Shown here in pieces: positions 1 through 64,000 of a DNA stretch of 64,000 nt. Source of the DNA: Candidatus Allofournierella excrementigallinarum (GTDB lineage Bacteria; Bacillota; Clostridia; Oscillospirales; Ruminococcaceae); contig DWXV01000055.1 of assembly GCA_019119025.1 (NCBI GenBank), forward strand, positions 1-64,000, given 5' to 3'. Each line of letters starts with the position of its first letter. Positions within the stretch are counted from its first letter, which is position 1. A program made the translations under genes and the position numbers. Below the pieces are notes generated by a model. It was not told where the DNA came from. It did no database searches and saw only the letters and a list, made by a program, of their open reading frames with translations.

Positions 1-11
1 TTGTTTCTATG

Positions 12-46
12 CAAAAAAACTGCTGTGGCTTGATTGCCACAACAGG
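12..46 (-). terminator. Intrinsic terminator, leftward
   Basis: On the minus strand a 10-bp stem (one G-U pair) with a 6-nt loop is followed directly by seven T residues. It lies about 70 nt past the stop of the leftward ECF-type gene and is the likely end of that transcript. The stem also has a short T-rich run on the plus side, so it may act in both directions. Confidence 0.8.
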
Positions 47-62
47 TTTTTCGACAGTCTGA

Positions 63-92
63 GGAGCCGGCCCCTTTTGCGGGGCCGGCTCC
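63..92. other. Strong GC-rich hairpin (12-bp stem)
   Basis: A perfect 12-bp inverted repeat with a 6-nt loop. No good T tract follows on the minus side, and only a broken T-rich stretch follows on the plus side. It may stabilise the 3' end of the leftward transcript or help terminate a rightward gene outside the window. Confidence 0.6.
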
Positions 93-112
93 TTGGTTCG
101 TTTTGAGAGTTT

Positions 113-655
113 TTATGCTTTTTCCAGCACAAAACCCTTGACCTTGCGCAGCAGCGGCCAGAGCACGGCGCACAGCACGCCGCCGATGAGGGCGGTGATG
201 AACTGGTTCACGCCGAACATGGTGCTGACGGTGGCCACCTGCTTTTCGTTGAGCACCGCGCCGAAGAGGGGCAGCAGCACGAACTGCAGGCCGCCGGCCA
301 TCACGGCCACTTTGGCCGCCGCGCCCAGCAAAAAGCCCAGCCAGAAGAATTTATCCTGTTTGCGAAGCAGCCAGGCGCACGCCACCAGCGCCGCGTTGCC
401 CGCCGCCACCAGCACGATGAGCTGGGGCATCAGCTGCATCACCGGGCTGGGGGCGATGAGGAAGGCCAGGATGGGGCTGAGCACCGCGATGCAAAGCCCG
501 CTGCCCAGGCCCACGGCCAGGGCGGCCAGCAGCAGGATGAGGTTCACCAGCGGGCCGGTGATGAACTGGCTGACGGTCTTGAACTGCTGCACCACCACGC
601 AGAGCGCCAGCAGCAGCGCAGTGCGGGTGAGAAAGCGGGTGTAGTACTGTTTCAT
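113..655 (-). CDS. ECF transporter S component-like membrane protein
   Basis: A 180-residue, very hydrophobic protein with about five to six predicted membrane helices and short polar loops. Size and layout match substrate-binding S components of energy-coupling factor vitamin/metal transporters, which pair with a shared EcfA/A'/T module; no such module is in the window and the substrate cannot be read from the sequence. The ATG at 655 is chosen because an AAAGGTGG-type ribosome site lies just upstream; the frame stays open further upstream but without a site. The gene is divergent from the Crp/Fnr gene across 147 bp containing a palindrome, so the two may be co-regulated. The family is inferred from topology and general resemblance; an unrelated small membrane protein remains possible. 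Confidence 0.7.
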   Translation of the reverse strand: MKQYYTRFLTRTALLLALCVVVQQFKTVSQFITGPLVNLILLLAALAVGLGSGLCIAVLSPILAFLIAPSPVMQLMPQLIVLVAAGNAALVACAWLLRKQDKFFWLGFLLGAAAKVAVMAGGLQFVLLPLFGAVLNEKQVATVSTMFGVNQFITALIGGVLCAVLWPLLRKVKGFVLEKA

Positions 656-697
656 AAAATTTCCACCTTTCCCGGGGCCCCTTCGCCCCTCTTTGCA

Positions 698-726
698 TTG
701 CTTTTCCTTGAAGATTTTACTATAAT
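698..726 (+). promoter_or_regulatory. Sigma-A-type promoter of the Crp/Fnr gene
   Basis: TTGCTT (698-703), a 17-bp spacer and a perfect TATAAT (721-726). The predicted start point is near 733, about 70 nt before the GTG start codon. Confidence 0.8.
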
Positions 727-739
727 GTGGAATAGATTG

Positions 740-757
740 CTGTTGCCGCCGCAACAG
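740..757. promoter_or_regulatory. Palindromic operator candidate CTGTTGC-N4-GCAACAG
   Basis: A perfect 7-bp inverted repeat with a 4-bp centre starts a few bases downstream of the predicted transcription start of the Crp/Fnr-type gene. Size and symmetry suit a Crp/Fnr dimer, and the position would suit repression of its own gene. As RNA it would also fold into a 7-bp hairpin with a T run a few bases later, so a weak terminator is the main alternative. Confidence 0.5.
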
Positions 758-802
758 TTGTGATTTTTTTGTTTATCTTCTTCGTGCAGAAAGGAGCCGC
801 CC

Positions 803-1492
803 GTGGAAGAATACTATCCCCTGCTGGCGGCCACGCCCCTGTTCGCAGGCATCCCGCCCCAGGGCCTCGCCCGGCTGCTGGGCTGCTTTGCGCCGGCGGT
901 GCGCCGCTACGAAAAGGGCGGCATCCTGCTTTTGGCGGGCTACCACACCGGCGAGATCGGCGTGCTGCTGGAGGGCAGCGCCACCGCCCTCAAAACCACG
1001 CCGGACGGCGCGGCGGTGGCCATCACCGACCTTGTGCCGGGCAGCGTGTTCGGGGACGTTTTGGCGGGCAGCGCGGTGAAAAGCCCGGTGACCATCACCG
1101 CCCGCAGCCCCTCGAAGGCGATGTTCATCTCCTGCCGCAGGCTGCTGTGCCCCTGCGCCGCCATGCACCCGGAGCATGCCCAGCTGATGCAGAACCTGGT
1201 GCGCACCATCTCGGAAAAATACTTCGAGCTGAGCCGCCGGGTGGACCTGCTCATTTTGAAAAGCCTGCGCTCCAAGCTCTGCGCCTACCTGCTGGAGCAG
1301 GCGGGGGCCGCCGGGGCGGACACCTTTTCCATCCCCTTCTCCCGGGCGGGGCTGGCGGAGTATCTGAACTGCGAGCGCAGCGCCCTGTGCCGCGAGATCT
1401 CCCGCATGCGGGCCCAGGGCCTGATCGAAACCTATAAAAACAGCTTTAAAATTCTGGACCGGGCGGCCCTTGCCCGGGAATACCAGCGTTGA
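803..1492 (+). CDS. Crp/Fnr family transcriptional regulator
   Basis: 229 residues in the usual two-part layout: an N-terminal cyclic-nucleotide-binding-type beta-roll (about residues 15-125) and a C-terminal winged helix-turn-helix (about 165-220) containing the SRAGLAEYLNCERSALCREI recognition region. The start is GTG, with AAGGAG seven bases upstream. Cysteines occur at several places, including a C-P-C near the end of the sensor domain, but not in the spacing of the Fnr iron-sulfur site, so the effector is unknown. The gene has its own promoter and a palindrome just downstream of it, suggesting self-regulation. It may also control the divergent ECF-type gene and the GtrB-like gene that follows after 21 bp. 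The family call is secure; the signal sensed is not. Confidence 0.9.
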   Translation: MEEYYPLLAATPLFAGIPPQGLARLLGCFAPAVRRYEKGGILLLAGYHTGEIGVLLEGSATALKTTPDGAAVAITDLVPGSVFGDVLAGSAVKSPVTITARSPSKAMFISCRRLLCPCAAMHPEHAQLMQNLVRTISEKYFELSRRVDLLILKSLRSKLCAYLLEQAGAAGADTFSIPFSRAGLAEYLNCERSALCREISRMRAQGLIETYKNSFKILDRAALAREYQR

Positions 1493-1513
1493 ATCTTTGG
1501 GAGGAGCGAAAAA

Positions 1514-2482
1514 ATGAAGGAACTTCCTGTCTTGTACATTGTTATCCCCTGCTACAACGAGCAGCAGGTGCTGCCCGTCACCGCGCCCATGTTCTTTGCG
1601 AAGCTGCGCGGGCTGATGGCCCAGGGCCTCATCGCGCCCCAGAGCCGGGCGGTGTTCGTGAACGACGGCTCGAAGGACGGCACCTGGGCCATCATCCAGG
1701 ACCTGGCCGCCAGGGAAGAACTGGCGGAGGGGGTGTGCCTTTCCCGCAACCGGGGGCACCAGAACGCCCTTTTGGGGGGCCTTTTGACTGTGAAGGACCG
1801 CTGCGACATCACCATCAGCATCGACTGCGACGGCCAGGACGACCTGAACGCCATGGACGAGATGGTGAAGGCTTACCACGACGGGTGCGAGGTGGTGTAC
1901 GGCGTGCGCTCCAAGCGCACCACCGACACCTTCTTCAAGCGCTTCACCGCCGAAAGCTTTTACAAGCTGATGAACTGGATGGGCGCGCAGGTGGTGTTCA
2001 ACCACGCGGACTACCGGCTGCTCAGCAGCCGGGTGCTGAACGAATTTGCAAACTTCAAGGAAGTGAACATCTTTTTGCGGGGCATGGTGCCGCTGGTGGG
2101 CTTCAAGAGCACCAGCGTCTACTACGAACGGGCCGAGCGCCTTGCCGGCGAGAGCCACTATCCCCTGAAAAAGATGCTGGCCCTGGCCTTCGACGGCATC
2201 ACCAGCCTTTCGGTGAAGCCCATCCGCATGATCACCGGCTTTGGGATGCTGGTAAGCTGCATCAGCTTCATCGGGGTGATCTGGGCGGTGGCGGCAGCGC
2301 TGCTGGGCCACACGGTGGCCGGCTGGGCCAGCACCATCTGCATCGTCTGCTTCATGGGGGGCATCCAGCTTTTGTGTCTCGGGGTGATCGGCGAATACAT
2401 CGGCAAAATTTACATGGAGACCAAGGCCCGGCCCCGCTTCATCATCAGCGAGACCACCTTTGAGGAGAAGGCCCATGGGTGA
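1514..2482 (+). CDS. GT2 family glycosyltransferase, GtrB/DPM1-like
   Basis: 322 residues. The N-terminal GT-A domain (about 1-230) shows the IPCYNE nucleotide-binding start, NDGSKDGT and a D-C-D-G-Q-D metal-binding region. Two membrane helices follow (about 235-300), ending in the family-typical G-E-Y-I-G-K motif. This layout belongs to enzymes that move a sugar from UDP- or GDP-sugar onto undecaprenyl phosphate at the inner face of the membrane, so that it can be flipped and used to decorate glycans outside. A GGGAGGAG ribosome site precedes the ATG. The last 8 bp overlap the flavin reductase gene, implying co-transcription although no functional link is obvious. The sugar is unknown. Confidence 0.88.
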   Translation: MKELPVLYIVIPCYNEQQVLPVTAPMFFAKLRGLMAQGLIAPQSRAVFVNDGSKDGTWAIIQDLAAREELAEGVCLSRNRGHQNALLGGLLTVKDRCDITISIDCDGQDDLNAMDEMVKAYHDGCEVVYGVRSKRTTDTFFKRFTAESFYKLMNWMGAQVVFNHADYRLLSSRVLNEFANFKEVNIFLRGMVPLVGFKSTSVYYERAERLAGESHYPLKKMLALAFDGITSLSVKPIRMITGFGMLVSCISFIGVIWAVAAALLGHTVAGWASTICIVCFMGGIQLLCLGVIGEYIGKIYMETKARPRFIISETTFEEKAHG

Positions 2483-3107
2483 AGAAAAACTCTCCTGGCC
2501 GGGCAGCGCCCTGCTGGGGCCGGTGCCCCCGGTGCTGGTGAGCTGCGGCGAGGGGGAAAACGCCAACCTCATCACCATCGCCTGGGCGGGCACCGTGTGC
2601 ACCCAGCCGCCCCGGGTATCCATCTCGGTGCGGCCCGCCCGCCACAGCTACGGCCTCATCAAAGAAAGCGGCGAGTTCGTCGTCAACCTGCCCACCGCGG
2701 CGCTGGCCAGGGCGGTGGACTGGTGCGGCGTGAAAAGCGGCAAAGATGTGGACAAGTTTTCCGCCATGGGCCTGCACGCCGCCCCCGCCTCGAAGGTAAG
2801 CTGCCCCCTGCTGGCGGAAAGCCCGGTGAATCTGGAGTGCAAAGTGTTCCAGCGCCTCGAGCTGGGCAGCCACGACCTGTTTTTGGCGGACGTGGTGGCG
2901 GTGGACGTGGACGCGGCCCTTTTGGACGGCGCGGGCAAGCTGCATCTGGAAAAAGCGGGCCTTCTGGCCTACGCCCACGGCGACTACTACGCTTTGGGCA
3001 AACAGCTGGGCAAGTTCGGCTGGAGCGTGCGCAGGAAAAAGCCCGGCGGAAAAAAGCCGGGCGCGCGCCCTCAGGCCCCTTCCTCCCCCCGGCGGCCCCG
3101 CAGATGA
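2475..3107 (+). CDS. Flavin reductase-like domain protein
   Basis: 210 residues matching the FMN-binding split-barrel flavin reductase-like family, in which FMN-binding proteins reduce flavin or act as small redox carriers in anaerobes. Visible family features are the N-ANLITIAW-type strand, VSISVRPARHSY and the EFVVNLPT segment. The ATG at 2475 is preceded by AGGAG inside the previous gene; an earlier TTG lacks a site. The last 30 residues are rich in Lys, Arg and Pro, probably a flexible basic tail. It overlaps the glycosyltransferase by 8 bp and ends just before a bidirectional terminator. The exact electron donor and acceptor are unknown. Confidence 0.85.
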   Translation: MGEEKLSWPGSALLGPVPPVLVSCGEGENANLITIAWAGTVCTQPPRVSISVRPARHSYGLIKESGEFVVNLPTAALARAVDWCGVKSGKDVDKFSAMGLHAAPASKVSCPLLAESPVNLECKVFQRLELGSHDLFLADVVAVDVDAALLDGAGKLHLEKAGLLAYAHGDYYALGKQLGKFGWSVRRKKPGGKKPGARPQAPSSPRRPRR

Positions 3108-3115
3108 ACCGGCGC

Positions 3116-3160
3116 AAAACGCGCCCTTCGGGACAAAGGTTCCGAAGGGCGCGTTTTCGT
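3116..3160. terminator. Bidirectional terminator between convergent genes
   Basis: A perfect 16-bp inverted repeat (3116-3131 with 3142-3157) begins with AAAA and ends with TTTT, so it works on both strands. It separates the rightward flavin reductase gene from leftward pflA. Confidence 0.9.
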
Positions 3161-3161
3161 T

Positions 3162-3899
3162 TTATTCCGCCGGGGCGGCCAGGGGCCCCAGCGCCGCGCG
3201 GAAGGGCGCAAGGTGCTCTTCCCCCGCCGGGGGCGTGCCCTTCAGCGGGAAGGGGATGCCCAACGCCGTGTACTTTTCGATGCAGAGGGTGCGGAAGGGC
3301 AGCAGCTCCACCTTTTCCACGTTGTCATACCCCCTTGCCAGCGCCGCCAGCCGGGCCGCGGCTTCGGGGCCGTCGTTGAGGCCCGGCACCACCACGTGCC
3401 GCAGCCACACCGGGCGGCCCATTGTTCGGCAGAGGCCCAAAAACTCCAGCGTGTGGGCAAGGCTGCCGCCGGTGAAGCGGCGGTAGCCCTCTTCGGTGGT
3501 GAATTTCAAATCGGCCAGCACCAGGTCGGTGTGGGCCAGCACCTGTTCCGCGTCCGCGAGGCCCGCCGCGCCGGAGGTGTCCAGGGCGGTGTGGTAGCCC
3601 TCGGCTTTAAGGGCTTCCAGCAGCGCCGCGGCAAAGGCGCTCTGGGCCAGCGGCTCGCCCCCGGTGAGGGTGACGCCGCCCCTCTTTTTGATATAGGGCG
3701 CGCAGCGGCGCACCTTTTGCAGCACCTGCTCCACCGTAGCCTCCTGCCCGCCGCCAAAGGCCCATGTGTCCGGGTTGTGGCAGTAGGCGCAGCGCAGGGG
3801 GCACCCCTGAAAGAACACCACATAGCGCAGGCCGGGGCCGTCCACCGCCCCCATGGACTGGAAGGCGTGGACGCGGCCGGAAAGGGCGCTGTTTTCCAT
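3162..3899 (-). CDS. pflA: Pyruvate formate-lyase activating enzyme
   Basis: 245 residues of the radical SAM family. The C-x3-C-x2-C cluster motif is seen as C-PLR-C-AY-C (about residues 33-40), followed by the T-G-G-E-P SAM-binding motif near residue 80. The enzyme uses a 4Fe-4S cluster and S-adenosylmethionine to place a glycyl radical on PflB. Length agrees with the short activases (about 245 residues) dedicated to pyruvate formate-lyase. AAAGGAGG precedes the ATG. It follows pflB by 19 bp on the same strand, so enzyme and activator should be made together from the ZTP-controlled promoter. Assignment is firm because of the paired gene. Confidence 0.96.
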   Translation of the reverse strand: MENSALSGRVHAFQSMGAVDGPGLRYVVFFQGCPLRCAYCHNPDTWAFGGGQEATVEQVLQKVRRCAPYIKKRGGVTLTGGEPLAQSAFAAALLEALKAEGYHTALDTSGAAGLADAEQVLAHTDLVLADLKFTTEEGYRRFTGGSLAHTLEFLGLCRTMGRPVWLRHVVVPGLNDGPEAAARLAALARGYDNVEKVELLPFRTLCIEKYTALGIPFPLKGTPPAGEEHLAPFRAALGPLAAPAE

Positions 3900-3918
3900 G
3901 GGCGGGCCTCCTTTCGTG

Positions 3919-6147
3919 TTACATGGCGCTGTGGAAGGTGCGGCGGATGACCTCCCGCTGCTGTTCCCGGCTGAGCTTGTGGAAGTTCACCGCGTAGCCG
4001 GAGACCCGGATGGTGAGGTTCGGGTATTTGGCGGGGTCCTCGTAGGCTTCCTCCAGCATCCGGCGGTTCATCACGTTCACGTTCAGGTGGTGGGCCATCT
4101 GGGCAAAGTAGCCGTCCAGCAGGGCCGCCAGATTGCCGCAGCGCTCGGCCTCGGTCCTGCCCAGCGCCTCGGGCAGGATGGAGAAGGTGTTGGAGATGCC
4201 GTCCTTGCAGCAGTCATACTTGAGTTTGGCCACCGAGTTGAGGCTGGCCAGCGCGCCGCTTTTCTCCCGCCCGTGCATGGGGTTCGCGCCGGGGGCGAAG
4301 GGCTCGCCCGCCTTGCGCCCGTCGGGGGTGGCGCCGGTCTTTTTGCCGTAGACCACGTTGGAGGTGATGGTGAGCACCGAAAGCGTCGGCTCGGCGTTCC
4401 GGTAAAGGGGGTGCTTTTTCAGCTCCTCAAAGAAAAGGCGGGCCTGCTCGGCGGCGATGGAGTCCACCCGGTCGTCGTCGTTGCCAAAGGCGGGGTACTC
4501 CCCTTCCACCACAAAATCGCTGATGAGGCCGGTGGCCTCGTCCCGCACGCAGCGCACCTTCGCGTATTTGATGGCGGAGAGGGAATCGGCCAGCACGCTG
4601 AGGCCCGCGATGCCGAAGGCCATGTAGCGGTGGACGTGGGTGTCGTGGAGGGCCATCTGCAATTTTTCGTAGGCGTATTTATCGTGCATATAATGGATGA
4701 CGTTCATGGTGTTGGCGTACACCTTCGCCACCCAGGCGCGGTAAAAGTCCAGCCGGCGGCAGACTTCATCATAGTCCAGATACTCGCCCTTGAACGGCTC
4801 GGTGGCCGGGCCCACCTGTTCGTTCTTCATCTCGTCCCGCCCGCCGTTGAGTGCCATGAGCAGCAGTTTGGGCAGGTTGGTGCGTGCGCCGAAGAACTGC
4901 ATGTCCCTGCCCACCCGCATGGCGGAAACACAGCAGGCGATGGCGTAGTCGTCTCCGTACACCGGGCGCATCAGGTCGTCGTTTTCGTATTGGATGGCGT
5001 CGGTGTCGCAGGAGACCTTTGCGCAAAACTCCTTGAAGCCCTCGGGCAGCGCGCCGGACCAGAGCACCGTGAGGTTGGGCTCGGGGGCGGGGCCTAAATC
5101 GTAGAGGGTGTGCAGCATCCGGAAGGAGGTCCTGGTCACCAGGGTGCGGCCGTCCAGCCCCATGCCGCCCACCGCCTCGGTGATCCACATGGGGTCGCCG
5201 CCGAACAGCTCGTTGTAGGCGGGGGTGCGCAGGTGGCGGGCCATGCGCAGCTTCATCACAAAGTGGTCCATCAGCTCCTGGGCGCCCTGCTCGGTGAGGA
5301 TGCCGGCGGTCAGGTCCCGCTCGAAGTAGATGTCCAGGAAGGTGCTCACCCGGCCCAGGCTCATGGCCGCGCCGTTCTGCTCCTTGATGGCCCCGAGGTA
5401 GCCGAAATACAGCCACTGCACCGCCTCATGGGCATTGGCGGCGGGGCGGCGGATGTCAAAGCCGTAGGCCTTCGCCATTTCCGCCAGCTTGTTCAAAAAG
5501 TCGATCTGCCGCCAGACTTCTTCAATGAGGCGGATGACTTCGTCGGTCATGGGCTGTTTGTGCAGTTCGGCCATGTCCTTTTGTTTTTCTGCCGCCAGCC
5601 TGTCCACGCCGTAGAGGGCCACCCGGCGGTAGTCGCCGATGATGCGGCCCCGGCCGTAGGCGTCCGGCAGGCCGGTGATGAGGCCGCAGTGGCGGGCGGC
5701 GCGGGTCTCGGGGCCGTAGACCCGGAACACGCCGTCGTTGTGGGTGGTGCGGTAGCGGAATTCTTCCTCGATTTTGTCCGAGAGTTTATAGCCGTAGGCC
5801 TCGCAGGCGCTGCGGGCCATGCGGATGCCGCCGAAGGGATTGACGCCCCGCTTCAGCGGCTCGTCGGTCTGCAGGCCCACGATGAGCTCGTCCTCTTTGG
5901 AAAGATACCCGGGGGCGAAGGTCAAAAGGCTCATCACCGTTTCGGTGTCCACCTTCAGCACGCCGCCCTTTTCCCGCTCGGCGGCCATCAGAGCCTCCAG
6001 TTTTTTCATCAGCCGCCTGGTGCGGGCGGTGGGCCCGGCGAGGAATTTGTCGTCGCCGGTATACGGTTTGTAGTTTTTTTGGATAAAATCCCGAACGTCG
6101 ATCTTCTCCTGCCACGCGCCGGGCGCAAAATCCCTCCACTGTTCCAT
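3919..6147 (-). CDS. pflB: Formate C-acetyltransferase (pyruvate formate-lyase)
   Basis: 742 residues, normal for the family. It converts pyruvate and CoA into acetyl-CoA and formate in anaerobic cells. The adjacent catalytic cysteines appear in I-A-CC-VSAM, and the C-terminal glycyl-radical motif is RVSGYAV, about 25 residues before the end. The ATG at 6147 is chosen because the sequence from there (MEQWRDF) matches the family N terminus; the frame upstream runs into the riboswitch. Transcription starts about 165 nt upstream at a strong promoter, and the leader carries a ZTP riboswitch. Formate from this enzyme feeds 10-formyl-tetrahydrofolate for purine synthesis, which explains that control. 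Confidence 0.97.
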
Positions 6148-6185
6148 AAAGCAAAGCCCCTTTCGGTGTGTTTTGTGCCGCCCGG

Positions 6186-6224
6186 AAAATAAAAAAGGGC
6201 AGCACCGCGTATGCGATGTTGCCC
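6186..6224 (-). terminator. Riboswitch-controlled terminator of pflB
   Basis: On the minus strand GGGCA pairs with TGCCC, continued by CA/TG and CGC/GCG pairs around a 4-nt loop, then T6-A-T4. Its 5' arm reuses the CTGGGCA segment of the ZTP aptamer, so aptamer and terminator exclude each other. This predicts an ON switch: ligand binding blocks termination. Confidence 0.85.
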
Positions 6225-6292
6225 AGACGGTCGGCATAAAACGCGCCTCACTCCCCCGTGGTCTGCCCACGAAATTCCGTCAGTTGTGAGGG
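6220..6292 (-). promoter_or_regulatory. ZTP riboswitch (pfl RNA motif)
   Basis: Read on the minus strand, the leader shows all hallmarks of the class. The P1 helix is CCTCAC with GTGAGG; an ACTGACGG strand follows; the CGTGG/CCACG hairpin is followed by GGGGAG; after a linker comes the conserved CCGTCTGGGCA. GACGG and CCGTC can form the characteristic pseudoknot. ZTP/ZMP accumulates when 10-formyl-tetrahydrofolate is short. The class is known to lie upstream of purine, folate and pfl genes. Here it sits between the pflB promoter and start codon, so formate production is predicted to rise when one-carbon units run low. Confidence 0.92.
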
Positions 6293-6319
6293 CGGTGTTT
6301 CGCTGTGAAAACAATACCC

Positions 6320-6348
6320 AGTATACAGCAGCAATTTTGCCTTGTCAA
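6320..6348 (-). promoter_or_regulatory. pflB promoter
   Basis: Minus strand TTGACA (6343-6348), a 17-bp spacer and TATACT (6320-6325). This near-consensus sigma-A promoter places the start near 6313, just upstream of the ZTP aptamer. The stop of the upstream glycosyltransferase is only 18 bp away, and I see no terminator between them. Confidence 0.9.
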
Positions 6349-6365
6349 CACACAAAATCTGCCGC

Positions 6366-8246
6366 TCAGCCCGGCATGCAGTTTTGCAGGTGGCGCAGAT
6401 CGCCGCTTTCGGAAAAGTCCTCCCGGTCGAGGGTGAGGCCGGGGTTATAGTAGGGGTCGCGGATGAGGTTCTCGCGGCCAAAGCGCTCGGTGAGGCGCTT
6501 TTGCTCGCCGGCAAAGCGGGCCTTTTTGGCCTTGTCCTTCTCGTCGGCGCCCCGGCTCTTGCTCTCGTAGTGGTAAAGCTGGGCGTAGGGGGTCCAGACC
6601 ACCCGCCAGCCGGCCCGCCTCGCCCGCAGGCAGAAATCCACGTCGTTGAAGGCCACGGTGAAGCCTTCGTCCAGGCCGTTCAGCGCGTCGAACACCTGGG
6701 CGCGCACCAGCAGGCAGGCGGCGGTGACGGCGGAAAAGTCCTGCACGGTGGCGGCGCGGAACATGTAGCCGCCGGAGGTGCGGGGGCGGTATTTATGGCT
6801 GTGGCCGGCGTAGCCGCCCAGGCCCGTGATGATGCCCGCGTGCTGGATGGTGTCGTCGGGGTAGTAGAGCATGGCCCCGCACAGCCCCACCCCCGGGCGG
6901 CTGGCCTGCATCAGCAGTTCGGTGAGCCACTCCCGGTTGATGACCTCCACGTCGTTGTTCAAAAGCAGCAGGTAGTCGCCCTTTGCCGCCTTGCGGCCGA
7001 AGTTGTTGATGGCGGAGAAGTTGAAGCCGCCCTCGGCCTTGTACTCCACCACCCGGCAGCGGGGGTAGCCCCCGGGGCCGGCGATCTTTTTGTAGTAGTC
7101 GAAGGTGGCCGCCTCTTTGGAGTTGTTCTCGATGACGATGACCTCGAAGTTATTCCAGCTGGTCTTGTTGTAGACCGAGGAGAGGCACTTTTCCAAATCA
7201 TCGGTGTGGTCCATGTTGGGGATGAGGATGCTCACCAGCGGCTCGCCCTCAATTTCATAGTCCACCTTGTAGGTGCTGGGGTAAAGGCCGTCCCGCACCT
7301 CGCCCCGCTGGCCGGTGCGCTCCAGATGGTCGGCGATGGCCTTTTTGGCCGCCCTGGCCACATAGGGTTTGGCGGCGGTGCCGCCGCTGGTGGAGCCGCC
7401 GTGCACCCGCCAGTAGTAGAGCACCTGGGGGATGTGATAGATTTGGGTCTCGTCCAGCCGGTCCGTCAAACGAAGGAACAGGTCGTGGTCCTGGCTGCCG
7501 TCGCACTCGCTGCGCTCGCCCCCCGCCTCAAAATACAGGCTGCGCTTGAAGGCGGAAAGATGGCAGATGTAGTTGCAGCAGACCAGATAGTCCGGGGCGA
7601 AGTCCGGCTTGAAGTGAGCCACGGTGGGCCGGCGGATGCTCTTTTTGAAGAGGGCCTCGTCGCTGTAAAGAAAATCCGCGCCGCTTTTGAGGATGGCCAT
7701 CTGCAGGGTGTACACCGCGTGGGGGGCCAGGATGTCGTCGTGGTCCGCCAGGGCCAGATACTCGCCGGTGGCAAGGTCGGCCGCCGCGTTGGTGTTGGCG
7801 CTGATGCCCCTGTTTTCCACCTTGACGTACTTCACCCGGTTTGCCGCCGGGGCGATTTTTTGGGCAAAGGCCGCCCGCTGGGCCACGATCTCGCCCACAT
7901 AGGCGTGGGAGGCGTCGGAGGCGTCCGCCAGGCACAGCTCCCAGCGGGTGCTGGTCTGGTCAAAGACGCTGGCAAGAAATTCCCGCAGGTACTGCTCCGG
8001 CGTGTTGTAGAGCGGCACGCAGATGCTGACCAGGGGCAGGGCTTCGCCATTGTCCCACCGGTCGGCCAGGTCCGCCCGCTGGGCCGCCAGCACCTTGCGT
8101 TTGGGCAGGTAGCGGGCCCGCTTGCCGAAGAGGCGGCGGCGGAAAAAGCCCAGCGCCCGCCGCGCCATGGCGAAGAGGCCCTCGCTCTTTAAAAGGTCGA
8201 AGGCATAGCCGAACAGCTCCCGGATGCGTTTGAGTTTGAGTTTCAT
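6366..8246 (-). CDS. Twin-domain GT2 glycosyltransferase (distal copy)
   Basis: 626 residues with two consecutive GT2 catalytic domains. The first (about 70-330) has ICVPLYNTP, ADHDD and GSQD-H-D motifs. The second (about 340-600) has ILIPNMDH, E-N-N-S, LLLNNDVEV and FNDVDFCLRARRAGW. The N terminus (about 45 residues) is strongly basic. Such two-domain proteins build repeating sugar chains on lipid carriers in O-antigen and cell-wall glycan operons. Its nearest relative is the neighbouring gene (same length and motif order), so the pair probably arose by tandem duplication. It is the last gene of the leftward glycan operon, 23 bp after its paralogue. Linkage and sugar specificities are not deducible. 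Confidence 0.88.
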   Translation of the reverse strand: MKLKLKRIRELFGYAFDLLKSEGLFAMARRALGFFRRRLFGKRARYLPKRKVLAAQRADLADRWDNGEALPLVSICVPLYNTPEQYLREFLASVFDQTSTRWELCLADASDASHAYVGEIVAQRAAFAQKIAPAANRVKYVKVENRGISANTNAAADLATGEYLALADHDDILAPHAVYTLQMAILKSGADFLYSDEALFKKSIRRPTVAHFKPDFAPDYLVCCNYICHLSAFKRSLYFEAGGERSECDGSQDHDLFLRLTDRLDETQIYHIPQVLYYWRVHGGSTSGGTAAKPYVARAAKKAIADHLERTGQRGEVRDGLYPSTYKVDYEIEGEPLVSILIPNMDHTDDLEKCLSSVYNKTSWNNFEVIVIENNSKEAATFDYYKKIAGPGGYPRCRVVEYKAEGGFNFSAINNFGRKAAKGDYLLLLNNDVEVINREWLTELLMQASRPGVGLCGAMLYYPDDTIQHAGIITGLGGYAGHSHKYRPRTSGGYMFRAATVQDFSAVTAACLLVRAQVFDALNGLDEGFTVAFNDVDFCLRARRAGWRVVWTPYAQLYHYESKSRGADEKDKAKKARFAGEQKRLTERFGRENLIRDPYYNPGLTLDREDFSESGDLRHLQNCMPG

Positions 8247-8269
8247 GGCTCATCGCCCCCAAAAGGCCC

Positions 8270-10147
8270 TTATTTCAGGCCGTAGTTTTCAAAAAGCAGG
8301 TTGAAGTGGCGGTTGTAGTAAGGGTCGCCCGCGGCGATCAGGCCGCCGTATTTTTGGATGAAGCGGGCCTTCTCCCCCTCGTAGCGGCGGGCGTTCTCGC
8401 TCAAAGTGTCCAGCCCGCGGCTCTTGCTCTCGTAGTGGTAGGCTTCGGCGTGGGGGGTGAACACATTGGTGAGGCCTTTTTCCCAAAGTTTCAGGCACAG
8501 GTCGATGTCGTTGTAGGCCACGGCGAAGTTCTCTTCGTCCAGCCCGCCCATCTCGTCGTAGAGGGCGGCCTTGACCATCAGGCAGGCGCCGGTGACCGCC
8601 AGCAGGTTCTGGGGGGTGGCCAGCCGGTAGAGGTCGCCCGCCGAGGCGCGGGGGTGGCTCTTGTGGCTGTGGCCGGCGGTGCCGTTGATGCCAAGGAACA
8701 CCCCCGCGTGCTGGATGCGGTCGTCGGGGTAATAGAGCTTCGCGCCCACGCACCCCACGTCCGGCCGCTGGCTGAACATGAGCATCTCCGCCAAAAACCC
8801 TTCGCTGAGCAGCTCGATGTCGTTGTTTAAAAGCAGCAGCTGCTCGCCCCTGGCAAAGCGGCGGGCGAAGTTGTTCACCGCCGAGAAGTTGAAGCCGCCC
8901 CCATAGGTGACCACCTGCAGCCGAGGGTACTTCTTCTTCGCCGCATCGTAATAGGCGAAGGTGGCGGGGTCGGCGGAGTTGTTCTCCGCCACGATGACCT
9001 CAAAGTTGTCGTAGCCCGCTTTGGCGTAAAGGCTGGCAAGGCAGCGGTCCAGGTCCTCGATGTGGTCCTTATTCGGGATGAGCACGCTGATAAGGGGCGC
9101 GCCGGTGAGGGCGTACTTCACCCGGTAGGCGCCGGGGCAGCCCTCGATGCGCTTTGCCGTTCCTTCCAGGCCCACCCGCGCGAGGTGGTCGTCGATGGCC
9201 TTTTCCCCTGCCGCCAGGGCGTAGGGTTTGGCCGTTATTCCGCTGGCGGTGCTGCCCGCGTGGCTGCGCCAGATGTAGAGCACATAGGGGATGTGGGCCA
9301 CCTTTTCCGCGCGCTCGGTGAGGCGCAGGATGAGCTCAAAGTCCTGGCTACCGTCGTACTCGCTGCGCTCGCCGCCGCCCGCCCGCTCAAAGAGGGGCCG
9401 GGAAAAAGCGGCCAGATGGGTGATGTAGTTGCAGCCCCGCAGATAGTCCGGCTCAAAATCGGGCTTGAAGTGATAGTCCACCAGATGCTTTAGGTCCGCC
9501 GAGAGGATGATCTCGTCGGAGTAGACGAAATCCGCCCCGGCCAGCGCTTCCCTGGCCACCCGGTAGAGGGCGTTCGGGTAGAGCAGGTCGTCGTGGTCCA
9601 GCAGGGTGAGCCAGCCGCCGGTGGCGGCATCCAGCGCCGCGTTGGTGTTGGCGGCGATGCCGCCGTTTTCCTCCAGCTTCAGGTAGCGGATGCGCCCGTC
9701 CTTTTTTGCAAAGCCCCGCGCGATGCGCCCCACTTCGCTGTGGGCGCCGTCGGAGGCGTCCGCCAGCACCAGCTCCCAGCGGGCGTAGCTTTGGGCCAGC
9801 ACGCTTTTTATCATCTGGCGCAGAAAGGGCGCGGGGGTGTTGTAAAGGGGCGCGCAGACGCTGATGACGGGGCCGGTGAGGTGTTCCGCCCGCTGGGCCT
9901 TCAGCGCCCGGCGGGTGGGCAGGTCGGCCCGGTAGCGCCAGGTGTCGCGGTGCAGCGCAAGGCGGATGCGGAACTCCACCTCCCGCCAGAGGGCCTCGAA
10001 GCCCTCCTCCCGGCCCACCCGGGCGCACCAGGCGGCCACCTGTTTGATGTGGGCGGGGTCCAGAAGGCGGCGGGCCATGCCGCCCACGCTGTCTTCACGG
10101 GCGACGTCGGCGGGCAGGGGGGCTTCCAGTTCTTTTTTGTCCGGCAT
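8270..10147 (-). CDS. Twin-domain GT2 glycosyltransferase (proximal copy)
   Basis: 625 residues and paralogous along the whole length to the gene downstream. Domain 1 has ISVCAPLYNTPAPF, LDHDD and GSQDFEL; domain 2 has VLIPNKDH, E-N-N-S, LLLNNDIEL and YNDIDLCLKLWEKG. Both domains keep the acidic residues expected for nucleotide-sugar and metal binding, so both are probably active. The ATG at 10147 follows AAAGGAG; the frame is open further upstream only because it runs antisense-like into the ABC gene. It lies between the ABC exporter genes and its paralogue, consistent with assembly of the glycan that the exporter moves out. A hairpin in the gap before it may reduce its expression relative to the exporter. 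Confidence 0.88.
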   Translation of the reverse strand: MPDKKELEAPLPADVAREDSVGGMARRLLDPAHIKQVAAWCARVGREEGFEALWREVEFRIRLALHRDTWRYRADLPTRRALKAQRAEHLTGPVISVCAPLYNTPAPFLRQMIKSVLAQSYARWELVLADASDGAHSEVGRIARGFAKKDGRIRYLKLEENGGIAANTNAALDAATGGWLTLLDHDDLLYPNALYRVAREALAGADFVYSDEIILSADLKHLVDYHFKPDFEPDYLRGCNYITHLAAFSRPLFERAGGGERSEYDGSQDFELILRLTERAEKVAHIPYVLYIWRSHAGSTASGITAKPYALAAGEKAIDDHLARVGLEGTAKRIEGCPGAYRVKYALTGAPLISVLIPNKDHIEDLDRCLASLYAKAGYDNFEVIVAENNSADPATFAYYDAAKKKYPRLQVVTYGGGFNFSAVNNFARRFARGEQLLLLNNDIELLSEGFLAEMLMFSQRPDVGCVGAKLYYPDDRIQHAGVFLGINGTAGHSHKSHPRASAGDLYRLATPQNLLAVTGACLMVKAALYDEMGGLDEENFAVAYNDIDLCLKLWEKGLTNVFTPHAEAYHYESKSRGLDTLSENARRYEGEKARFIQKYGGLIAAGDPYYNRHFNLLFENYGLK

Positions 10148-10177
10148 GGGTCGTTCTCTCCTTTGTCCCGGGCGCGC

Positions 10178-10206
10178 AAAACAGCCAGGGGGCCCGCTCC
10201 TGGCTG
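10178..10206 (-). terminator. Hairpin with short T run between ABC and GT genes
   Basis: Minus strand CAGCCAGG and CCTGGCTG form an 8-bp stem with a 9-nt loop, followed by only four T residues. This is a weak intrinsic terminator, or a processing hairpin, inside the glycan operon. It could make expression of the two glycosyltransferases lower than that of the upstream genes. Confidence 0.5.
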
Positions 10207-10215
10207 CTAAGGGTC

Positions 10216-10959
10216 TCACTCGGCGTCCCGGGTGGTGTGTTTGTAGGCGGCGCACACCTCTTCGGTGGGGCCGTTCATCTTGATGCGCCCGTGTTCCAGC
10301 CAGGCCACCTTGTTGCACATGCGCTCGATCTGCTCGATGGAGTGGCTCACCAGGATCACGGTGGTGCCGCCGCTCATCAGCTTCTGCATGCGTTCCTCGC
10401 ACTTTTGCTGGAACAAAAAGTCGCCCACGCTCAAGATCTCGTCGGCAATGAGGATGTCCGGCTTTGTGATGGTGGCGATGGCGAAGGCGATGCGGGCCAC
10501 CATGCCGCTGGAATAGTTTTTCAGCGGCACGTCCAGAAAGTCGTGCAGCTCGCTGAATTCCACGATCTCGTCGAATTTTTCCCGGATGTACTTCGGGGTG
10601 AAGCCCAGCACCGCGCCGTTCAAAAAGATGTTCTCCCGGGCGGTGAGGTCCATGTCGAAGCCCGCGCCCAGCTCGATGAGGGGGGCGATGGTGCCCCGCA
10701 CCACGCAGTTTCCGGTGGTGGGCTTGTAGACGCCGCTGATGACCTTGAGCAGGGTGGATTTGCCGCTGCCGTTCAGGCCGATGAGGCCGTAGAAGTCGCC
10801 CGGCTGCACCGTGAGGCTGACGTTTTTCAGCGCGTAGAACTCGTCGAACTTCAGCTTGCCGTGGGCGATCTGCAAAAAGTATTCCTTCAGGCTTTCGCTT
10901 TTCTCCTTGGCGAGGTTGAAGCGCATGGAGACGTCGTTTACCTGGATGATGGGTTCCAT
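10216..10959 (-). CDS. Polysaccharide ABC exporter, ATP-binding protein (Wzt/TagH-like)
   Basis: 247 residues. Walker A is GLNGSGKST, the signature region is the divergent KNYSSGM found in glycan exporters, and Walker B is D-I-L-I-A-D-E, followed by a conserved His in VLVSHS. Together with the adjacent permease it forms an ABC-2-type exporter that moves lipid-linked glycan across the membrane. The protein stops soon after the ATPase fold and lacks the extra C-terminal carbohydrate-binding domain seen in O-antigen Wzt proteins that read chain ends. It therefore resembles the short Wzt/TagH group. The ATG at 10959 follows GAGGGAGGG; the gap to the permease is 13 bp. Confidence 0.93.
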   Translation of the reverse strand: MEPIIQVNDVSMRFNLAKEKSESLKEYFLQIAHGKLKFDEFYALKNVSLTVQPGDFYGLIGLNGSGKSTLLKVISGVYKPTTGNCVVRGTIAPLIELGAGFDMDLTARENIFLNGAVLGFTPKYIREKFDEIVEFSELHDFLDVPLKNYSSGMVARIAFAIATITKPDILIADEILSVGDFLFQQKCEERMQKLMSGGTTVILVSHSIEQIERMCNKVAWLEHGRIKMNGPTEEVCAAYKHTTRDAE

Positions 10960-10972
10960 CGTCCGCCCTCCC

Positions 10973-11770
10973 TCACATGTACAGGACGAACTTGTCCTGG
11001 TTCTTTTTGAATACCAAGAGGCCGAAGGCCAGCATGGCAAGGCTGCACGCCCCGCAGATGGCCACCATGTTCATCGTGAGCAGCTCGCCGTCCAGCACGG
11101 CGGTGCGGAAGGCGGTGATGTACCAGTAGATGGGGTTGAACTTGATGAGCGTCTCGAGGTACACGTTGCCGAACTGGGCCGGGTCGTAGAAAATGGCGGA
11201 GAAATACATCAGCACGGTGGTGAACACTTCCCACAGGTGGATGACGTCCCGGAAGAACACCGCCATGGTGGAGAGCACCAGCCCCACCCCCAGGCTGAAC
11301 AGGAACATGGTGAGGATGGGATACGCCGCCAGCAGCACCGTGGGGTGCAGGGGGCTGCGGGTGATGAGCATGATGATGATGAGGGCGATGAAGCTGAAAA
11401 AGTAGTTCACCAGCCCGAAGCAGGTTTTTTCCAGCGGGAAGACGTATTTTGGGATGTACACCTTGCGCAGCAGCATGGCGTTGGCCATCACGCTGCCCAT
11501 GGCCATGGTGGTGGACTCGCGGAAAAAGGTGAACATCAGCTGGCCGATGACCAGATAGACGGGGTAATTGGTGATGCCCTCGCCCCGGAACTGGAACAGG
11601 CTGCCGAACACCACCACCATCACGCCGCACATGAGCAGGGGGTTGAGCACGCTCCAGGCCACGCCCAGCACGCTGCGGCGGTACTTCAGCTTGAAGTCGC
11701 GGCTGATGAGGTTATACAGAAGGTAGCGGTAGCGCAGGAAATCCTTGATATACAGTTTTACAGTGTTCAA
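10973..11770 (-). CDS. Polysaccharide ABC exporter, permease (Wzm/TagG-like)
   Basis: About 265 residues with six predicted membrane helices and the cytoplasmic N-terminal amphipathic segment (R-DFKLKYRRSVLG-W) typical of ABC-2 permeases for O-antigen or teichoic acid. I place the start at a TTG (11770) because GAGAGGTGG lies eight bases upstream. A GTG four codons earlier (11782) falls inside that ribosome site and is less likely. The gene begins 5 bp after the rfbC stop and is followed by its ATPase, the standard exporter pair. With the sugar-nucleotide genes upstream and the glycosyltransferases downstream, it probably exports a glycan containing an amino-deoxy sugar. Confidence 0.92.
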   Translation of the reverse strand: MNTVKLYIKDFLRYRYLLYNLISRDFKLKYRRSVLGVAWSVLNPLLMCGVMVVVFGSLFQFRGEGITNYPVYLVIGQLMFTFFRESTTMAMGSVMANAMLLRKVYIPKYVFPLEKTCFGLVNYFFSFIALIIIMLITRSPLHPTVLLAAYPILTMFLFSLGVGLVLSTMAVFFRDVIHLWEVFTTVLMYFSAIFYDPAQFGNVYLETLIKFNPIYWYITAFRTAVLDGELLTMNMVAICGACSLAMLAFGLLVFKKNQDKFVLYM

Positions 11771-11775
11771 GGGGC

Positions 11776-12342
11776 TTACCACCTCTCAAAATACTCAAAG
11801 GTCTGGCTGGCGAAGGGGGTGTGGCGCTTGTCTTTTTCGCTGAGCAGATACTCGCACCCGCAGTCCGGCCACCGGATGCCCACGGTGGCATCGTCGTAGG
11901 GGATGCCGCCCTCGGCGGAGGGGTCGTAGTAGTCGGTGCACTTATAGCAGAATTCCGCCGCGTCGCTCAAAACCAGAAAGCCGTGGGCGAAGCCCTTGGG
12001 CACATAGAACTGGCGCTTGTTTTCTTCGCTCAAAACCACGCCGGTCCACCTGCCGAAGGCGGGGCTCGACGGCCGGCAGTCCACCGCCACGTCGAACACC
12101 TCGCCCCTGGTCACCCGCACCAGCTTGCCCTGGGTGTGCTGTTTCTGGAAGTGCACCCCCCGCAAAACGCCCCGGGAGGAGCGGGACTGGTTATCCTGCA
12201 CGAACTCGTCGGTGATGCCGGCGGCGGCGAACTCCTCTTTCTGGAAGGTCTCCATGAAATAGCCCCGCTCGTCGCCGAACACGGTGGGCTCCACGATGAG
12301 CACGCCCGGCAGTTCCGTTTTGATGAATTTGAATTTTCCCAT
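11776..12342 (-). CDS. rfbC: dTDP-4-dehydrorhamnose 3,5-epimerase
   Basis: 188 residues of the RmlC cupin family, with typical landmarks: E-P-x-V-F-GDERG-FME near residue 18, the QDN-SRS segment, GVLRG-H-Q, and P-GFAHGF-VLS with the catalytic His region. It epimerises C3 and C5 of dTDP-4-keto-6-deoxyglucose, normally towards dTDP-L-rhamnose. The rmlA, rmlB and rmlD partners are not in the window and must be elsewhere. Its position between a 3,4-ketoisomerase and the exporter suggests that the operon makes or edits more than one dTDP-deoxyhexose. The ribosome site (GGGG a few bases upstream) is modest. Confidence 0.95.
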   Translation of the reverse strand: MGKFKFIKTELPGVLIVEPTVFGDERGYFMETFQKEEFAAAGITDEFVQDNQSRSSRGVLRGVHFQKQHTQGKLVRVTRGEVFDVAVDCRPSSPAFGRWTGVVLSEENKRQFYVPKGFAHGFLVLSDAAEFCYKCTDYYDPSAEGGIPYDDATVGIRWPDCGCEYLLSEKDKRHTPFASQTFEYFERW

Positions 12343-12354
12343 CTTTCTTACCCC

Positions 12355-12792
12355 TTATTCCTCTTCGTTCTGCTCTGCGAGGGCCGCTTTGAAGCCTTCG
12401 TAGTCCCGCAGGTATTCGCTGCCGTCGTAGTGCTCGCTGGCCAGGACCAGAAGCACGCTGTCCGGCGAAAAGTCGTACATGTCCTTCCACACCATGCGGG
12501 GGATGTAGATGCCGGTGTTGGGCTTATCCAGCGAGAAGACCTCCTCGCGGCCGCAGCCGTCGTCCACCCGCACCTTGCTTTGGCCCGCCACGTTGATGAG
12601 CACGAACTCGGTGCGGCGGTTGGCGTGCTGGCCGCGCACCACGCCGGCGTCGCTGCCGTACATATAGAACACCCGCTTGATCTCAAAGGGCACCTGCCGG
12701 GCGCCCTCCACCACGATGAGGCTGCCCCGCTCGTCGCCAAGGTCGGCAAAGGAGAGCATCCTCACCCGGTCGTAGTTGTCGTTTCTCATCAT
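12355..12792 (-). CDS. dTDP-4-keto-6-deoxyhexose 3,4-ketoisomerase (FdtA/QdtA-like)
   Basis: 145 residues, a single cupin domain of the WxcM/FdtA type. Landmarks are the D-RG-L-V-E start, FEIKRVFY-Y, V-RG-HA-R and IPRMVWKDMYDFSPDSVLLVLAS near the C terminus. These enzymes move the keto group of dTDP-4-keto-6-deoxyglucose from C4 to C3, making the substrate for a 3-aminotransferase, the gene immediately upstream. FdtA (galacto product) and QdtA (gluco product) cannot be separated by eye. The start lies one base after the stop of the aminotransferase gene, so translation is probably coupled; two adjacent ATG codons are possible starts. Confidence 0.88.
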   Translation of the reverse strand: MMRNDNYDRVRMLSFADLGDERGSLIVVEGARQVPFEIKRVFYMYGSDAGVVRGQHANRRTEFVLINVAGQSKVRVDDGCGREEVFSLDKPNTGIYIPRMVWKDMYDFSPDSVLLVLASEHYDGSEYLRDYEGFKAALAEQNEEE

Positions 12793-12793
12793 A

Positions 12794-13894
12794 TCACGGC
12801 TCCCAGGCGTTGACGGCCTCGATCACAAAGGTCTGTTCTTCTTCGGTCATGCCGTTGTACATGGGCAGGCTGAGCACCTCGCCGGCATAACGCTCGGCGA
12901 TGGGGTAGTCCCCCCGCTTTTTGCCCAGGTACCGGTAGGCCTCCGACAGATGGGGCGGGATGGGATAGTGGATGATGGTGCCGATGCCCTTTTCCTTCAG
13001 GCAGGCGGCCAGCTCGTCCCTCCCCTTTTTCACATGGATGACGAACTGGTGCCAGGTGCTGTCCGCCCCGGGGCGCACCCTGGGCAGCCGGATGAGGGGG
13101 TGGCGCAGTTCGGCCAGATACCGCCCGGCGATGGCCCGGCGCTCGGCGTCGAATTCCGGCAGGTGGGAGAGTTTTACCCGCAGCAGGCCCGCCTGTATCT
13201 CGTCCAGGCGGGAGTTGGCGCCCACTATCTGGTTGTGGTAGCGCTTTTCGCTGCCATAGTTGCGGAACACCCGGAACTTTTGGGCCAGGGCCTCGTCGTC
13301 GGTGACGATGCAGCCCGCGTCGCCAAAGGCGCCGCAGCCCTTGGTGGGGTAGAAGGAAAAGCACCCCACATCGCCGAAGGTGCCCACCGTTTTGCCCTGC
13401 CAGTGGTTGCCGTGGCTCTGGGCGCAGTCCTCCACCACCTTGAGGCCGTGGCTGTGGGCGATCTCCATGATGCGGGTCATATCGCAGGCCTGGCCGAACA
13501 GGTGCACCGCCAGGATGGCCCTGGTGCGGGGGGTGATGGCGGCCTCGATCTTCTCCGCGTCGATGTTGTCGTATTCATCCGGCTCCACGAACACCGGGGT
13601 GGCCCCGTTCATGGAGATGCCCATAACGCAGGCGATGTAGGCGTTGGAGCAGACGATGACCTCGTCGCCCCGGCCGATGCCCAGCAGGCGGAAGCTGATC
13701 CACAGCGCGTCCAGGCCGCTGGCCAGGCCCACACAGTATTTGGCGCCGATGTATCCGGCCCACTCGGCTTCAAACTGCTCCACCTCGCGGCCCAGAATGT
13801 ACCAGCCGCTGCGCAGCACTTCCAGGGCTTTCGCCTCGTACTCGGCGGCGTGCAGGCTGTATTGACGGCCCAGATCGTTGGGCAGGATGTTCAT
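12794..13894 (-). CDS. DegT/DnrJ/EryC1 aminotransferase, sugar C3 (FdtB/QdtB-like)
   Basis: 366 residues of the PLP-dependent sugar aminotransferase family. The PLP lysine is in SFYPTK-G-CGAFGDAG (about residue 190); upstream are SGLDAL (phosphate cup), V-EDCAQSHG and the aspartate that contacts the ring nitrogen. Beside a 3,4-ketoisomerase it is best read as the 3-aminotransferase that makes dTDP-3-amino-3,6-dideoxyhexose. It is the first gene of the leftward glycan operon, with AAGGGA before the ATG. No N-acetyltransferase (FdtC/QdtC type) is present, so the sugar stays unacetylated or the enzyme lies elsewhere. Confidence 0.92.
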   Translation of the reverse strand: MNILPNDLGRQYSLHAAEYEAKALEVLRSGWYILGREVEQFEAEWAGYIGAKYCVGLASGLDALWISFRLLGIGRGDEVIVCSNAYIACVMGISMNGATPVFVEPDEYDNIDAEKIEAAITPRTRAILAVHLFGQACDMTRIMEIAHSHGLKVVEDCAQSHGNHWQGKTVGTFGDVGCFSFYPTKGCGAFGDAGCIVTDDEALAQKFRVFRNYGSEKRYHNQIVGANSRLDEIQAGLLRVKLSHLPEFDAERRAIAGRYLAELRHPLIRLPRVRPGADSTWHQFVIHVKKGRDELAACLKEKGIGTIIHYPIPPHLSEAYRYLGKKRGDYPIAERYAGEVLSLPMYNGMTEEEQTFVIEAVNAWEP

Positions 13895-13946
13895 CTTGGT
13901 CCCTTGCCTTTCTGCGGCGGCAGCCGCACAGAAAATACCAATTTGT

Positions 13947-13975
13947 ATTTTACCCTATCCCGTGTCAAAACGCAA
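13947..13975 (-). promoter_or_regulatory. Promoter of the surface-glycan operon
   Basis: Minus strand TTGCGT (13970-13975), a 17-bp spacer and TAAAAT (13947-13952). A perfect TTGACA (13963-13968) lies inside the spacer but has no good -10 box at the right distance. The promoter starts directly after the T tract of the dacF terminator. Confidence 0.65.
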
Positions 13976-13998
13976 CAAAAAGCCGCCCGCCGGGCGGC
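13976..13998 (-). terminator. Terminator of the DacF-like gene
   Basis: Minus strand GCCGCC and GGCGGC form the core stem, followed by T5-6. A second, larger GC-rich hairpin (about 14004-14034) lies between it and the stop codon. Together they should isolate the carboxypeptidase gene from the glycan operon. Confidence 0.85.
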
Positions 13999-14053
13999 AA
14001 AAGGGCCCCGCCGGCGCAACGCCGCGGCGGGGCCGCTGGGGTTTTGTGATGGT

Positions 14054-15448
14054 TCAGTCCCGGCTGGGGGGCTTGGTCTGGCTGCGGGGGGCAGGCCTTT
14101 CCGCCTCTTTTTCCCAGGGGGGCGGCTCGGCGGGCAGGGGCTTGCGGGTGATGATCTCCCACTGGGCGGGGCCGGCGGCGGCGGGCTTTTTGCTGCCCGC
14201 CCTGCGCCACAGCCGCACGCCCAGCACCAGCGCCATGACGGCCGCCGCGGCGGCCACAGCGATGCCCACAGGGTCCTTCTCCGGCTCAAGGGAGGAGGCA
14301 GGCACATAGGTGCTGGCGGCCAGCACCTCGTCCACGCCGCTCACCGCCAGGCCGGCCGAGCCAAGCGCCGGGGGCTGGTAGTCGTTTTCCGGCAGGGTGT
14401 AGGTCACGCTGGCGGCAAAGGGCTGGCCCAGCACATACTGGCCGGGGATCTGATAGTCCACGGTGACGCCGTCGGTGGAGAGGTTTTTGTTCAGCAGGAC
14501 GGCGGCGCTTTTGGGCTGCACCAGGGCGCTGCCCAGCGCCTCGCCGCCGCCCACCACCGGCACCTGGAAGGCTTCGTCCGGGGCGGGGATCTCCACCCGG
14601 GAAAAATTCTCATAGGCATAGTCCAGGATGGCGCAGGCGTCCCGGAACTTGTCCTCCAGCTGCTGGCACTTCAGCTCCACCGAGATGAGGCGGATGCCGC
14701 CCTGCTCGGCGTAGTTCACGAAGGTGGTGAGGGCCTGGTCGTGAAACCCGTTTTTGGAACCCCTGGCGTAACTGCGCAGGTAGTCGCCGGAGATGCGCAT
14801 CCAGTCGGTGCAGTGGAACACCCGCTGCTGGGGCTGCTTGTTGGTGGCCTCCATGGTCCAGGGGTCGGTGCGGCAGAAGATCTCCTCAAAGCCCGGCACC
14901 GAAAGGGCCCACCGGGTGATGAGGGCCATGTCCCGGGCGGTGGTGTAGTGGCCGTCGTCGTGCAGGCCGTGGGGGTTCATATAGTGGGTGTTCGAAAGCC
15001 CCAGCCCGGCGGCCTTGGCGTTCATGGCGTCCACGCCGCCCTGGATGGTGCCGCCGATGTACTCGGCCAGCATATTCGCGCCGTCGTTGGCGCTCTCCAG
15101 CTGGGTGCCGTAGAGCACATCCTCCAGGCGCACCACCTCCCCCTCCTGCAAAGCGATGTGGGAAGAGCCGTATTCCAGCTGGTGCACCGCGTCGTAGCTC
15201 ACGGTGAGCTGGGCGTCCAGCTGGCCCTGGGCCTTTTCCAGCGCCAGGGCCAGGGTCATGATCTTGGTGATGGAGGCGGGATAGAGCACCTCGTCGGCGT
15301 TCTTTTCCATGATGACCTGGCCGGTATCGGCGTCCATCACGATGTAGGCCTCGCAACTCACGGCCGGCCCCTGGTAGGCCAGCGCCGCGGGCGCGAAGAG
15401 GGCGGCGGCCAGCGCCGCCGCGCAGAGTGCGGTGAAGAGTTTTTTCAA
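14054..15448 (-). CDS. D-alanyl-D-alanine carboxypeptidase, DacF-like
   Basis: 464 residues of the S11 penicillin-binding protein family. It removes the terminal D-Ala from peptidoglycan stem peptides outside the cell. The signal peptide covers about residues 1-24. The S-x-x-K catalytic motif is S-I-T-K and the S-x-N motif is S-A-N, both intact. The third motif, usually K-T-G, reads K-N-G within GSKNGFHD. A beta-rich domain follows, then one membrane helix (about 395-415) and a Pro-rich cytoplasmic tail. The start is a TTG at 15448 because GGGACG lies nine bases upstream and a signal peptide begins there; no ATG is available. S11 enzymes often act on cortex or vegetative wall in spore formers. 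Confidence 0.9.
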   Translation of the reverse strand: MKKLFTALCAAALAAALFAPAALAYQGPAVSCEAYIVMDADTGQVIMEKNADEVLYPASITKIMTLALALEKAQGQLDAQLTVSYDAVHQLEYGSSHIALQEGEVVRLEDVLYGTQLESANDGANMLAEYIGGTIQGGVDAMNAKAAGLGLSNTHYMNPHGLHDDGHYTTARDMALITRWALSVPGFEEIFCRTDPWTMEATNKQPQQRVFHCTDWMRISGDYLRSYARGSKNGFHDQALTTFVNYAEQGGIRLISVELKCQQLEDKFRDACAILDYAYENFSRVEIPAPDEAFQVPVVGGGEALGSALVQPKSAAVLLNKNLSTDGVTVDYQIPGQYVLGQPFAASVTYTLPENDYQPPALGSAGLAVSGVDEVLAASTYVPASSLEPEKDPVGIAVAAAAAVMALVLGVRLWRRAGSKKPAAAGPAQWEIITRKPLPAEPPPWEKEAERPAPRSQTKPPSRD

Positions 15449-15521
15449 GCCCAACGTCCCTTTGCTTTTCAGAAGATCCGAAACCGCGCCCCAAAAACGT
15501 GGCGCGGGCATGTTCTGGAAT

Positions 15522-15551
15522 ATTATACATAAATTTTACTGTGCGGCACAA
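15522..15551 (-). promoter_or_regulatory. Promoter of the DacF-like gene
   Basis: Minus strand TTGTGC (15546-15551), an 18-bp spacer and a perfect TATAAT (15522-15527). It directs transcription divergently from the cycloligase gene. Confidence 0.75.
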
Positions 15552-15598
15552 GGCCTGCACAAAATTTCCACAATTTGTTTAAAAAACGAGGGGGACGG

Positions 15599-15607
15599 TG
15601 GTATAAT
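15599..15607 (+). promoter_or_regulatory. Extended -10 promoter of the cycloligase gene
   Basis: TGG directly before a perfect TATAAT (15602-15607) forms a TGn-TATAAT extended -10. The -35 region at the right spacing is only TTAAAA. The start codon follows about 35 bp downstream. Confidence 0.7.
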
Positions 15608-15641
15608 GGGGTGGATATGGCAGGAAAAGAGGCGGCGGCAC

Positions 15642-16211
15642 ATGGAACAGAAAAGCATCCAGGAACAAAAGCGGGAGGCGCGGGCCGAAGCCCGCGCCCG
15701 CCTTGCCGGCTGCACGCCGGAGGACACGGCCCGCTGGGGCGAAGCAATGTTTGAATACCTGCGGCTTCTGCCGGTGTGGAACACAGCGGCCACGGTGATG
15801 TGCTTTATGAGCACTTCCTCGGAGCCTGACACCCGGCCTCTTCTGGACGCTGCGTTTCGGGAGGGGCGCGCGGTCTGCCTGCCGCGCCAGTGCGAGGCGG
15901 GCTGGATGGAGGCTCACCGGGTGGCGGCGCTGTTCGCTTTGCGGCCCGGCCCCCACGGCATCCTGGAGCCGCCCTGCACCCTGCCGGTGGTGGACCCGGC
16001 GGCCATCGACCTCATCGTGGCCCCCTGCCTGGCCGCCGCGCCCAGCGGCGTGCGTCTTGGCCACGGCGGCGGCTTTTACGACCGGTTTTTTGCCCGCAGC
16101 GGCGCGGCCCGGGTGGTCTTCTGCCCGGCGGCGGCGGTGTTCCCCAGCCTGCCCGCCGGCGAATTCGACCTGCCCGCCGACCTGGTCATCACCGAGCGGG
16201 GCATCCTCTGA
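15642..16211 (+). CDS. 5-formyltetrahydrofolate cyclo-ligase
   Basis: 189 residues. It converts 5-formyl-tetrahydrofolate into 5,10-methenyl-tetrahydrofolate using ATP. Family motifs are the basic N-terminal K-REARAEARARL helix, the P-H-GILEPP region and the C-terminal P-x-G-VRLGHGGGFYDRF loop that binds ATP and folate. AAAAGAGG before the ATG at 15642 fixes the start; the upstream frame overlaps the promoter. It stands alone between a divergent dacF-like gene and a terminator. Functionally it belongs with the ZTP-controlled pfl genes in one-carbon supply, though it is about 9 kb away and separately transcribed. Confidence 0.94.
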   Translation: MEQKSIQEQKREARAEARARLAGCTPEDTARWGEAMFEYLRLLPVWNTAATVMCFMSTSSEPDTRPLLDAAFREGRAVCLPRQCEAGWMEAHRVAALFALRPGPHGILEPPCTLPVVDPAAIDLIVAPCLAAAPSGVRLGHGGGFYDRFFARSGAARVVFCPAAAVFPSLPAGEFDLPADLVITERGIL

Positions 16212-16220
16212 AAAGCGAAA

Positions 16221-16258
16221 GCGGCCCCCGGAGCAAACGCCCCGGGGGCCGCCTTTTT
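16221..16258 (+). terminator. Terminator of the cycloligase gene
   Basis: An 11-bp perfect stem (16221-16231 with 16242-16252) is followed by C-T5. The convergent dpaB gene ends at 16258, so the terminator is shared space. Confidence 0.9.
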
Positions 16259-16836
16259 CACCCGGCGAGCACCGGCTGCAGCTGGCGGCCCCGCATGGCG
16301 CACTCCAGCGTGTCGCCGATGAGGGCATAGTCGCTTTGCAGGCTGGCGGGCTTTTTCAGCCAGTCGTCCTGGGCGAAGGGCACCAGGTAGAAGTTCTTGC
16401 GGTTGATGAGCCGGGCCAGGTTCTCCATGCTGGCGGCCAGGCCGTCGTTGGTGCTCACCGCCAGCACCAGCGGCTTTGCCCCCCGCAGCATGCTCTTGGC
16501 CCCCAGGGTCACCGGCGTGTCGCTGATGCCGGCGGCCAGCTTTGCCAGGGTGGCCCCGGTGCAGGGGGCGATGACCATCGCGTCCGCCATGTTCTGGGGG
16601 CCCAGGGGCTCCGCGCCCTGCAGCGTCTCGATGGGCTTGCGGCCGGTGACGGCCTCCACCTTTTCCTTCCAGCTTTCCGCCGTGCCGAAGCGGGTGTCCA
16701 GCCCGGCGGCGTTGAAGCTCATCAGCGGCAGCACCTGTGCCCCGCCGCGCACCATCGCCTCCATCGCCCCAAGCGTCTTTTCAAAGGTGCAGAAGCTGCC
16801 GCACATCGCCCACACCACACGCTTTGTCTTTGTCAA
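16258..16836 (-). CDS. dpaB: Dipicolinate synthase subunit B
   Basis: 192 residues of the flavoprotein-like fold family that includes SpoVFB. Visible landmarks are an A-MCGSFCTF start, APCTGATLAKLA and VLAVSTNDGLAAS. With subunit A it makes dipicolinic acid from the lysine-pathway intermediate dihydrodipicolinate in the mother cell, for loading into spores. The start is a TTG at 16836 that overlaps the dpaA stop as TTGA, with GGGGAG about seven bases upstream. Presence of the pair is strong evidence for endospore formation by the host. Confidence 0.94.
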   Translation of the reverse strand: MTKTKRVVWAMCGSFCTFEKTLGAMEAMVRGGAQVLPLMSFNAAGLDTRFGTAESWKEKVEAVTGRKPIETLQGAEPLGPQNMADAMVIAPCTGATLAKLAAGISDTPVTLGAKSMLRGAKPLVLAVSTNDGLAASMENLARLINRKNFYLVPFAQDDWLKKPASLQSDYALIGDTLECAMRGRQLQPVLAG

Positions 16837-17633
16837 ATCCCCTCTCCCCTTTCTTTCAGCATGGCAAGCACGGCCTGCGCCACGAACTGGCCCGCCGTCA
16901 CCGGCGCGCACCGGGCGGGCAGGCTGAGGGCATGGATGGCCCGCACCCCCAGCTCCTTCGCCGCCTCAAAGTCGGTGCCGCCGGGCAGGCTGGCCAGGTC
17001 GATGACCAGCGCGTCCCCCGGCAGCTGTTTCAGCCGCCGCGCGTCCAGCACCGGGGCGGGCACCGTGTTCACCGCCACGTCGGTGGTTTCCAGCAGGCCG
17101 TCCACCGCTTCCATGGGCGCGGCGGCCAGCCCCTGGCTCATGGCCAGCGCCCGCTGGCCGGGGCTGCGGGCCGCCACCGTGACGCGGGCGCCCAGCGCCG
17201 CCAGCCGCACTGCCAGCGCCTGGCCGCACCGCCCGTAGCCCAGCACCAGCACGGCGCTGCCCCAGACGGTGCGCCGCCGGTTCTGTAAAATGAGGCCGAT
17301 GCACCCCTCCGCCGTGGGGACGGCGTTCAGCCGCGCCAGCTCCTCCCGCCCCAGATAGTCCGCAAGTTCGATGCCCGCGGCGGCGGCCGCCGCCTTCGCC
17401 CCGTCGCCCACCCGGCCGCCGAAGGCCGCCGTGCCGGGCCTTGCCTTTGCCAGCAGTTGTTCCAGCGCCGCCCCGTCCGCCGCCAGCGGCATGGGCAGCA
17501 GCACCCAGTTTGCCCGGGGCAGCCCCTCCGGGCCGCACACCTCAAATCCCCTCTCCCCCAGGTAGTCCGCCGCCGCCTTCTGGCGGGCGTCCTCGCCGAT
17601 CACCGCGAACACCCCGGGCCGTTTTTGTTCCAT
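16833..17633 (-). CDS. dpaA: Dipicolinate synthase subunit A
   Basis: 266 residues of the SpoVFA family, related to NAD(P)-binding dehydrogenases. The dinucleotide-binding loop is VLVLGYGRCGQALA in the middle (about residues 150-163), and the C-terminal part keeps the P-G-GTDFEAA and ARCAPVTAGQF segments. The ATG at 17633 is preceded by a strong GAGGGGGGAAGG site. It overlaps dpaB by 4 bp, so both subunits are translated as a coupled pair. In Bacillus the operon is read by sigma-K in the mother cell, and a possible sigma-K promoter is noted upstream. Annotation is firm. Confidence 0.94.
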   Translation of the reverse strand: MEQKRPGVFAVIGEDARQKAAADYLGERGFEVCGPEGLPRANWVLLPMPLAADGAALEQLLAKARPGTAAFGGRVGDGAKAAAAAAGIELADYLGREELARLNAVPTAEGCIGLILQNRRRTVWGSAVLVLGYGRCGQALAVRLAALGARVTVAARSPGQRALAMSQGLAAAPMEAVDGLLETTDVAVNTVPAPVLDARRLKQLPGDALVIDLASLPGGTDFEAAKELGVRAIHALSLPARCAPVTAGQFVAQAVLAMLKERGEGI

Positions 17634-17700
17634 CGCCCTTCCCCCCTCGCACCGGGCGCGGGCATTTGTGCGCCCGGGCCGTTCTTGTGCCGATTTGCCC

Positions 17701-17728
17701 CATGGTATGCGCCGCAAAGCGCAAAAGT
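17701..17728 (-). promoter_or_regulatory. Possible sigma-K promoter of dpaAB
   Basis: Minus strand AC (17727-17728), a 17-bp spacer and CATA-CCA-TG (17701-17709). This resembles the Bacillus sigma-K pattern AC-N16/17-CATAnnnTA except for the last base. It would start transcription about 60 nt before dpaA. Tentative. Confidence 0.35.
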
Positions 17729-17859
17729 GAACGCCGGGCCGGCTTTTCGGCCCCTCTGGCCCCCTTCTGCGCCGGAGGGCAGGATCCCGAAAAAAGGCCC
17801 CGCGCGGGAGCCGAAACGGGCAATTTGCAAAAACAGCGGCATTTTTTGCCTTTTGAGTG

Positions 17860-17888
17860 TTTATTTCGCCGCAAAAAAATTATATAAT
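17860..17888 (+). promoter_or_regulatory. murC promoter
   Basis: A perfect TATAAT (17883-17888) with only a weak -35 match (TTTATT at 17860-17865, 17-bp spacer). The sequence between is A/T-rich. Confidence 0.55.
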
Positions 17889-17963
17889 GGAAAGCAGGAT
17901 AACACTTTTCTCCGGCAACGGGCGAAGCGTGCTTCGCCCCATTACGTTTTTGAGGTGACCCAA

Positions 17964-19337
17964 ATGAGCTACATCGGCGGTTACAACCCCGGGCTTCTCC
18001 GGGGCGTGAAACACCTGCATTTCATCGGCATCGGCGGCAGCGGCATGTATCCGCTGGTGCAGATCCTCAACTCCCGCGGCTACGAGATCAGCGGCAGCGA
18101 CGTGAACGAAGGCTCCATCATCGACGCGGAGCGCGCCCTGGGCATCACCGTGTACATGGGCCACGACCCGCAGAACGTGGTCGGGGCGGACATGGTGATC
18201 TACTCGGCGGCCATCCATGACGACAACCCTGAGCTGCAGGAGGCGGACGCCCGGGGCATCCCCACCCTGGAGCGCAGCGTGCTGCTGGGCTATGTGAGCC
18301 GGCTGTACCCCCACAGCGTGTGCGTGGCGGGCACCCACGGCAAGACCACCACCACCTGCATGATCACCACCATGCTGGAACTGGCGGGCCGGGACCCCGC
18401 GGCGGTAATCGGCGGCAAGCTGCCCCTCATCGGCGGCTACGGCAAGGCCGGCACCGGCAGCTGCATCGTGGTGGAGGCCTGCGAGTATGCCGAGACCTTT
18501 TTGCGGCTGACGCCCCACATCGCGGTGCTGTTGAACATCGACAACGACCATCTGGACTACTACGGCACCATGGGCCAGCTGAAGCTGGCCTTCAAGAAGT
18601 TCGCGCTGATGGCCACCAACACCATCGTGGCCAACGCCGACGACGAGGGCGTCATCCAGGTCATCAACAGCATCGACCGCAGCGTGCGCACCTTCGGCAT
18701 CCAGAAATCAGCGGACTACCAGGCGGTGAATATCCGGGAGTATAAGCCCGGCTTCTATGAGTTTGACGTGCTGGAGTGGGAAAACTACTACGCCCACCTG
18801 TGCCTTTCCACCCCGGGCTACCACAACATCTACAACGCGCTGGCCATGGTCAGCTGCGCCCGCGTGCTGGGCCTGGAGGCCGGCGCCTCCGAGGCGGCGG
18901 CCCGCAGCTTCTCGGGGGCCGGGCGGCGGTTCGAGGTGCTGGGCGAGGTGAACGGCGTGACCATCGTGGACGACTACGCCCATCATCCCACCGAAGTGGC
19001 CGCCACCCTGGCCACCGCCAAGGAGCTGGGCTTCAAGCGTGTGTGGGCGGTGGACCAGCCCTTCACCTACAGCCGCACCCGGGCCCTGCTGCACGAGTTC
19101 GCCGAGGCGCTCAGCGCCGCCGACCGGGTGGTGCTGACCCCCATCATGGGCAGCCGCGAGGTGGACGACGGCAGCGTGAAGAGCGAAGACCTGGCGGCGC
19201 TGATCCCCGGCTGCGTGACGGTGGCGGGCCTCGAGGAGGCCGCCGGCTACATCAAGGCCAACGCCCAGCCGGGCGACCTGGTGCTGACGCTGGGCTGCGG
19301 CGACGTTTACAAAGCCGCCCGCATGATGCTGCAATAA
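17964..19337 (+). CDS. murC: UDP-N-acetylmuramate--L-alanine ligase
   Basis: 457 residues, the first amino-acid-adding Mur ligase of peptidoglycan synthesis, acting in the cytoplasm. The N-terminal UDP-MurNAc domain has F-IGIGGSGM-PL and SGSDVNEG. The ATP-binding loop is GTHGKTTTT (about residue 120). The C-terminal domain carries VDDYAHHPTE and G-GDVYK. The ATG at 17964 follows GAGGTGA; the longer upstream frame has no site and covers the promoter. It is transcribed alone, with its own promoter and a strong terminator, and stands beside dpaAB and near acpS-ndoA rather than in a dcw cluster. Confidence 0.97.
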   Translation: MSYIGGYNPGLLRGVKHLHFIGIGGSGMYPLVQILNSRGYEISGSDVNEGSIIDAERALGITVYMGHDPQNVVGADMVIYSAAIHDDNPELQEADARGIPTLERSVLLGYVSRLYPHSVCVAGTHGKTTTTCMITTMLELAGRDPAAVIGGKLPLIGGYGKAGTGSCIVVEACEYAETFLRLTPHIAVLLNIDNDHLDYYGTMGQLKLAFKKFALMATNTIVANADDEGVIQVINSIDRSVRTFGIQKSADYQAVNIREYKPGFYEFDVLEWENYYAHLCLSTPGYHNIYNALAMVSCARVLGLEAGASEAAARSFSGAGRRFEVLGEVNGVTIVDDYAHHPTEVAATLATAKELGFKRVWAVDQPFTYSRTRALLHEFAEALSAADRVVLTPIMGSREVDDGSVKSEDLAALIPGCVTVAGLEEAAGYIKANAQPGDLVLTLGCGDVYKAARMMLQ

Positions 19338-19380
19338 AAAAAAGACCCGCCGGGCAGGCCGCCCGGCGGGTCTTTTTTGT
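19338..19380. terminator. Bidirectional terminator murC/ndoA
   Basis: A 12-bp perfect GC-rich stem (19344-19355 with 19361-19372) is flanked by A-rich and T-rich runs on both sides, so it serves the convergent murC and ndoA transcripts. Confidence 0.92.
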
Positions 19381-19384
19381 TTTT

Positions 19385-19735
19385 TCAGGTGGTGCGCAGG
19401 CCCACGCTGATGCCCAGCGCCTGGTCCACCTTCTGCTGGGCATCCGGCGGCAGCGCGCCGGTCTTTTCCCGCAGGCGGCGCTTGTCCAGCGTGCGGATCT
19501 GCTCCAGCAAAACGATGGAATCCCGCGTCAGGCCGCAGGTGGACGCTGGCAGCGGGATGTGGGTGGGCAGGCGGGTCTTGTCCTGCTTGGAGGTGATGGC
19601 CGCGGCGATCACCGTGGGGCTGTGGCGGTTGCCCACGTCGTTCTGCAAAATGAGCACCGGGCGCACGCCCCCCTGCTCCGAGCCCACCACCGGGCTGAGG
19701 TCTGCGTAAAACACTTCGCCTCTGTGTACTTCCAT
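19385..19735 (-). CDS. ndoA: Endoribonuclease toxin NdoA/MazF family
   Basis: 116 residues closely following the Bacillus EndoA pattern: V-RGEVFYADLSPVVGSEQGG start, RPVLILQND, the AAITS active-site threonine region and LLEQIRTLDKRRL. It cuts mRNA at short sequence motifs and is normally held in check by a small ribbon-helix-helix antitoxin made from the gene just upstream. Here the upstream neighbour is acpS, with only 107 bp between them, too little for an antitoxin gene. A GGAGGGTAG site precedes the ATG. The canonical Firmicutes order acpS-...-alr-ndoAI-ndoA appears reduced to acpS-ndoA. Confidence 0.93.
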   Translation of the reverse strand: MEVHRGEVFYADLSPVVGSEQGGVRPVLILQNDVGNRHSPTVIAAAITSKQDKTRLPTHIPLPASTCGLTRDSIVLLEQIRTLDKRRLREKTGALPPDAQQKVDQALGISVGLRTT

Positions 19736-19842
19736 GTAACTCTACCCTCCGATGTCGGCCGCCTCACAAAGGCGGCGATGGCTGCCCCCGCCTTGTTGCG
19801 CGGGGCCTCGGTGGTAGTATGCCCGGCACGGCCGGGGTTTAA

Positions 19843-20217
19843 TCAGCCCTTTTCCAGCACGGCGAAGGCGGCGGCAAGGCCCCCCTCGTGGCTCAAAGAA
19901 AGGCTGGCGTGCAGCCCGTTTTCGGCCATGTGGGCCGCCGCCGCGCCTTTCAGCGCGTAGCAGGGCGCGCCGCTTTCGGCCCGCAGCGCCTGGATGTCCG
20001 CCAGCGCAAAGCCGCCCAGCCCTTTGCCGCAGGCCTTCAAAAAAGCCTCCTTGGCGGCAAAGTTCGCCGCCGCGCTGGCCGCCCGCCGGGCCGGGGGCAG
20101 CTTTTCCAGGAAGGCCCGCTCCTCCTCGCCGAACACCCGCTGCCAAAAAGCCTCGCTGCCAAGGCTTTTTTCCATCCGTTCGATGCGCACCATGTCCACG
20201 CCCACGCCGAAGATCAT
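19843..20217 (-). CDS. acpS: Holo-[acyl-carrier-protein] synthase
   Basis: 124 residues. It transfers 4'-phosphopantetheine from CoA to acyl carrier protein. Motifs are GVGVDMVRIERM at the start with the metal-binding Asp, FAAKEAFLKACG-G with the catalytic Glu and Lys, and the C-terminal SLSHEGG-AAAF. It is expressed from its own promoter and followed by ndoA, the typical Firmicutes association. GGGGG lies eight bases before the ATG. Confidence 0.96.
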   Translation of the reverse strand: MIFGVGVDMVRIERMEKSLGSEAFWQRVFGEEERAFLEKLPPARRAASAAANFAAKEAFLKACGKGLGGFALADIQALRAESGAPCYALKGAAAAHMAENGLHASLSLSHEGGLAAAFAVLEKG

Positions 20218-20239
20218 CCTCTTTGCCCCCTTTTTTATT

Positions 20240-20268
20240 ATTAGAACATATTTTCACCCGGGACGCAA
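20240..20268 (-). promoter_or_regulatory. acpS promoter
   Basis: Minus strand TTGCGT (20263-20268), a 17-bp spacer and TCTAAT (20240-20245). It overlaps closely with the divergent lipoprotein promoter, so the two may compete. Confidence 0.7.
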
Positions 20269-20277
20269 TCGCCATCC

Positions 20278-20307
20278 TTGCTCTGCCGCGCAAACCCGTG
20301 ATACAAT
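20278..20307 (+). promoter_or_regulatory. Promoter of the zinc-finger lipoprotein gene
   Basis: TTGCTC (20278-20283), an 18-bp spacer and TACAAT (20302-20307). The start codon follows after about 30 bp. Confidence 0.7.
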
Positions 20308-20339
20308 AAAACACAGACCAGCACAAAGGAGGAATTTTG

Positions 20340-21209
20340 ATGTTCTCCCGCCGAACTTTGCTCACGCTTTCCCTCGCCGCTCTGCTGGCGCTGGCCGTCG
20401 GCTGCAGCGCGCCTCCGATGACCGCTCCGCTGCCCCCTTCCCCGGAGGCTCCGGCGGCGCAGCCAAGCAGTGCTGCGCTGAGTCTCGCTGTTCCCACCCC
20501 TGCGCCGACGCCCGAACCGACGCCGACGCCCGAGCCGACGCCTGCCCCCACCCCGACCCCGGTGCCGCCGGACAGCGCCCTGCTGCCCGATCTTGCCCTG
20601 TTTTTGGGCCGGGAGCCGGACAGAGAGCAGACCCGGCGGGATGGGCTGTATCTGGAATTCAATAAGATCCCGCTGGAGCAGGCTCAGCTGGCCTTTGCGG
20701 AATTTTCGGAGCTTTTGCAAGAGGACCGCTACCAGCTGGAAGTGACGGAGACCTTCGTGGGTGACCGCAGCGACGCCACCTATTCGGACAGCTTCTTCTT
20801 CAATTACACCGGCACGAACCCGGATGTTACCCAGGTGTACAACTCCTCCCGGACCCGCTGGTATAACGTGCACCTTTTCAACGTCAGCTACACCAAGACG
20901 GGCACCGCTTCCCTTTGCGTCCACTACAGCAGCGCCTTCACGCTGGAGGACCCGGGCGTATACACCACCGCCGACATCCCCGGCGCGGCGCCGGGCTCCG
21001 GCGGCGGCAGCGGGGGCGGCAGCGCCGATTCCCGCGACCCCAACATCCCGGAATTCGCCCGGCTGGACTGCCTGACCTGCGGCGGCTCGGGCGACTGCAA
21101 CCGCTGCGGCGGCTACGGCTACACCTACAACGACGACATCAAATCCAGTTGCAGAAGCTGCCACGGCTCGGGCGACTGCTCCGCCTGCGGCGGTTCCGGC
21201 AAACGATGA
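20340..21209 (+). CDS. Lipoprotein with four CxxCxGxG (DnaJ-type) modules
   Basis: 289 residues, family not recognised. A signal peptide ends in A-V-G-C (lipidated Cys at about 22). A Pro/Thr-rich repeat linker (about 52-78) follows, then a mostly beta-like middle domain (about 80-220) with many Tyr and Ser, a Gly/Ser linker, and a C-terminal cysteine-rich tail. The tail holds four modules, CLTCGGSG, CNRCGGYG, CRSCHGSG and CSACGGSG, in two close pairs. The DnaJ zinc-finger domain also has four such repeats, but here no J-domain is present and the protein is predicted to be outside the membrane. AAAGGAGG precedes the ATG. It may bind zinc or act in surface redox or chaperone work; this is inference only. 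Confidence 0.8.
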   Translation: MFSRRTLLTLSLAALLALAVGCSAPPMTAPLPPSPEAPAAQPSSAALSLAVPTPAPTPEPTPTPEPTPAPTPTPVPPDSALLPDLALFLGREPDREQTRRDGLYLEFNKIPLEQAQLAFAEFSELLQEDRYQLEVTETFVGDRSDATYSDSFFFNYTGTNPDVTQVYNSSRTRWYNVHLFNVSYTKTGTASLCVHYSSAFTLEDPGVYTTADIPGAAPGSGGGSGGGSADSRDPNIPEFARLDCLTCGGSGDCNRCGGYGYTYNDDIKSSCRSCHGSGDCSACGGSGKR

Positions 21210-21252
21210 GCCTCCCGGCGAAAGCAGTTTGGACCTTTTGCCGCCGCGGCGC

Positions 21253-21281
21253 TTGCAAAAAGGCTTCGGGTGTGCTATGAT
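21253..21281 (+). promoter_or_regulatory. Promoter of the T-box operon
   Basis: TTGCAA (21253-21258), a 17-bp spacer and TATGAT (21276-21281) with TGC just before it (extended -10). Start expected near 21288, at the head of the T-box leader. Confidence 0.85.
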
Positions 21282-21287
21282 TGGCTC

Positions 21288-21550
21288 TGTAAACGCGCTG
21301 ACGAAGGAAAGTAGCGCCGTTTTCCCGGCACAGAGAGGGGCCCCCCGGCTGCAAGGGCCCTGCGGCGGAAACGGAGGTGAAGTTCCCTTCCGAGCGGCTT
21401 TGCTGAACCCTCAGGGCAGTAGGCAGAGACGGGCTTCTCCCCCGTTACCGGGAGTTTGAGTGTTTGCTCAACGAGCAAAAAACCGGGTGGTACCGCGGAG
21501 CGTTTGACCGGCTTCGTCCCTGTGAAAACACGGGGGCGGGGCCGTTTTTT
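21288..21550 (+). promoter_or_regulatory. T-box leader, phenylalanine-specific
   Basis: About 260 nt with T-box landmarks in order: GACGAAGGAAAGTAG at the head of Stem I, AGAGAG, a specifier region with TTC (21383-21385), CTGAACCC, a GTAGGC-type segment with GACGGG...CCCGTTAC, and the conserved GGGTGGTACCGCGG (21485-21498) followed by CTTCGTCCC. The TTC specifier is a Phe codon, and the UGGU of the T-box bulge would pair with ACCA of tRNA-Phe. Uncharged tRNA-Phe should stabilise the antiterminator and switch on the genes downstream. pheS-pheT lies about 1.6 kb further on. Confidence 0.93.
21510..21550 (+). terminator. T-box terminator
   Basis: A 15-bp stem including G-U pairs (21510-21524 with 21529-21543) around AAAA, followed by G-T6. 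Its 5' arm contains the CTTCGTCCC segment that pairs with the T-box sequence in the alternative antiterminator. Confidence 0.9.
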
Positions 21551-21576
21551 CTGCCCCGGAAGGAGGAAGCACTGCA

Positions 21577-23076
21577 ATGGTAACATCCCGCAAACAGCGG
21601 CTTTTCGCCGCCCTGTGGTGCCTTTTGTGCGCCGCGGCGGCGCTGGCTGTCTGCTCCCGCTCGTCGCCCCTTTACCCCACCAACGACTGGGTCGACGCCA
21701 ACATCTATTTCACCATCGGCCGGGGCATGCTGGAGGGGCTGGTGCCCTACCGGGACCTTTTGGACCACAAGGGCCCGCTGCTCTACTTCCTCCACGCCGC
21801 GGCGGCGCTGGTGAGCGATTCCGGCTTCTTCAGCGTCTGGCTGTGGGAGGTGGCGGCGGGGGCGGCCTTTTTGTGGTTCAGCCTGCAAAGCGTGGCCCTC
21901 TTCTGCCCGCCGGGCCTCAGCCTTCTGACGGCGCCCCTGCTGGCGGGGGCGGTCTATTCCAGCCCCGCTTTCGCCCAGGGCGACAGCGCCGAGGAGCTGT
22001 GCCTGCCGTTGCTGGCCTTTTCCCTGTGGTGCCTGCTGCGGGCCTTCAGGGCGCAGGGCGCGGCGCGGCCCGGGCTCTGGCTGGTGTTCGCGAACGGCCT
22101 TGCGGCGGGGGCGGTGTTCTGGGTGAAATACACCCTGCTGGGGCTGCACTTCGCCTGGATGGCCTGCCTCGCCTTGTGGCTGTGGCTGGGGGAGAAGTCC
22201 TTTTCCGCCGCCCTCAAAGCCTGCGGGGCCTTCCTCGGCGGCATGGCGGCGGTGAGCGTGCCGGTGCTGGCGTATTTTGCCTTCCACGGCAGCCTGGGCG
22301 ATCTGTTCGCCACCTATTTTGTCACCAACTTCACCTCCTATTCCGACGCGCCCTCCAGCTGGACCGTTCCCTTTTACAACATGGCGGTGAGCGGGCTTTC
22401 CACCCTCGTTTCCAACCCGGTGTGGATGGGCCTCGCCCTTTTGGGCGGCGTGTGGTTCGTCTTCGCGCCCCGGCTGCTCAGCGGCGCCGGGCGGGCCGCT
22501 CTCGCGGCGATGGCCTTTTTCACCGCCTTCTTCATCTGGTGCGGCTCCATGGGCTGGCCCTACTACGGGCTGCCCCTGGCGGTGTTCGCCCCTCTGGGCT
22601 TTGTGCCTCTTCTCAGTCTTTTGCGGCGGCTGCCCCTGCGCTTTGAGGCCCCGCGGCTCGTCGCCGCCGGGTGCGCGGCGTGCTTTGCCGCCTCGCTGGC
22701 GCTGGAGGCGCTGGCAAGCCCCAACGTGAGCTTCATGGCCCTCAAAAAAGAGGACCTGGTGCAGACGAAGTTTGCCGCCATCATAAAGGCCGAGGGCGGC
22801 GAGAGCCTTTTGAACTACGGCTTTCTGGACGGAGGATTTTATCTTTCCAGCGGCATTTTGCCCTCCTGCCGGTTCTTCTGCCGCACGAACCTTTCCAACT
22901 GGGAAGAGCTGGAACAGCCGGTGCGGCAGATGGTGGCCGAAAACGCCTTCGACTTCATCGTCACCCGGGAGGAAGGCCCCCTCTACGAGATGGAGGGCTA
23001 CGAACTGGTGTGCACCGGGTACCAGGAGTACGACGGCGTTTTGCAGCCTTACAGCCTGTTCCGCGCAAAGGGCTGA
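21577..23076 (+). CDS. GT-C-like multi-pass membrane glycosyltransferase
   Basis: 499 residues with about ten to eleven membrane helices and a polar C-terminal domain (about 390-499). The first outer loop contains N-D-WVDANIY followed by D-HKGPLLYF, the acidic pattern of ArnT/GT39-like enzymes that use polyprenyl-phosphate sugars outside the membrane. The specific family and acceptor are unknown. GGAAGGAGG precedes the ATG. It is the first gene after the Phe T-box terminator, and only 54 bp without a visible promoter or terminator separate it from pheS. It therefore seems to be expressed as part of the phenylalanyl-tRNA synthetase operon, an unexpected place for a glycan enzyme. Confidence 0.78.
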   Translation: MVTSRKQRLFAALWCLLCAAAALAVCSRSSPLYPTNDWVDANIYFTIGRGMLEGLVPYRDLLDHKGPLLYFLHAAAALVSDSGFFSVWLWEVAAGAAFLWFSLQSVALFCPPGLSLLTAPLLAGAVYSSPAFAQGDSAEELCLPLLAFSLWCLLRAFRAQGAARPGLWLVFANGLAAGAVFWVKYTLLGLHFAWMACLALWLWLGEKSFSAALKACGAFLGGMAAVSVPVLAYFAFHGSLGDLFATYFVTNFTSYSDAPSSWTVPFYNMAVSGLSTLVSNPVWMGLALLGGVWFVFAPRLLSGAGRAALAAMAFFTAFFIWCGSMGWPYYGLPLAVFAPLGFVPLLSLLRRLPLRFEAPRLVAAGCAACFAASLALEALASPNVSFMALKKEDLVQTKFAAIIKAEGGESLLNYGFLDGGFYLSSGILPSCRFFCRTNLSNWEELEQPVRQMVAENAFDFIVTREEGPLYEMEGYELVCTGYQEYDGVLQPYSLFRAKG

Positions 23077-23130
23077 GCCCTTTCGCGGTGGCCATAGACA
23101 CAACAAACTTTCCGAGAGGAGATAGGATTT

Positions 23131-24153
23131 ATGAAAGAGGCATTGGAACAGATCCGCCGGCAGGCGGACCAGCTGATCGCCGCCGCCGGCAGTGAGAAGG
23201 CGGTGGACGAGCTGCGGGTGCGCTTTCTGGGCAAGAAAGGCGAGCTCACCGGCATTTTGAAGCAGATGGGCAGGCTTTCCGCCGAGGAGCGCCCGGTGGT
23301 GGGCGCGCTGGCCAACCAGGTGCGTGAGGAGATCGACGAGCGCATCCGCGCCCGCATGAAGGAGCTGGCGGACGCCGCCCTCGCCGCCCGCCTTGCCGGC
23401 GAGACCATCGACGTGACCCTGCCGGGCAGGCGCCCGGAGCAGGGCGGCCTGCACCCCTTCCACCTGGTGCTGAACGATTTCAAGGACATCTTCCTGGGCA
23501 TGGGCTTTGACGTGGTGGACGGCCCCGAGGTGGAGCTGGACCACTACAACTTCGAGATGCTCACCATCCCCAAGACCCACCCCGCCCGCGACACCCAGGA
23601 CACCTTCTACATCACCGAGAACATCCTGCTGCGCACCCAGACCAGCGGCATGCAGATCCGCACCATGGAAAAGCGCAAGCCCCCCATCCGCATCATCGCC
23701 CCCGGGCGGGTGTACCGCTCCGACGCGGTGGACGCCACCCACAGCCCCATCTTCCACCAGATCGAGGGCCTTGTGGTGGACGAGGGCATCACCTTCAGCG
23801 ATTTGAAGGGCACGCTGGAGGTGTTCATCAAAAAGCTCTACGGCCCCGACACCAAGGTGCGGTTCCGCCCCCATCATTTCCCCTACACTGAGCCCAGCGC
23901 CGAGATGGACATGAACTGCTTCAAGTGCGGCGGCAAGGGCTGTTCCATGTGCAAGGGCGAGGGCTGGATCGAGATCCTGGGCTGCGGCATGGTGCACCCC
24001 AAGGTGCTGGAAAACTGCGGCATCGACTCGGAGAAATACACCGGCTACGCCTTCGGCATCGGCCTGGAGCGGGTGGTCATGATGCGCTACGGCATCGACG
24101 ACATGCGCCTTCTGTACGAAAACGACCTGCGCTTCTTAAAGCAGTTTAACTGA
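23131..24153 (+). CDS. pheS: Phenylalanyl-tRNA synthetase alpha subunit
   Basis: 340 residues, the catalytic subunit of the alpha2-beta2 enzyme that charges tRNA-Phe. The N-terminal coiled-coil arm (about 1-90) precedes the class II core, which has motif 1/2 landmarks (D-F-D...HPARD-QDTFY, R[25 protein letters not shown]) and motif 3 ([16 protein letters not shown]). [15 protein letters not shown]-type cysteine cluster before motif 3 is common in Firmicutes PheS. AGAGGAGAT precedes the ATG. It lies 54 bp after the membrane glycosyltransferase and 20 bp before pheT, under the Phe T-box. Confidence 0.97.
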
Positions 24154-24173
24154 GGACAAGGGGGACGACATCA

Positions 24174-26648
24174 ATGGTATTACCCATGAACTGGGCGAAG
24201 GAATTCGCCGATCTTAACTGCTCCGCCAAGGAGATGGCCGACCGGCTCACCATGACCGGCAGCAAGGTGGAGTGCTATGAAAACGCCGCCGACGCGGTGG
24301 AGAACGTGGTCATCGGCCGCATCGAGTCCATCGTGCCTCATCCGGACTCCGACCACATGGTCATCTGCCAGGTGGAGGTGGGCCAGGCTTCCCCGCTGCA
24401 GATCGTCACCGGCGCGGCGAACCTCAAGGCAGGCGACCTTGTGCCCGTGGCGCTGGACGGCTCGAAGCTGCCCGGCGGCGTGGAGATCAAAAAAGGCGTT
24501 CTGCGGGGCGTGGAAAGCTGCGGCATGCTGTGCAGCCTGGCCGAGCTGGGCCTGACCACCCACGACTTCCCCTACGCCATCGAGAACGGCATCCTGGTGC
24601 TGGACGGGCGGGATTACCCCGAGGGCATGCCCGCCCCCGGCACCCCCGCTGTGGAGGCGCTGGGCATGGACGACGTGGTGTTTGAGTTCGAGATCACCCC
24701 CAACCGCCCCGACTGCCTGGCGGTGCGGGAGCTGGGCCGGGAGTGCGCCGCCACCTTCGGCGTGCCCTTCAAGGACCATGTTCCCGAAGTGAAGCCCGGC
24801 CACGGCAATGTGAACGGCCTTTTGAAGGTGGACATCGAGAACAGCGAGCTGTGCATGCGCTACTGCGGCGCGGTGGTGGAGAACGTGCGCGTTGCCCCCA
24901 GCCCCAAGTGGATGCGGGACCGGCTGCGGGCCTGCGGCGTGCGCCCCATCAACAACCTGGTGGACATCACCAACTATGTGATGCTGGAGTACGGCCAGCC
25001 CATGCACTGCTTTGACCACAAGTATGTGAACGGCCAGCACATCCATGTGCGCAACGCAAAGCCCGGCGAGCACATCGTCACCCTGGACGGCGTGGACCGC
25101 GCCCTCAGTGAGGAGATGCTGATCATCGCCGACGACGCGGGCCCCATCGGCGTGGCCGGCGTGATGGGCGGCGAGTACAGCGGCACCTACGAGCACACCA
25201 CCACCGTGGTGTTCGAAAGCGCCATGTTCTACGGGCCCTCCATCCGCACCACCGCCAAGAAGCTGGGCCTGCAGACCGAGGCTTCCGCCAAGTACTCCAA
25301 GGGCCTTGACCCCAACACCTGCGCCCCTGCCCTGGCCCGCGCGCTGGAGCTGGTGCAGCTGCTGGACGCCGGCGACGTGGTGGACGGCGTGGTGGACATC
25401 TACCCCGCGAAGCGCACCGAGAACCGGGTGCCCCTGCGGCCCGATGTCATCAACCGCCTGCTGGGCACCAGCCTTTCCCGCCAGGAGATGGTGGACATCC
25501 TGCTGCCTCTGGGCTTCCGCCTGGAGGGCGACGTGGTGGTCTGCCCCACCCTGCGCGACGACGTGAAACGGGACTGCGACCTGGCCGAGGAAGTGGCCCG
25601 GTATGTGGGCTACAACAAGATGCCCAGCACCCTGATGCGGGGCGTGGCCGAGGCACGGCCCACCCCCCGCCAGAGCTTTGACGAAAAGCTCACCCGCACC
25701 CTGGCGGGCTACGGCCTGTGGGAGTGCGAGACCTTCAGCTTCTACAGCGCCAAGTGCTTCGACGCCATCCACCTGCCGGAAAGCGACCCCCTGCGCAGCG
25801 CGGTGGTCATCTCCAACCCCCTGGGCGAGGACACCAGCATCATGCGCACCACCGCCCTGCCCAGCGTGATGGACGTGGTGGGGCGCAACTTCAGCGCCCG
25901 CGCCGCCGAGTGCGCGGTGTTCGAGCAGGCCACCGAGTACCTGCCCAGCGCGCTGGCGGACGAAGTGGCGGACAACGACTTCAACGACTATCCCGCCCTG
26001 TGCGAAAAGCTGGCCGCCGAGGGCAAGACCCCCAGCGACCTTTTGCCCACCGAGGTGCAGAAGCTCATCCTGGCGGCCTACGGCCCCCAGTGGGACTATC
26101 TGGCCATGAAGGGCGTGGTGGAGGGCCTGCTGGCCACCGCCGGCATCAAGGACTTCACCGTGCGGCGCAACGCCGAGGGCGCCGCCTTCCACCCGGGGCG
26201 CGCCGCCGACATCTTTGTAAAGGGCGAAAAGGTGGGCACTGTGGGCGAAGTTCATCCCGCCGTCTGCTCGAACTACGGCGTGAAGGCCCGGGTGGTGGCC
26301 GCCGACCTGAATCTCGACAAGCTGTTCGAGCTGCGGGGCGGCGAGCCTCAGTTCGCTCCGCTTCCCAAGCACCCCGCCACCAGCCGCGACCTGGCCCTGG
26401 TGGCCGACGAGACCGTGCCCGCCGCCGCGCTGGCCGGGTGCATCAAGGCGAACGCCGGCGAGAGCCTCGAAAGCCTGGCCCTCTTCGACGTCTACACCGG
26501 CGAAAAGGTGGGCGAAGGCAAAAAGAGCCTGGCCTACAACCTGGTGTTCCGCGCCGCGGACCGCACCCTCACCGACGAAGAGGTGGACGGCGCCATCCAG
26601 CGGGTGCTGAAGGCCCTGGGCGAGATGGGCGTGGCCCTGCGCAGCTGA
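24174..26648 (+). CDS. pheT: Phenylalanyl-tRNA synthetase beta subunit
   Basis: 824 residues, slightly longer than average. From N to C terminus: the tRNA-binding EMAP-like domain (about 45-155, with SIVPHPDSDHM-ICQVEVG), the B3/B4 editing region (including E-TPNRPDCLAVRELGRE), the B5 domain, a catalytically inert class II-like core, and the C-terminal anticodon-binding FDX domain with P-HPATSRDLALV. The beta subunit recognises tRNA and edits mischarged tyrosine. The first ATG has AAGGGGG upstream; a second ATG at codon 5 (MNWA) is an alternative. It is the last gene of the T-box operon; no clear terminator is visible after it. Confidence 0.97.
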   Translation: MVLPMNWAKEFADLNCSAKEMADRLTMTGSKVECYENAADAVENVVIGRIESIVPHPDSDHMVICQVEVGQASPLQIVTGAANLKAGDLVPVALDGSKLPGGVEIKKGVLRGVESCGMLCSLAELGLTTHDFPYAIENGILVLDGRDYPEGMPAPGTPAVEALGMDDVVFEFEITPNRPDCLAVRELGRECAATFGVPFKDHVPEVKPGHGNVNGLLKVDIENSELCMRYCGAVVENVRVAPSPKWMRDRLRACGVRPINNLVDITNYVMLEYGQPMHCFDHKYVNGQHIHVRNAKPGEHIVTLDGVDRALSEEMLIIADDAGPIGVAGVMGGEYSGTYEHTTTVVFESAMFYGPSIRTTAKKLGLQTEASAKYSKGLDPNTCAPALARALELVQLLDAGDVVDGVVDIYPAKRTENRVPLRPDVINRLLGTSLSRQEMVDILLPLGFRLEGDVVVCPTLRDDVKRDCDLAEEVARYVGYNKMPSTLMRGVAEARPTPRQSFDEKLTRTLAGYGLWECETFSFYSAKCFDAIHLPESDPLRSAVVISNPLGEDTSIMRTTALPSVMDVVGRNFSARAAECAVFEQATEYLPSALADEVADNDFNDYPALCEKLAAEGKTPSDLLPTEVQKLILAAYGPQWDYLAMKGVVEGLLATAGIKDFTVRRNAEGAAFHPGRAADIFVKGEKVGTVGEVHPAVCSNYGVKARVVAADLNLDKLFELRGGEPQFAPLPKHPATSRDLALVADETVPAAALAGCIKANAGESLESLALFDVYTGEKVGEGKKSLAYNLVFRAADRTLTDEEVDGAIQRVLKALGEMGVALRS

Positions 26649-26701
26649 GCGGTTTTGGAAACAATCAACAAAAATGTCACGCTTTTGTAGTGCTCCTCTG
26701 C

Positions 26702-26730
26702 TTGCAAACGGTGAGATTATCCTGTATACT
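26702..26730 (+). promoter_or_regulatory. Promoter of the IreB-type gene
   Basis: TTGCAA (26702-26707), a 17-bp spacer and TATACT (26725-26730). The same two hexamers recur in the promoter at 27074-27102. Confidence 0.85.
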
Positions 26731-26771
26731 ATTGCATATAAACTACTGCCTTGGTAAAGGGGGGCTTCGAG

Positions 26772-27017
26772 ATGTCTGATCCTACCGCTGTATTCTCCAT
26801 CTACGACGAGCGCGACCGCGAGATCCGCGCCGTGGTGCAGGAGGTGTACGACGCACTGAAGGAAAAGGGATACAACCCCATCAACCAGCTGGTGGGCTAC
26901 ATCCTCTCGGAGGACCCCACCTACATCACCACCTACAAGAACGCCCGCTCTCTCATCCGCAAGGTGGACCGGGACGACCTTTTGCAGGCGCTGGTGCGCA
27001 ATTACGTGGATCCCTGA
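26772..27017 (+). CDS. IreB-family regulatory phosphoprotein (UPF0297)
   Basis: 81 residues matching the IreB/YrzL family along its length: [47 protein letters not shown] at the N terminus and the [14 protein letters not shown] region at the C terminus. In Enterococcus, IreB is a small target of the Ser/Thr kinase IreK that affects cephalosporin resistance; in most Firmicutes its role is unclear. Here it is monocistronic, not beside ruvX or DUF1292 genes as in many Firmicutes. AAAGGGGGG precedes the ATG at 26772, which is preferred over a start seven codons upstream inside the leader. Confidence 0.93.
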
Positions 27018-27023
27018 TCTTTC

Positions 27024-27056
27024 AAGGGGGCTCCGCCGGGCGGCGGGGCCCCTTTT
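27024..27056 (+). terminator. Terminator of the IreB-type gene
   Basis: AAGGGG and CCCCTT enclose a further GC-rich stem, followed by TTTTCTT. It starts seven bases after the stop codon. Confidence 0.85.
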
Positions 27057-27061
27057 CTTGC

Positions 27062-27094
27062 GCCCCGGCTCATTTGCAAAGGCCGGGGCTTTTT
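27062..27094 (+). terminator. Second terminator, nested with a promoter
   Basis: GCCCCGGC (27062-27069) pairs with GCCGGGGC (27082-27089), followed by T5. The loop holds the -35 box of the next promoter, and the T tract ends two bases before its -10 box. Confidence 0.85.
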
Positions 27095-27102
27095 GCTATA
27101 CT
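27074..27102 (+). promoter_or_regulatory. Promoter of the three-glycosyltransferase operon
   Basis: TTGCAA (27074-27079), a 17-bp spacer made of terminator sequence and TATACT (27097-27102). Start expected near 27109, about 30 bp before the first gene. Confidence 0.8.
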
Positions 27103-27139
27103 GATGCGTGTATCCTGAACCATGAAAGGGGGCGGGCGC

Positions 27140-28261
27140 ATGGCGCCGATCCGGGTGCTTCACTGCGTGGCGGGCCTGGGCCACGGGGGCTACGAAAGCC
27201 TCATCATGAACCTCTACCGCAACATCGACCGGGAGAAGGTGCAGTTCGACTTCGTCTCCTCCTTCCCCGGCGTGTACGAGCCGGAAATCGAGGCGCTGGG
27301 CGGCGTGATCCACCGCATCCCCTTCATCACCCAGAAAGGCCCCTTCGTCTACACCGCCGCCCTGGACAAGGTGCTGCGCTCTGGGCCCCGCTATCCCATC
27401 GTCCACTCCCACATGGACAAATTCAGCGGCCTTGTGATGAAGCGGGCGGCGAAGGCGGGCATCCCGGTGCGCATCGCCCACAGCCACAACACCAAAAACG
27501 AGGGCGGGCCTGCCTTTCAGCTGGTGAAGGACCACTACGGCCGGATGGTGCTGCCCTGGGCCACCGATCTGTTCGCCTGCAGCAAAGCCGCCGCCGGCTG
27601 GATGTTCGGCGAAAAGGCCGCATCCGCACGCATCCTCTTCAATGGGGTGCAGCCGGAGCGCTTTGCCCCCAGCGCCGAGGCCCGAAGCCGCATCCGCGCC
27701 GAGCTGGGCCTTGCCGAAGGCGCCTTCGTGGCCGGGCATGTGGGCCGGTTCACCGAGCAGAAAAACCACGCCTTCCTTCTGGAAATTTTTGCCGCCCTCC
27801 ACGCCCGCCGGCCAAACAGCGCCCTGCTGCTGGCGGGGGACGGCCCATTGCGCCCCAAAATGGCCGAGGGCGCCCGCAGGCTTGGCCTTGAAGGCGCGGT
27901 GCGCTTTCTGGGCCCCCGGCAGGACGTGCCGGCGCTGCTCTCCGCCATGGACTGCTTCATCTTCCCCTCCCGCCACGAGGGCCTGCCGGTGACGCTGGTG
28001 GAGGCCCAGGCGGCGGGGCTGCCGGTGGCCGCCAGCAGCGCCATCACCGGCGAGGTGTGCATCACCCCGCTGGTGCGCCGGCTGAGGCTGGACCAGCCGG
28101 CGGGCGACTGGGCCGCCGCGGCGCTGGCGCTGGCAGAAGGCGGTTTTGCCGCCCGCAGCTGCCCCGCCGGGGCCATCCGCGCGGCGGGCTATGACATTGC
28201 GGACACCGCCCGCTGGCTGGAAACGTTCTATCTCGCCCGCGCCGCGGGCAGCGAGGGGTGA
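27140..28261 (+). CDS. GT4 family glycosyltransferase (EpsF-like)
   Basis: 373 residues with the two Rossmann domains of GT-B enzymes. The N-terminal half has G-L-GHGGYESLIMNLYR and V-HSHMDKFS. The C-terminal half has HVGRFTEQKNH, LLLAGDGPLR-K and the nucleotide-sugar E-x7-E region (FPSRHEGLPVTLVEAQAAGLP). This is the pattern of exopolysaccharide GT4 enzymes such as EpsF/CapM. The ATG at 27140 is used because AAAGGGGG lies upstream; the ATG six codons earlier lies in that ribosome site. It is the first of three glycosyltransferases in a row, with 5 bp to the next start. Confidence 0.9.
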   Translation: MAPIRVLHCVAGLGHGGYESLIMNLYRNIDREKVQFDFVSSFPGVYEPEIEALGGVIHRIPFITQKGPFVYTAALDKVLRSGPRYPIVHSHMDKFSGLVMKRAAKAGIPVRIAHSHNTKNEGGPAFQLVKDHYGRMVLPWATDLFACSKAAAGWMFGEKAASARILFNGVQPERFAPSAEARSRIRAELGLAEGAFVAGHVGRFTEQKNHAFLLEIFAALHARRPNSALLLAGDGPLRPKMAEGARRLGLEGAVRFLGPRQDVPALLSAMDCFIFPSRHEGLPVTLVEAQAAGLPVAASSAITGEVCITPLVRRLRLDQPAGDWAAAALALAEGGFAARSCPAGAIRAAGYDIADTARWLETFYLARAAGSEG

Positions 28262-28266
28262 AACAC

Positions 28267-29247
28267 ATGGAGCGACCGCTCATCACGGTGATCGTGCTGG
28301 TCTACAACGCCGGGGACTATCTGGGCCCCTGCCTTTCGAGCATCTCCCGCCAGACGCTGGCCGACTTTGAACTGCTGCTGGTGGACAACGGCAGCACCGA
28401 CGGCTCGGCCGAAGCCTGCGACGCCTTTGCCCTGGCGGAGCCCCGCTGCCGGGTGATCCATCAGGAGAATCTTGGCATCATCGGCGGGCGGGGCGCGGGG
28501 GTGCGCGCCGCCCGGGGCGAGTATCTGGCCTTTGTGGACTCGGACGACCTGCTCCACCGGCGGATGCTGGAAGTGCTGGCCGAAAGCTGCCGCTCCACCG
28601 GCCTGCCGGTGGCCTGCTGCCGCTTTCTGCCCTTTTTGGGCGAGCAGCCCCCCGAGGTGCCGGACGAGCCGGGCGGGCGGCTGCGCTTTGAAGCGCCGCT
28701 GCATCTGGACGCGCTGCTCCACGACAAGCGGGTGGAATACAGCCTGTGCAACAAGCTCTACCACCGCGGCCTGTTTGAAGGGTTCGACTTCTCCTCGCCG
28801 GTCATCTACAACGAGGACCTCTATCTCAACTGGCACATCCTGCAGCGGGTGAAGGGCATGGCCTTTGTGGATCTGGTGGGCTATTTCTACCGCCAGCATG
28901 CGGCCTCCACCACCCACCGGCCCCTGAACCGCCGGGCGCTGGAGGACCAGCTGTTCGTGGCCTCCAACATCCTGGAGGAAAGCGCGGGCGGCGCGCTGGA
29001 ACCTTCGGTGCAGGCCTTTTATTACGAAAAGCTTTTGTATCTGGACAGCATGATCCTGCGGCAGGAGAACGCCCAGGACTTTGCCGCCGACCACCGCATG
29101 CTGCGCGGCCAGCTGCGCCAGAGCCTGCGGCGGGCGCTGGCCATGGGCCGCCTGCCCGTCAAAATGAAGGCCGCGGCGCTGGCGGCCTGCCTGCCAGGGC
29201 CTTTCTACCGCTGGCTGTGCCGCCTTTTGCTCACCGACCGCCGCTGA
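28267..29247 (+). CDS. GT2 family glycosyltransferase
   Basis: 326 residues with one GT-A domain at the N terminus: ITVIVLVYNAGDYL, DNGSTDGS, RGAGVRAARGEYLAFVDSDD and, further on, IYNEDLYLNWH. This places it with EpsJ/WcaA-type enzymes that add a sugar to a growing surface glycan. The C-terminal third is helical and basic. The start is the ATG at 28267 because GAGGGG, which overlaps the end of the previous gene, lies eight bases upstream. An in-frame GTG at 28258 overlaps the previous stop. Sugar donor and acceptor are unknown. Confidence 0.88.
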   Translation: MERPLITVIVLVYNAGDYLGPCLSSISRQTLADFELLLVDNGSTDGSAEACDAFALAEPRCRVIHQENLGIIGGRGAGVRAARGEYLAFVDSDDLLHRRMLEVLAESCRSTGLPVACCRFLPFLGEQPPEVPDEPGGRLRFEAPLHLDALLHDKRVEYSLCNKLYHRGLFEGFDFSSPVIYNEDLYLNWHILQRVKGMAFVDLVGYFYRQHAASTTHRPLNRRALEDQLFVASNILEESAGGALEPSVQAFYYEKLLYLDSMILRQENAQDFAADHRMLRGQLRQSLRRALAMGRLPVKMKAAALAACLPGPFYRWLCRLLLTDRR

Positions 29248-29285
29248 CCTTTCAAACCGCCCGCGTTTCGGGCGAGGTGTTTTGT

Positions 29286-30530
29286 ATGAAGCTTCTTTTT
29301 ATCCTGGACACGGTGGAATTTCCCCTGGCCCCCACCCCCGCGCTGGCGCGGCGCGTGGCGGGCCTGCTGGCGCAGCGGGGCCACGCCGTGCACCTTCTGG
29401 AGCTGTGGGACGGGCGCACCCCGCCCCCCGCCGCCCCTGGCTGCAAAAGCCACCTGCTGGCCTTTGGCGATGAGCGGCGGATGAACGAGGCGCTGGAATT
29501 CGGCCGCGCCGGGGGCACGCCGGCGCCCCTGCGCCTTGCCCGCCTTGCCGCAAAGCCCGACGCGGCGCTGGCGGCGGTGCGGCAGATCGCCCTCAAACGC
29601 CCCCGCCGCCTCGTGGCCGCCCGAAACGCCATCGAGCGGCTGGACACCGCCGTGGGCTTTGACGCCGCGGTGGCGGTGGCCGCCCCCTACGCGGGCAGCT
29701 TTGCGCTGGCCGAAGCCGCCGTGCCCTGCACTAAAATCGACTGGCAGATGGACCCCTACGCGGCCAACGCCAGCTATTCCGCCCCCGGCGCCTGGGGGCG
29801 GGAGCGGCAGCTGGCCCAGGCCATGGACAGGCTGCTGGTGCCCCCTGCCATGGCCCGCTACTACGCCCCCGGCGCGCCGCTGGAGGGCTTTGCCGGCCGG
29901 ATGCAGGTGCTGGATTTCCCCAGCCTGGCGCCTCCCGCCCCTGCCGCCGCGGCGGTGAAAAGCGGGGCCGGGCGGCGGCGCTGCGTCTTTGTGGGCAGCC
30001 TCTACCCCGCCCTGCGCACCCCGCACTATGCGCTGGAGCTGTTCCGGGCGCTGGACGACCCGGGCTGGGAACTGGTGTTCGTGGGCGGCGGCTGGGAGAA
30101 CTACCCCGCCGGCCTGCCCGAGGCCTGCCGTGCCGTTCTGGGCGGGCGGCTGGTCATCACCGGCCCGCTGCCCAAAGAAAAGGCCGAGGGCTATCTGGCG
30201 GGGGCGGACGTGCTGCTGAGTTTGGGCAACGACCTGGACAACCAGGTGCCCAGCAAGCTGTTCGAGTATTTTGCCGCCGGCAAGCCGGTGCTGCATCTGG
30301 CAAAGCGGGCGGACGACCCCTGCCTTGCCTATTTTAAGCGATGGCCCCTGGCCCTGTGCCTCTTCGAGAGCGAGGGCGCAGGCGCGGGCGTGACGGCGCG
30401 GCTGGGCCGCTTTCTGGCCGAAGAGGGCGGGCGCACCCTGCCTTTTGCCGAAGCCCGGCGCCTCTTCGCCGAAAACACCCCCGAATACGCCGCCGGCGTG
30501 CTGGAGGCGGCCTGCGCGGGAGCGCAGTAA
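29286..30530 (+). CDS. Putative GT4-like glycosyltransferase
   Basis: 414 residues. The N terminus (MKLLFILDTVEFPLAPTP) and the later VFVGSLYP-LRTP and LLSLGN-DLDNQVPSKLFEYFAAGKPVLHL segments resemble GT-B glycosyltransferases, in which the last region contacts the donor sugar. The middle is unusually rich in Ala and poorly conserved to the eye. It ends the three-gene glycosyltransferase operon before a bidirectional terminator. The ATG at 29286 is used because GGCGAGGTG lies upstream; an earlier in-frame start would overlap the previous gene by 30 bp. Fold assignment is moderately secure, specificity unknown. Confidence 0.75.
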   Translation: MKLLFILDTVEFPLAPTPALARRVAGLLAQRGHAVHLLELWDGRTPPPAAPGCKSHLLAFGDERRMNEALEFGRAGGTPAPLRLARLAAKPDAALAAVRQIALKRPRRLVAARNAIERLDTAVGFDAAVAVAAPYAGSFALAEAAVPCTKIDWQMDPYAANASYSAPGAWGRERQLAQAMDRLLVPPAMARYYAPGAPLEGFAGRMQVLDFPSLAPPAPAAAAVKSGAGRRRCVFVGSLYPALRTPHYALELFRALDDPGWELVFVGGGWENYPAGLPEACRAVLGGRLVITGPLPKEKAEGYLAGADVLLSLGNDLDNQVPSKLFEYFAAGKPVLHLAKRADDPCLAYFKRWPLALCLFESEGAGAGVTARLGRFLAEEGGRTLPFAEARRLFAENTPEYAAGVLEAACAGAQ

Positions 30531-30544
30531 ATCGCTTTTTTTGC

Positions 30545-30592
30545 AAAAAGTCCCCTTGCCGGGAATCTTCCCGGCAAGGGGACTTTGCTTTG
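30545..30592. terminator. Bidirectional terminator
   Basis: A stem of about 18 bp (30547-30564 with 30569-30586) is flanked by A-rich and T-rich runs. It separates the rightward glycosyltransferases from the leftward secreted protein gene. Confidence 0.9.
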
Positions 30593-31660
30593 TTATTCTG
30601 TCAGTCGCCGGGCCTCCATCAGCCAGGTGCGGCTCACCGGGCCGTTGTCCGGCGGCACCAGGCCGAAGCGGTACTCCATGCGCACCTCGCCCTCCGGGGT
30701 CGGGATGGTCACTGTGGCCACCACTTCGTCCACTGGCCGCATGGGGGCATTGCCCTCGGCGGCCTGGTCCTTCGTCAGCTGCCGGGAGTACTCCACCGAC
30801 ACCTGTTCCTCAAAAAAGCGTGCAGGGTCCTCCGCCGCGGGCAGGGCCACAAGACCGTTGTCGAGCAGACCGCTCTCCTGCAGCCGCACGTCCGCGCTGT
30901 TCCAGACCCCGTTTTCCGGCGAAAAGTCCGCCTGGACCATCCGCAGCACATCCGCTTGGGAAAGGGCCTGCCCGTCCGTGCCCGGCCAGCTCTGCGCCCG
31001 CAGGGCCAGCCAGTGGGTGAACTCCTCCGCCGTCCAGTCGGCGGGAGAGGTGTAGTCCCGCCAGACGCCGCCGGCGGCGAGGGCTGCCAGCTGGTGTTGG
31101 AGGATGGCCCACTGGTCGTCGGTGACGGCGAGTTCGGCGGCCTCGAACGGCGCGGGGGCGTCATCGGGGCCGATGTCCGCAACGCTGGACGCGACGATAT
31201 CATAGCCTTCCCCCGCGGGTTCCAGCAGCGCCAGCACGGTCCAGATGCCGCCGGCGTACTGGGGGCCGTTGATGGCGGCCTCGGGGGTGTACTCCACCCG
31301 GAAGACGGCGGCGAAGAGCCGCCGGGCCTCGTCGGCCTCCAGCCAGCCCCGCCAGGTGCGCTCTTGCTCCACCAGGTGCTCGTCCAGCAGCGGGTATTCG
31401 TCCCAGCCTTCGGGCGGCACCACCCCGGCGCCGCGCACCTCAAAGGCGGCCAGACGGCTCTCGTCCGGGACACAGCGCAGGCGCAGCGCTTCGGCCAGCG
31501 CCGCTTCGTCCAGGGCCTCGTCCGCCGGGGCGCTTTGGGCGGCGGACGTGCCGTCTGTCTGCCGCGTCTCCTGCCGTGACGCCAAAGCTGTCCGGACGCA
31601 TCCGCAGTTCAGCGCAAGCATCAACGCCAGCGCCGCGCATCCCGCTTTTCTTTTCTTCAT
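30593..31660 (-). CDS. Secreted protein of unknown function
   Basis: 355 residues, no family recognised. A basic start (MKKRKAG) and a hydrophobic stretch to about residue 22 form a signal peptide. The cysteines in LNCGC do not make a good lipobox, so secretion or membrane anchoring is likelier than lipidation. The mature part is acidic, rich in Ala, Glu and Trp, and has no obvious repeats or catalytic motif; the C-terminal 60 residues look like a beta-rich domain (E-V-VATVTIPTPEGEVRMEYRFGL). GGAGGGG precedes the ATG. It lies downstream of a GT-C-like membrane protein on the same strand (128-bp gap) and may be co-transcribed with it. Confidence 0.7.
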   Translation of the reverse strand: MKKRKAGCAALALMLALNCGCVRTALASRQETRQTDGTSAAQSAPADEALDEAALAEALRLRCVPDESRLAAFEVRGAGVVPPEGWDEYPLLDEHLVEQERTWRGWLEADEARRLFAAVFRVEYTPEAAINGPQYAGGIWTVLALLEPAGEGYDIVASSVADIGPDDAPAPFEAAELAVTDDQWAILQHQLAALAAGGVWRDYTSPADWTAEEFTHWLALRAQSWPGTDGQALSQADVLRMVQADFSPENGVWNSADVRLQESGLLDNGLVALPAAEDPARFFEEQVSVEYSRQLTKDQAAEGNAPMRPVDEVVATVTIPTPEGEVRMEYRFGLVPPDNGPVSRTWLMEARRLTE

Positions 31661-31788
31661 TTTCTTCCCCTCCTTTGCATTCCTTTTCGCCGCCCCCGGG
31701 CGGCGTCCTTCCATCCCGGTATACGCAGGAGGGACAGGGGTTATTGCCCGACGCAAAGGGCCAGCCCAGGGAGGAGGATGGAAAAAGG

Positions 31789-33582
31789 TCACCACTGGTA
31801 GCGCAGGTCCGCATAGCCCGCGCCGGGGTCAAGGCCGAGGCTTTCCAAAAAGGCGCGGCTGGCGTCGTCCTGAGTGCAGAACACCACAAAATCGTATTCC
31901 CGGGCCTGTTCCTCCGTCAGCTCGGTGCAAAAGCCCACCGAGGGGCTGTAGAGCGCATAGCGCACCACATAGCGCTCGTGCCAGGTGTCCAGCCCCATGC
32001 CCTCCACATACATCAGGTAGGAAGCGCCCTCCGGCAGGCCGTACTGCTCTTTCAGGCCCAGCCAGTAGTTCTGGCGGGCGGAGGCGGAGGCCGGCCGGGC
32101 GGAATACCACAGGCGGGAGAAGCTGCCGTGGGCCCCGGTGATGCCGAAGGAGAAGAGGGCCAGCGCGCCGCAGAGGGCGAAGGCCTGCCACTGGCGCGCC
32201 GTGGCGGGAACAAGACCCCGCAGGCGGCCCGCGTCTTCCAGCGCGGGCTCCAGATACACCAGCGCCAGCACGATGGCCGCAGCGGGCAGGCACTCGAACC
32301 AGCTGGCGGCATAGCGGCGGATGCTGGCGATGGCCAGCATCTCGTCGGTGTTCATGCTGAACAGGTAGGTCCCGGCCAGCGCCGCCACATAGACGGCGGT
32401 GGAACTCGCCCAGGCGGCGGCGTAGCCCGCCGCGGCCCGCCAGCGCATGGCTTTGAACAGCGCCAGAACGAGGCAGGTCAGCAGAAAGACGGCGGAGAAG
32501 AGATGGAGCCGCAACACCGACGGGTCGGAGACAAGGAACCAGAAACTGCGGAATTTTTCCCAGAAGGCGGCGATGTCCTCGGGGGTCTTTCCGCCCAGCT
32601 GCCCGGCGTAGGCCGAGAGCGAGGCGGCGTGCTTGCTGCTTGCGGCGTCCACAAACACCAGCGCCACGTGGGCCTGCCACAGCCACCAGGTGAGGGCCGG
32701 GGCGGCCAGGGGCAGGGCGGCGAGACCGGCGGTTTTGAGGCTGCGGTTCTGCCCGGCCCGCGCCAGCAGCACCATCAGCGGGATGGCGCCCAGCGCCACA
32801 AAAAACATGCCGCTGTTTTTCAAGATGGCCAGAAAGCAGAGCACCGGCAGCGACGCCGCCAAAGCGCGCTTCGGCTCGCGGCGCAGCGCCGCGGTGACGG
32901 CCCACGCCCCGGCCGTGAGGGCGGTGAGCATTCCGTCCACCCGCAGTTCCCGCCAGGCAATGCTCACCACCGCCATGTAGACGCCGTAGCCCAGCACCGC
33001 CGCGCCGGCGTACCACCGCTTTCTGCACAGCGGCGCGAAGGCCAAAATGGCCGCCAGGAACAAAAGGCTCTGGGCAAAGAGCATGCTGCCGTCGGAAAAG
33101 CCGACGAGATCGCACACCACCTTGATCCACAGGGTGGCCGCGGGAGGATAGTCCACGAATTCCACCATCGTGTCCGCCATGTTGGGCAGCCGCCCCTCGG
33201 TGACCACGGTCTTGGCGGCGATGGCCCAGTGGGCCAGTTCGTCGTGGTTGTCGATCACACGGCCCCGCTCCAGCAGCAGGGTGGCCCCCGCCGCCGCCAA
33301 AAACAGCGCCATGGAAACGCAGACGAAGGGGCGCAGCGCCTGCCATTTTTCCCGCACAAGGCAGCCGATGGCCAGCGCCGGGCCCGCCAGATAAAGGGCC
33401 AGCTGCACCGGCCAGATCACGTTGAGCAGCCCCGCGGCATACATGACCATCCCCGCGCCGCACATGGTCGCCAACGGGGTAATGGCGGCGGGCAGCTTCG
33501 CCTTGCGGCACAGCCACAGGCACCAGCAGCCAAGCCAGGCGAAAAAGGCCCCGCTGCGCAGCACCAGAAACATCGTATGCAA
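31789..33582 (-). CDS. Large GT-C-like membrane protein
   Basis: About 598 residues with roughly twelve membrane helices and a soluble C-terminal part (about 500-598). The first large loop has N-HDELAHWAIAAKTVVTEGRLPN followed by YPPAATLW, the acidic and aromatic pattern seen in ArnT/PMT-like GT-C enzymes that use polyprenyl-phosphate sugars. I take a TTG at 33582 as start because AAAGGAGGG is eight bases upstream; an ATG at 33573 is a close alternative. The gene sits between a secreted protein gene and a CD1247-type gene. It could modify surface glycans or proteins. Family certainty is moderate and the substrate unknown. Confidence 0.72.
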   Translation of the reverse strand: MHTMFLVLRSGAFFAWLGCWCLWLCRKAKLPAAITPLATMCGAGMVMYAAGLLNVIWPVQLALYLAGPALAIGCLVREKWQALRPFVCVSMALFLAAAGATLLLERGRVIDNHDELAHWAIAAKTVVTEGRLPNMADTMVEFVDYPPAATLWIKVVCDLVGFSDGSMLFAQSLLFLAAILAFAPLCRKRWYAGAAVLGYGVYMAVVSIAWRELRVDGMLTALTAGAWAVTAALRREPKRALAASLPVLCFLAILKNSGMFFVALGAIPLMVLLARAGQNRSLKTAGLAALPLAAPALTWWLWQAHVALVFVDAASSKHAASLSAYAGQLGGKTPEDIAAFWEKFRSFWFLVSDPSVLRLHLFSAVFLLTCLVLALFKAMRWRAAAGYAAAWASSTAVYVAALAGTYLFSMNTDEMLAIASIRRYAASWFECLPAAAIVLALVYLEPALEDAGRLRGLVPATARQWQAFALCGALALFSFGITGAHGSFSRLWYSARPASASARQNYWLGLKEQYGLPEGASYLMYVEGMGLDTWHERYVVRYALYSPSVGFCTELTEEQAREYDFVVFCTQDDASRAFLESLGLDPGAGYADLRYQW

Positions 33583-33612
33583 CCTTTTTTCCCTCCTTTT
33601 GGGCAAAATGAT

Positions 33613-33656
33613 AAAGGCGGGCGCGGCCTCCCTTAGAGGTGGCTGGACCCGCCTTT
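33613..33656 (-). terminator. Terminator after the CD1247-type gene
   Basis: Minus strand AAAGGCGGG ... CCCGCCTTT forms a long imperfect stem followed by ATCATTTT. A second GC hairpin (GGGCC-type, about 33657-33675) lies just upstream. Confidence 0.7.
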
Positions 33657-33685
33657 CGGCCCTTTTTGGGGGCCCGTGTCAAAAT

Positions 33686-34138
33686 TTATTCTTCCTCGGG
33701 GGCGTCGCAGTCGGTGCAGCCTTCGCACTCGCCGTCGCACTCGGTGAACTCGATGTCGAACTCAGCGCCGCAGTTGGGGCAGCTGATCTTCTCGTTGAAG
33801 AGGGTGTCTTCGTCCACCACGGTCACGGCGCCGCAGTTGGGGCAGGTGAGCTCATACTCCACCTCGGCCTCCAGCTCGCCGTCGTCCTCGCCGTCCTCTT
33901 CCTCGTCCTCCATGTCGTCGCCGTAGACATACTCTTCCAGCTCGTCCATGTCCTCGTCCATGGCGTCCAGCTCGTCGTAGACCTGGTCCAGATCGCTGTC
34001 CAGGTCGGTGACGGTGTCGCACAGCTCGGCCAGCAGCTCGTACATGGCCTTGAGCACCTTGCCCTCTTTGGTCTCTTCGCTGATCTCCAGGCCCTCCATC
34101 AGGCCCTTCAGATAGGCGGCTCTCTCGTTCAGTTCCAT
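33686..34138 (-). CDS. CD1247-type acidic zinc-ribbon protein
   Basis: 150 residues. The N-terminal helix (ERAAYLKGLMEGLEISEETKEGKVLKAMYELL) matches the CD1247 N-terminal domain found in Clostridia. A very acidic stretch (about 55-95) is followed by a zinc ribbon with C-P-N-C-G ... C-P-N-C-G, and an extra cysteine cluster C-DGECEGCTDC near the end. The function is unknown. The small size, acidity and ribbon suggest a nucleic-acid- or protein-binding adaptor. TAGGAGGAA precedes the ATG at 34138. It follows efp after the efp terminator, so it may depend on read-through or an unseen promoter. Confidence 0.82.
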   Translation of the reverse strand: MELNERAAYLKGLMEGLEISEETKEGKVLKAMYELLAELCDTVTDLDSDLDQVYDELDAMDEDMDELEEYVYGDDMEDEEEDGEDDGELEAEVEYELTCPNCGAVTVVDEDTLFNEKISCPNCGAEFDIEFTECDGECEGCTDCDAPEEE

Positions 34139-34167
34139 AGGGATGTTCCTCCTATTATTGCAGATTT

Positions 34168-34205
34168 GAAATGAAAAGCCGGGCGGCGGCACTGCCGCCG
34201 CCCGG
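34168..34205 (-). terminator. efp terminator
   Basis: Minus strand CCGGGCGGCGGC and GCCGCCGCCCGG form a 12-bp stem with a 3-nt loop, followed by CTTTTCATTT. Confidence 0.9.
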
Positions 34206-34225
34206 GGCTGCTCGCATTGCTTGGC

Positions 34226-34783
34226 TCAGGCGCGCTCCATATACTCGCCGGTGCGGGTGTCGATGCGGATCTTGTCGCCCTCGTTGATGAACAGGGGCAC
34301 GCGGATCTCGGCGCCGGTCTCCAGCTTGGCGGGCTTCAGGGTGTTGGTGGCGGTGTTGCCCTTGAAGCCGGGCTCGGTCTCGGTGACTTCCAGCACAACA
34401 AAGTTGGGAGCCTCGATGCCGAACACGTTGCCCTTGTAGCTCAGCACCTTGACCATCTCGTTCTCCTTGACGAACTTGAAGGCGTCGCCCAGGTCCTTTT
34501 CGTTGATGGGCACCTGCTCGTAGGTCTCCATGTCCATGAAGTAGTACAGGCCGCCGTCGTTGTAGCTGTACTGCATCTCACGCCGCTCGATGAACGCGGT
34601 GGGGAACTTGGCGCTGGGGTTGTAGCTGGTCTCGGTGACGGCGCCGGTGATGACGTTCTTGGTCTTGGTGCGCACGAAGGCGGCGCCCTTGCCGGGCTTC
34701 ACATGCTGGAACTCAACCACCTGCAGCACCTTGCCGTCCTCTTCAAAGGTAACGCCGTTGCGGAAATCGCCTGCAGAAATCAT
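34226..34783 (-). CDS. efp: Elongation factor P
   Basis: 185 residues in three beta-barrel domains. Domain I has the family start [39 protein letters not shown], in which the loop lysine (K of PGKG) is the residue modified in many bacteria; domains II and III follow with [19 protein letters not shown] and [39 protein letters not shown] helps stalled ribosomes make Pro-Pro bonds. GGAGG precedes the ATG, and a strong promoter lies about 60 bp upstream. It is transcribed alone with its own terminator. Confidence 0.98.
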
Positions 34784-34841
34784 AAAGGATCCTCCATACT
34801 TTTTATAATCTCAAAGCTGAACCTTTGACATATCCGTAAAT

Positions 34842-34870
34842 ATTTTACCCTACGAGCGGCTGTTTTGCAA
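34842..34870 (-). promoter_or_regulatory. efp promoter
   Basis: Minus strand TTGCAA (34865-34870), a 17-bp spacer and TAAAAT (34842-34847). Confidence 0.85.
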
Positions 34871-34898
34871 CCCTTTTGTGGCAAAAAGCCGCGTTCGG

Positions 34899-35759
34899 TC
34901 AGCCTTCGCCAAGGCTCTGATAATACCGTTTCATCGCCGCCGCGTCCTCCGCCTGGGTGCCGGCGGACTCGCAGACGATCACCGGGGCCAGCCGGCGCTG
35001 AAAGAGAAGCTCCAGCAGCGGCTCGAAGGGCGGGCCGAACACCGTGTCGGCAAAGGTGAGGTGGCGCTTTTCGCCCCCGGTGGTGTACTCGATGCGGCTG
35101 AAGTGGGCGTGGAAGCTCACCGCCCGCTCGTCCCCCAGTTCCTGGGCCATGCGGTCCAGGATGAAGGCGTACTGCTCTTTCCCCTTGATCCAGCCGCCGT
35201 CCCTCGCGTTCAGGTGGCCGAAGTCGATGCAGGGGGTGATGCGTTTATCCACTTTGCACAGGGCCAGCACCTCGTCCAGGGTGCCCAGCTGGCCCGCCTT
35301 GCCCATGGTCTCGGGGCACAGGGTGATGTCCTCAAAACCCGCCTCGTCCAGCGCCGCCTGCATGCGGGCCATGGTGTCCATCGCTTTTTTCAGCGCTTCT
35401 TCCCGGCTCTGCCTGCCGCAGCTGCCGGGGTGAAAGACGACCCGCCGGCCGCCCAGGGCGCGCACCGCGGCGGCGCTTTGCAGGATGTAGCTGACGCTGT
35501 TCAGCCGCTTTTCCTCCTCCATGCTGCTCATGGAGATGTAGTAGGGGGCATGGAGGCTGAAATAGATGCCGCGGGCTTCGGCCCCTTTTCGGATGGCCTG
35601 TGCCAGCTGCGCCCCCAGGCGCACGCCCCGGCCGCACTGGTACTCGAAGGCGTCCAGGCCCATGGCGGCGGTATACTGAGGCACCTGGGCGCTGGACTTG
35701 TAGCCCATGGCCTTGAAGCTCTCGCTGGCGCCGGCGGTGCCGAAGAGAGGCGTGTTCAC
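34899..35759 (-). CDS. Endonuclease IV-like (AP endonuclease family 2) protein
   Basis: 286 residues with the TIM-barrel pattern of endonuclease IV: SLHAPYYISMSS, VVFHPGS, LCPETMGKAGQLG, PCIDFGHLNAR, SFHAHFSRIEYT and a final VICESAG, covering most of the zinc-binding His, Glu and Asp positions. The family cuts DNA at abasic sites, although some Clostridia members of similar length are less well understood. The start is a GTG at 35759 that overlaps the yqeG stop (GTGA), with GGGGGG about ten bases upstream. The two genes are therefore translationally coupled. Confidence 0.85.
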   Translation of the reverse strand: MNTPLFGTAGASESFKAMGYKSSAQVPQYTAAMGLDAFEYQCGRGVRLGAQLAQAIRKGAEARGIYFSLHAPYYISMSSMEEEKRLNSVSYILQSAAAVRALGGRRVVFHPGSCGRQSREEALKKAMDTMARMQAALDEAGFEDITLCPETMGKAGQLGTLDEVLALCKVDKRITPCIDFGHLNARDGGWIKGKEQYAFILDRMAQELGDERAVSFHAHFSRIEYTTGGEKRHLTFADTVFGPPFEPLLELLFQRRLAPVIVCESAGTQAEDAAAMKRYYQSLGEG

Positions 35760-36265
35760 AGCAGTTTGCCCCCCTTCTGATAGTAGCGGCGCAGGAAGGG
35801 CCGTTCCAGCTTGCGCTTGAGCTGGATGTCCCTGCGGGCAGCCCCGCCCCGGGGCGACACCACCAGCGCCGGGATGCCGAAGAAGCTGGCGGCCAGCCGG
35901 TCGGTGAACAGCTGGTCGCCCACGATGGCCATGCGGGCCCGGGGCACGCCGAAGCGGCGGCGGGCGGCGGCAAGGCCGAAGGTGAGGGGCTTGCAGGCCA
36001 TGGAGACAAAGGGCAGCCCCAGCCGGGCGGCAAAGGGGGCCACCCGGTTTTTGGTGTTGTTGCTGACGATCATCAGCTTGAGGCCGGCGGCGCGCATCCT
36101 GCCCAGCCACTGCTCCACCTCGGCGTCCAGCTGCTGGCTGCCGTGGGCGGTGAGGGTGTCGTCCACATCCAGCACCAGCGCATCGACGCCCTTTTCCTTC
36201 AAAAAGGCGGGGGTGATGGCGCTGACGCTGGAAAAAAGATATTCCGGTGTGATGAGCATGGGCAT
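35756..36265 (-). CDS. yqeG: YqeG-family HAD-IIIA phosphatase
   Basis: 169 residues of the haloacid dehalogenase superfamily. Motif I is LDVDDTL, motif II is V-SNN and motif IV includes VGDQLFTDRLAA. YqeG proteins are conserved in Firmicutes beside shikimate, ribosome-assembly and nadD genes; their substrate is not firmly known. The first ATG (36265) has AAGGAGG four to five bases upstream and a second ATG (36259) about ten, so either could be used. It overlaps the endonuclease IV-like gene by 4 bp and follows the rpsU terminator. Confidence 0.92.
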   Translation of the reverse strand: MPMLITPEYLFSSVSAITPAFLKEKGVDALVLDVDDTLTAHGSQQLDAEVEQWLGRMRAAGLKLMIVSNNTKNRVAPFAARLGLPFVSMACKPLTFGLAAARRRFGVPRARMAIVGDQLFTDRLAASFFGIPALVVSPRGGAARRDIQLKRKLERPFLRRYYQKGGKLL

Positions 36266-36283
36266 GCGCCCTCCTTCATAGTC

Positions 36284-36325
36284 TCGGAAAAAACGAAAAC
36301 GGGCGGGCCCCTGGTGGGCCCGCCC
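36284..36325 (-). terminator. rpsU terminator
   Basis: Minus strand GGGCGGGCCC and GGGCCCGCCC form a 10-bp stem with a 5-nt loop, followed by GTTTTCGTTTTTT. Confidence 0.88.
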
Positions 36326-36367
36326 GGACGCTTGGTGCGTTGTCAGCCGGTGAACCGGCGCCGCCGC

Positions 36368-36544
36368 TTACTTATACTTGCGCTTGCGGGCAGCTTCGGA
36401 CTTCTTCTTGCGGCGCACGGAGGGCTTCTCATACGCCTCGCGCTTGCGAACTTCCGCCAACACGCCGCTGCGCGCGGTGGAACGCTTAAAGCGGCGCAGG
36501 GCGCTTTCCAGCGACTCGCCGTCCTTGACACGAACTTCCGACAT
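36368..36544 (-). CDS. rpsU: 30S ribosomal protein S21
   Basis: 58 residues, extremely basic, beginning [11 protein letters not shown] and containing ALRRFKR and [17 protein letters not shown], the standard bS21 pattern. It sits on the small subunit near the anti-Shine-Dalgarno region and helps mRNA binding. GGGAGGGAAG precedes the ATG. It has its own near-consensus promoter and a strong terminator, and here follows leuS rather than lying beside yqeY, its usual Firmicutes partner. Confidence 0.97.
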
Positions 36545-36616
36545 CTTACTTCCCTCCCTTGGACCTGAGGCAGGAGTTTTGCCGGGCCTTTGAAAGCAAA
36601 GTACCCAACATACCCG

Positions 36617-36646
36617 ATTATACTATGCCTCAGAGGATTCTGTCAA
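36617..36646 (-). promoter_or_regulatory. rpsU promoter
   Basis: Minus strand TTGACA (36641-36646), an 18-bp spacer and TATAAT (36617-36622), both perfect hexamers. One of the strongest promoters in the window. Confidence 0.92.
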
Positions 36647-36693
36647 CCGGAAATTCCACCCCGGAGGGGGGTTTCCCGATCGTTCACAAAGTT

Positions 36694-39108
36694 TTAACCT
36701 TTTACCACCAGGTTGACCAGTTTGCCGGGCACGGCGATCTCCTTCACCAGGGCCTTGCCTTCCAGCAGGGCGGCCACTTCGGGGGCGGCCTTCACGGCGG
36801 CCAGGGTGGCGGCGGCGTCCAGGCCGGCGGCCAGGGCAAGGCGCGCCTTGGGCTTGCCGTTCAGCTGCACCAGCACCTCCACGGTGCTCTCGACGCACTT
36901 GGCCTCGTCGTAAACGGGCCAGGCGGCGTGAGCGATCTGGCCCTCAAAGCCGCAGCGCTGCCACAGCTCCTCGGTGATGTGGGGGGCAAAGGGGTTCAGC
37001 AGCACCAGCAGGGCGCCGAACTCGCCGCGGGTGACGCCGCCGGCGGCGTAGAAGTCGTTCACCAGGCTCATCATGGCCGCGATGGCGGTGTTGTGCTTGA
37101 GCACCTCGATGTCCTCGCCCACCTTCTTGATGGTGCGGTGGAGATCGCCCTCCAGCTCGGGGCGGTAGCCCTCGCCGGGCAGGATCCGGTCCGCAAGGCC
37201 CCAGACCCGGTCCAGAAAGCGCTTGCAGCCCTTGATGGACTGGGTGGACCAGGGAGCGGCCTTCTCAAAGTCGCCGATGAACATCTCATACAGGCGCAGG
37301 GTGTCGGCGCCATACTCGTTCACCACGTCGTCGGGGTTGATGACGTTGCCGCGGCTCTTGGACATCTTCTCGCCGTTCTCGCCCAGGATCATGCCATGGC
37401 TGGTGCGCTTTTTATAGGGCTCGCTGGTGGGCACCACGCCGATGTCGTAGAGGAACTTGTGCCAGAACCGGCTGTAGAGCAGGTGCAGGGTGGTGTGCTC
37501 CATGCCGCCGTTGTACCAGTCCACCGGGCCCCAGTACTCCACGGCCTCGCGGCTCACGGGGGCGGTGTCGCAGTGGGGGTCCATATAGCGCAGGAAGTAC
37601 CAGCTGGAACCCGCCCACTGGGGCATGGTGTCGGTCTCCCGCTTGGCCGCCCCGCCGCACTTCGGGCAGGTGGTGTTCACCCACTCCTGGTGGCGGGCCA
37701 GGGGGCTCTCGCCCTCGGGGCCGGGCTCAAAGTCGGTGATCTCGGGCAGGCGCAGGGGCAGCTCGCTCTCGGGCAGGGGCTGCCAGCCGCAGTGGGGGCA
37801 GTAGACCATGGGGATGGGTTCGCCCCAGTAGCGCTGGCGGCTGAACACCCAGTCGCGCAGCTTGAAGTTGACCTTGGCGCGGCCTTTGCCGTTTTCCTCC
37901 AGCCAGGCGGTGATGGCCTTCTTGGCCTGGTCCACCGTCATGCCGGTGAGGAAGCCGCTGTTCACCATCACGCCGGTGGCGCAGTCGGTGAAGGCTTCCT
38001 TTTCCACGTCGCCGCCGGCCACCACCTCGACGATGGGCAGGCCGAAGGCCCTGGCAAAGTCGTAGTCGCGGGTGTCATGGGCGGGCACGGCCATGATGGC
38101 GCCGGTGCCGTAGGTGGCCAGCACGTAGTCGGAGATGAATATGGGGATCTCAGCGTCGTTCACCGGGTTGACGCCCTTCACGCCCTCCAGCTGCACGCCG
38201 GTCTTGTCCTTGGCAAGCTCGGTGCGCTCGAAATCGCTCTTGCGGGCGGCCTCGGCCTGGTAGGCGCGCACGGCGCCGGCGTTGGTGATGGCGCCGTTTT
38301 CCAGCCACTGTTTCACCAGGGCGTGCTCGGGGGCCAGCACCATGTAAGTAGCGCCGAAAAGGGTGTCCGGCCGGGTGGTGTAGACCACCAGGTCGTCGCC
38401 GGTGGTGGCCTTGAAGGTGACCTCCGCGCCGTGGCTGCGGCCGATCCAGTTCTTCTGCTGGGTGACCACGCGGTCGATGAAGTCCAGGCCGTCCAGATCG
38501 TCGATGAGGCGGTCGGCGTAGGCGGTGATCTTCAGCATCCACTGGCTCTTGACCTTGTGGACCACTTCGCCGCCGCAGCGCTCGCAGCAGCCGTTGACCA
38601 CTTCCTCGTTGGCCAGCACCACCTTGCAGCCGGTGCACCAGTTGACGTTCATTTCCTTTTTGTAGGCAAGGCCGTGCTTATACAGCTGCAGGAAGATCCA
38701 CTGGGTCCAGCGGTAGTACTCGGGGTCGGTGGTGTTGATCTCCCGGTCCCAGTCGAAGGACAGGCCCAGGGCCTGCAGCTGGCTTTTGAAGCGGGCCACG
38801 TTGTTCTTGGTGACCACTTCCGGGTGGATGTGGTTCTTCATGGCGAAGTTCTCGGTGGGCAGGCCGAAGGCGTCCCACCCCATGGGGTAGAGCACGTTGT
38901 AGCCGCAAAGGCGCTTTTTGCGGGCCACGATGTCCAGCGCGGTGTAACTGCGGGGATGGCCCACATGCAGGCCCTGCCCGCTGGGATAGGGAAACTCCAC
39001 CAGAGCGTAGAACTTGGGTTTCGAGCGGTCGATTTTGGCGGCGAAGGTCTTTTCGTCCGCCCAGATCTTCTGCCACTTGCTCTCAACGGCCTTGAAATCG
39101 TATTTCAC
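36694..39108 (-). CDS. leuS: Leucyl-tRNA synthetase
   Basis: 804 residues. A class I synthetase with the HIGH motif as H-V-G-H (about residue 48), a zinc/CP1 editing insertion containing [18 protein letters not shown], and the KMSKS motif intact near residue 580, followed by the anticodon-binding helical bundle. The C terminus NLVVKG is the usual bacterial end. The start is a GTG at 39108 with GGAG about ten bases upstream. It lies 58 bp after rsfS with no visible promoter between, so it may belong to the long housekeeping transcription unit. No T-box is seen upstream, in contrast to pheST. Confidence 0.98.
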
Positions 39109-39166
39109 CTGACATCAACTCCAGAAATTGATTTGTTTCAAACGGCGGCGGGCAGGCCGCGCCGGT

Positions 39167-39535
39167 TCACTGCGCTTGGGGCTCGTCCTCCCCGAGCTTC
39201 ACGTCCACCGGCTCGGCGTCGGCCCACAGGTGCTCCAGGTCGTAGAAGCTGCGGGCCTCGGGGTAGAACACGTGCACGATGACTTCGCCATAGTCCAAAA
39301 GGATCCAGTTCTTGGCGTCGTAGCCCTCGGTGCGCAGGGCTTTGACGCCCTGCTCGCCCAGCTGGAACTCCACCTCTTCGGCCAGGCTTTTCACATGGGT
39401 GGAGGAGGTGCCGGTGGCGATGACGAAGTAATCGGCAAGCACGGTGAGGTCCCGCACCTTGAGCACCTTCACATCGGAGGCTTTTTTCCGGTCCAGCACT
39501 TTGGCGATGGCGGTGGCAAGCTGCAAACTTTCCAT
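39167..39535 (-). CDS. rsfS: Ribosome silencing factor RsfS
   Basis: 122 residues matching the RsfS/YbeB family: K-DVKVLKVRDLTVLADYFVIATGTSSTHVKSLAEEVE and the EGYDAKNWILLDYGEVIVHVFYPEARSFYDLEHLW core. It binds uL14 on the large ribosomal subunit and blocks subunit joining in slow growth. GAAAGGAG precedes the ATG. The order nadD-yqeK-(lcp)-rsfS is the well-known Firmicutes arrangement. Confidence 0.97.
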   Translation of the reverse strand: MESLQLATAIAKVLDRKKASDVKVLKVRDLTVLADYFVIATGTSSTHVKSLAEEVEFQLGEQGVKALRTEGYDAKNWILLDYGEVIVHVFYPEARSFYDLEHLWADAEPVDVKLGEDEPQAQ

Positions 39536-39585
39536 TGGGTTCTCCTTTCGCCGGCCCCGGGCCGGCTGTTGTTGGTGATGGGGGA

Positions 39586-40875
39586 TCAGCCGGCGGCCTG
39601 GCCGGTCTCGGCCTCGGTGTCCAGCTGGCCCATGTACTGCACGTTGGGGTCGGTGGACTCGCCCACGGTGGCAAGGGTGGGAACGTCCAGCTGGTCCACC
39701 GGGCCGCCGTAGGTGCGGAAATACTCGTTCAGCAGGTCGGTGGTCTTGGCCACGTCGCAGATCAGATGGGACTGATCGTTATAGCGCTGGGCGGCGGAGT
39801 AGGTGGGCAGTTTGCACATCATGATGTTGGCGCTGTCCACCTTCAAAAAGCTCACGCCCATGCTGATGAGCTCGTCCATGGGGATGTTGGTCTCCACATA
39901 CTTGAGGGCCACCGGGGCCAGCTTTGCCAGGTCCCACACGGTGGCGGTGCGGATGCGGGCGAAAAGGCCCTGGTAGAAGTAGCGCTGCATGTCCAGCCGG
40001 GCGATGTCCGCCTGGGCGTAGTTGCGGTTGCGCACGAAGAACTCGGCGGCCTCGCCGTCCAGGTTGCGGTAGCCCTGCTCCAGGGTGCTTCCCTTGTAAG
40101 AGATGTCCTTGGGGATGTAGACCTCGATGCCGCCGAAGAGGTCCACGATCTCCTTGAGGCTCTGCATGTCGATGGTGACGTAGTAGTCCACCGGCAGCTT
40201 GTACTGCTCGTAGATCAGTTCCATCAGGCTGCCGATGCCGTCGTTGTGCAGGGCCACGGCGTTGATCTTGCCGGTGTTGCCGTGCTTGTATTCCTCGCCG
40301 GGGTAGGTGTCGCGGGGGATCTGGAGCATGTTGATCTTGTGGTTGGCAACGTCAAAATTGACATACATGATCATGTCGGTCATGCCGTCGTTGGAGCCGT
40401 CGCCGGAGTAGGCGCGGCCCTCCTCGTAGTCGATGCCGCACACCAGCACGTTCACCACATCGCCCTTGTACTCGGTGGGGGTGTTGATGATCTCGTTGAT
40501 GGTGGGATTGCCGCCTTCGGGGCTGATGGAGCGCACCACCCACTGGTAGAGGCCGAAGAGGCCGACGGCCAGCACGCCGAAGAAGCAGCACAGGCTGATG
40601 AGCACGGTTTTGAGCACGCCGCGCTTTTTCTTGCGGCGGCGGGGCGCCGGGGCGTGGGCGGCTGCAGGCCGGGAGGCGGTGCGCCCGGAAGAGGAAGCCG
40701 CCGGAGAGGGCGCGCGATAGACGTTGCGCGCCGCGCCGGAAGAGGAGGCGGAAGAAGCGCCGCTGCGGTTGATCTTGCGCCCGGTGGAAGAACCGGTGCT
40801 GCTGCGGGACGTGCCCGACGCGCCGTGGGACGCGGAAGAAGTGTTGAGTTTTCTGTGCTGATGGGAATCGTTCAT
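39586..40875 (-). CDS. LytR-CpsA-Psr (LCP) family wall-glycan ligase
   Basis: 429 residues. A cytoplasmic N-terminal segment of about 80 residues is rich in Ser, Arg and Ala and looks disordered. It ends in R-RRKKKRG and is followed by one membrane helix (about 88-110). The extracellular LCP domain (about 135-390) has VLVCGID, DGMTDMIMYVNFD, MLQIPRDTY, INAVALHNDGI and V-N-RNY-QADIARL-MQRYF, including the arginines that hold the polyprenyl-pyrophosphate. These enzymes attach teichoic acids or capsular glycans to peptidoglycan. GGAGG precedes the ATG at 40875. It sits between yqeK and rsfS, as LCP genes do in several Clostridia. Confidence 0.92.
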   Translation of the reverse strand: MNDSHQHRKLNTSSASHGASGTSRSSTGSSTGRKINRSGASSASSSGAARNVYRAPSPAASSSGRTASRPAAAHAPAPRRRKKKRGVLKTVLISLCCFFGVLAVGLFGLYQWVVRSISPEGGNPTINEIINTPTEYKGDVVNVLVCGIDYEEGRAYSGDGSNDGMTDMIMYVNFDVANHKINMLQIPRDTYPGEEYKHGNTGKINAVALHNDGIGSLMELIYEQYKLPVDYYVTIDMQSLKEIVDLFGGIEVYIPKDISYKGSTLEQGYRNLDGEAAEFFVRNRNYAQADIARLDMQRYFYQGLFARIRTATVWDLAKLAPVALKYVETNIPMDELISMGVSFLKVDSANIMMCKLPTYSAAQRYNDQSHLICDVAKTTDLLNEYFRTYGGPVDQLDVPTLATVGESTDPNVQYMGQLDTEAETGQAAG

Positions 40876-40891
40876 GGGGCAAACCTCCGTT

Positions 40892-41464
40892 TTACCGGGT
40901 GCTGACGATACGCTCCATATCGTCCAGCGCCCGCCTTGTGATCGGGTCGATGGTTTTGCCGCAAGCTTCCATCCACTCCACATTGTAGCGCAGGGCCGTG
41001 GCCACCGCCGTGTCCAGGTCCTGCAGGGAAAGCCGGCGCAGCTCCTCCACTTCGGGGTAGCTTCGCTCGGCACTGATCATGTCGCTCAGAAAGATGATCT
41101 TGTCCAGTTGGGTCATGCCGGGCCGTCCGGTGGTGTGATACCGGATGGCGTTTAGCACTTCCCTGTCCTCCACACCCCAGCGGGTCTGGGCCAGGATGGC
41201 CGCGGCCACGCCGTGCCACACCGGGGGCGGGCTGTTTTCAGCGCCGCCTGCTATTATAGCATTTTCCCGTAAAATCTGCAATAATTCCTCTTTCGGCAGC
41301 TCCTTGGCCGCGTCGTGCAGAAGGGCGGCCAGGGCCGCCTTCTCCCTGCTTGCGCCATAGAGGGCCGCCAGTTCCACCGCCTTGTCCCTTACGTTGACGG
41401 TGTGGGTGAAGCGCTTTTGGGAAAGCGCCTTCTTCACCATTTTTTCGGCTTCGCCGCTCGTCAT
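40892..41464 (-). CDS. yqeK: YqeK-family HD hydrolase (diadenosine tetraphosphatase)
   Basis: 190 residues with the HD-domain landmarks RFTHTVNVRDKAVELAALY, ALLHDAAKEL and an AIRYHTTGRPGM-LDKIIFLSDMI stretch. The family is reported to cleave Ap4A symmetrically to two ADP in Firmicutes. The start ATG overlaps the nadD stop as ATGA, so translation is coupled to nadD. A poorly conserved linker (about 70-82) lies in the middle. It is followed by the LCP gene after 16 bp. Confidence 0.94.
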   Translation of the reverse strand: MTSGEAEKMVKKALSQKRFTHTVNVRDKAVELAALYGASREKAALAALLHDAAKELPKEELLQILRENAIIAGGAENSPPPVWHGVAAAILAQTRWGVEDREVLNAIRYHTTGRPGMTQLDKIIFLSDMISAERSYPEVEELRRLSLQDLDTAVATALRYNVEWMEACGKTIDPITRRALDDMERIVSTR

Positions 41465-42084
41465 GTTTTTTGCCGCCTTTCATAGAGATGGTTTTCTTCG
41501 ATCACCCGCCGGGCCGCCCTGGGCACCGCGGAAAGGTCCCGCCGGTGGGCCCGCAGGTCGGTGGAGGCCAGGGGCAGGGCGGGGGCGCCGGTAAAGATCA
41601 CCTTGCCGCCCTCGGCCTCCAGGGCCCGGGCGGCGGCGCGCAAAGCCGGCATGTCCCCTTCTTCCCTGCTCTGGGCCACCAGCACCGTGCGGCGCAAAAG
41701 GTCCTGCCAGTTTCGCCATTCGGTGAAGCTGGTGAGCATGTCGCTGCCCACGCACAGATACACCGCCGCGCCGGGGTATGCTTTTTCCAGCATCTTCACC
41801 GTGTCGATGGTGTAGCTCTTGCCGCCCTGGCGTATCTCCCAGTCGCTGACTTCCAGCGCCGGGAACAGGGGCTTAAAGCACCCGCACATGGCAAGGCGCA
41901 GCGCCGCCGGGGTGGCGCTGGCCGCCTTGTGGGGCGGGATGCAGGCGGGCATCACCACCACCCGCGCGGGCTTTGCCGCCTCGATGGCGCTTTTGAGAAA
42001 GTGCATATGGCCGTTGTGGGGCGGGTCGAAGGTGCCGCCGAACAGCAGCACCCGCTGGGCCGCGGCGCGCTTTTCCCCTTCCAT
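41461..42084 (-). CDS. nadD: Nicotinate-nucleotide adenylyltransferase
   Basis: 207 residues of the nucleotidyltransferase superfamily: LFGGTFDPPHNGHM near the N terminus (the T/HxGH phosphate-binding motif as H-N-G-H), IPPHK, a central V-SDWEIRQGGKSYTIDTVK block, YLCVGSDMLTSF-EWR-W and STDLRAHRR (I/V-S-S/T-x-x-R equivalent). It makes deamido-NAD from nicotinate mononucleotide. The ATG at 42084 follows GAAAGGAG. It lies between yhbY and yqeK, the classic order. Confidence 0.96.
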   Translation of the reverse strand: MEGEKRAAAQRVLLFGGTFDPPHNGHMHFLKSAIEAAKPARVVVMPACIPPHKAASATPAALRLAMCGCFKPLFPALEVSDWEIRQGGKSYTIDTVKMLEKAYPGAAVYLCVGSDMLTSFTEWRNWQDLLRRTVLVAQSREEGDMPALRAAARALEAEGGKVIFTGAPALPLASTDLRAHRRDLSAVPRAARRVIEENHLYERRQKT

Positions 42085-42113
42085 GGCAGGTGCTCCTTTC
42101 GGGTATGCGGGGG

Positions 42114-42410
42114 TCATTTCAAAAGGTCGTCGAAGCGGCTCTCCTTCTTCTTTTTGAGAAAGAGCACGAACCTGGAGCCGATGACCTGCACCACCTCGGC
42201 GCCGGTCTTTTCGGCCAGCAGCCCGGCGGCCTCGTGGGCGGAGTAGGCGCTGGTCTCCAGTACCTTCATCTTGATGAGTTCCCGGGCGGCCAGGCAGTCG
42301 GCGGCGGACTTGACGAGGGCCTCGTCGATCTCGCCCTTGCCCACCTGGAACACCGGGTCCAGGCCGTTGGCGGCCTTGCGCAGCGCGGCGCGCTGTTTGC
42401 TTGTGAGCAT
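42114..42410 (-). CDS. yhbY: YhbY-type RNA-binding ribosome assembly protein
   Basis: 98 residues, a single CRM (YhbY) domain: LTSKQRAALRKAANGLDPVFQVGKG at the start with the conserved G-K-G RNA loop, ALVKSAADCLAARELIKMKVL, and GAEVVQVIGSRFVLF with the C-terminal arginine. It is associated with pre-50S subunits. GGAGGAAAT precedes the ATG. In the Firmicutes pattern it lies between the rdgB and nadD genes, as here. Confidence 0.95.
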   Translation of the reverse strand: MLTSKQRAALRKAANGLDPVFQVGKGEIDEALVKSAADCLAARELIKMKVLETSAYSAHEAAGLLAEKTGAEVVQVIGSRFVLFLKKKKESRFDDLLK

Positions 42411-42440
42411 AGAAAAATTTCCTCCGTTGTGTTTTTGTTT

Positions 42441-43172
42441 TCAGCGCAGGGTGCGGGTGAGGCGGTCGCCGTCCCGCTTATAGTCCTGTTCAAAGCCCAA
42501 GGACCCCTCGATGGCGGTGATGGGCGCGCCCGCGCCCTCCCCCGCCGCCAGGAAAGCGGGCAGCTCTTTGTCCAGTTTTGCCATGGCCACGCCCCGGTGG
42601 CTGATGGCGTCCTTCTCCCAGTCTTCCAGCTGGGCGTAGCTGCGGCCCCCGGCGTTGGGGGCCTTGCCGCCCCCCGCAAGGCCCACCTCGTCGGGGATGA
42701 ACAGCGGGTCGTAGCCGAAGCCGTTCGACCCGGCCCGCTCGAATCCCACCCGGCCCGGGCACTCGCCCAGCACCGTCAGCTGGCGTCCGCCGGGCAGGTA
42801 AAAGCACACCGCGCTGACGAACTTTGCCGTGCGGCGGCCCTCCTCCACGCCGGAAAGGGCGGCCAGCAGCTTGTCGTTGTTGGCCTCGTCGTCGCCGTGG
42901 CGGCCGCAGTAGCGGGCGGAATAGACCCCCGGCGCGCCGTCCAGCGCGTCCACCGCAAGGCCGGAGTCATCGGCCAGGGTGGGCAGGCCGGCGGCTTCGC
43001 AGATGGCCCTGGCCTTGATGCGGGCGTTTTCGGCAAAGGTGGCGCCGGTCTCCTCCGGCTCCAGCGTGATGCCCAGCTCCTTCTGGCTTTTGACCGTGTG
43101 GCCCTGGGCCTCCAGGATGCGGCGGATCTCCTTGAGTTTTCCGGCGTTGCCGGTGGCGGCGCAGATAAGCAT
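42441..43172 (-). CDS. rdgB: XTP/dITP diphosphatase
   Basis: 243 residues of the Ham1/RdgB family, which removes non-canonical purine nucleoside triphosphates. Landmarks are ATGNAGKLKEI at the N terminus, TGATFAENA-IKA, LADDSGL-VDAL-GAPGVYSARY and GFGYDPLF, then SHRGVA. It is about 40 residues longer than the usual 200, through an insertion near GKAPNAGGRSYAQLEDWEKD and a C-terminal extension. GGAGAAACG precedes the ATG. It lies 16 bp after ftsY. Confidence 0.96.
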   Translation of the reverse strand: MLICAATGNAGKLKEIRRILEAQGHTVKSQKELGITLEPEETGATFAENARIKARAICEAAGLPTLADDSGLAVDALDGAPGVYSARYCGRHGDDEANNDKLLAALSGVEEGRRTAKFVSAVCFYLPGGRQLTVLGECPGRVGFERAGSNGFGYDPLFIPDEVGLAGGGKAPNAGGRSYAQLEDWEKDAISHRGVAMAKLDKELPAFLAAGEGAGAPITAIEGSLGFEQDYKRDGDRLTRTLR

Positions 43173-43188
43173 GTCGTTTCTCCTTTTT

Positions 43189-44106
43189 TCAGTGCTCCGC
43201 GAAGAGAGCGTCGGTGAAATCCTCGGCGGAAAACTCCATCAGGTCGTCCATGCCCTCGCCCACGCCCACAAAGCGCACCGGCAGACCCAGCTTCTGCTTG
43301 ACGCTGATGACCGAGCCGCCCTTGGCGGTGCCGTCCAGCTTTGTGAGGATGATGCCGCTGGCACCGGCGGCCTCGATGAACTGGGCGGCCTGGCTGATGG
43401 CGTTCTGGCCGGTGATGGCGTCCAGCACCAGGAGGGTCTCCACGCTGGCACAGGGGCAGGCCTTCTCCACGCTGCGGCGAATTTTTGCCAGCTCCGCCAT
43501 CAGGTTGTGCTTGGTGTGCAGGCGGCCCGCGGTGTCGCAGATGACGATGTCCACCCCTTTGGCGGCGGCGGACTGCACCGCGTCGAACACCACGGCGGCG
43601 GGGTCGGCCCCTTCGCCGTGGCGCACCACCGGCACGCCCACCCGGCCGGCCCAGATGGCAAGCTGCTCGGCGGCGGCGGCGCGGAAGGTGTCGCCCGCGG
43701 CCAGCAGCACGCTTTTGCCCTGGCCCTTGTAGAGCCGGGCCAGCTTTGCGATGCTGGTGGTCTTGCCCACGCCGTTGACCCCGATGACCATGATGACCGC
43801 CGGGCGGCCGGAGAGGTCCATCGGGCCGTCCGCCCGAAGTTCTTCCACGATGATGGATTTCAGGGCTTCCAGCGCTTCGGCGGCGGTCTTGATGTGCTCG
43901 CTGCGCACCCGCTGGCGCAAAGCGGCCACCAGCCGGCCGGCCTCGTCGGCGCCCGCGTCCGCCAGGATGAGCTGGTCCTCCAGGTCGTCGTAGAAGGAGT
44001 CGTCGATGCTGCCGGCGTTCATCATGTCCAGGATGCCGGCGAAAAAGCCCTTGCGGGTCTTGGCAAGGCCCTCGTCCAGTTTCTCTTTGCGGCTGAAAAA
44101 TCCCAT
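43189..44106 (-). CDS. ftsY: Signal recognition particle receptor FtsY
   Basis: 305 residues, the compact NG-domain form without the long acidic A region of E. coli. The N domain (about 1-95) is followed by the GTPase G domain: VIGVNGVGKTTSIAKLA (G1), AAGDTFRAAAAEQL (G2), ICDTAGRLHTKHNLM (G3), TKLDGTAKGG (G4) and the closing VGVGEGMDDLMEFSAEDFTDALF. It docks ribosomes carrying membrane proteins to SecYEG. GAGGGAAC precedes the ATG at 44106. It lies 114 bp after smc on the same strand, the order common in Firmicutes. Confidence 0.97.
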   Translation of the reverse strand: MGFFSRKEKLDEGLAKTRKGFFAGILDMMNAGSIDDSFYDDLEDQLILADAGADEAGRLVAALRQRVRSEHIKTAAEALEALKSIIVEELRADGPMDLSGRPAVIMVIGVNGVGKTTSIAKLARLYKGQGKSVLLAAGDTFRAAAAEQLAIWAGRVGVPVVRHGEGADPAAVVFDAVQSAAAKGVDIVICDTAGRLHTKHNLMAELAKIRRSVEKACPCASVETLLVLDAITGQNAISQAAQFIEAAGASGIILTKLDGTAKGGSVISVKQKLGLPVRFVGVGEGMDDLMEFSAEDFTDALFAEH

Positions 44107-44220
44107 GGTCTGTTCCCTCGTTTTCTGGTTTTCCCGCCGCAGAGGGCGGGGCGTACTGTAAGTATATACGGCCGAAAAGCGGCGAATGTTGCAAAACCCG
44201 CCGGTTTTCACACCTTTTCC

Positions 44221-47200
44221 TCAGGACACCAGCGAAGCGTCCACCTCGTCCAGGTCAAGGCGCAAAAGTTTCGACACGCCGTCCTCCTGCATGGTGACGC
44301 CGTAGAGCACGTCCGCGGCCTCCATGGTGCCCCGGCGGTGGGTGATGACGATGAACTGGGTGGCATCGCAGATGCGCTGGAGGTACTGGGCGTAGCGCAC
44401 CACGTTCACGTCGTCCAGGGCGGCTTCGATCTCGTCCAGGATGCAGAAGGGGGCGGGGTTCACCGCCAGGATGGCAAAGTAGATGCTGATGGCCACCAGC
44501 GCCTGCTCGCCGCCCGAAAGGGCGGACAGGTTCTTGATGACCTTGCCCGGCGGGGCCACCTGGATGTCGATGCCGCTTTCCAGCACGTTCTCCGGGTCGG
44601 CCAGGGACAGGCTGGCCGACCCGCCGCCGAAGAGGGCGTTGAAGATGCGCCCGAAGTGGCCGTTGATCTGGCCAAAACTCTCGGTGAAGATGGCCTTCAT
44701 CTCGCCGGAAAGCTCGTTTATCATCCGTGTCAGCTCGGCCTTGCTCTTTTCCACGTCCCGCACCTGGGCGCGCAGGGTCTCGTAGCGGGCGCTGACCTCT
44801 TTGTATTCCTCGATGGCGGCCACGTTCACATTGCCCAGCGACCGTATCTTGCCCCGCACCTCGCCCACCTGGCGGCGCAGCTCGGCGGCCGAGTCGAACT
44901 CCACGCAGATGCTTTGCGCGTCGGTCATGGTGAGCTGGTATTCCTCCCAGAGTTTCGCGATGGTCTGGTCGTACTCCACCTCGGCGGCGGCCTTGCGCTC
45001 GGCAAGGCGGGCCATCTCCTGGCTCATCTTTTCCCGCTGGTCGGTGATGGCGCGCACCTTCTGGGCCTTCCGGGCCGCCTCGCCCTCCTTTTCCATGCGG
45101 CGGGCGCTGGCGGCGGCGATCTTCGCCTCCTGTTCGGCAATGCGGCCGGCGGCCTCCTCTTTCTGCAGGCGCACCGCGGCCATCTTTTCCTCGTTCCCGG
45201 CGTTCAGCGCCTCAAGGCGGGCGATGCCCGCCTTGAGGGCCTTGTCCCGTTCCTCGCTTTCGCCCGAGCGGCTGGCCAGGGTCTCCAGCGCGGCGGCGTG
45301 GAGGTCCTTGTCCTTGCCGGCCTCCAGCCGCTGCATCCGCACGGCGCTAAGCTCGTCGGACAGGCGGGCGCGGGTGGCGAGAAAGCTGTCGTCGCTGCCG
45401 GCCAGCTGGGCCAGTTCTTTTTCAAGAGCCGCGATCTCGCCGGCCAGCTTTTGCTGCTGGGCGGCGGCGGCCTGCCCTTCTGCCTCGTCCTTTGCCTTCT
45501 GGGCGGCGAGGGTGCCGGCCTCGGCGGCGGAAAGTTCGGCGGCGGCTTCGGCCTGGCTGAGGGCCGTCTCGATGCGGCGGGCCTCGGCCTCGGCGCGGAT
45601 CTTATCGCCCCCGGCGGTGATGGCCTCGCTGGCGGCGGCGGTGAGCTGGGCGTTCAGCGCGTCCACCTCCGCCTTCCACTTGTCGGTGGCTTCGGCGGCG
45701 GCGTCCTGCTTTTTCTCCAGGTCCGCCACCTTCTTTTTCAACTCCTCCATCTCCTGGCGGCGGCTGAACAGGCCCGCCGAGCGGCTGGTGGAGCCGCCGG
45801 TGAAGGAACCGCCGGCGTTGATGACCTGGCCGTCCACCGTGACCACGCGATTGCGCCAGTCAAGGCTGCGGGCCACGCGGGAGGCCTCGTTGATCTCGTC
45901 CACCACGATGATGCGGCCCAGAAGATTCGCCACGATGTTGTCGTATTTCGCGTCGCACTTTACCAAATCCGCCGCCACCCGGGCAGAGCCGGAAAGGCGG
46001 GAGGAGTCCATCCGGGCGCCCTTGACGGTGTCCAGCGGCAGGAAGGTGGCGCGGCCGGCCTTTTCGTCCCGCAAAAAGGCGATGGCGGCCTTGGCGGCGG
46101 CCTCGCCGTCCACCACGATGTTCTGCAACGCAAAGCCGAGGGCCGTTTCGATGGCCAGTTCGTAGCCGGGCTGCACGGTGAGCAGGCCGCTCACGGTGCC
46201 CAGAATGCCCCGCAGGCGGCGGCCCTGGGCGGCGCGCATCACGGCCTTGACGCTCTGCTGGTAGCCGTCCATGTTGCGCTCAAGATCCCCCAGCACCTGC
46301 AGGCGCTGGGTGGCGGCCTCCCGCTGGCGGGTAATTTGCTGCTCGGCGGCGTCCGCCTCGTCCAGCTGTTTTGTGCGGCTGGCCAGCTTCATCGAAAGGC
46401 CCTTCTGCACGTTTTCCAGCCGGGCGAGGGTGTCATTCACCGCGGCAAGGTAGGCCGCGGTGTCCGCCTGCTCGGCTTTCAAGGCCTTCAGCGCCTCGGC
46501 GTTTTTCTCTTTTTCAGCGGCGATCGCGTTCAAACGCTCGGCGGCGGCCGCCGCGCTGGAGGCGCAGGAGGCGGCCCGCACCCTGGCGTCGGTCTGGCGG
46601 GCGGTGAGCTGGGCCAGCAGGCCGGTCACCGCGCCCCGGCGCTCGCCGGTGGCGGCGTTTTCCGCCTGGATGGCCTGCAATTGTTCCTCCCGCCGGGCGG
46701 CCTCGGCCTCCAGTTCGGCCATTTTGGCTTCCAGTTCCTCGATGGCCTTCTGATGGCCGGCGATTTCGGCGGCGATGCCTTCCTTGCCCGCGCCCGCGGC
46801 CTCGATTTCCTCTTTAAAAGAAGCGATGGAGGCGTTGTTGTGGTCGATGTCGTTCTGCAGAACGGCCAGGCGGCTGTCGCTGCCCGCCTGCTCCTCGGTG
46901 ATGGCGCGGATGGCGGCGTTGCACCGCTCCACCTCCACCATCAGCCGCTGCATCTCCGCCTGGACCTGTTCGGTCTCGGCGTCGATGGCCTCGATCTCAG
47001 CGCACAAAGCGTCGTAGTCCGCCTGGGCGGTCTCGTACTGGCGCTGCTGGGTGCGCACCGTCTCCTTGGCGCGGCGCACGCCGTCCACCCAGAGGGTGAC
47101 CTCCAGTTCCTTTCGCTTTTCACTCAGCTCCAAAAACCGGGCGGCTTTTTTGCTCTCCTTTTCCAGGGGGCCCACCCGGCTTTCCAGCTCGCCCAGGATG

Positions 47201-47781
47201 TCCCGCAGGCGGGAAAGGTTGTCCTCCGCGCCCGCCAGCCGGCGCTCGGCCTCGTTTTTGCGGTAGCGGTATTTGGCGATGCCGCTGGCTTCCTCAAAAA
47301 TTTCCCGGCGCTCGGCGCTTTTCGCGCCCACGATCTCGGCGATGCGGCCCTGGCCGATGATGGAGTAGCCGTCGCGGCCAAGGCCCGTGTCGAGAAACAG
47401 CTCGTACACGTCCTTTAAGCGCACGTTCTGGCCGTTGATGGAGTATTCGCTCTCGCCGGAGCGGTAGTATTTGCGGCCGATGACCACCTCGTCGGCGTCC
47501 ACTTCCAGCCGGCGGTCGGAGTTGTCCAGCGTGAGGTTGACCATGGCGTAGCCCATGGCGCTGCGCAGCTGGGTGCCGCCGAAGATGACGTCCTCCATCT
47601 TGCCCGCGCCCCGCAGCTGCTTGGAGCTGGTCTCGCCCAGCACCCAGCGGATGGCGTCGGAGATATTGCTCTTGCCCGACCCGTTGGGCCCCACCACGGC
47701 GGTGATGCCCTGGTCGAACTTGACGCGGGTGCGGTCGGGGAAGCTCTTGAACCCCTGTATCTCCAGTTCTTTCAGTACCAT
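44221..47781 (-). CDS. smc: Chromosome condensation ATPase SMC
   Basis: 1186 residues, full length. The head carries Walker A in VVGPNGSGKSNI (about 32-40). Two long coiled-coil arms rich in Glu, Ala and Lys (about 170-500 and 670-1020) flank the hinge (about 515-660). The C-terminal head part holds the signature LSGGEQALVAI and Walker B CILDEIEAALDD. SMC works with ScpA/B to fold and separate chromosomes. GGGAG precedes the ATG. It follows rnc after 18 bp and precedes ftsY, the same rnc-smc-ftsY order as Bacillus. Confidence 0.98.
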   Translation of the reverse strand: MVLKELEIQGFKSFPDRTRVKFDQGITAVVGPNGSGKSNISDAIRWVLGETSSKQLRGAGKMEDVIFGGTQLRSAMGYAMVNLTLDNSDRRLEVDADEVVIGRKYYRSGESEYSINGQNVRLKDVYELFLDTGLGRDGYSIIGQGRIAEIVGAKSAERREIFEEASGIAKYRYRKNEAERRLAGAEDNLSRLRDILGELESRVGPLEKESKKAARFLELSEKRKELEVTLWVDGVRRAKETVRTQQRQYETAQADYDALCAEIEAIDAETEQVQAEMQRLMVEVERCNAAIRAITEEQAGSDSRLAVLQNDIDHNNASIASFKEEIEAAGAGKEGIAAEIAGHQKAIEELEAKMAELEAEAARREEQLQAIQAENAATGERRGAVTGLLAQLTARQTDARVRAASCASSAAAAAERLNAIAAEKEKNAEALKALKAEQADTAAYLAAVNDTLARLENVQKGLSMKLASRTKQLDEADAAEQQITRQREAATQRLQVLGDLERNMDGYQQSVKAVMRAAQGRRLRGILGTVSGLLTVQPGYELAIETALGFALQNIVVDGEAAAKAAIAFLRDEKAGRATFLPLDTVKGARMDSSRLSGSARVAADLVKCDAKYDNIVANLLGRIIVVDEINEASRVARSLDWRNRVVTVDGQVINAGGSFTGGSTSRSAGLFSRRQEMEELKKKVADLEKKQDAAAEATDKWKAEVDALNAQLTAAASEAITAGGDKIRAEAEARRIETALSQAEAAAELSAAEAGTLAAQKAKDEAEGQAAAAQQQKLAGEIAALEKELAQLAGSDDSFLATRARLSDELSAVRMQRLEAGKDKDLHAAALETLASRSGESEERDKALKAGIARLEALNAGNEEKMAAVRLQKEEAAGRIAEQEAKIAAASARRMEKEGEAARKAQKVRAITDQREKMSQEMARLAERKAAAEVEYDQTIAKLWEEYQLTMTDAQSICVEFDSAAELRRQVGEVRGKIRSLGNVNVAAIEEYKEVSARYETLRAQVRDVEKSKAELTRMINELSGEMKAIFTESFGQINGHFGRIFNALFGGGSASLSLADPENVLESGIDIQVAPPGKVIKNLSALSGGEQALVAISIYFAILAVNPAPFCILDEIEAALDDVNVVRYAQYLQRICDATQFIVITHRRGTMEAADVLYGVTMQEDGVSKLLRLDLDEVDASLVS

Positions 47782-47799
47782 TGCGTTGCTCCCAAAGCG

Positions 47800-48465
47800 T
47801 TATTTCACCAGGCCCATCAGCTCGAGGGCCTGCCGGGCGGCCGCCTGCTCGGCGGCCTTTTTGCTGTGCCCCTCGCCCCGGCCGATGAGGTTGGAGTTGA
47901 GGTACACCGCCATTTTGAAGTGTTTGTCATGGTCGGGTCCGGTCTGGCCTTCCAGCTCGTAGCGCAGGCGCTCCTCGGGGTTCTGCTGGATGACCTCCTG
48001 CAGCTGGGTCTTGTAGTCGGCTTCGGCGGCCTTGCCCTCGGTGAGGAAGGGCAGGATGAAGGCGCGGGCCGCCTCCATGCCGCCGTCGAGATACAAGGCG
48101 GCGATGAGGGCCTCGAAGGCGTCGGACACGACGCTGGGCCGCGTGCGCCCGCCGCCCCGCTCCTCGCCCCGGCCCAGGCGCAGATAGCGGCCAAGGTCGA
48201 TCTCCTGGGCGAACTGGAACAGGGCGCTCTCGCACACGAGGCTGGCCCGGGCTTTGGTGAGTTCCCCTTCCGGGCGGTCGGTCCAGTGGTGGAACAGGTA
48301 ATCCGCCACCACGATGGAAAGCACGCTGTCGCCTAAGAATTCCAGCCGCTCGTTGTGCTTCACGCGGCCCCTGGCCTCGTTGGCGAAGCTGGTGTGGGTG
48401 AGGGCGGTCTCCAGAAGGGAGGGGTTTTTGAAGGTGTAACCGATGACGGTCTCCAGTTGATGCAT
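47800..48465 (-). CDS. rnc: Ribonuclease III
   Basis: 221 residues. The endonuclease domain has NERLEFLGDSVLSIVVADYLF, the signature with catalytic Glu and Asp, and SDAFEALIAALYLDGGM with the second metal-binding acidic pair. The double-stranded RNA-binding domain lies in about residues 153-220, ending in G-GHSKKAAEQAAARQAL. It processes rRNA precursors and cleaves duplex mRNA. AGGAGG precedes the ATG. It follows plsX after 22 bp; the acpP and fab genes that often lie between plsX and rnc are absent. Confidence 0.97.
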   Translation of the reverse strand: MHQLETVIGYTFKNPSLLETALTHTSFANEARGRVKHNERLEFLGDSVLSIVVADYLFHHWTDRPEGELTKARASLVCESALFQFAQEIDLGRYLRLGRGEERGGGRTRPSVVSDAFEALIAALYLDGGMEAARAFILPFLTEGKAAEADYKTQLQEVIQQNPEERLRYELEGQTGPDHDKHFKMAVYLNSNLIGRGEGHSKKAAEQAAARQALELMGLVK

Positions 48466-48487
48466 GGAAAAGCGCCTCCTGTATGGG

Positions 48488-49501
48488 TCAGTTGCCGGCT
48501 TCGGTATCGGCCAGGTTGGCGAGGCTTTCGGCCATCACGCCGCACAGGTCGTTCTCCACGCAGGCCTTAGCCTGGCGGATGGCGTTCTGGATGGCCCGGG
48601 CATTGGAAGAACCGTGGGCCTTGATGACCGGGCGGCGGGTGCCCAGCAGGGGCGCGCCGCCGTACTCGTCGGCATCCATGCTCTTTTTGAAGTCGGCCAC
48701 GCCGCCCTTCAAGAGCAGGTAACCCACCTTGGTGCCCAGGCTCTTTTTGAACATTTCCTTCAGTTTGGAGCCGAAGTACTTGGCAAGGCCCTCGGTGAGT
48801 TTTAAGACCACATTGCCGGTGAAGCCGTCGGCCACCACCACGTCCGCGGCGCCGGCGGGGATGTCCCGGGGCTCGATGTTGCCCACAAAGTGGATGGCCT
48901 TGTTGTGTTTCAGCAGCTGATGGGCCTCCACATAGACGGGGGTGCCCTTGGACTCCTCGGCGCCGTTGTTCACCAGCGCCACCCGGGGCTGTTCCAGGCC
49001 CATGACCTTGTTCATGTAGACGCTGCCCATCACGCCGAAGGCCTCCAGCATGGAGGCGCGGCATTCCACATTGGCGCCGCAGTCCAGCAGCAGAAAGGGC
49101 GTTTTGCCGGGGATGACGGTGGCCAGCGCCGGGCGCTTGACCCCCTTCACCGTGCGCACGATGAGGCTTGCGCCCACGTGCAGCGCGCCGGTGGAGCCGG
49201 CGCTAACAAAGGCGTCGCCCTTGCCCTCGGCCAGCATCCGCAGGCCCACCACCATGCTGGAATCCTTCTTGGAGCGCACGGCCCTGGCGGGCTCGTCGCA
49301 CATCTCGATGACCTCGGTGGCGTTCACGATCTCGATGTTCTTCATCTCGATGGCGTTTTCTTTTACGCAGGCGGCGATCTTTTCCGCGTCGCCCACGGCC
49401 AGAATTTCCACATCGGGCCAGGCGGCGGTGGCCGCGGCAGCGCCCTTCAGGATCTCGGCGGGGGCGTTGTCGCCGCCCATGGCGTCCAGAATGATCTTCA
49501 T
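48488..49501 (-). CDS. plsX: Phosphate acyltransferase PlsX
   Basis: 337 residues of the phosphotransacetylase-like PlsX family. It converts acyl-ACP into acyl-phosphate, the first step of phospholipid synthesis in most bacteria. Landmarks are MKIILDAMGGDNAPAEILKGA, SAGSTGAL, P-VALVNNGAEESKG, VGNIEPRDIPAGAADVVVADGFTGNVVLK and the C-terminal GGAPLLGTRRPVIKAHGSSNARAI. AAAGGGTG precedes the ATG. It lies 33 bp after trmFO and 22 bp before rnc. Confidence 0.97.
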   Translation of the reverse strand: MKIILDAMGGDNAPAEILKGAAAATAAWPDVEILAVGDAEKIAACVKENAIEMKNIEIVNATEVIEMCDEPARAVRSKKDSSMVVGLRMLAEGKGDAFVSAGSTGALHVGASLIVRTVKGVKRPALATVIPGKTPFLLLDCGANVECRASMLEAFGVMGSVYMNKVMGLEQPRVALVNNGAEESKGTPVYVEAHQLLKHNKAIHFVGNIEPRDIPAGAADVVVADGFTGNVVLKLTEGLAKYFGSKLKEMFKKSLGTKVGYLLLKGGVADFKKSMDADEYGGAPLLGTRRPVIKAHGSSNARAIQNAIRQAKACVENDLCGVMAESLANLADTEAGN

Positions 49502-49534
49502 GGCAGTTACACCCTTTCCTTGTTGTTCTGTGTG

Positions 49535-50842
49535 TTATTCCGTTTCCTTCGCCCAGAGGGCCATGGCGGCCTGGGCCCGCTGGGAGATGGCCGCGTAGCG
49601 CAGGCGCTTGTCGCGGATGGGCTCGGCCAGCGGGGGCAGCAGGCCCATGTTCGCGCCCATGGGCTGGAAGTTCTTGTTTTCGCTGGTGATGTAGCGGGTG
49701 AGCTGGCCCAGCATGGTGTCCGCCGGGGGCGCTTCATAGCTTCGCCCGTTCAGCGCGGCCCAGAGGCTGCGGGCGGCCAGCAGGCCGCAGGCGGCGGACT
49801 CCATGTAGCCCTCGAAGCCGGTGATCTGGCCGGCGAACCACAGGTTCTCGCGGCCTCTGAGCCGCAGGCCTTCGGTGAGCAGCCGGGGGCTGTTCAAAAA
49901 GGTGTTGCGGTGCATCACGCCGTAACGGGCAAACTCGGCGTTCGCAAGGCCCGGTATCATGGAAAAGACCCGCTTCTGCTCGCCGAACTTGAGGTTGGTC
50001 TGAAAGCCCACGATGTTGTACAGCGTGCCCGCCTCGTTCTCCCGCCGCAGCTGGACGTTGGCCCAGGGGCGATGGCCGGTGGCGGGGTCCACAAGGCCCA
50101 CCGGGCGCAGCGGCCCGAAGCGCATGGTGTCCGCGCCGCGGCCTGCCATCACCTCGATGGGCATGCAGCCCTCGTAGACGGTGAGGTTGCCGTCGAACTC
50201 ATGGAGTTCCGCCCGCTCGGCGCCGGCCAGCGCGGCATGGAAGGCTTCGTACTCCTCTTTGTTAAACGGGCAGTTGAGATAGTCCGCCTCGCCCCGGCCG
50301 TAGCGGCTGGCGGCGAAGATGCGGCTCATGTCCAGGCTCTCGGCGGTGACGATGGGGGCCGCCGCGTCGTAGAAAGAAAGCTCGTCGCCCCCGGTGGCTT
50401 CGGCGATGGCTTCGGCCAGCGCCCCGTCGGTGAGGGGGCCGGTGGCCACCAGGGCGGGAAGGCTTTCGTCCAGCTCGGTGACCTCTTTGCGCACCACGGT
50501 GATGTTCGGCTGGCTTTCCACCAGCTTCGTCACCCCGGCGCTGAAGGCGTCCCGGTCCACGGCCAGGGCCCCGCCCGCCGCCACCCGCACCTTGCGGGCC
50601 ACCGGCAGAAGGTGGCTGCCCAAAAGGTCCATCTCGGCCTTGAGCAGGCCGGAGGCGGAGTCCGGCCGGTCGGCCTTGAGGCTGTTGGAGCAGACCAGCT
50701 CGGCAAAGTTTCCGCTTTTGTGGGCGGGGCTTTTGCGGGCAGGCTTTTGCTCGAAGAGCTCCACCTCCACCCCCTTTTCCGCCAGCCACAGGGCGGCCTC
50801 GCACCCGGCGAGGCCCGCGCCCAGCACCCTGACCCTGCTCAT
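49535..50842 (-). CDS. trmFO: tRNA (uracil-54-C5)-methyltransferase TrmFO
   Basis: 435 residues. A folate- and FAD-dependent enzyme that makes ribothymidine 54 in tRNA in most Firmicutes, unlike the SAM enzyme TrmA. Motifs are the FAD loop VLGAGLAGCEAALWLAEKG, HKSGNFAELVCSNSLKA, GRGEADYLNCPFNKEEYE and W-FAGQITGFEGY-ESAA-GLLA. The ATG overlaps the topA stop as ATGA, so the two are coupled, the usual topA-trmFO association. An upstream open frame is only the topA C terminus in another phase. Confidence 0.96.
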   Translation of the reverse strand: MSRVRVLGAGLAGCEAALWLAEKGVEVELFEQKPARKSPAHKSGNFAELVCSNSLKADRPDSASGLLKAEMDLLGSHLLPVARKVRVAAGGALAVDRDAFSAGVTKLVESQPNITVVRKEVTELDESLPALVATGPLTDGALAEAIAEATGGDELSFYDAAAPIVTAESLDMSRIFAASRYGRGEADYLNCPFNKEEYEAFHAALAGAERAELHEFDGNLTVYEGCMPIEVMAGRGADTMRFGPLRPVGLVDPATGHRPWANVQLRRENEAGTLYNIVGFQTNLKFGEQKRVFSMIPGLANAEFARYGVMHRNTFLNSPRLLTEGLRLRGRENLWFAGQITGFEGYMESAACGLLAARSLWAALNGRSYEAPPADTMLGQLTRYITSENKNFQPMGANMGLLPPLAEPIRDKRLRYAAISQRAQAAMALWAKETE

Positions 50843-52914
50843 TTGGCCACCTGGGTCTCGAACCCGCAGCCCTCTTTCGCGCAGTAAAGGCGGCTGCCTT
50901 TTTTGAACAGGGTGGCGCCGCACCTTTCGCAGGTCTGGGGCACCGGCTCGTCCCAGGTCATGAAATCGCAGTTCGGGTAGTTCTCGCACCCGTAGTAGAC
51001 CCGGCCCTTGGCGCTGCGGCGCAGCAGCATCCGCCCGCCGCACCTGGGGCAGCGGCCGCCGGTGTCCTTCACAAGGCGGCGGGTGTTGGTGCACTCGGGG
51101 AAGCCCGGGCAGGCCAAAAACTTGCCGTAGCGGCCGGTCTTGATGACCATCTTCCGGCCGCACTTTTCGCAGATCTCGTCGGTCTCCTCGTCGGGCACCT
51201 TGATCTTCTTGCCCTCCATGTCCTTCTCAGCCTTTTCAAGGCTGGCGGCGAAGGGCTTGTAGAAGGCGTCGATGATGTCGTGCCAGTCGGCCTTGCCGCT
51301 TTCCACCTTGTCCAGGTTCTTCTCCATGTCGGCGGAGAAAGCCACGTCCACGATATTGGAGAATTCGGCCAGCATCAGCTCGTTGATGGTGCGGCCCAGC
51401 ACGGTGGGCTTGAGCTTTTTCTGCTCCCGCTCCACATAGCCCCGGTCCACGATGGTGGTGATGATGGGGGCGTAGGTGGAGGGGCGGCCAATGCCGTTTT
51501 CCTCCAGCGCGCGGATGAGGGTGGCCTCGGTGTAGCGGGCGGGGGGCTGGGTGAACTTCTGCTCGGGGGAAAGCTGGCAGAGCTTCAGGGTCTGGCCCTC
51601 CTCCAGCGGGGGCAGGGCGGTCTCCTTCTTCTCCTTCTCGTCGCTGGCCTCCTCGTAGAGGGCGGTGAAGCCGTCGAAGGTGACCACGAAGCCCGCCGCG
51701 CGGAACTGATAATCGCCGGCGGTGATCTGGGCGGAGACGGTGTCCTGCTCGCAGTCGCTCATCTGGCTGGCGATGAACCGGCTCCAGATGAGGCGGTAGA
51801 GCTTGGCGATGTCGCCGGAGATGCTCTTTTCCGCCTCGTCGGGGGTCAGGGAGGGCACGCTGGGCCGGATGGCCTCGTGGGCGTCCTGGGCGGCAGTGGC
51901 GCTGCGGCTCTTGTAGGTGCGCTTGCCGGTGTAGACGTATTTTTCGCCGTACTGCCCGCCGATGAACTCCCGCGCGCCGGCCACCGCCTCGTCGGAGATG
52001 CGCAGGCTGTCGGTGCGCATGTAGGTGATGAGGCCCAACGTGCCCCGGCCGGCGATGTCCACGCCTTCATAGAGGGTCTGGGCGGCCCGCATGGTGCGGG
52101 TGGCGGTGAAGCCCAGCCGGCGGCTGGCCTCCTGCTGCAACGTGGAGGTGATGAAGGGGGGCGCGGGGGCCTTTTTGCGGCTGCCCCGGGTGAGCCTGGT
52201 CACCGTGTAGTCCTTGCCCTCCAGCGCCGCCACCACCTCGGCGGCCTTGCCGCCGGTGGGGATCTCCAGCTTTTTGCCCGCGGCGGTGCCCCAGAGCCGG
52301 GCGGTGAACTTCTTGTGCCCGGCGGCGAGGGTGGCGTCGATGTTCCAGTATTCCTGAGGCTGGAAGGCCTCGATCTCCTTCTCCCGGTCCACGATCAGGC
52401 GCACGGCCACGCTCTGCACCCGCCCGGCGGAAAGGCCCCGGCGCACCTTGCGCCACAAAAAGGGGCTGAGCTTGTAGCCCACCAGCCGGTCCAGCACCCG
52501 GCGGGCCTGCTGGGCGTTGAACAGGTCCATGTCGATGGCGCGGGGGTGGGCCATGCCTTCGGACACGCCCTTTTTGGTGATCTCGCCGAAGGTGACCCGG
52601 TTGGGCGCGTCCACCGGCAGGCCCAGAAGATAGGCCAGGTGCCAGCTGATGGCTTCGCCCTCCCGGTCCGGGTCGGTGGCGAGGAAGACTTCGTCGGCCT
52701 TTTTGGCCTCGGCCTTCAGCTCTTTGATGAGTTTTTCCTTGCCTTTGATGTTGATGTATTGCGGCGCATAGCCGTGGTCCACGTCGATGCCCAGCTGGCT
52801 GGCGGGCAGATCGCGGATGTGGCCCATGCTGGCGGTGACTTCATAGCCGTCGCCCAGATATTTCCCAATGGTTTTCGCCTTGGCAGGCGACTCCACAATG
52901 ACCAGTTTCGACAT
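50839..52914 (-). CDS. topA: DNA topoisomerase I
   Basis: 691 residues. A type IA enzyme with the TOPRIM domain at the N terminus (LVIVESPAKAKTIGKYLG, ATDPDREGEAISWHLA), the active-site tyrosine in the LITYMRTDSLRIS stretch (about residue 295), and the HEAIRP motif. The C terminus carries three cysteine zinc modules: C-EKCG ... C-P, C-PRCG ... C-ENYPNC and C-ERCG ... C-AKEGC. It relaxes negative supercoils behind RNA polymerase. AAGGAG precedes the ATG. It lies 19 bp after dprA and overlaps trmFO, the arrangement dprA-topA-trmFO typical of Firmicutes. Confidence 0.98.
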   Translation of the reverse strand: MSKLVIVESPAKAKTIGKYLGDGYEVTASMGHIRDLPASQLGIDVDHGYAPQYINIKGKEKLIKELKAEAKKADEVFLATDPDREGEAISWHLAYLLGLPVDAPNRVTFGEITKKGVSEGMAHPRAIDMDLFNAQQARRVLDRLVGYKLSPFLWRKVRRGLSAGRVQSVAVRLIVDREKEIEAFQPQEYWNIDATLAAGHKKFTARLWGTAAGKKLEIPTGGKAAEVVAALEGKDYTVTRLTRGSRKKAPAPPFITSTLQQEASRRLGFTATRTMRAAQTLYEGVDIAGRGTLGLITYMRTDSLRISDEAVAGAREFIGGQYGEKYVYTGKRTYKSRSATAAQDAHEAIRPSVPSLTPDEAEKSISGDIAKLYRLIWSRFIASQMSDCEQDTVSAQITAGDYQFRAAGFVVTFDGFTALYEEASDEKEKKETALPPLEEGQTLKLCQLSPEQKFTQPPARYTEATLIRALEENGIGRPSTYAPIITTIVDRGYVEREQKKLKPTVLGRTINELMLAEFSNIVDVAFSADMEKNLDKVESGKADWHDIIDAFYKPFAASLEKAEKDMEGKKIKVPDEETDEICEKCGRKMVIKTGRYGKFLACPGFPECTNTRRLVKDTGGRCPRCGGRMLLRRSAKGRVYYGCENYPNCDFMTWDEPVPQTCERCGATLFKKGSRLYCAKEGCGFETQVAK

Positions 52915-52933
52915 TTGCTTCTCCTTAACGGTT

Positions 52934-54019
52934 TCATTTGCGGCGGAACAGCCCGCCGGCGCAGCCCACGGCCTTGCCCGCCACCTCCAGTTCCAGCAAA
53001 GCGGCCAGGGCGCTGCCCGCGTCCAGGCCCGCTTCGGCGGCCAGCGCCTCCAGCGGGCGGGGCGTCTGGGAAAGGCGCCCCAGCATGGCCTTCGCCCCCG
53101 GCGAGAGGGGCGGCGCCTTTGGCGCGGGGGCGGCGGGCTTTGCCCTTTGCCCTTCGAGGCCCAGGGCCTCCAGCAGCGCGCCGCCGCCGGTGGCCATGCG
53201 GGCCCGGCCTTCCGCCAAAAGGCGGTTGGTGCCGGCGCACACCTCGCTGAAGATGCCCCCCGGCACCGCCCACACCGCCCGTCCGTAACGTTCGGCGTGG
53301 CGCACGGTGTTCATGGTGCCGCTTTTTTCCCGCGCCTCCACCACGCAGACAGCGTCGCTCAACGCGGCGATGAGGCGGTTGCGCAAAAGGAAGTTGCTGC
53401 GCCGGGCCGTTTCGCCCGGAAAAAACTCGCTGACGACCGCACCCGTCTGTTCCATCTCGGCCCGCAGGCGGCGGTTGGAGGCGGGGTAGGTCTGGTCGAT
53501 GGCCGTGCCCAGCACCCCGATGGTGGGCGCGCCGGCAGCCACGGCGGCTTTGTGGGCTTCGCTGTCCAGCCCGTCGGCAAGGCCGCTCACAAGGCACACG
53601 CCCGCTTCGGCCAGCTCTTTGCCGATGCCGGCGGCGGCCTCCACCCCGTAGGCGCTGGGCCGGCGGGAGCCGATCATGCCCACGGTGTGCCCGGCGTTCA
53701 GCGCCGAAAGGTCGCCGGTGGCGAAAAGCGCCGGGGGCGCGTCCGGGATGCCCTTAAGGCGCGAGGGGTAATCCGGGCCGGCCATGGTGAGCACCTGCGC
53801 GCCCAGCGCCGCGCACCGGGCCTCCATGGGCGCAAAGACGGCGGGGTCGGTGGAAAGGCGCTCGCACTGGGCGGGGGTGAGCAGGCCGGAGAGGTCCTCT
53901 TTGCCCACCGCTTCGAATACTTCCCGGGCGCTGCCATAAACGTCCAGCAGGCGGCGGCAGTGGGGCGCGCCGGGCCCCAGCACAAAAGACAGCCACAGCC
54001 AATAGCAGGCGCCGGTCAT
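52934..54019 (-). CDS. dprA: DNA-processing protein DprA
   Basis: 361 residues. The Rossmann-like core binds incoming single-stranded DNA and helps RecA load during transformation; family landmarks are MIGSRRPSAYG, LVSGLADGLDSEAHKAA, TIGVLGTAIDQTYPASN, GAVVSEFFPGE and VEAREKSGTMNT, followed by AVPGGIFS. A helical N-terminal domain precedes it and a winged-helix domain (about 290-361) follows. The ATG overlaps the stop of the rRNA/tRNA methyltransferase gene as ATGA. No other competence genes are in the window, so a role in natural transformation cannot be claimed here. Confidence 0.95.
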   Translation of the reverse strand: MTGACYWLWLSFVLGPGAPHCRRLLDVYGSAREVFEAVGKEDLSGLLTPAQCERLSTDPAVFAPMEARCAALGAQVLTMAGPDYPSRLKGIPDAPPALFATGDLSALNAGHTVGMIGSRRPSAYGVEAAAGIGKELAEAGVCLVSGLADGLDSEAHKAAVAAGAPTIGVLGTAIDQTYPASNRRLRAEMEQTGAVVSEFFPGETARRSNFLLRNRLIAALSDAVCVVEAREKSGTMNTVRHAERYGRAVWAVPGGIFSEVCAGTNRLLAEGRARMATGGGALLEALGLEGQRAKPAAPAPKAPPLSPGAKAMLGRLSQTPRPLEALAAEAGLDAGSALAALLELEVAGKAVGCAGGLFRRK

Positions 54020-54798
54020 CTGCCCGCCCCCCGGAAGTGCCACAGCAGAACGCTGCCCGCCACGCCGGCGTTGAGGCTTTCCACCTTGCCGGTGATGGGG
54101 ATGCGCACCGCCGCCGAGCAGGCGGCGACGGCCGCGTCGGACAGGCCCTGGCCCTCGCTGCCGATGACGAGGCACACCCCGCCGGGAAATTCGGCGGGCA
54201 CCTCATCCAGCGGGCGGCTGTTGTAGAGGGCGGCGGCCAGCGCCGTCACGCCCTTTTGCCGCAAAGCGGCCAGCGCGTCGGGCAGATGAGGCGCCTGCAC
54301 CACCTTGAGGCGCGCCGCGGCCCCCATGGAGGCCCGCAGGGCCTTGGGGCCGAAGGGGTCGGCGCAGCCGGGCGAGAGCAGCACGCCCTCGAAGCCGAAG
54401 GCGGCGGCGCTGCGCAAAAGCGCCCCCACATTGCCGGGGTCCTGCACCCGCTCCAGCGCCAGCAGGCGGCCGGGCACGGGCAGGTCCTCAAAGCGGGCGG
54501 CGGGGCGCTCAAAGACGCCGAACACCCCCTGGTGGGAGGCGCCTTCCGCCAGTTTTTCGGCCACGTGCTCTTCCACCAGATAATTCTCCCGGCCGAGGTT
54601 TTCCAGCGCGGGGGTCTTTTGGAGGGCGGCGGCGGTATAATATATTACCTTTATGGGGCAGGCGGCGGCCAGGTCGGTGCAGAGCTTTAGGCCCTCCGCG
54701 AAGAAGGCGTTTTCGCCCCCGCGGAAGGCCGCCGAACGGGCCAGTTTGCAGGCATATTTTATTTTGTCGTTTTCACGGCTGGTAATGCGGTCGGGCAC
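54016..54798 (-). CDS. TrmH/SpoU-family RNA 2'-O-methyltransferase
   Basis: 260 residues with the SPOUT knot at the C terminus: LLALERVQDPGNVGALLRSAAAFGFEGVLLS, CADPFGPKALRASMGAAARL, CLVIGSEGQGLS and VRIPITGKVESLNAGVAGSVLLW. The N-terminal part (about 1-95) is a substrate-binding domain. The target could be 23S rRNA or tRNA. I use a GTG at 54798 as start because GAGGTG lies four to five bases upstream; a GTG four codons earlier lacks a site. It begins the dprA-topA cluster downstream of a strong terminator. Confidence 0.88.
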   Translation of the reverse strand: MPDRITSRENDKIKYACKLARSAAFRGGENAFFAEGLKLCTDLAAACPIKVIYYTAAALQKTPALENLGRENYLVEEHVAEKLAEGASHQGVFGVFERPAARFEDLPVPGRLLALERVQDPGNVGALLRSAAAFGFEGVLLSPGCADPFGPKALRASMGAAARLKVVQAPHLPDALAALRQKGVTALAAALYNSRPLDEVPAEFPGGVCLVIGSEGQGLSDAAVAACSAAVRIPITGKVESLNAGVAGSVLLWHFRGAGR

Positions 54799-54813
54799 TT
54801 CGCACCTCACAAG

Positions 54814-54856
54814 AAAAGCGCCGCGCCGAAGACGCAGCCCCGGCGCGGGGCCTTTT
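54814..54856 (-). terminator. Strong hairpin with TTTT before the methyltransferase gene
   Basis: Minus strand: AAAAG, then CCGCGCCG pairs with CGGCGCGG across a 12-nt loop, closing with CTTTTCTT. It should stop transcripts from the rplT side from entering the methyltransferase-dprA-topA cluster. Confidence 0.65.
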
Positions 54857-54861
54857 GCTGT

Positions 54862-54900
54862 CAATACAAAGCGACGCCCGTGCGTGCGCGCGGGCGTTGC
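54862..54900 (-). terminator. rplT-proximal terminator hairpin
   Basis: Minus strand GCAACGCCCG pairs with CGGGCGTCGC (one mismatch/wobble), with a 10-nt loop, followed by a T-rich but interrupted run (TTTGTATT). It starts about 15 bp after the rplT stop. Confidence 0.6.
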
Positions 54901-54913
54901 TCATTTTTTTATT

Positions 54914-55267
54914 TTACAGCGCCTTCTTGGCGGTCTCCACCAGGGCGGCGAAGCCGGCGGCGTCGTGGATGGCCATCTCGCTGAGCATCTTGCGGTTCAG
55001 CTCGATGCCGGCCTTCTTCAGGCCGTTCATGAAGCTGGAGTAGTTCATGCCCAGAGGCCGAACGGCGTTGTTGATGCGGGTGATCCACAGGTTGCGGAAC
55101 TGACGCTTCTTCAGCTTGCGGCCGACGAAGGCGTAGTTGCCGCTCTTCATGACCTGCTGCTTGGCCATCTTGAAATGCTTGGATTTGCTGCCATAAAAGC
55201 CCTTGGCCAGCTTGAGGGTCTTCTTTCTGCGTTTGCGGGTCATCATCGCGCCTTTGATACGAGCCAT
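54914..55267 (-). CDS. rplT: 50S ribosomal protein L20
   Basis: 117 residues, strongly basic, with the bL20 pattern: [97 protein letters not shown]. It is needed for early large-subunit assembly and in several bacteria represses its own operon. AAAGGAG precedes the ATG. It is the last gene of infC-rpmI-rplT. Confidence 0.98.
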
Positions 55268-55327
55268 TGTTCTATCTCCTTTACACAGTCACTTGTCGAA
55301 TTTCAGAGTCCTTGCCTTTTAAAGACC

Positions 55328-55531
55328 TCAGGCGTAGGGCAGCATGGCCTTGACAGCGGCTGCATTGGTCTTGTCGGCGTAGGCGTTCTTGCGGTAGCCG
55401 CGCTTGATCTTGGTGGTCTTGCCGTGGCCGTTGAGCAGGTGGCTGCGGTAAGCATGGCCGCGTTTCACTTTGCCGGTCTTGGTGAGCTTGAAGCGCTTCT
55501 TCGCACCGGAATGGGTTTTGATTTTAGGCAT
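55328..55531 (-). CDS. rpmI: 50S ribosomal protein L35
   Basis: 67 residues with the bL35 signature [31 protein letters not shown] and a C-terminal [10 protein letters not shown] segment. GGAGGAACG precedes the ATG. It lies between infC and rplT, the universal order for this operon. Confidence 0.98.
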
Positions 55532-55556
55532 TGTTCGTTCCTCCTAAGATTTTGTG

Positions 55557-56090
55557 TTACTTCTGCTGGGCGCCGGGCTTGGGGCTCATGAACATCTGCA
55601 TGCTGCGCCCCTCCAGTTTGGGAGCCTTGTCGACCTGCGCGCCGGGCAGCGCGTCGGCAAAGCGTTTTTCCACCTCGAGGCCCAGGTTGGTGTGGGCCAT
55701 CTCGCGGCCGCGGAACCGGATGGAGACCTTGATCTTGTGGCCCGCCTTCAGGAATTTCTCGGCCTGGTTGACCTTGGTGTTGAAGTCGTTGGTGTCGATG
55801 TTCAGGGAAAGGCGGATCTCCTTGATCTCAATGACCTTCTGGTTCTTCTTGGCTTCCTTTTCGCGCTTTTGCTGCTCGAAGCGGTATTTGCCGTAGTCCA
55901 GGATCTTGCACACAGGCGGCTGCGCCTGGGGCGCGATCTTCACCAGATCCAGGTCCTGCTCCTGCGCCAGGCGCAGCGCTTCCCGGCCGGACATGACGCC
56001 CAGCTGGCTGCCGTCCGCGCCGATCAGGCGGACTTCCCTGTCACGAATGGCCTCGTTGATCTCGATCTCTTTTTTGCCGTTGGTAGCGAT
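55557..56090 (-). CDS. infC: Translation initiation factor IF-3
   Basis: 177 residues counted from an ATC codon. The two IF-3 domains are present: the N domain with INEAIRDREVRLIGADGSQLGVM and the C domain with KEIRLSLNIDTNDFNTKVNQAEKFLKAGHKIKVSIRFRGREM. IF-3 checks start-codon pairing and prevents early subunit joining. The best ribosome site, GGGGGTG, is seven bases before ATC (56090), which gives the usual N terminus; an ATG seven codons earlier (56111) has no site. Non-AUG AUU/AUC starts of infC are well known and let IF-3 limit its own translation. It is the first gene of infC-rpmI-rplT. Confidence 0.95.
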   Translation of the reverse strand: MATNGKKEIEINEAIRDREVRLIGADGSQLGVMSGREALRLAQEQDLDLVKIAPQAQPPVCKILDYGKYRFEQQKREKEAKKNQKVIEIKEIRLSLNIDTNDFNTKVNQAEKFLKAGHKIKVSIRFRGREMAHTNLGLEVEKRFADALPGAQVDKAPKLEGRSMQMFMSPKPGAQQK

Positions 56091-56115
56091 TTGGATACAC
56101 CCCCATATCATTTGC

Positions 56116-56155
56116 CCGGAAAAATGAACGCGGCTGCCGATCTCCGGCAGCCGCG
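56116..56155 (-). promoter_or_regulatory. Attenuator hairpin in the infC leader
   Basis: Minus strand CGCGGCTGCCG and CGGCAGCCGCG form a perfect 11-bp stem with a 5-nt loop, followed by TTCATTTTT. It lies between the promoter and the infC start, as expected for L20-dependent or similar attenuation of infC-rpmI-rplT in Firmicutes. I cannot assign it to a specific leader class by eye; further GC-rich pairing lies upstream (about 56160-56230). Confidence 0.7.
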
Positions 56156-56267
56156 CGAACACACAAGACACACCGCGCCCAGAGCGCGGCAGAACATCTT
56201 GACCCGGGCCCGTGGGGCCCCAAGGTGAGCGCGGCGGCAAACCGTCAGCTGCTTTCTTTACCCGAAT

Positions 56268-56296
56268 AGCTTACCACGCCGAAAGGGCGCTGTCAA
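56268..56296 (-). promoter_or_regulatory. infC operon promoter
   Basis: Minus strand TTGACA (56291-56296), a 17-bp spacer and TAAGCT (56268-56273). It predicts a leader of about 170 nt before the infC start codon. Confidence 0.75.
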
Positions 56297-56312
56297 GCGG
56301 TTTTTGAAAAAA

Positions 56313-59300
56313 TCATTCCAGAGGCACGTCGATCTCCCGCCCCAGGGCAAAACTGTAAAGCGTGAGCTTTTTCACCGGCTTTGCCAGCCGCCGCGCCGCC
56401 GCCGCCGCGTACATCCGCAGCTGGGCGGCGTAGGCTCTGACAAGTTCTTCCCCGCTTTTGCCCCGGTCGGTCTTGTAGTCCAGAATTTCCAGCCGATCGC
56501 CAAATTCCAGCACCACGTCCGCCACGCCCTGCACCAGCACCCGCGCGCCGGCGCCCGCCGCTTCGGGCGAGAGCTGTTCGGCGGGGATGGAGGTGATGAA
56601 GGCGTACTCCCGCAGGGCCCTTTCGGCGGCCTGCATGCGGGCAAAGGCGCCGCTTTCAAAAAAGGCGCGCAGGGCCTTCCAGGGCAGGCTGCGGTGCTGC
56701 TCGGCGGTGAGCAGCTTTGCCTCCAGCTGGCGGCGGCCCTCCCCCTCGGGGTCTTTGGCCGCGGCGGCAAGGTCGGCGTGCTGCAAAAAGGCGTGCAGGG
56801 CGCTGCCCTGCTCCGCGCCGGTGAGCCCCTCTTTGTACATGAAGGCCGGCCGGGCGGGGATGAGTTCCTCGCCGGTGCGGGCCAGCGCCGTGACGCTGAC
56901 CTTGGCGGGCACCGTTTGCAGCGCCGCCCGCCCGCTTTTCCAGCCCAGGCGGGCGGCCAGGGCCGCGGCAAGGGCCGCGTCCGGGGCGGCGGCGGGCAGG
57001 CCCGCGGCAGCGGCGGGGGCGGGCTGCGCGTCCTCCGGCTGCTGAAAGGCCACGGTGAGGGCGCCGGCCAGGGGGCGGGGGCGCACCGGCACCGGCGCGT
57101 TCACCAGCCCCCGCAAGCATCCGGCGGACGGGTGGGTCAGCAGGGCCAGCAGCACCCAGTCCGCCCGGCTGGCGCAGTGCTGCAAGAGATAGGGCCGGCA
57201 CCGGCCTGCGGCGGTGAGCTGGGCCGCCAGCCGCTCCAGCGTGCCCAGGGGGTTTTTCAGGCTCATGGTGAGCAGCAGCCTGTCCTTGGCGCGGGTGGCG
57301 GCCACATAGAACACCCGCATCTCCTCGCTGACGGCGTCCGCCGTCTGGGCGGCCTGCACCGCCCGCAGGGGGGCGGTGGCGTAGGCGCCGCCCGTTCCTG
57401 CCCGCAGGGCGAGGCCCAGCCCCAGCCGGGGGTGCAGCACCACCGGGGCGATGAGGTCCTCCCGGTTGAAGGGCCGGTCCAGCCCGGCGGCGATGACCAC
57501 CGGGAATTCCAGCCCCTTGGAGCGGTGCACCGTCATGATGGACACGCACCCCGGGCGGCTCTGGCCCTGCTCGGGGCCGGGCACGCCGCCCTCCGCCAGG
57601 GCCGCGTCCATGGCGCGCACCACGCCCGCAAGGCCGTTTTTGCCGCAGTCCGCGGCAAAGGCGGCGAAGCGCCGCAGGTTCTGCCGCCTCGACCGGCCTT
57701 CCTCCATGGCGCCGGCGGCGGCAAGGCAGCCGGTGCGCAAAAAGATCTCCTCCATCAGCCGGTCCACCGGCAGGGTCTGGGCCAGCCGCTGCAAGGTTCG
57801 CAGCCAGTCCATGAAGGCGGCGGCTTTGCCCCCGGCGGCGCTCACCGCGCCGTAGAAGCTGCCGGCGGGCTGGACCGTGCGCAGGCGCACCAGGTCGTCC
57901 GGCTCAAAGCCGCCAAGGCCCAGCATCACCGCCGCCAGATGCACGTCCTGGGAAGGGTTATCCAGCACGCGGACAAGGCTGGCCAGCGCCCGCACCTCCG
58001 GCGCGTCCAGCAGGTTTTCGGCCCGGTCCACATAGACAGGGATGCCCGCGGCTTCCAGCGCGTCGGCGTAAACGTCGAAGTTGGAGCGGCTGCGGGTGAG
58101 GATGCAGAAGTCCTCATAGGCGGCGGGCCGCTCACCGCCCCGGCCGTCCCGCACGGTGAAGTTGGAGGCGGGGCCCGCCATCTCCCGGATGCGGCGGGCG
58201 ATGAAGGCCGCCTCGGCGGCGGGGCCGCCGTCCCCTTCCACAACGTGCACCTCGCACCCGCCGGCGTAGCCGCCGTAGGCCGCAGGGCCGCCGAGGCCCG
58301 GCGCCAGCTTTTCGCCGGGGCCGTAGTCCACGCCGCCCACCTCGCTGCTCATCACCGCCTCGAAGATGGCGTTGATCCCGTCGATGACCCCCGGCGCGCT
58401 GCGGAAGTTGGCGTCCAGAAAGACCTTCTGGGGGCCGGGCTGGCCGTGGGGGGCGTAGCGGGCCAGCTTTTCCCGGAACACCTCCGGGTCGGCCTGGCGG
58501 AAGCGGTAGATGCTCTGTTTGAGGTCGCCCACGAAGAACAGGTCCTCGCCGCCGGGGGCGGCCAGGGCGGCGTAAAGCGCGTCCTGCAGGGCGTTGGTGT
58601 CCTGGTATTCGTCCACCATCACCGCGGCGTACTCCCGCCACAGCTGCTCGGCCAGTTCGGTGCGCCGGCCCTCGGGCGTTTGCAGCAGGCGCAGGGCCAG
58701 GTGCTCCACGTCGCTGAATTCCAGCAGCTTTTCCTCGCATTTTGCCTGCCAGAAGCGGGCGATGAAGTCCCGCTCGGCCCTCGCCAGCGCGGCCACCAGC
58801 GGCGCGGCGGCGGCCCGGTCGGCGGCGAACTCCTCCCCGGTGCAGACGAACACCGTGTCCTGCAGGCGGGCAAAAATCTTTTTCAGCACGTCCCGCCGGG
58901 CCTTGATGCGCTCGGCATGGCAGCCCTTGTAGCCCCGCGCCGCCTTGAGGGGCTGGTAGCGGAGGGTTCGGAAGGTTTCGAGGATGCCGTCCCAGGGGGC
59001 GGACGCCACGGCGGCCTCCACCGCCCGGGCGGCGGCCACATCGCTTTGCAGCGCGGGCAGATAGTTGCCCAGTTCCCCGTCCCCTTCGGCCTCGGCCAGG
59101 TTTTCCTGCGCCAGCGAAAGGGCGCACTTTGCCCCCCGCGCCCCCTCGGCTCGCAGGGCTTTGCCCCACTCGGTGGCGTCCAGGGGGCGGTCGGCCGCCC
59201 AGTCGGCGGCCAGCTTGTCCAGGCTGGCGTCCGGGAAGGGCATGCTGGAAAGAAAGTCATAGAGCTGTTCCAGCACCCGGGCGGCCTGCTTGTCGCTGCG

Positions 59301-59783
59301 GCCCTTGCCGTACAGGTCGGCAAAGGCGCAGAAGTCCGGGTCGGCGTAGGCGTTTTCCAGCGCGGCGGCCAGCGCCCCGGCCCGCAGGCGGGCCAGCTGG
59401 GGCCCGTCGGCGGTGGAAAAATCCGGCGGGATATCCAGTTTGCCGAAGTGGGTCTGCACCAGCTGCAAACAGAAGGAGTCGATGGTGCCGATGCTGGCCC
59501 GCTGCAGCAGCATGCGCTGGCGGCGCAGCCAGGCCGAGCCGGGGTGTTTGAGCTGTTCCTCCGCCAGCCGGGCGGCCAGCTTTGCCCGCAGGCTTGCCGC
59601 CGCCGCCCGGGTGAAGGTGACGATGAGCAGCCTGTCAGCGGGCACGGGGTCCTTTTCCCGGGTCAGCAGGCGGGCGGCCCGCTCCACCAGCACGGCGGTC
59701 TTTCCGCTGCCCGCGGCGGCGCTCACCAGCAGGGCCGAGCCCTCATGGTCGATGGCGGCCCGCTGGTCCTTTGTGAACTGCAT
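56313..59783 (-). CDS. addA: ATP-dependent helicase/nuclease subunit AddA
   Basis: 1156 residues. A UvrD-type helicase with Walker A in VSAAAGSGKTAVLVERA near residue 20, motif II VMVDEYQDTN, motif III FVGDLKQSIYRFRQADP, and the later STMTVHRSKGLEFPVV (I-MTVHRSKGLEFPV) and YVAATRAKD motifs. The C-terminal RecB-like nuclease domain has the catalytic GVADVVLEF ... LEILDYKTDRG residues. With AddB it resects double-strand breaks to Chi sites before RecA loading. GGGGAAGGG precedes the ATG. It lies 15 bp after addB. Confidence 0.97.
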   Translation of the reverse strand: MQFTKDQRAAIDHEGSALLVSAAAGSGKTAVLVERAARLLTREKDPVPADRLLIVTFTRAAAASLRAKLAARLAEEQLKHPGSAWLRRQRMLLQRASIGTIDSFCLQLVQTHFGKLDIPPDFSTADGPQLARLRAGALAAALENAYADPDFCAFADLYGKGRSDKQAARVLEQLYDFLSSMPFPDASLDKLAADWAADRPLDATEWGKALRAEGARGAKCALSLAQENLAEAEGDGELGNYLPALQSDVAAARAVEAAVASAPWDGILETFRTLRYQPLKAARGYKGCHAERIKARRDVLKKIFARLQDTVFVCTGEEFAADRAAAAPLVAALARAERDFIARFWQAKCEEKLLEFSDVEHLALRLLQTPEGRRTELAEQLWREYAAVMVDEYQDTNALQDALYAALAAPGGEDLFFVGDLKQSIYRFRQADPEVFREKLARYAPHGQPGPQKVFLDANFRSAPGVIDGINAIFEAVMSSEVGGVDYGPGEKLAPGLGGPAAYGGYAGGCEVHVVEGDGGPAAEAAFIARRIREMAGPASNFTVRDGRGGERPAAYEDFCILTRSRSNFDVYADALEAAGIPVYVDRAENLLDAPEVRALASLVRVLDNPSQDVHLAAVMLGLGGFEPDDLVRLRTVQPAGSFYGAVSAAGGKAAAFMDWLRTLQRLAQTLPVDRLMEEIFLRTGCLAAAGAMEEGRSRRQNLRRFAAFAADCGKNGLAGVVRAMDAALAEGGVPGPEQGQSRPGCVSIMTVHRSKGLEFPVVIAAGLDRPFNREDLIAPVVLHPRLGLGLALRAGTGGAYATAPLRAVQAAQTADAVSEEMRVFYVAATRAKDRLLLTMSLKNPLGTLERLAAQLTAAGRCRPYLLQHCASRADWVLLALLTHPSAGCLRGLVNAPVPVRPRPLAGALTVAFQQPEDAQPAPAAAAGLPAAAPDAALAAALAARLGWKSGRAALQTVPAKVSVTALARTGEELIPARPAFMYKEGLTGAEQGSALHAFLQHADLAAAAKDPEGEGRRQLEAKLLTAEQHRSLPWKALRAFFESGAFARMQAAERALREYAFITSIPAEQLSPEAAGAGARVLVQGVADVVLEFGDRLEILDYKTDRGKSGEELVRAYAAQLRMYAAAAARRLAKPVKKLTLYSFALGREIDVPLE

Positions 59784-59798
59784 GTTCCCTTCCCCCTT

Positions 59799-62700
59799 TC
59801 ATTCCTGCCGGCGGCAGACGTTCCGGTAATCGCAAAAGCGGCAGTGGGTCTCTTTTTTGCGCCCGGCGGCCAGCGGCTCGGCGGCGATGCGCCCGGCGTA
59901 GAGCTCCTCGGCCATCTGCACCACCAGGCGGTCCAGCTCGCCCTCCAGCTTCGCCAGCTCCTCCACCGAGGTGAGGGCCTCGCCCAGGCGGGGGTTGCCC
60001 GCCTTGTCAAAGCGCACCGGCACATACAGGCCGGTGGCGGCGCTGTCCATGGCGGAGAGCACCCCGGGCTCGTTCACCACCACGCCCTCCACCTTGTAGT
60101 CGAGGCCCCCGGCGGCGGCGCTGCGGTCGGCGCGGGCGGGGGCCGGGTCGGCCATCAGGTAGAGCACCCCCGCCGGGGCGGGGTCCTGGAAGGCGCCGCC
60201 GGCATTGCGCACCAGCGTGAACAGATACACCAGCATCTGGCAATTGAGGCCCCGGCGCACGTCCTCCAAAAGGAACTCCTTGCTGCCGGTCTTGTAGTCC
60301 ACCACCCGCAGCCAGGTCCTGCCGCCCTCGCGGCAGGCGTCCACCCGGTCGATCTTGCCGGTCATGCGCACCGTTTCGCCGGTCTTGGTGGTGAGCACCA
60401 CCGGCGGCACCTGGCCCGGCCCGTCGCCGATGCCCAGCTCGAAGGCCACCGGGCGGAAAGACCCCTGGCGCTGCTCGGCCTGGATGAAGGCCAGCAGGGC
60501 CGCGGCGCTTTTTTGCAGCCGGCGGATGAGGTATTCAAAGCGGGCCCCTGCGCCGGGCATGTTGGCGGCCACATACTCCCGGGTGACGGCGGCGGCAAGG
60601 CCGGCCAGCTCCGCCTCCGAGAGGTCCACAAAGCCCTCCCCCGCCCGCTTCAGGGCCTGCTCCAGGATGTAGTGCACCAGGGTGCCGGTCTGGTCGGCGG
60701 TGAGGGCCGCCTGCCTGCGGGGCCGCGCGCCCAGCACATACTCGAGGAAATAGGCGAAGGGGCAGGAGTAATAGCGCTCCATCCGGCTGGGGGAAAGGCG
60801 CATATTCGAGCCCAGCAGGCGGCGCATGGCCGCGGTGTCCCGCACCTGGAAAGGCTCGGCCAGCGCCGCGTGGCGCACCGGGGCCAGGGCGGCTTTGCCC
60901 TCTTCGCTGCCCTCCACCGCCTCGTAGAGGGCGGCGGTGGCAGGGCTGTGCACATCCCAGCTTTCGCCCAGCAGGTCCAGGGCGGCGGCGGGGGTGGCGG
61001 CCAGGTCCGCCGTTTCCAGCGCGGGGGCGGCGGGTTCCAGGCACTCCTTTGCCTCGGCCAGGGCGCTGGTCATGGGCAGGGAGGCCGGGCCCGCGGCCCA
61101 GCTCATCCACACCCCTTTGGCGGCGGCGGTGAGGGCTTTGTAAAAGCACACCTGCTCGCGCACCATGCGGTTTTCAAAGCAGTCGGGCATCTCCACGCCC
61201 TGGCGGATGAGGGCGTCCCGCTCGGCGTGGGTCAAAAGCCCCCGCTCGCCGGGGGCGGCGGGGAACTCCCCCTCCGCCAGGCCCAGCACGAAGCAGTAGT
61301 CCGGCTCGTCCAGCCGCATGCGCCCGGCGGTGGTGAAGATCACCGCGTCCAGGCTCTGGGGGATGTGGCCCAGGTCGGTGGTGCGGGCCAGCAGGTCGAA
61401 CAGCTCGCCGTACTCGGCGGCGGGCAGGGTCTCGTCCCCCAGCAGCAGGGCCATCTGGTCCAGCAGGTCCGCCGCCAGGTCCCACACCCGCACCGCCTCC
61501 TCGGCGGCGGGGATGCCCTCCTCCTGTTTCAGCGCCTCGGCAGAAGCGGTGAGCTTGTCCTCCGCGCCCAGGGCCAGCATGGTGCAAAAAAGCGATTTGC
61601 ACAGCGCGGCGGCGGGCTTTTTGCGCGCCGAGGCCGCGAAGTTTTCCAGCACCGGGGCGAGTTTTGCCCGGGCGGCCTCCGCCAGCGCCAGCTGCTCGGC
61701 GTCGGCGGGGCGCATCTCGCCCCCGAAGCCCGCGGGCGAGAGGGTGAAAGGCTGCTGCCACTGGGCGGCGGACAGCTGCCAGGTATAGGCGTAGTTTTCC
61801 AGCGCGCAGAGCTCGGCCTCCGAGAGGCCCGTCAGGCCGGTCTTGGCCACCGCCAGCACCGTCTCGGTGGAAACGCCCCGGCGCGCGATGCTCAAAAGCG
61901 CCTTCACCAGCCGCAGGGGCGCGGCATGTTCGGCGCTGGCGGGCTCGTCGAAGAAAAGGGGCACGCCCGCCAGCCGGAACTCATAGCGCACGGCGGAAAG
62001 GTACTGGGAGGCGTCCCGGCAGATGACCGCCATTTTTCCATAGGGCACCCCCGCCCGGGCCAGCTTTGCCACCGCGGCGGCGGCCAGCTTGGCCTCGGTC
62101 TGGCGGTCCTCCGCCCGCAGCAGGGTGAGCTGGCCGGGGCCGGCGGGGCCGGGCGCGGGCATGTCCCCCGCCAGCAGCGCCGCCAGCCTCGCCAGGCCCG
62201 GGGCGTTTTTGTGGCGTTTGTCCTCGGCCAGGATCACCGGCGAAGCCACCGCCGCGCCGTTTTTGCGGGCCATCTCCCGCAAAGCGCCGGCCATCTTTTT
62301 TGCCCCGCTGAACAGGCCCAGGCCCCCTTCCTGGTCCTCCAGCCCGTCGGCGCACAGGGCCACCGTGATGGACGGGGCGCATTGGAGCATGGCCTCCAGC
62401 ATTTTGCGCTTGGGGGCGTTGAAGGTGTCGAACTCGTCGATGAACACCTCCACCCCCTCGAAAAATTCCGGCGCAATGCGCTCGGCGGCGGCGGCCACCC
62501 GGTCGGTGGGGTCCATGGCAGAGCCCTCCAGAAGGGCCTGATAGGCGGCGTAGACCCCCGCCAGCTCCCGCAGTTTTTCACCGGAAGCGCCCGCGCCCGC
62601 CGCCAGCTGCTCCAGCTGGGGGGCGCTGATGCCGGCGCTTTTCAGCTCGTCCAGGGTCTCGGCGCACTTTTCGCAGAAGGCGGTGCTGCGCCGGTGGCGG

Positions 62701-63020
62701 CTGTAATAGTGCACGGTGTCGCCCATGGCCTGTAGCGCCCGGCGCACCAGCACCGCGCGGCCCGCGTCGGTGAGGGTGCGCACCGCCGCGCCGCCGTAGG
62801 TGTTCAGCAGTTTTTCCGAAAGGCTGGTGAAGCTGTGGCTCTCCACCCAGCCGGAGTATTCGTCCCCCAAGAGGGAATAGATGCGGTTCTCGGTGCTGGA
62901 GGTGAACTGCTCCGGCACCAGCAGCAGGCTGCGCCGGCCAGCCTGGGCCCGCGCCTTGACGCGCCCCAGCAGATAACTTGACTTGCCGCTGCCCGACGGC
63001 CCCAAAACCAGTTGCAGCAT
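59799..63020 (-). CDS. addB: ATP-dependent helicase/nuclease subunit AddB
   Basis: 1073 residues. The N-terminal nucleotide-binding loop is VLGPSGSGKSSYLLGR, then a degenerate helicase region thought to read Chi, and a C-terminal nuclease domain with GKIDRVDA ... VVDYKTGSKEF. Four cysteines for the 4Fe-4S staple are visible: one in YYSCPFAYFLEY and three in C-RFC-DYRNVC at the very end. AddB is shorter than in Bacillus by about 90 residues but complete. GGGAGGGAC precedes the ATG, and a good promoter lies about 40 bp upstream. Confidence 0.96.
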   Translation of the reverse strand: MLQLVLGPSGSGKSSYLLGRVKARAQAGRRSLLLVPEQFTSSTENRIYSLLGDEYSGWVESHSFTSLSEKLLNTYGGAAVRTLTDAGRAVLVRRALQAMGDTVHYYSRHRRSTAFCEKCAETLDELKSAGISAPQLEQLAAGAGASGEKLRELAGVYAAYQALLEGSAMDPTDRVAAAAERIAPEFFEGVEVFIDEFDTFNAPKRKMLEAMLQCAPSITVALCADGLEDQEGGLGLFSGAKKMAGALREMARKNGAAVASPVILAEDKRHKNAPGLARLAALLAGDMPAPGPAGPGQLTLLRAEDRQTEAKLAAAAVAKLARAGVPYGKMAVICRDASQYLSAVRYEFRLAGVPLFFDEPASAEHAAPLRLVKALLSIARRGVSTETVLAVAKTGLTGLSEAELCALENYAYTWQLSAAQWQQPFTLSPAGFGGEMRPADAEQLALAEAARAKLAPVLENFAASARKKPAAALCKSLFCTMLALGAEDKLTASAEALKQEEGIPAAEEAVRVWDLAADLLDQMALLLGDETLPAAEYGELFDLLARTTDLGHIPQSLDAVIFTTAGRMRLDEPDYCFVLGLAEGEFPAAPGERGLLTHAERDALIRQGVEMPDCFENRMVREQVCFYKALTAAAKGVWMSWAAGPASLPMTSALAEAKECLEPAAPALETADLAATPAAALDLLGESWDVHSPATAALYEAVEGSEEGKAALAPVRHAALAEPFQVRDTAAMRRLLGSNMRLSPSRMERYYSCPFAYFLEYVLGARPRRQAALTADQTGTLVHYILEQALKRAGEGFVDLSEAELAGLAAAVTREYVAANMPGAGARFEYLIRRLQKSAAALLAFIQAEQRQGSFRPVAFELGIGDGPGQVPPVVLTTKTGETVRMTGKIDRVDACREGGRTWLRVVDYKTGSKEFLLEDVRRGLNCQMLVYLFTLVRNAGGAFQDPAPAGVLYLMADPAPARADRSAAAGGLDYKVEGVVVNEPGVLSAMDSAATGLYVPVRFDKAGNPRLGEALTSVEELAKLEGELDRLVVQMAEELYAGRIAAEPLAAGRKKETHCRFCDYRNVCRRQE

Positions 63021-63055
63021 GAACGTCCCTCCCTGCGAAAAAATCTCCTAAAGCT

Positions 63056-63084
63056 ATCATACGCAGGAAGGGGCGGTTTGTCCA
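63056..63084 (-). promoter_or_regulatory. addBA promoter
   Basis: Minus strand TGGACA (63079-63084), a 17-bp spacer and TATGAT (63056-63061). Confidence 0.8.
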
Positions 63085-63118
63085 CTTGGCGGGCGGGGAT
63101 TTTTTTGCCCGCCGCCTC

Positions 63119-63147
63119 TGGCAATTCCCCGCCCGGTGCGTTATAAT
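63119..63147 (+). promoter_or_regulatory. Promoter of the HD-domain gene
   Basis: TGGCAA (63119-63124), a 17-bp spacer and a perfect TATAAT (63142-63147), about 35 bp before the start codon. Confidence 0.7.
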
Positions 63148-63179
63148 GGGGAAAAATCACCGGAAAAGAGGTCAATATC

Positions 63180-63749
63180 ATGCCCGGACTTACCATGGAG
63201 ACCGCCCGCCGGCTGCTGGCGGCCACCACCACCGAGGACCATCTCTTGGAACACGCCATCGGCGTGAGCGCCGCCATGGGCGCCATGGCCCGCCACTTCG
63301 GCGCGGACGAGGAGTATTGGAAAGCGGTGGGCTACCTGCACGACTATGACTACGAGCAGTTCCCCGAGGAGCACCTGGGCCACACCGCCGAGCCCCTGCG
63401 GGCAGCCGGGGTGGACGAGGAGACCATCCGCGCCATCCTGGCCCACGGGTGGGGTCTGTGCACCGACGTCAAGCCCGAGACCGACATGGAAAAAAGCCTG
63501 TTCACCGTGGACGAGCTCACCGGCCTGGTGGGCGCCACCGCCCGCATGCGCCCGGGCGGGCTGTCTGACCTGGAAGTTTCCAGCGTGAAGAAGAAGTTCA
63601 AGGACAAGCGCTTCGCCGCCAAGATCGACCGGGCGGTCATCCAGCAGGGCTGCGACATGCTGGGCATGGACCTGGCCGATGTGATCGGCCTGTGCATCGA
63701 GGGCATGCGCGGCGAGATGGACGCGCTGGGCCTTGGCCCGAAGGAATAA
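63180..63749 (+). CDS. HD-domain (HDIG-like) putative hydrolase
   Basis: 189 residues. An HD metal-dependent phosphohydrolase-like fold is indicated by H-LLEHAIGVSAAMGAMA (first His), VGYLHDYDYEQFPE (the H-D pair, about residues 58-59) and I-RAILAHGWG (third His). Other conserved clusters are S-LFTVDELTGLVGATARMRPGG and a C-terminal G-CDMLGMDLADVIGLCIEGMR helix. Related small Clostridia proteins have no assigned substrate. AGAGG precedes the ATG. The gene is monocistronic with its own promoter and a strong terminator. Confidence 0.85.
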   Translation: MPGLTMETARRLLAATTTEDHLLEHAIGVSAAMGAMARHFGADEEYWKAVGYLHDYDYEQFPEEHLGHTAEPLRAAGVDEETIRAILAHGWGLCTDVKPETDMEKSLFTVDELTGLVGATARMRPGGLSDLEVSSVKKKFKDKRFAAKIDRAVIQQGCDMLGMDLADVIGLCIEGMRGEMDALGLGPKE

Positions 63750-63760
63750 ATCGCAACAGC

Positions 63761-63801
63761 AAGGGGCCCCGCCGGCAAAAACCGGCGGGGCCTTTTTATT
63801 T
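63761..63801 (+). terminator. Terminator of the HD-domain gene
   Basis: GGCCCCGCCGG (63765-63775) pairs with CCGGCGGGGCC (63782-63792), followed by T5-A-T4. Confidence 0.92.
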
Positions 63802-63813
63802 TGGATTTCCATC

Positions 63814-63842
63814 TTGCATTTTCTGAAGATTCATTGTATTAT
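63814..63842 (+). promoter_or_regulatory. Promoter of the truncated last gene
   Basis: TTGCAT (63814-63819), a 17-bp spacer and TATTAT (63837-63842). Confidence 0.75.
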
Positions 63843-63884
63843 TTTTCTTGAAAACCAGGAATGCCAAAAAAAGGGGGGCTTTTG

Positions 63885-64000
63885 ATGGCAAAGACGGTGA
63901 CCATTTCGGTGACGCTCACGCAGGCGGAGCTCAAACTGGCAGAAAAACTGGCCAAAGAACACGGGCTGCCGCTGGCCCAGTGCGTCAAGCAGTTTCGGCT
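63885..64000 (+). CDS. Partial gene, unidentified (5' end only)
   Basis: The first 38 codons of a gene that runs off the right edge. The ATG at 63885 has AAAAAAGGGGGG upstream and its own promoter. The peptide begins MAKTVTISVTLTQAELKLAEKLAKEHGLP, a short strand followed by an amphipathic helix. This could be the start of a ribbon-helix-helix-type DNA-binding protein or an antitoxin, but too little is visible to assign it. Confidence 0.7.
   Translation, partial: MAKTVTISVTLTQAELKLAEKLAKEHGLPLAQCVKQFR

Follow-up and report, generated by a model that had tools for sequence, protein, structure and literature searches.

The window analysed here, 64,000 nucleotides of contig DWXV01000055.1 from Candidatus Allofournierella excrementigallinarum, carries on its minus strand a promoter, an RF01750 aptamer, and an intrinsic terminator between positions 6348 and 6186, with pflB and pflA lying beyond (Table 1). 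The pflB gene begins with an ATG at 6147, immediately preceded by the ribosome-binding site GAAAGGGG. Both genes match their models above cut-off and follow the riboswitch directly, which confirms that pflB-pflA is its target. Another glycyl-radical enzyme in place of PFL was rejected, as TIGR01255 scores far above its cut-off and the alternatives fall far below theirs. Just beyond pflA, a strong stem-loop is a possible operon-end terminator. On the 5' side of the pfl operon, positions 6366-10402 of the minus strand hold two large adjoining genes for glycosyltransferase-like proteins of similar sequence (626 and about 710 aa); ABC-transporter genes follow this pair, and the region is a surface polysaccharide cluster.

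Table 1. Features of the pfl leader and operon, in positions of the window; paired strands are separated by a slash.
Feature	Position	Strand	Detail
Sigma-70-type promoter TTGACA-17-TATACT	6320..6348	-	consensus scan, 11/12 positions; hexamers 6348-6343 and 6325-6320, 17 nt spacer
ZTP/ZMP aptamer RF01750 (P1, P2, P3, pseudoknot)	6214..6297	-	cmscan, 60.4 bits
P1, CCTCAC/GTGAGG	6291-6286/6251-6246	-	
P2, CGTGG/CCACG	6271-6267/6261-6257	-	
P3, TGCC/GGCA	6236-6233/6223-6220	-	
Pseudoknot, GACGG/CCGTC	within 6284-6277/6230-6226	-	GACGG lies within ACTGACGG, 6284-6277
Intrinsic terminator hairpin	6197..6224	-	-17.6 kcal/mol; 3' arm (invader) 6208-6197
GGGCA, common to P3 3' strand and terminator 5' arm	6220..6224	-	helix/terminator analysis
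Terminator U-tract TTTTTTATTTT	6186..6196	-	sequence
Strand D (GGGCGGCAC), just past U-tract	6175..6183	-	9 bp complementary to invader 6205-6197
pflB, pyruvate formate-lyase	3919..6147	-	TIGR01255, 1141 bits (cut-off 994)
pflA, PFL-activating radical SAM enzyme	3162..3899	-	TIGR02493, 257 bits (cut-off 232)
Stem-loop just beyond pflA	3116..3157		terminator scan, scored as + strand terminator

The original prediction, made from the bare sequence and without naming a strand, had described a promoter and the aptamer motifs (P1, the conserved segments, and the pseudoknot); all of these are present, and the individual helices could be located. A promoter scan of the region returned one site against 0.4 expected, and the hexamers and their spacing are identical in three other Fournierella-clade leaders; transcription would start near 6312. 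The Infernal search that had been suggested as a check yielded a match to the full RF01750 model (positions 1-86; E 2.5e-7 across the 64 kb), above the gathering score of 39 bits. No other RF01750 match occurs in the 2.1 Mb assembly, and this, together with the covariance-model score, rules out a chance match. The P1/P2 and P3 subdomains are joined by a J1/2-L3 pseudoknot, the architecture of RF01750, and the aptamer stands 5' of one-carbon genes, the context expected of the class. The element is an ordinary further member of the known ZTP riboswitch class in its commonest setting, with the aptamer and pseudoknot of the pfl motif, its P3-overlapping terminator and pfl target, and, as predicted, its ON logic (PMC2864571; PMC7337938).

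The expression platform combines a terminator 5' arm that overlaps P3 with a strong U-tract, as is characteristic of a transcriptional ON-switch. An internal A.C mismatch in the terminator stem speaks against this reading, despite the strong U-tract. An equally stable terminator arose in 2 of 200 base shufflings of the interval from the aptamer to the U-tract. It had been proposed that aptamer and terminator share the seven nucleotides CTGGGCA. The overlap is real; its extent, however, is the 5-nt GGGCA, because the preceding CT is unpaired in the terminator stem.

Comparison with relatives, the named ones among which put the window near Candidatus Fournierella (PflB identity 94%), extends this picture. 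RF01750 is present in 33/148 genomes of the family and 109/391 of the class. In a first set, all 89 aptamers were followed by a P3-overlapping terminator, which in 63 cases began precisely at the 5-nt GGGCA; in the class-wide set, 166 of 175 distinct relatives had one, and the ON-switch reading is therefore well supported. Since the search sought overlapping terminators only, shuffled leaders are the proper yardstick, and an overlapping terminator at -10 kcal/mol or better was found in 86/86 real leaders versus 354/1700 shuffled trials. A swap test covering 59 different 5' arms addressed the distal parts of the terminator arms, on which the aptamer places no constraint: distal arms paired at a mean of -7.1 kcal/mol with their own partner and -2.0 kcal/mol when partners were exchanged between species. 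Taken together, the shuffle contrast and the own-partner pairing indicate that the mutually exclusive P3/terminator design is conserved; the architecture predicted for the window is thus borne out both there and in its relatives.

Some relatives depart from the window in detail. In four leaders (L010, L014, L026, and L027; matches from 1501 to about 1583), the terminator invades the whole of P3 and the pseudoknot strand, an overlap of 16 nt compared with 5 nt in the window. In three others (L041, L042, and L043), aptamers 5' of pflB bear an extra G+C-rich hairpin in J1/2-P2 (GGCGG...CCGCC).

Very probably, the element is a transcriptional ZTP/ZMP ON-switch governing pflB-pflA, for which we infer the ligand response and the direction of control; the ON mechanism has been established experimentally in Clostridium beijerinckii and T. 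carboxydivorans (PMC10085676; PMC7337938). At low ZMP/ZTP, the terminator 3' arm would pair with GGGCA (6224-6220) and displace P3, so that the hairpin would be complete before the U-tract and transcription would stop. When 10-formyl-THF runs short, AICAR transformylase would stall and ZMP/ZTP would rise; the ligand-bound P3/pseudoknot would then keep GGGCA, RNA polymerase would read through, and PFL would be made. Formate from PFL could in turn be used by formate-THF ligase (Fhs) to rebuild 10-formyl-THF.

The gene content of the genome fits such a loop. It encodes Fhs, FolD, pyruvate:ferredoxin oxidoreductase (PFOR), and AICAR transformylase, and a single PFL-type glycyl-radical match was found, making this PFL the sole copy under the single RF01750 site. 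Given these genes, the expectation that low 10-formyl-THF (high ZTP/ZMP) raises formate output through the predicted ligand response is reasonable; the same physiological prediction was already made for the pfl motif in 2010 (PMC2864571). With PFOR available for catabolism and the single PFL under ZTP control, PFL is most simply, and probably, an anabolic formate source, a role also supported by the lack of any detected molybdopterin formate dehydrogenase domain in the genome (assembly about 98% complete). The AICAR transformylase is a stand-alone protein of 390 residues adjoining a PurO-type IMP cyclohydrolase (PF07826), instead of the PurH fusion usually seen; its locus lies on another contig of the same genome (L112:784-2886, minus strand, contig C47).

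The original prediction missed a further strand, D, which lies past the U-tract and is complementary to the terminator 3' arm. The D:invader helix comprises 9 bp, including one G.U, and its formation would turn the U-tract into a hairpin loop. D is close in sequence to a second copy of the terminator 5' arm. A second terminator was rejected, as no U-run follows D, and a part in the termination decision is excluded because D is transcribed only after the U-tract. To our knowledge, expression-platform studies end at the U-tract. We found no description of a D-like strand in the open-access papers that the search covered.

Strands of this kind were sought in relatives as helices of at least 8 bp, anchored no more than 3 nt from the invader end and within 50 nt after the invader. 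They were detected in 26/110 pfl-linked ZTP leaders, where 4.7 were expected from swapped and 2.2 from shuffled leaders, and in only 1/55 ZTP leaders that precede genes of other kinds (Fisher p 1e-4). Positional controls gave 1/165 upstream and 3/163 at 120 nt downstream, and D-like strands followed 1/26 T-box and 0/26 fluoride-switch terminators. Against all of these controls, G+C content or terminator background as the sole cause was rejected. When a single leader was kept for each distinct invader arm, D was found in 12/73, a number reached in 0/20000 permutations (permuted mean 2.05). The sequence of D varies across lineages with pairing retained (e.g., L049, L075, L077, L104, and L143), as illustrated by the matching strands GTTGAATTGTCC/GGACAATTCAAC in L075 and GCTGTTTTGC/GCAAAACAGT in L104. 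Some matches (L022, L152, and perhaps L029) may be due to chance, by which two to five are expected. On these comparisons of sequence, the enrichment of D in pfl-linked ZTP leaders is statistically solid, and any function for it is a proposal. A read-through lock, a proposed rather than an established family, would be recognized by two features: a strand past the U-tract complementary to the invader above chance, which the enrichment supplies, and pairing of that strand with the invader in ligand-bound read-through RNA.

The role that we tentatively favor, at a little under an even chance, is that D (6183-6175) would capture the freed invader after read-through and thereby stabilize the ON fold. 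A fixed-helix model for the window puts the ON fold at -18.5 kcal/mol without D and at -35.7 kcal/mol with it, compared with -32.2 kcal/mol for the OFF fold; on these values, D would turn an ON fold that is merely trapped into a stable one. Model energies of the full read-through leader lean slightly the other way, toward a terminator fold with D on the P3 5' strand (values below), so that energies by themselves do not choose between the two partners of D. In published ZTP work, the ON fold is regarded as kinetically held. It is conceivable, again with slightly less than even confidence, that in a subset of Clostridia pfl-linked ZTP switches a third strand renders this kinetically trapped fold stable. 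If so, confining such a strand to read-through RNA would make the decision permanent by simple means.

The distribution of D also invites a more sceptical reading. No D was detectable in 84 of the 110 pfl-linked leaders, and on the PflB tree its presence requires 14 changes by parsimony, at least six of them forced by well-supported branches, implying repeated gains or losses of D; within the Fournierella and Gemmiger clade, it is kept in 7/7 members. Such patchiness, in a strand transcribed too late for the termination decision, would be understandable if D were non-functional, either left over from a terminator arm that was duplicated locally or arising simply from G+C-rich leader composition, with the switch working without it. 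We consider this a serious possibility, though one clearly short of even, as it has to contend with the enrichment over swapped and shuffled leaders and its permutation support, with the match of every D to its own distinct invader (as in L075 and L104), and with the near absence of D from T-box, fluoride, and other-gene ZTP leaders.

Alternatively, D could act as a 5'-end stabilizer, the invader-D hairpin shielding the processed pflB-pflA mRNA from 5' exonuclease independently of the ligand-bound aptamer. This hairpin (-17.2 kcal/mol) would exist in read-through RNA only, a short way 5' of the pflB ribosome-binding site; the terminator hairpin, however, could do the same in read-through RNA, and protection has no need for the reuse of invader sequence, so we regard this explanation as unlikely. 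Less probable still is that in the Fournierella/Gemmiger clade the P3 5' strand is the chief partner of D in transcripts that leak through without ligand, so that D closes the OFF fold and not the ON fold: there, pairing of the post-U-tract strand with the P3 5' strand (-14.6 to -18.3) comes near that of D with the invader (-18.8 to -23.8), and the unconstrained whole-leader minimum uses it (OFF-type -61.6, with D on the P3 5' strand, versus -56.2 for ON, pseudoknot and ligand being uncounted), but such strong pairing is confined to this group, most other lineages showing a weak D:P3 5' interaction (mostly -4 to -11) beside a covarying D:invader helix of -14 to -21 in most cases.

Capture of the invader by D can be placed beside known systems. 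Relative to the pfl motif of RF01750, the aptamer is no different; the platform in the window adds D, after the U-tract, as a partner for the terminator 3' arm. Displacement of P3 by the invader is common to the window and the C. beijerinckii pfl ZTP switch (PMC10085676; PMC10687018). In the latter, the terminator stem is reported to adopt an alternative hairpin downstream (nt 101-127) once ZMP is bound, possibly helping the liganded aptamer to endure (PMC10687018). To judge from the probed transcript lengths, that hairpin appears to lie before the U-tract, whereas D lies after it and can therefore pair in read-through RNA only; D would thus reach the same end by a different route. A 2026 full-length ZTP covariation model likewise has the terminator rearranging the aptamer, with covariation support; it restricts the post-aptamer sequence to 5-35 nt, and a D-like strand could therefore not show there (PMC13273304).

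Elsewhere in the window, a T-box leader (RF00230, 100.5 bits) occupies positions 21289-21524 of the plus strand. It precedes a membrane-protein-like ORF of 499 residues without a Pfam match (21577-23076), downstream of which lie pheS (23131-24153) and a pheT-like ORF (24174-26648); the T-box may control the membrane-protein-like ORF together with pheST.
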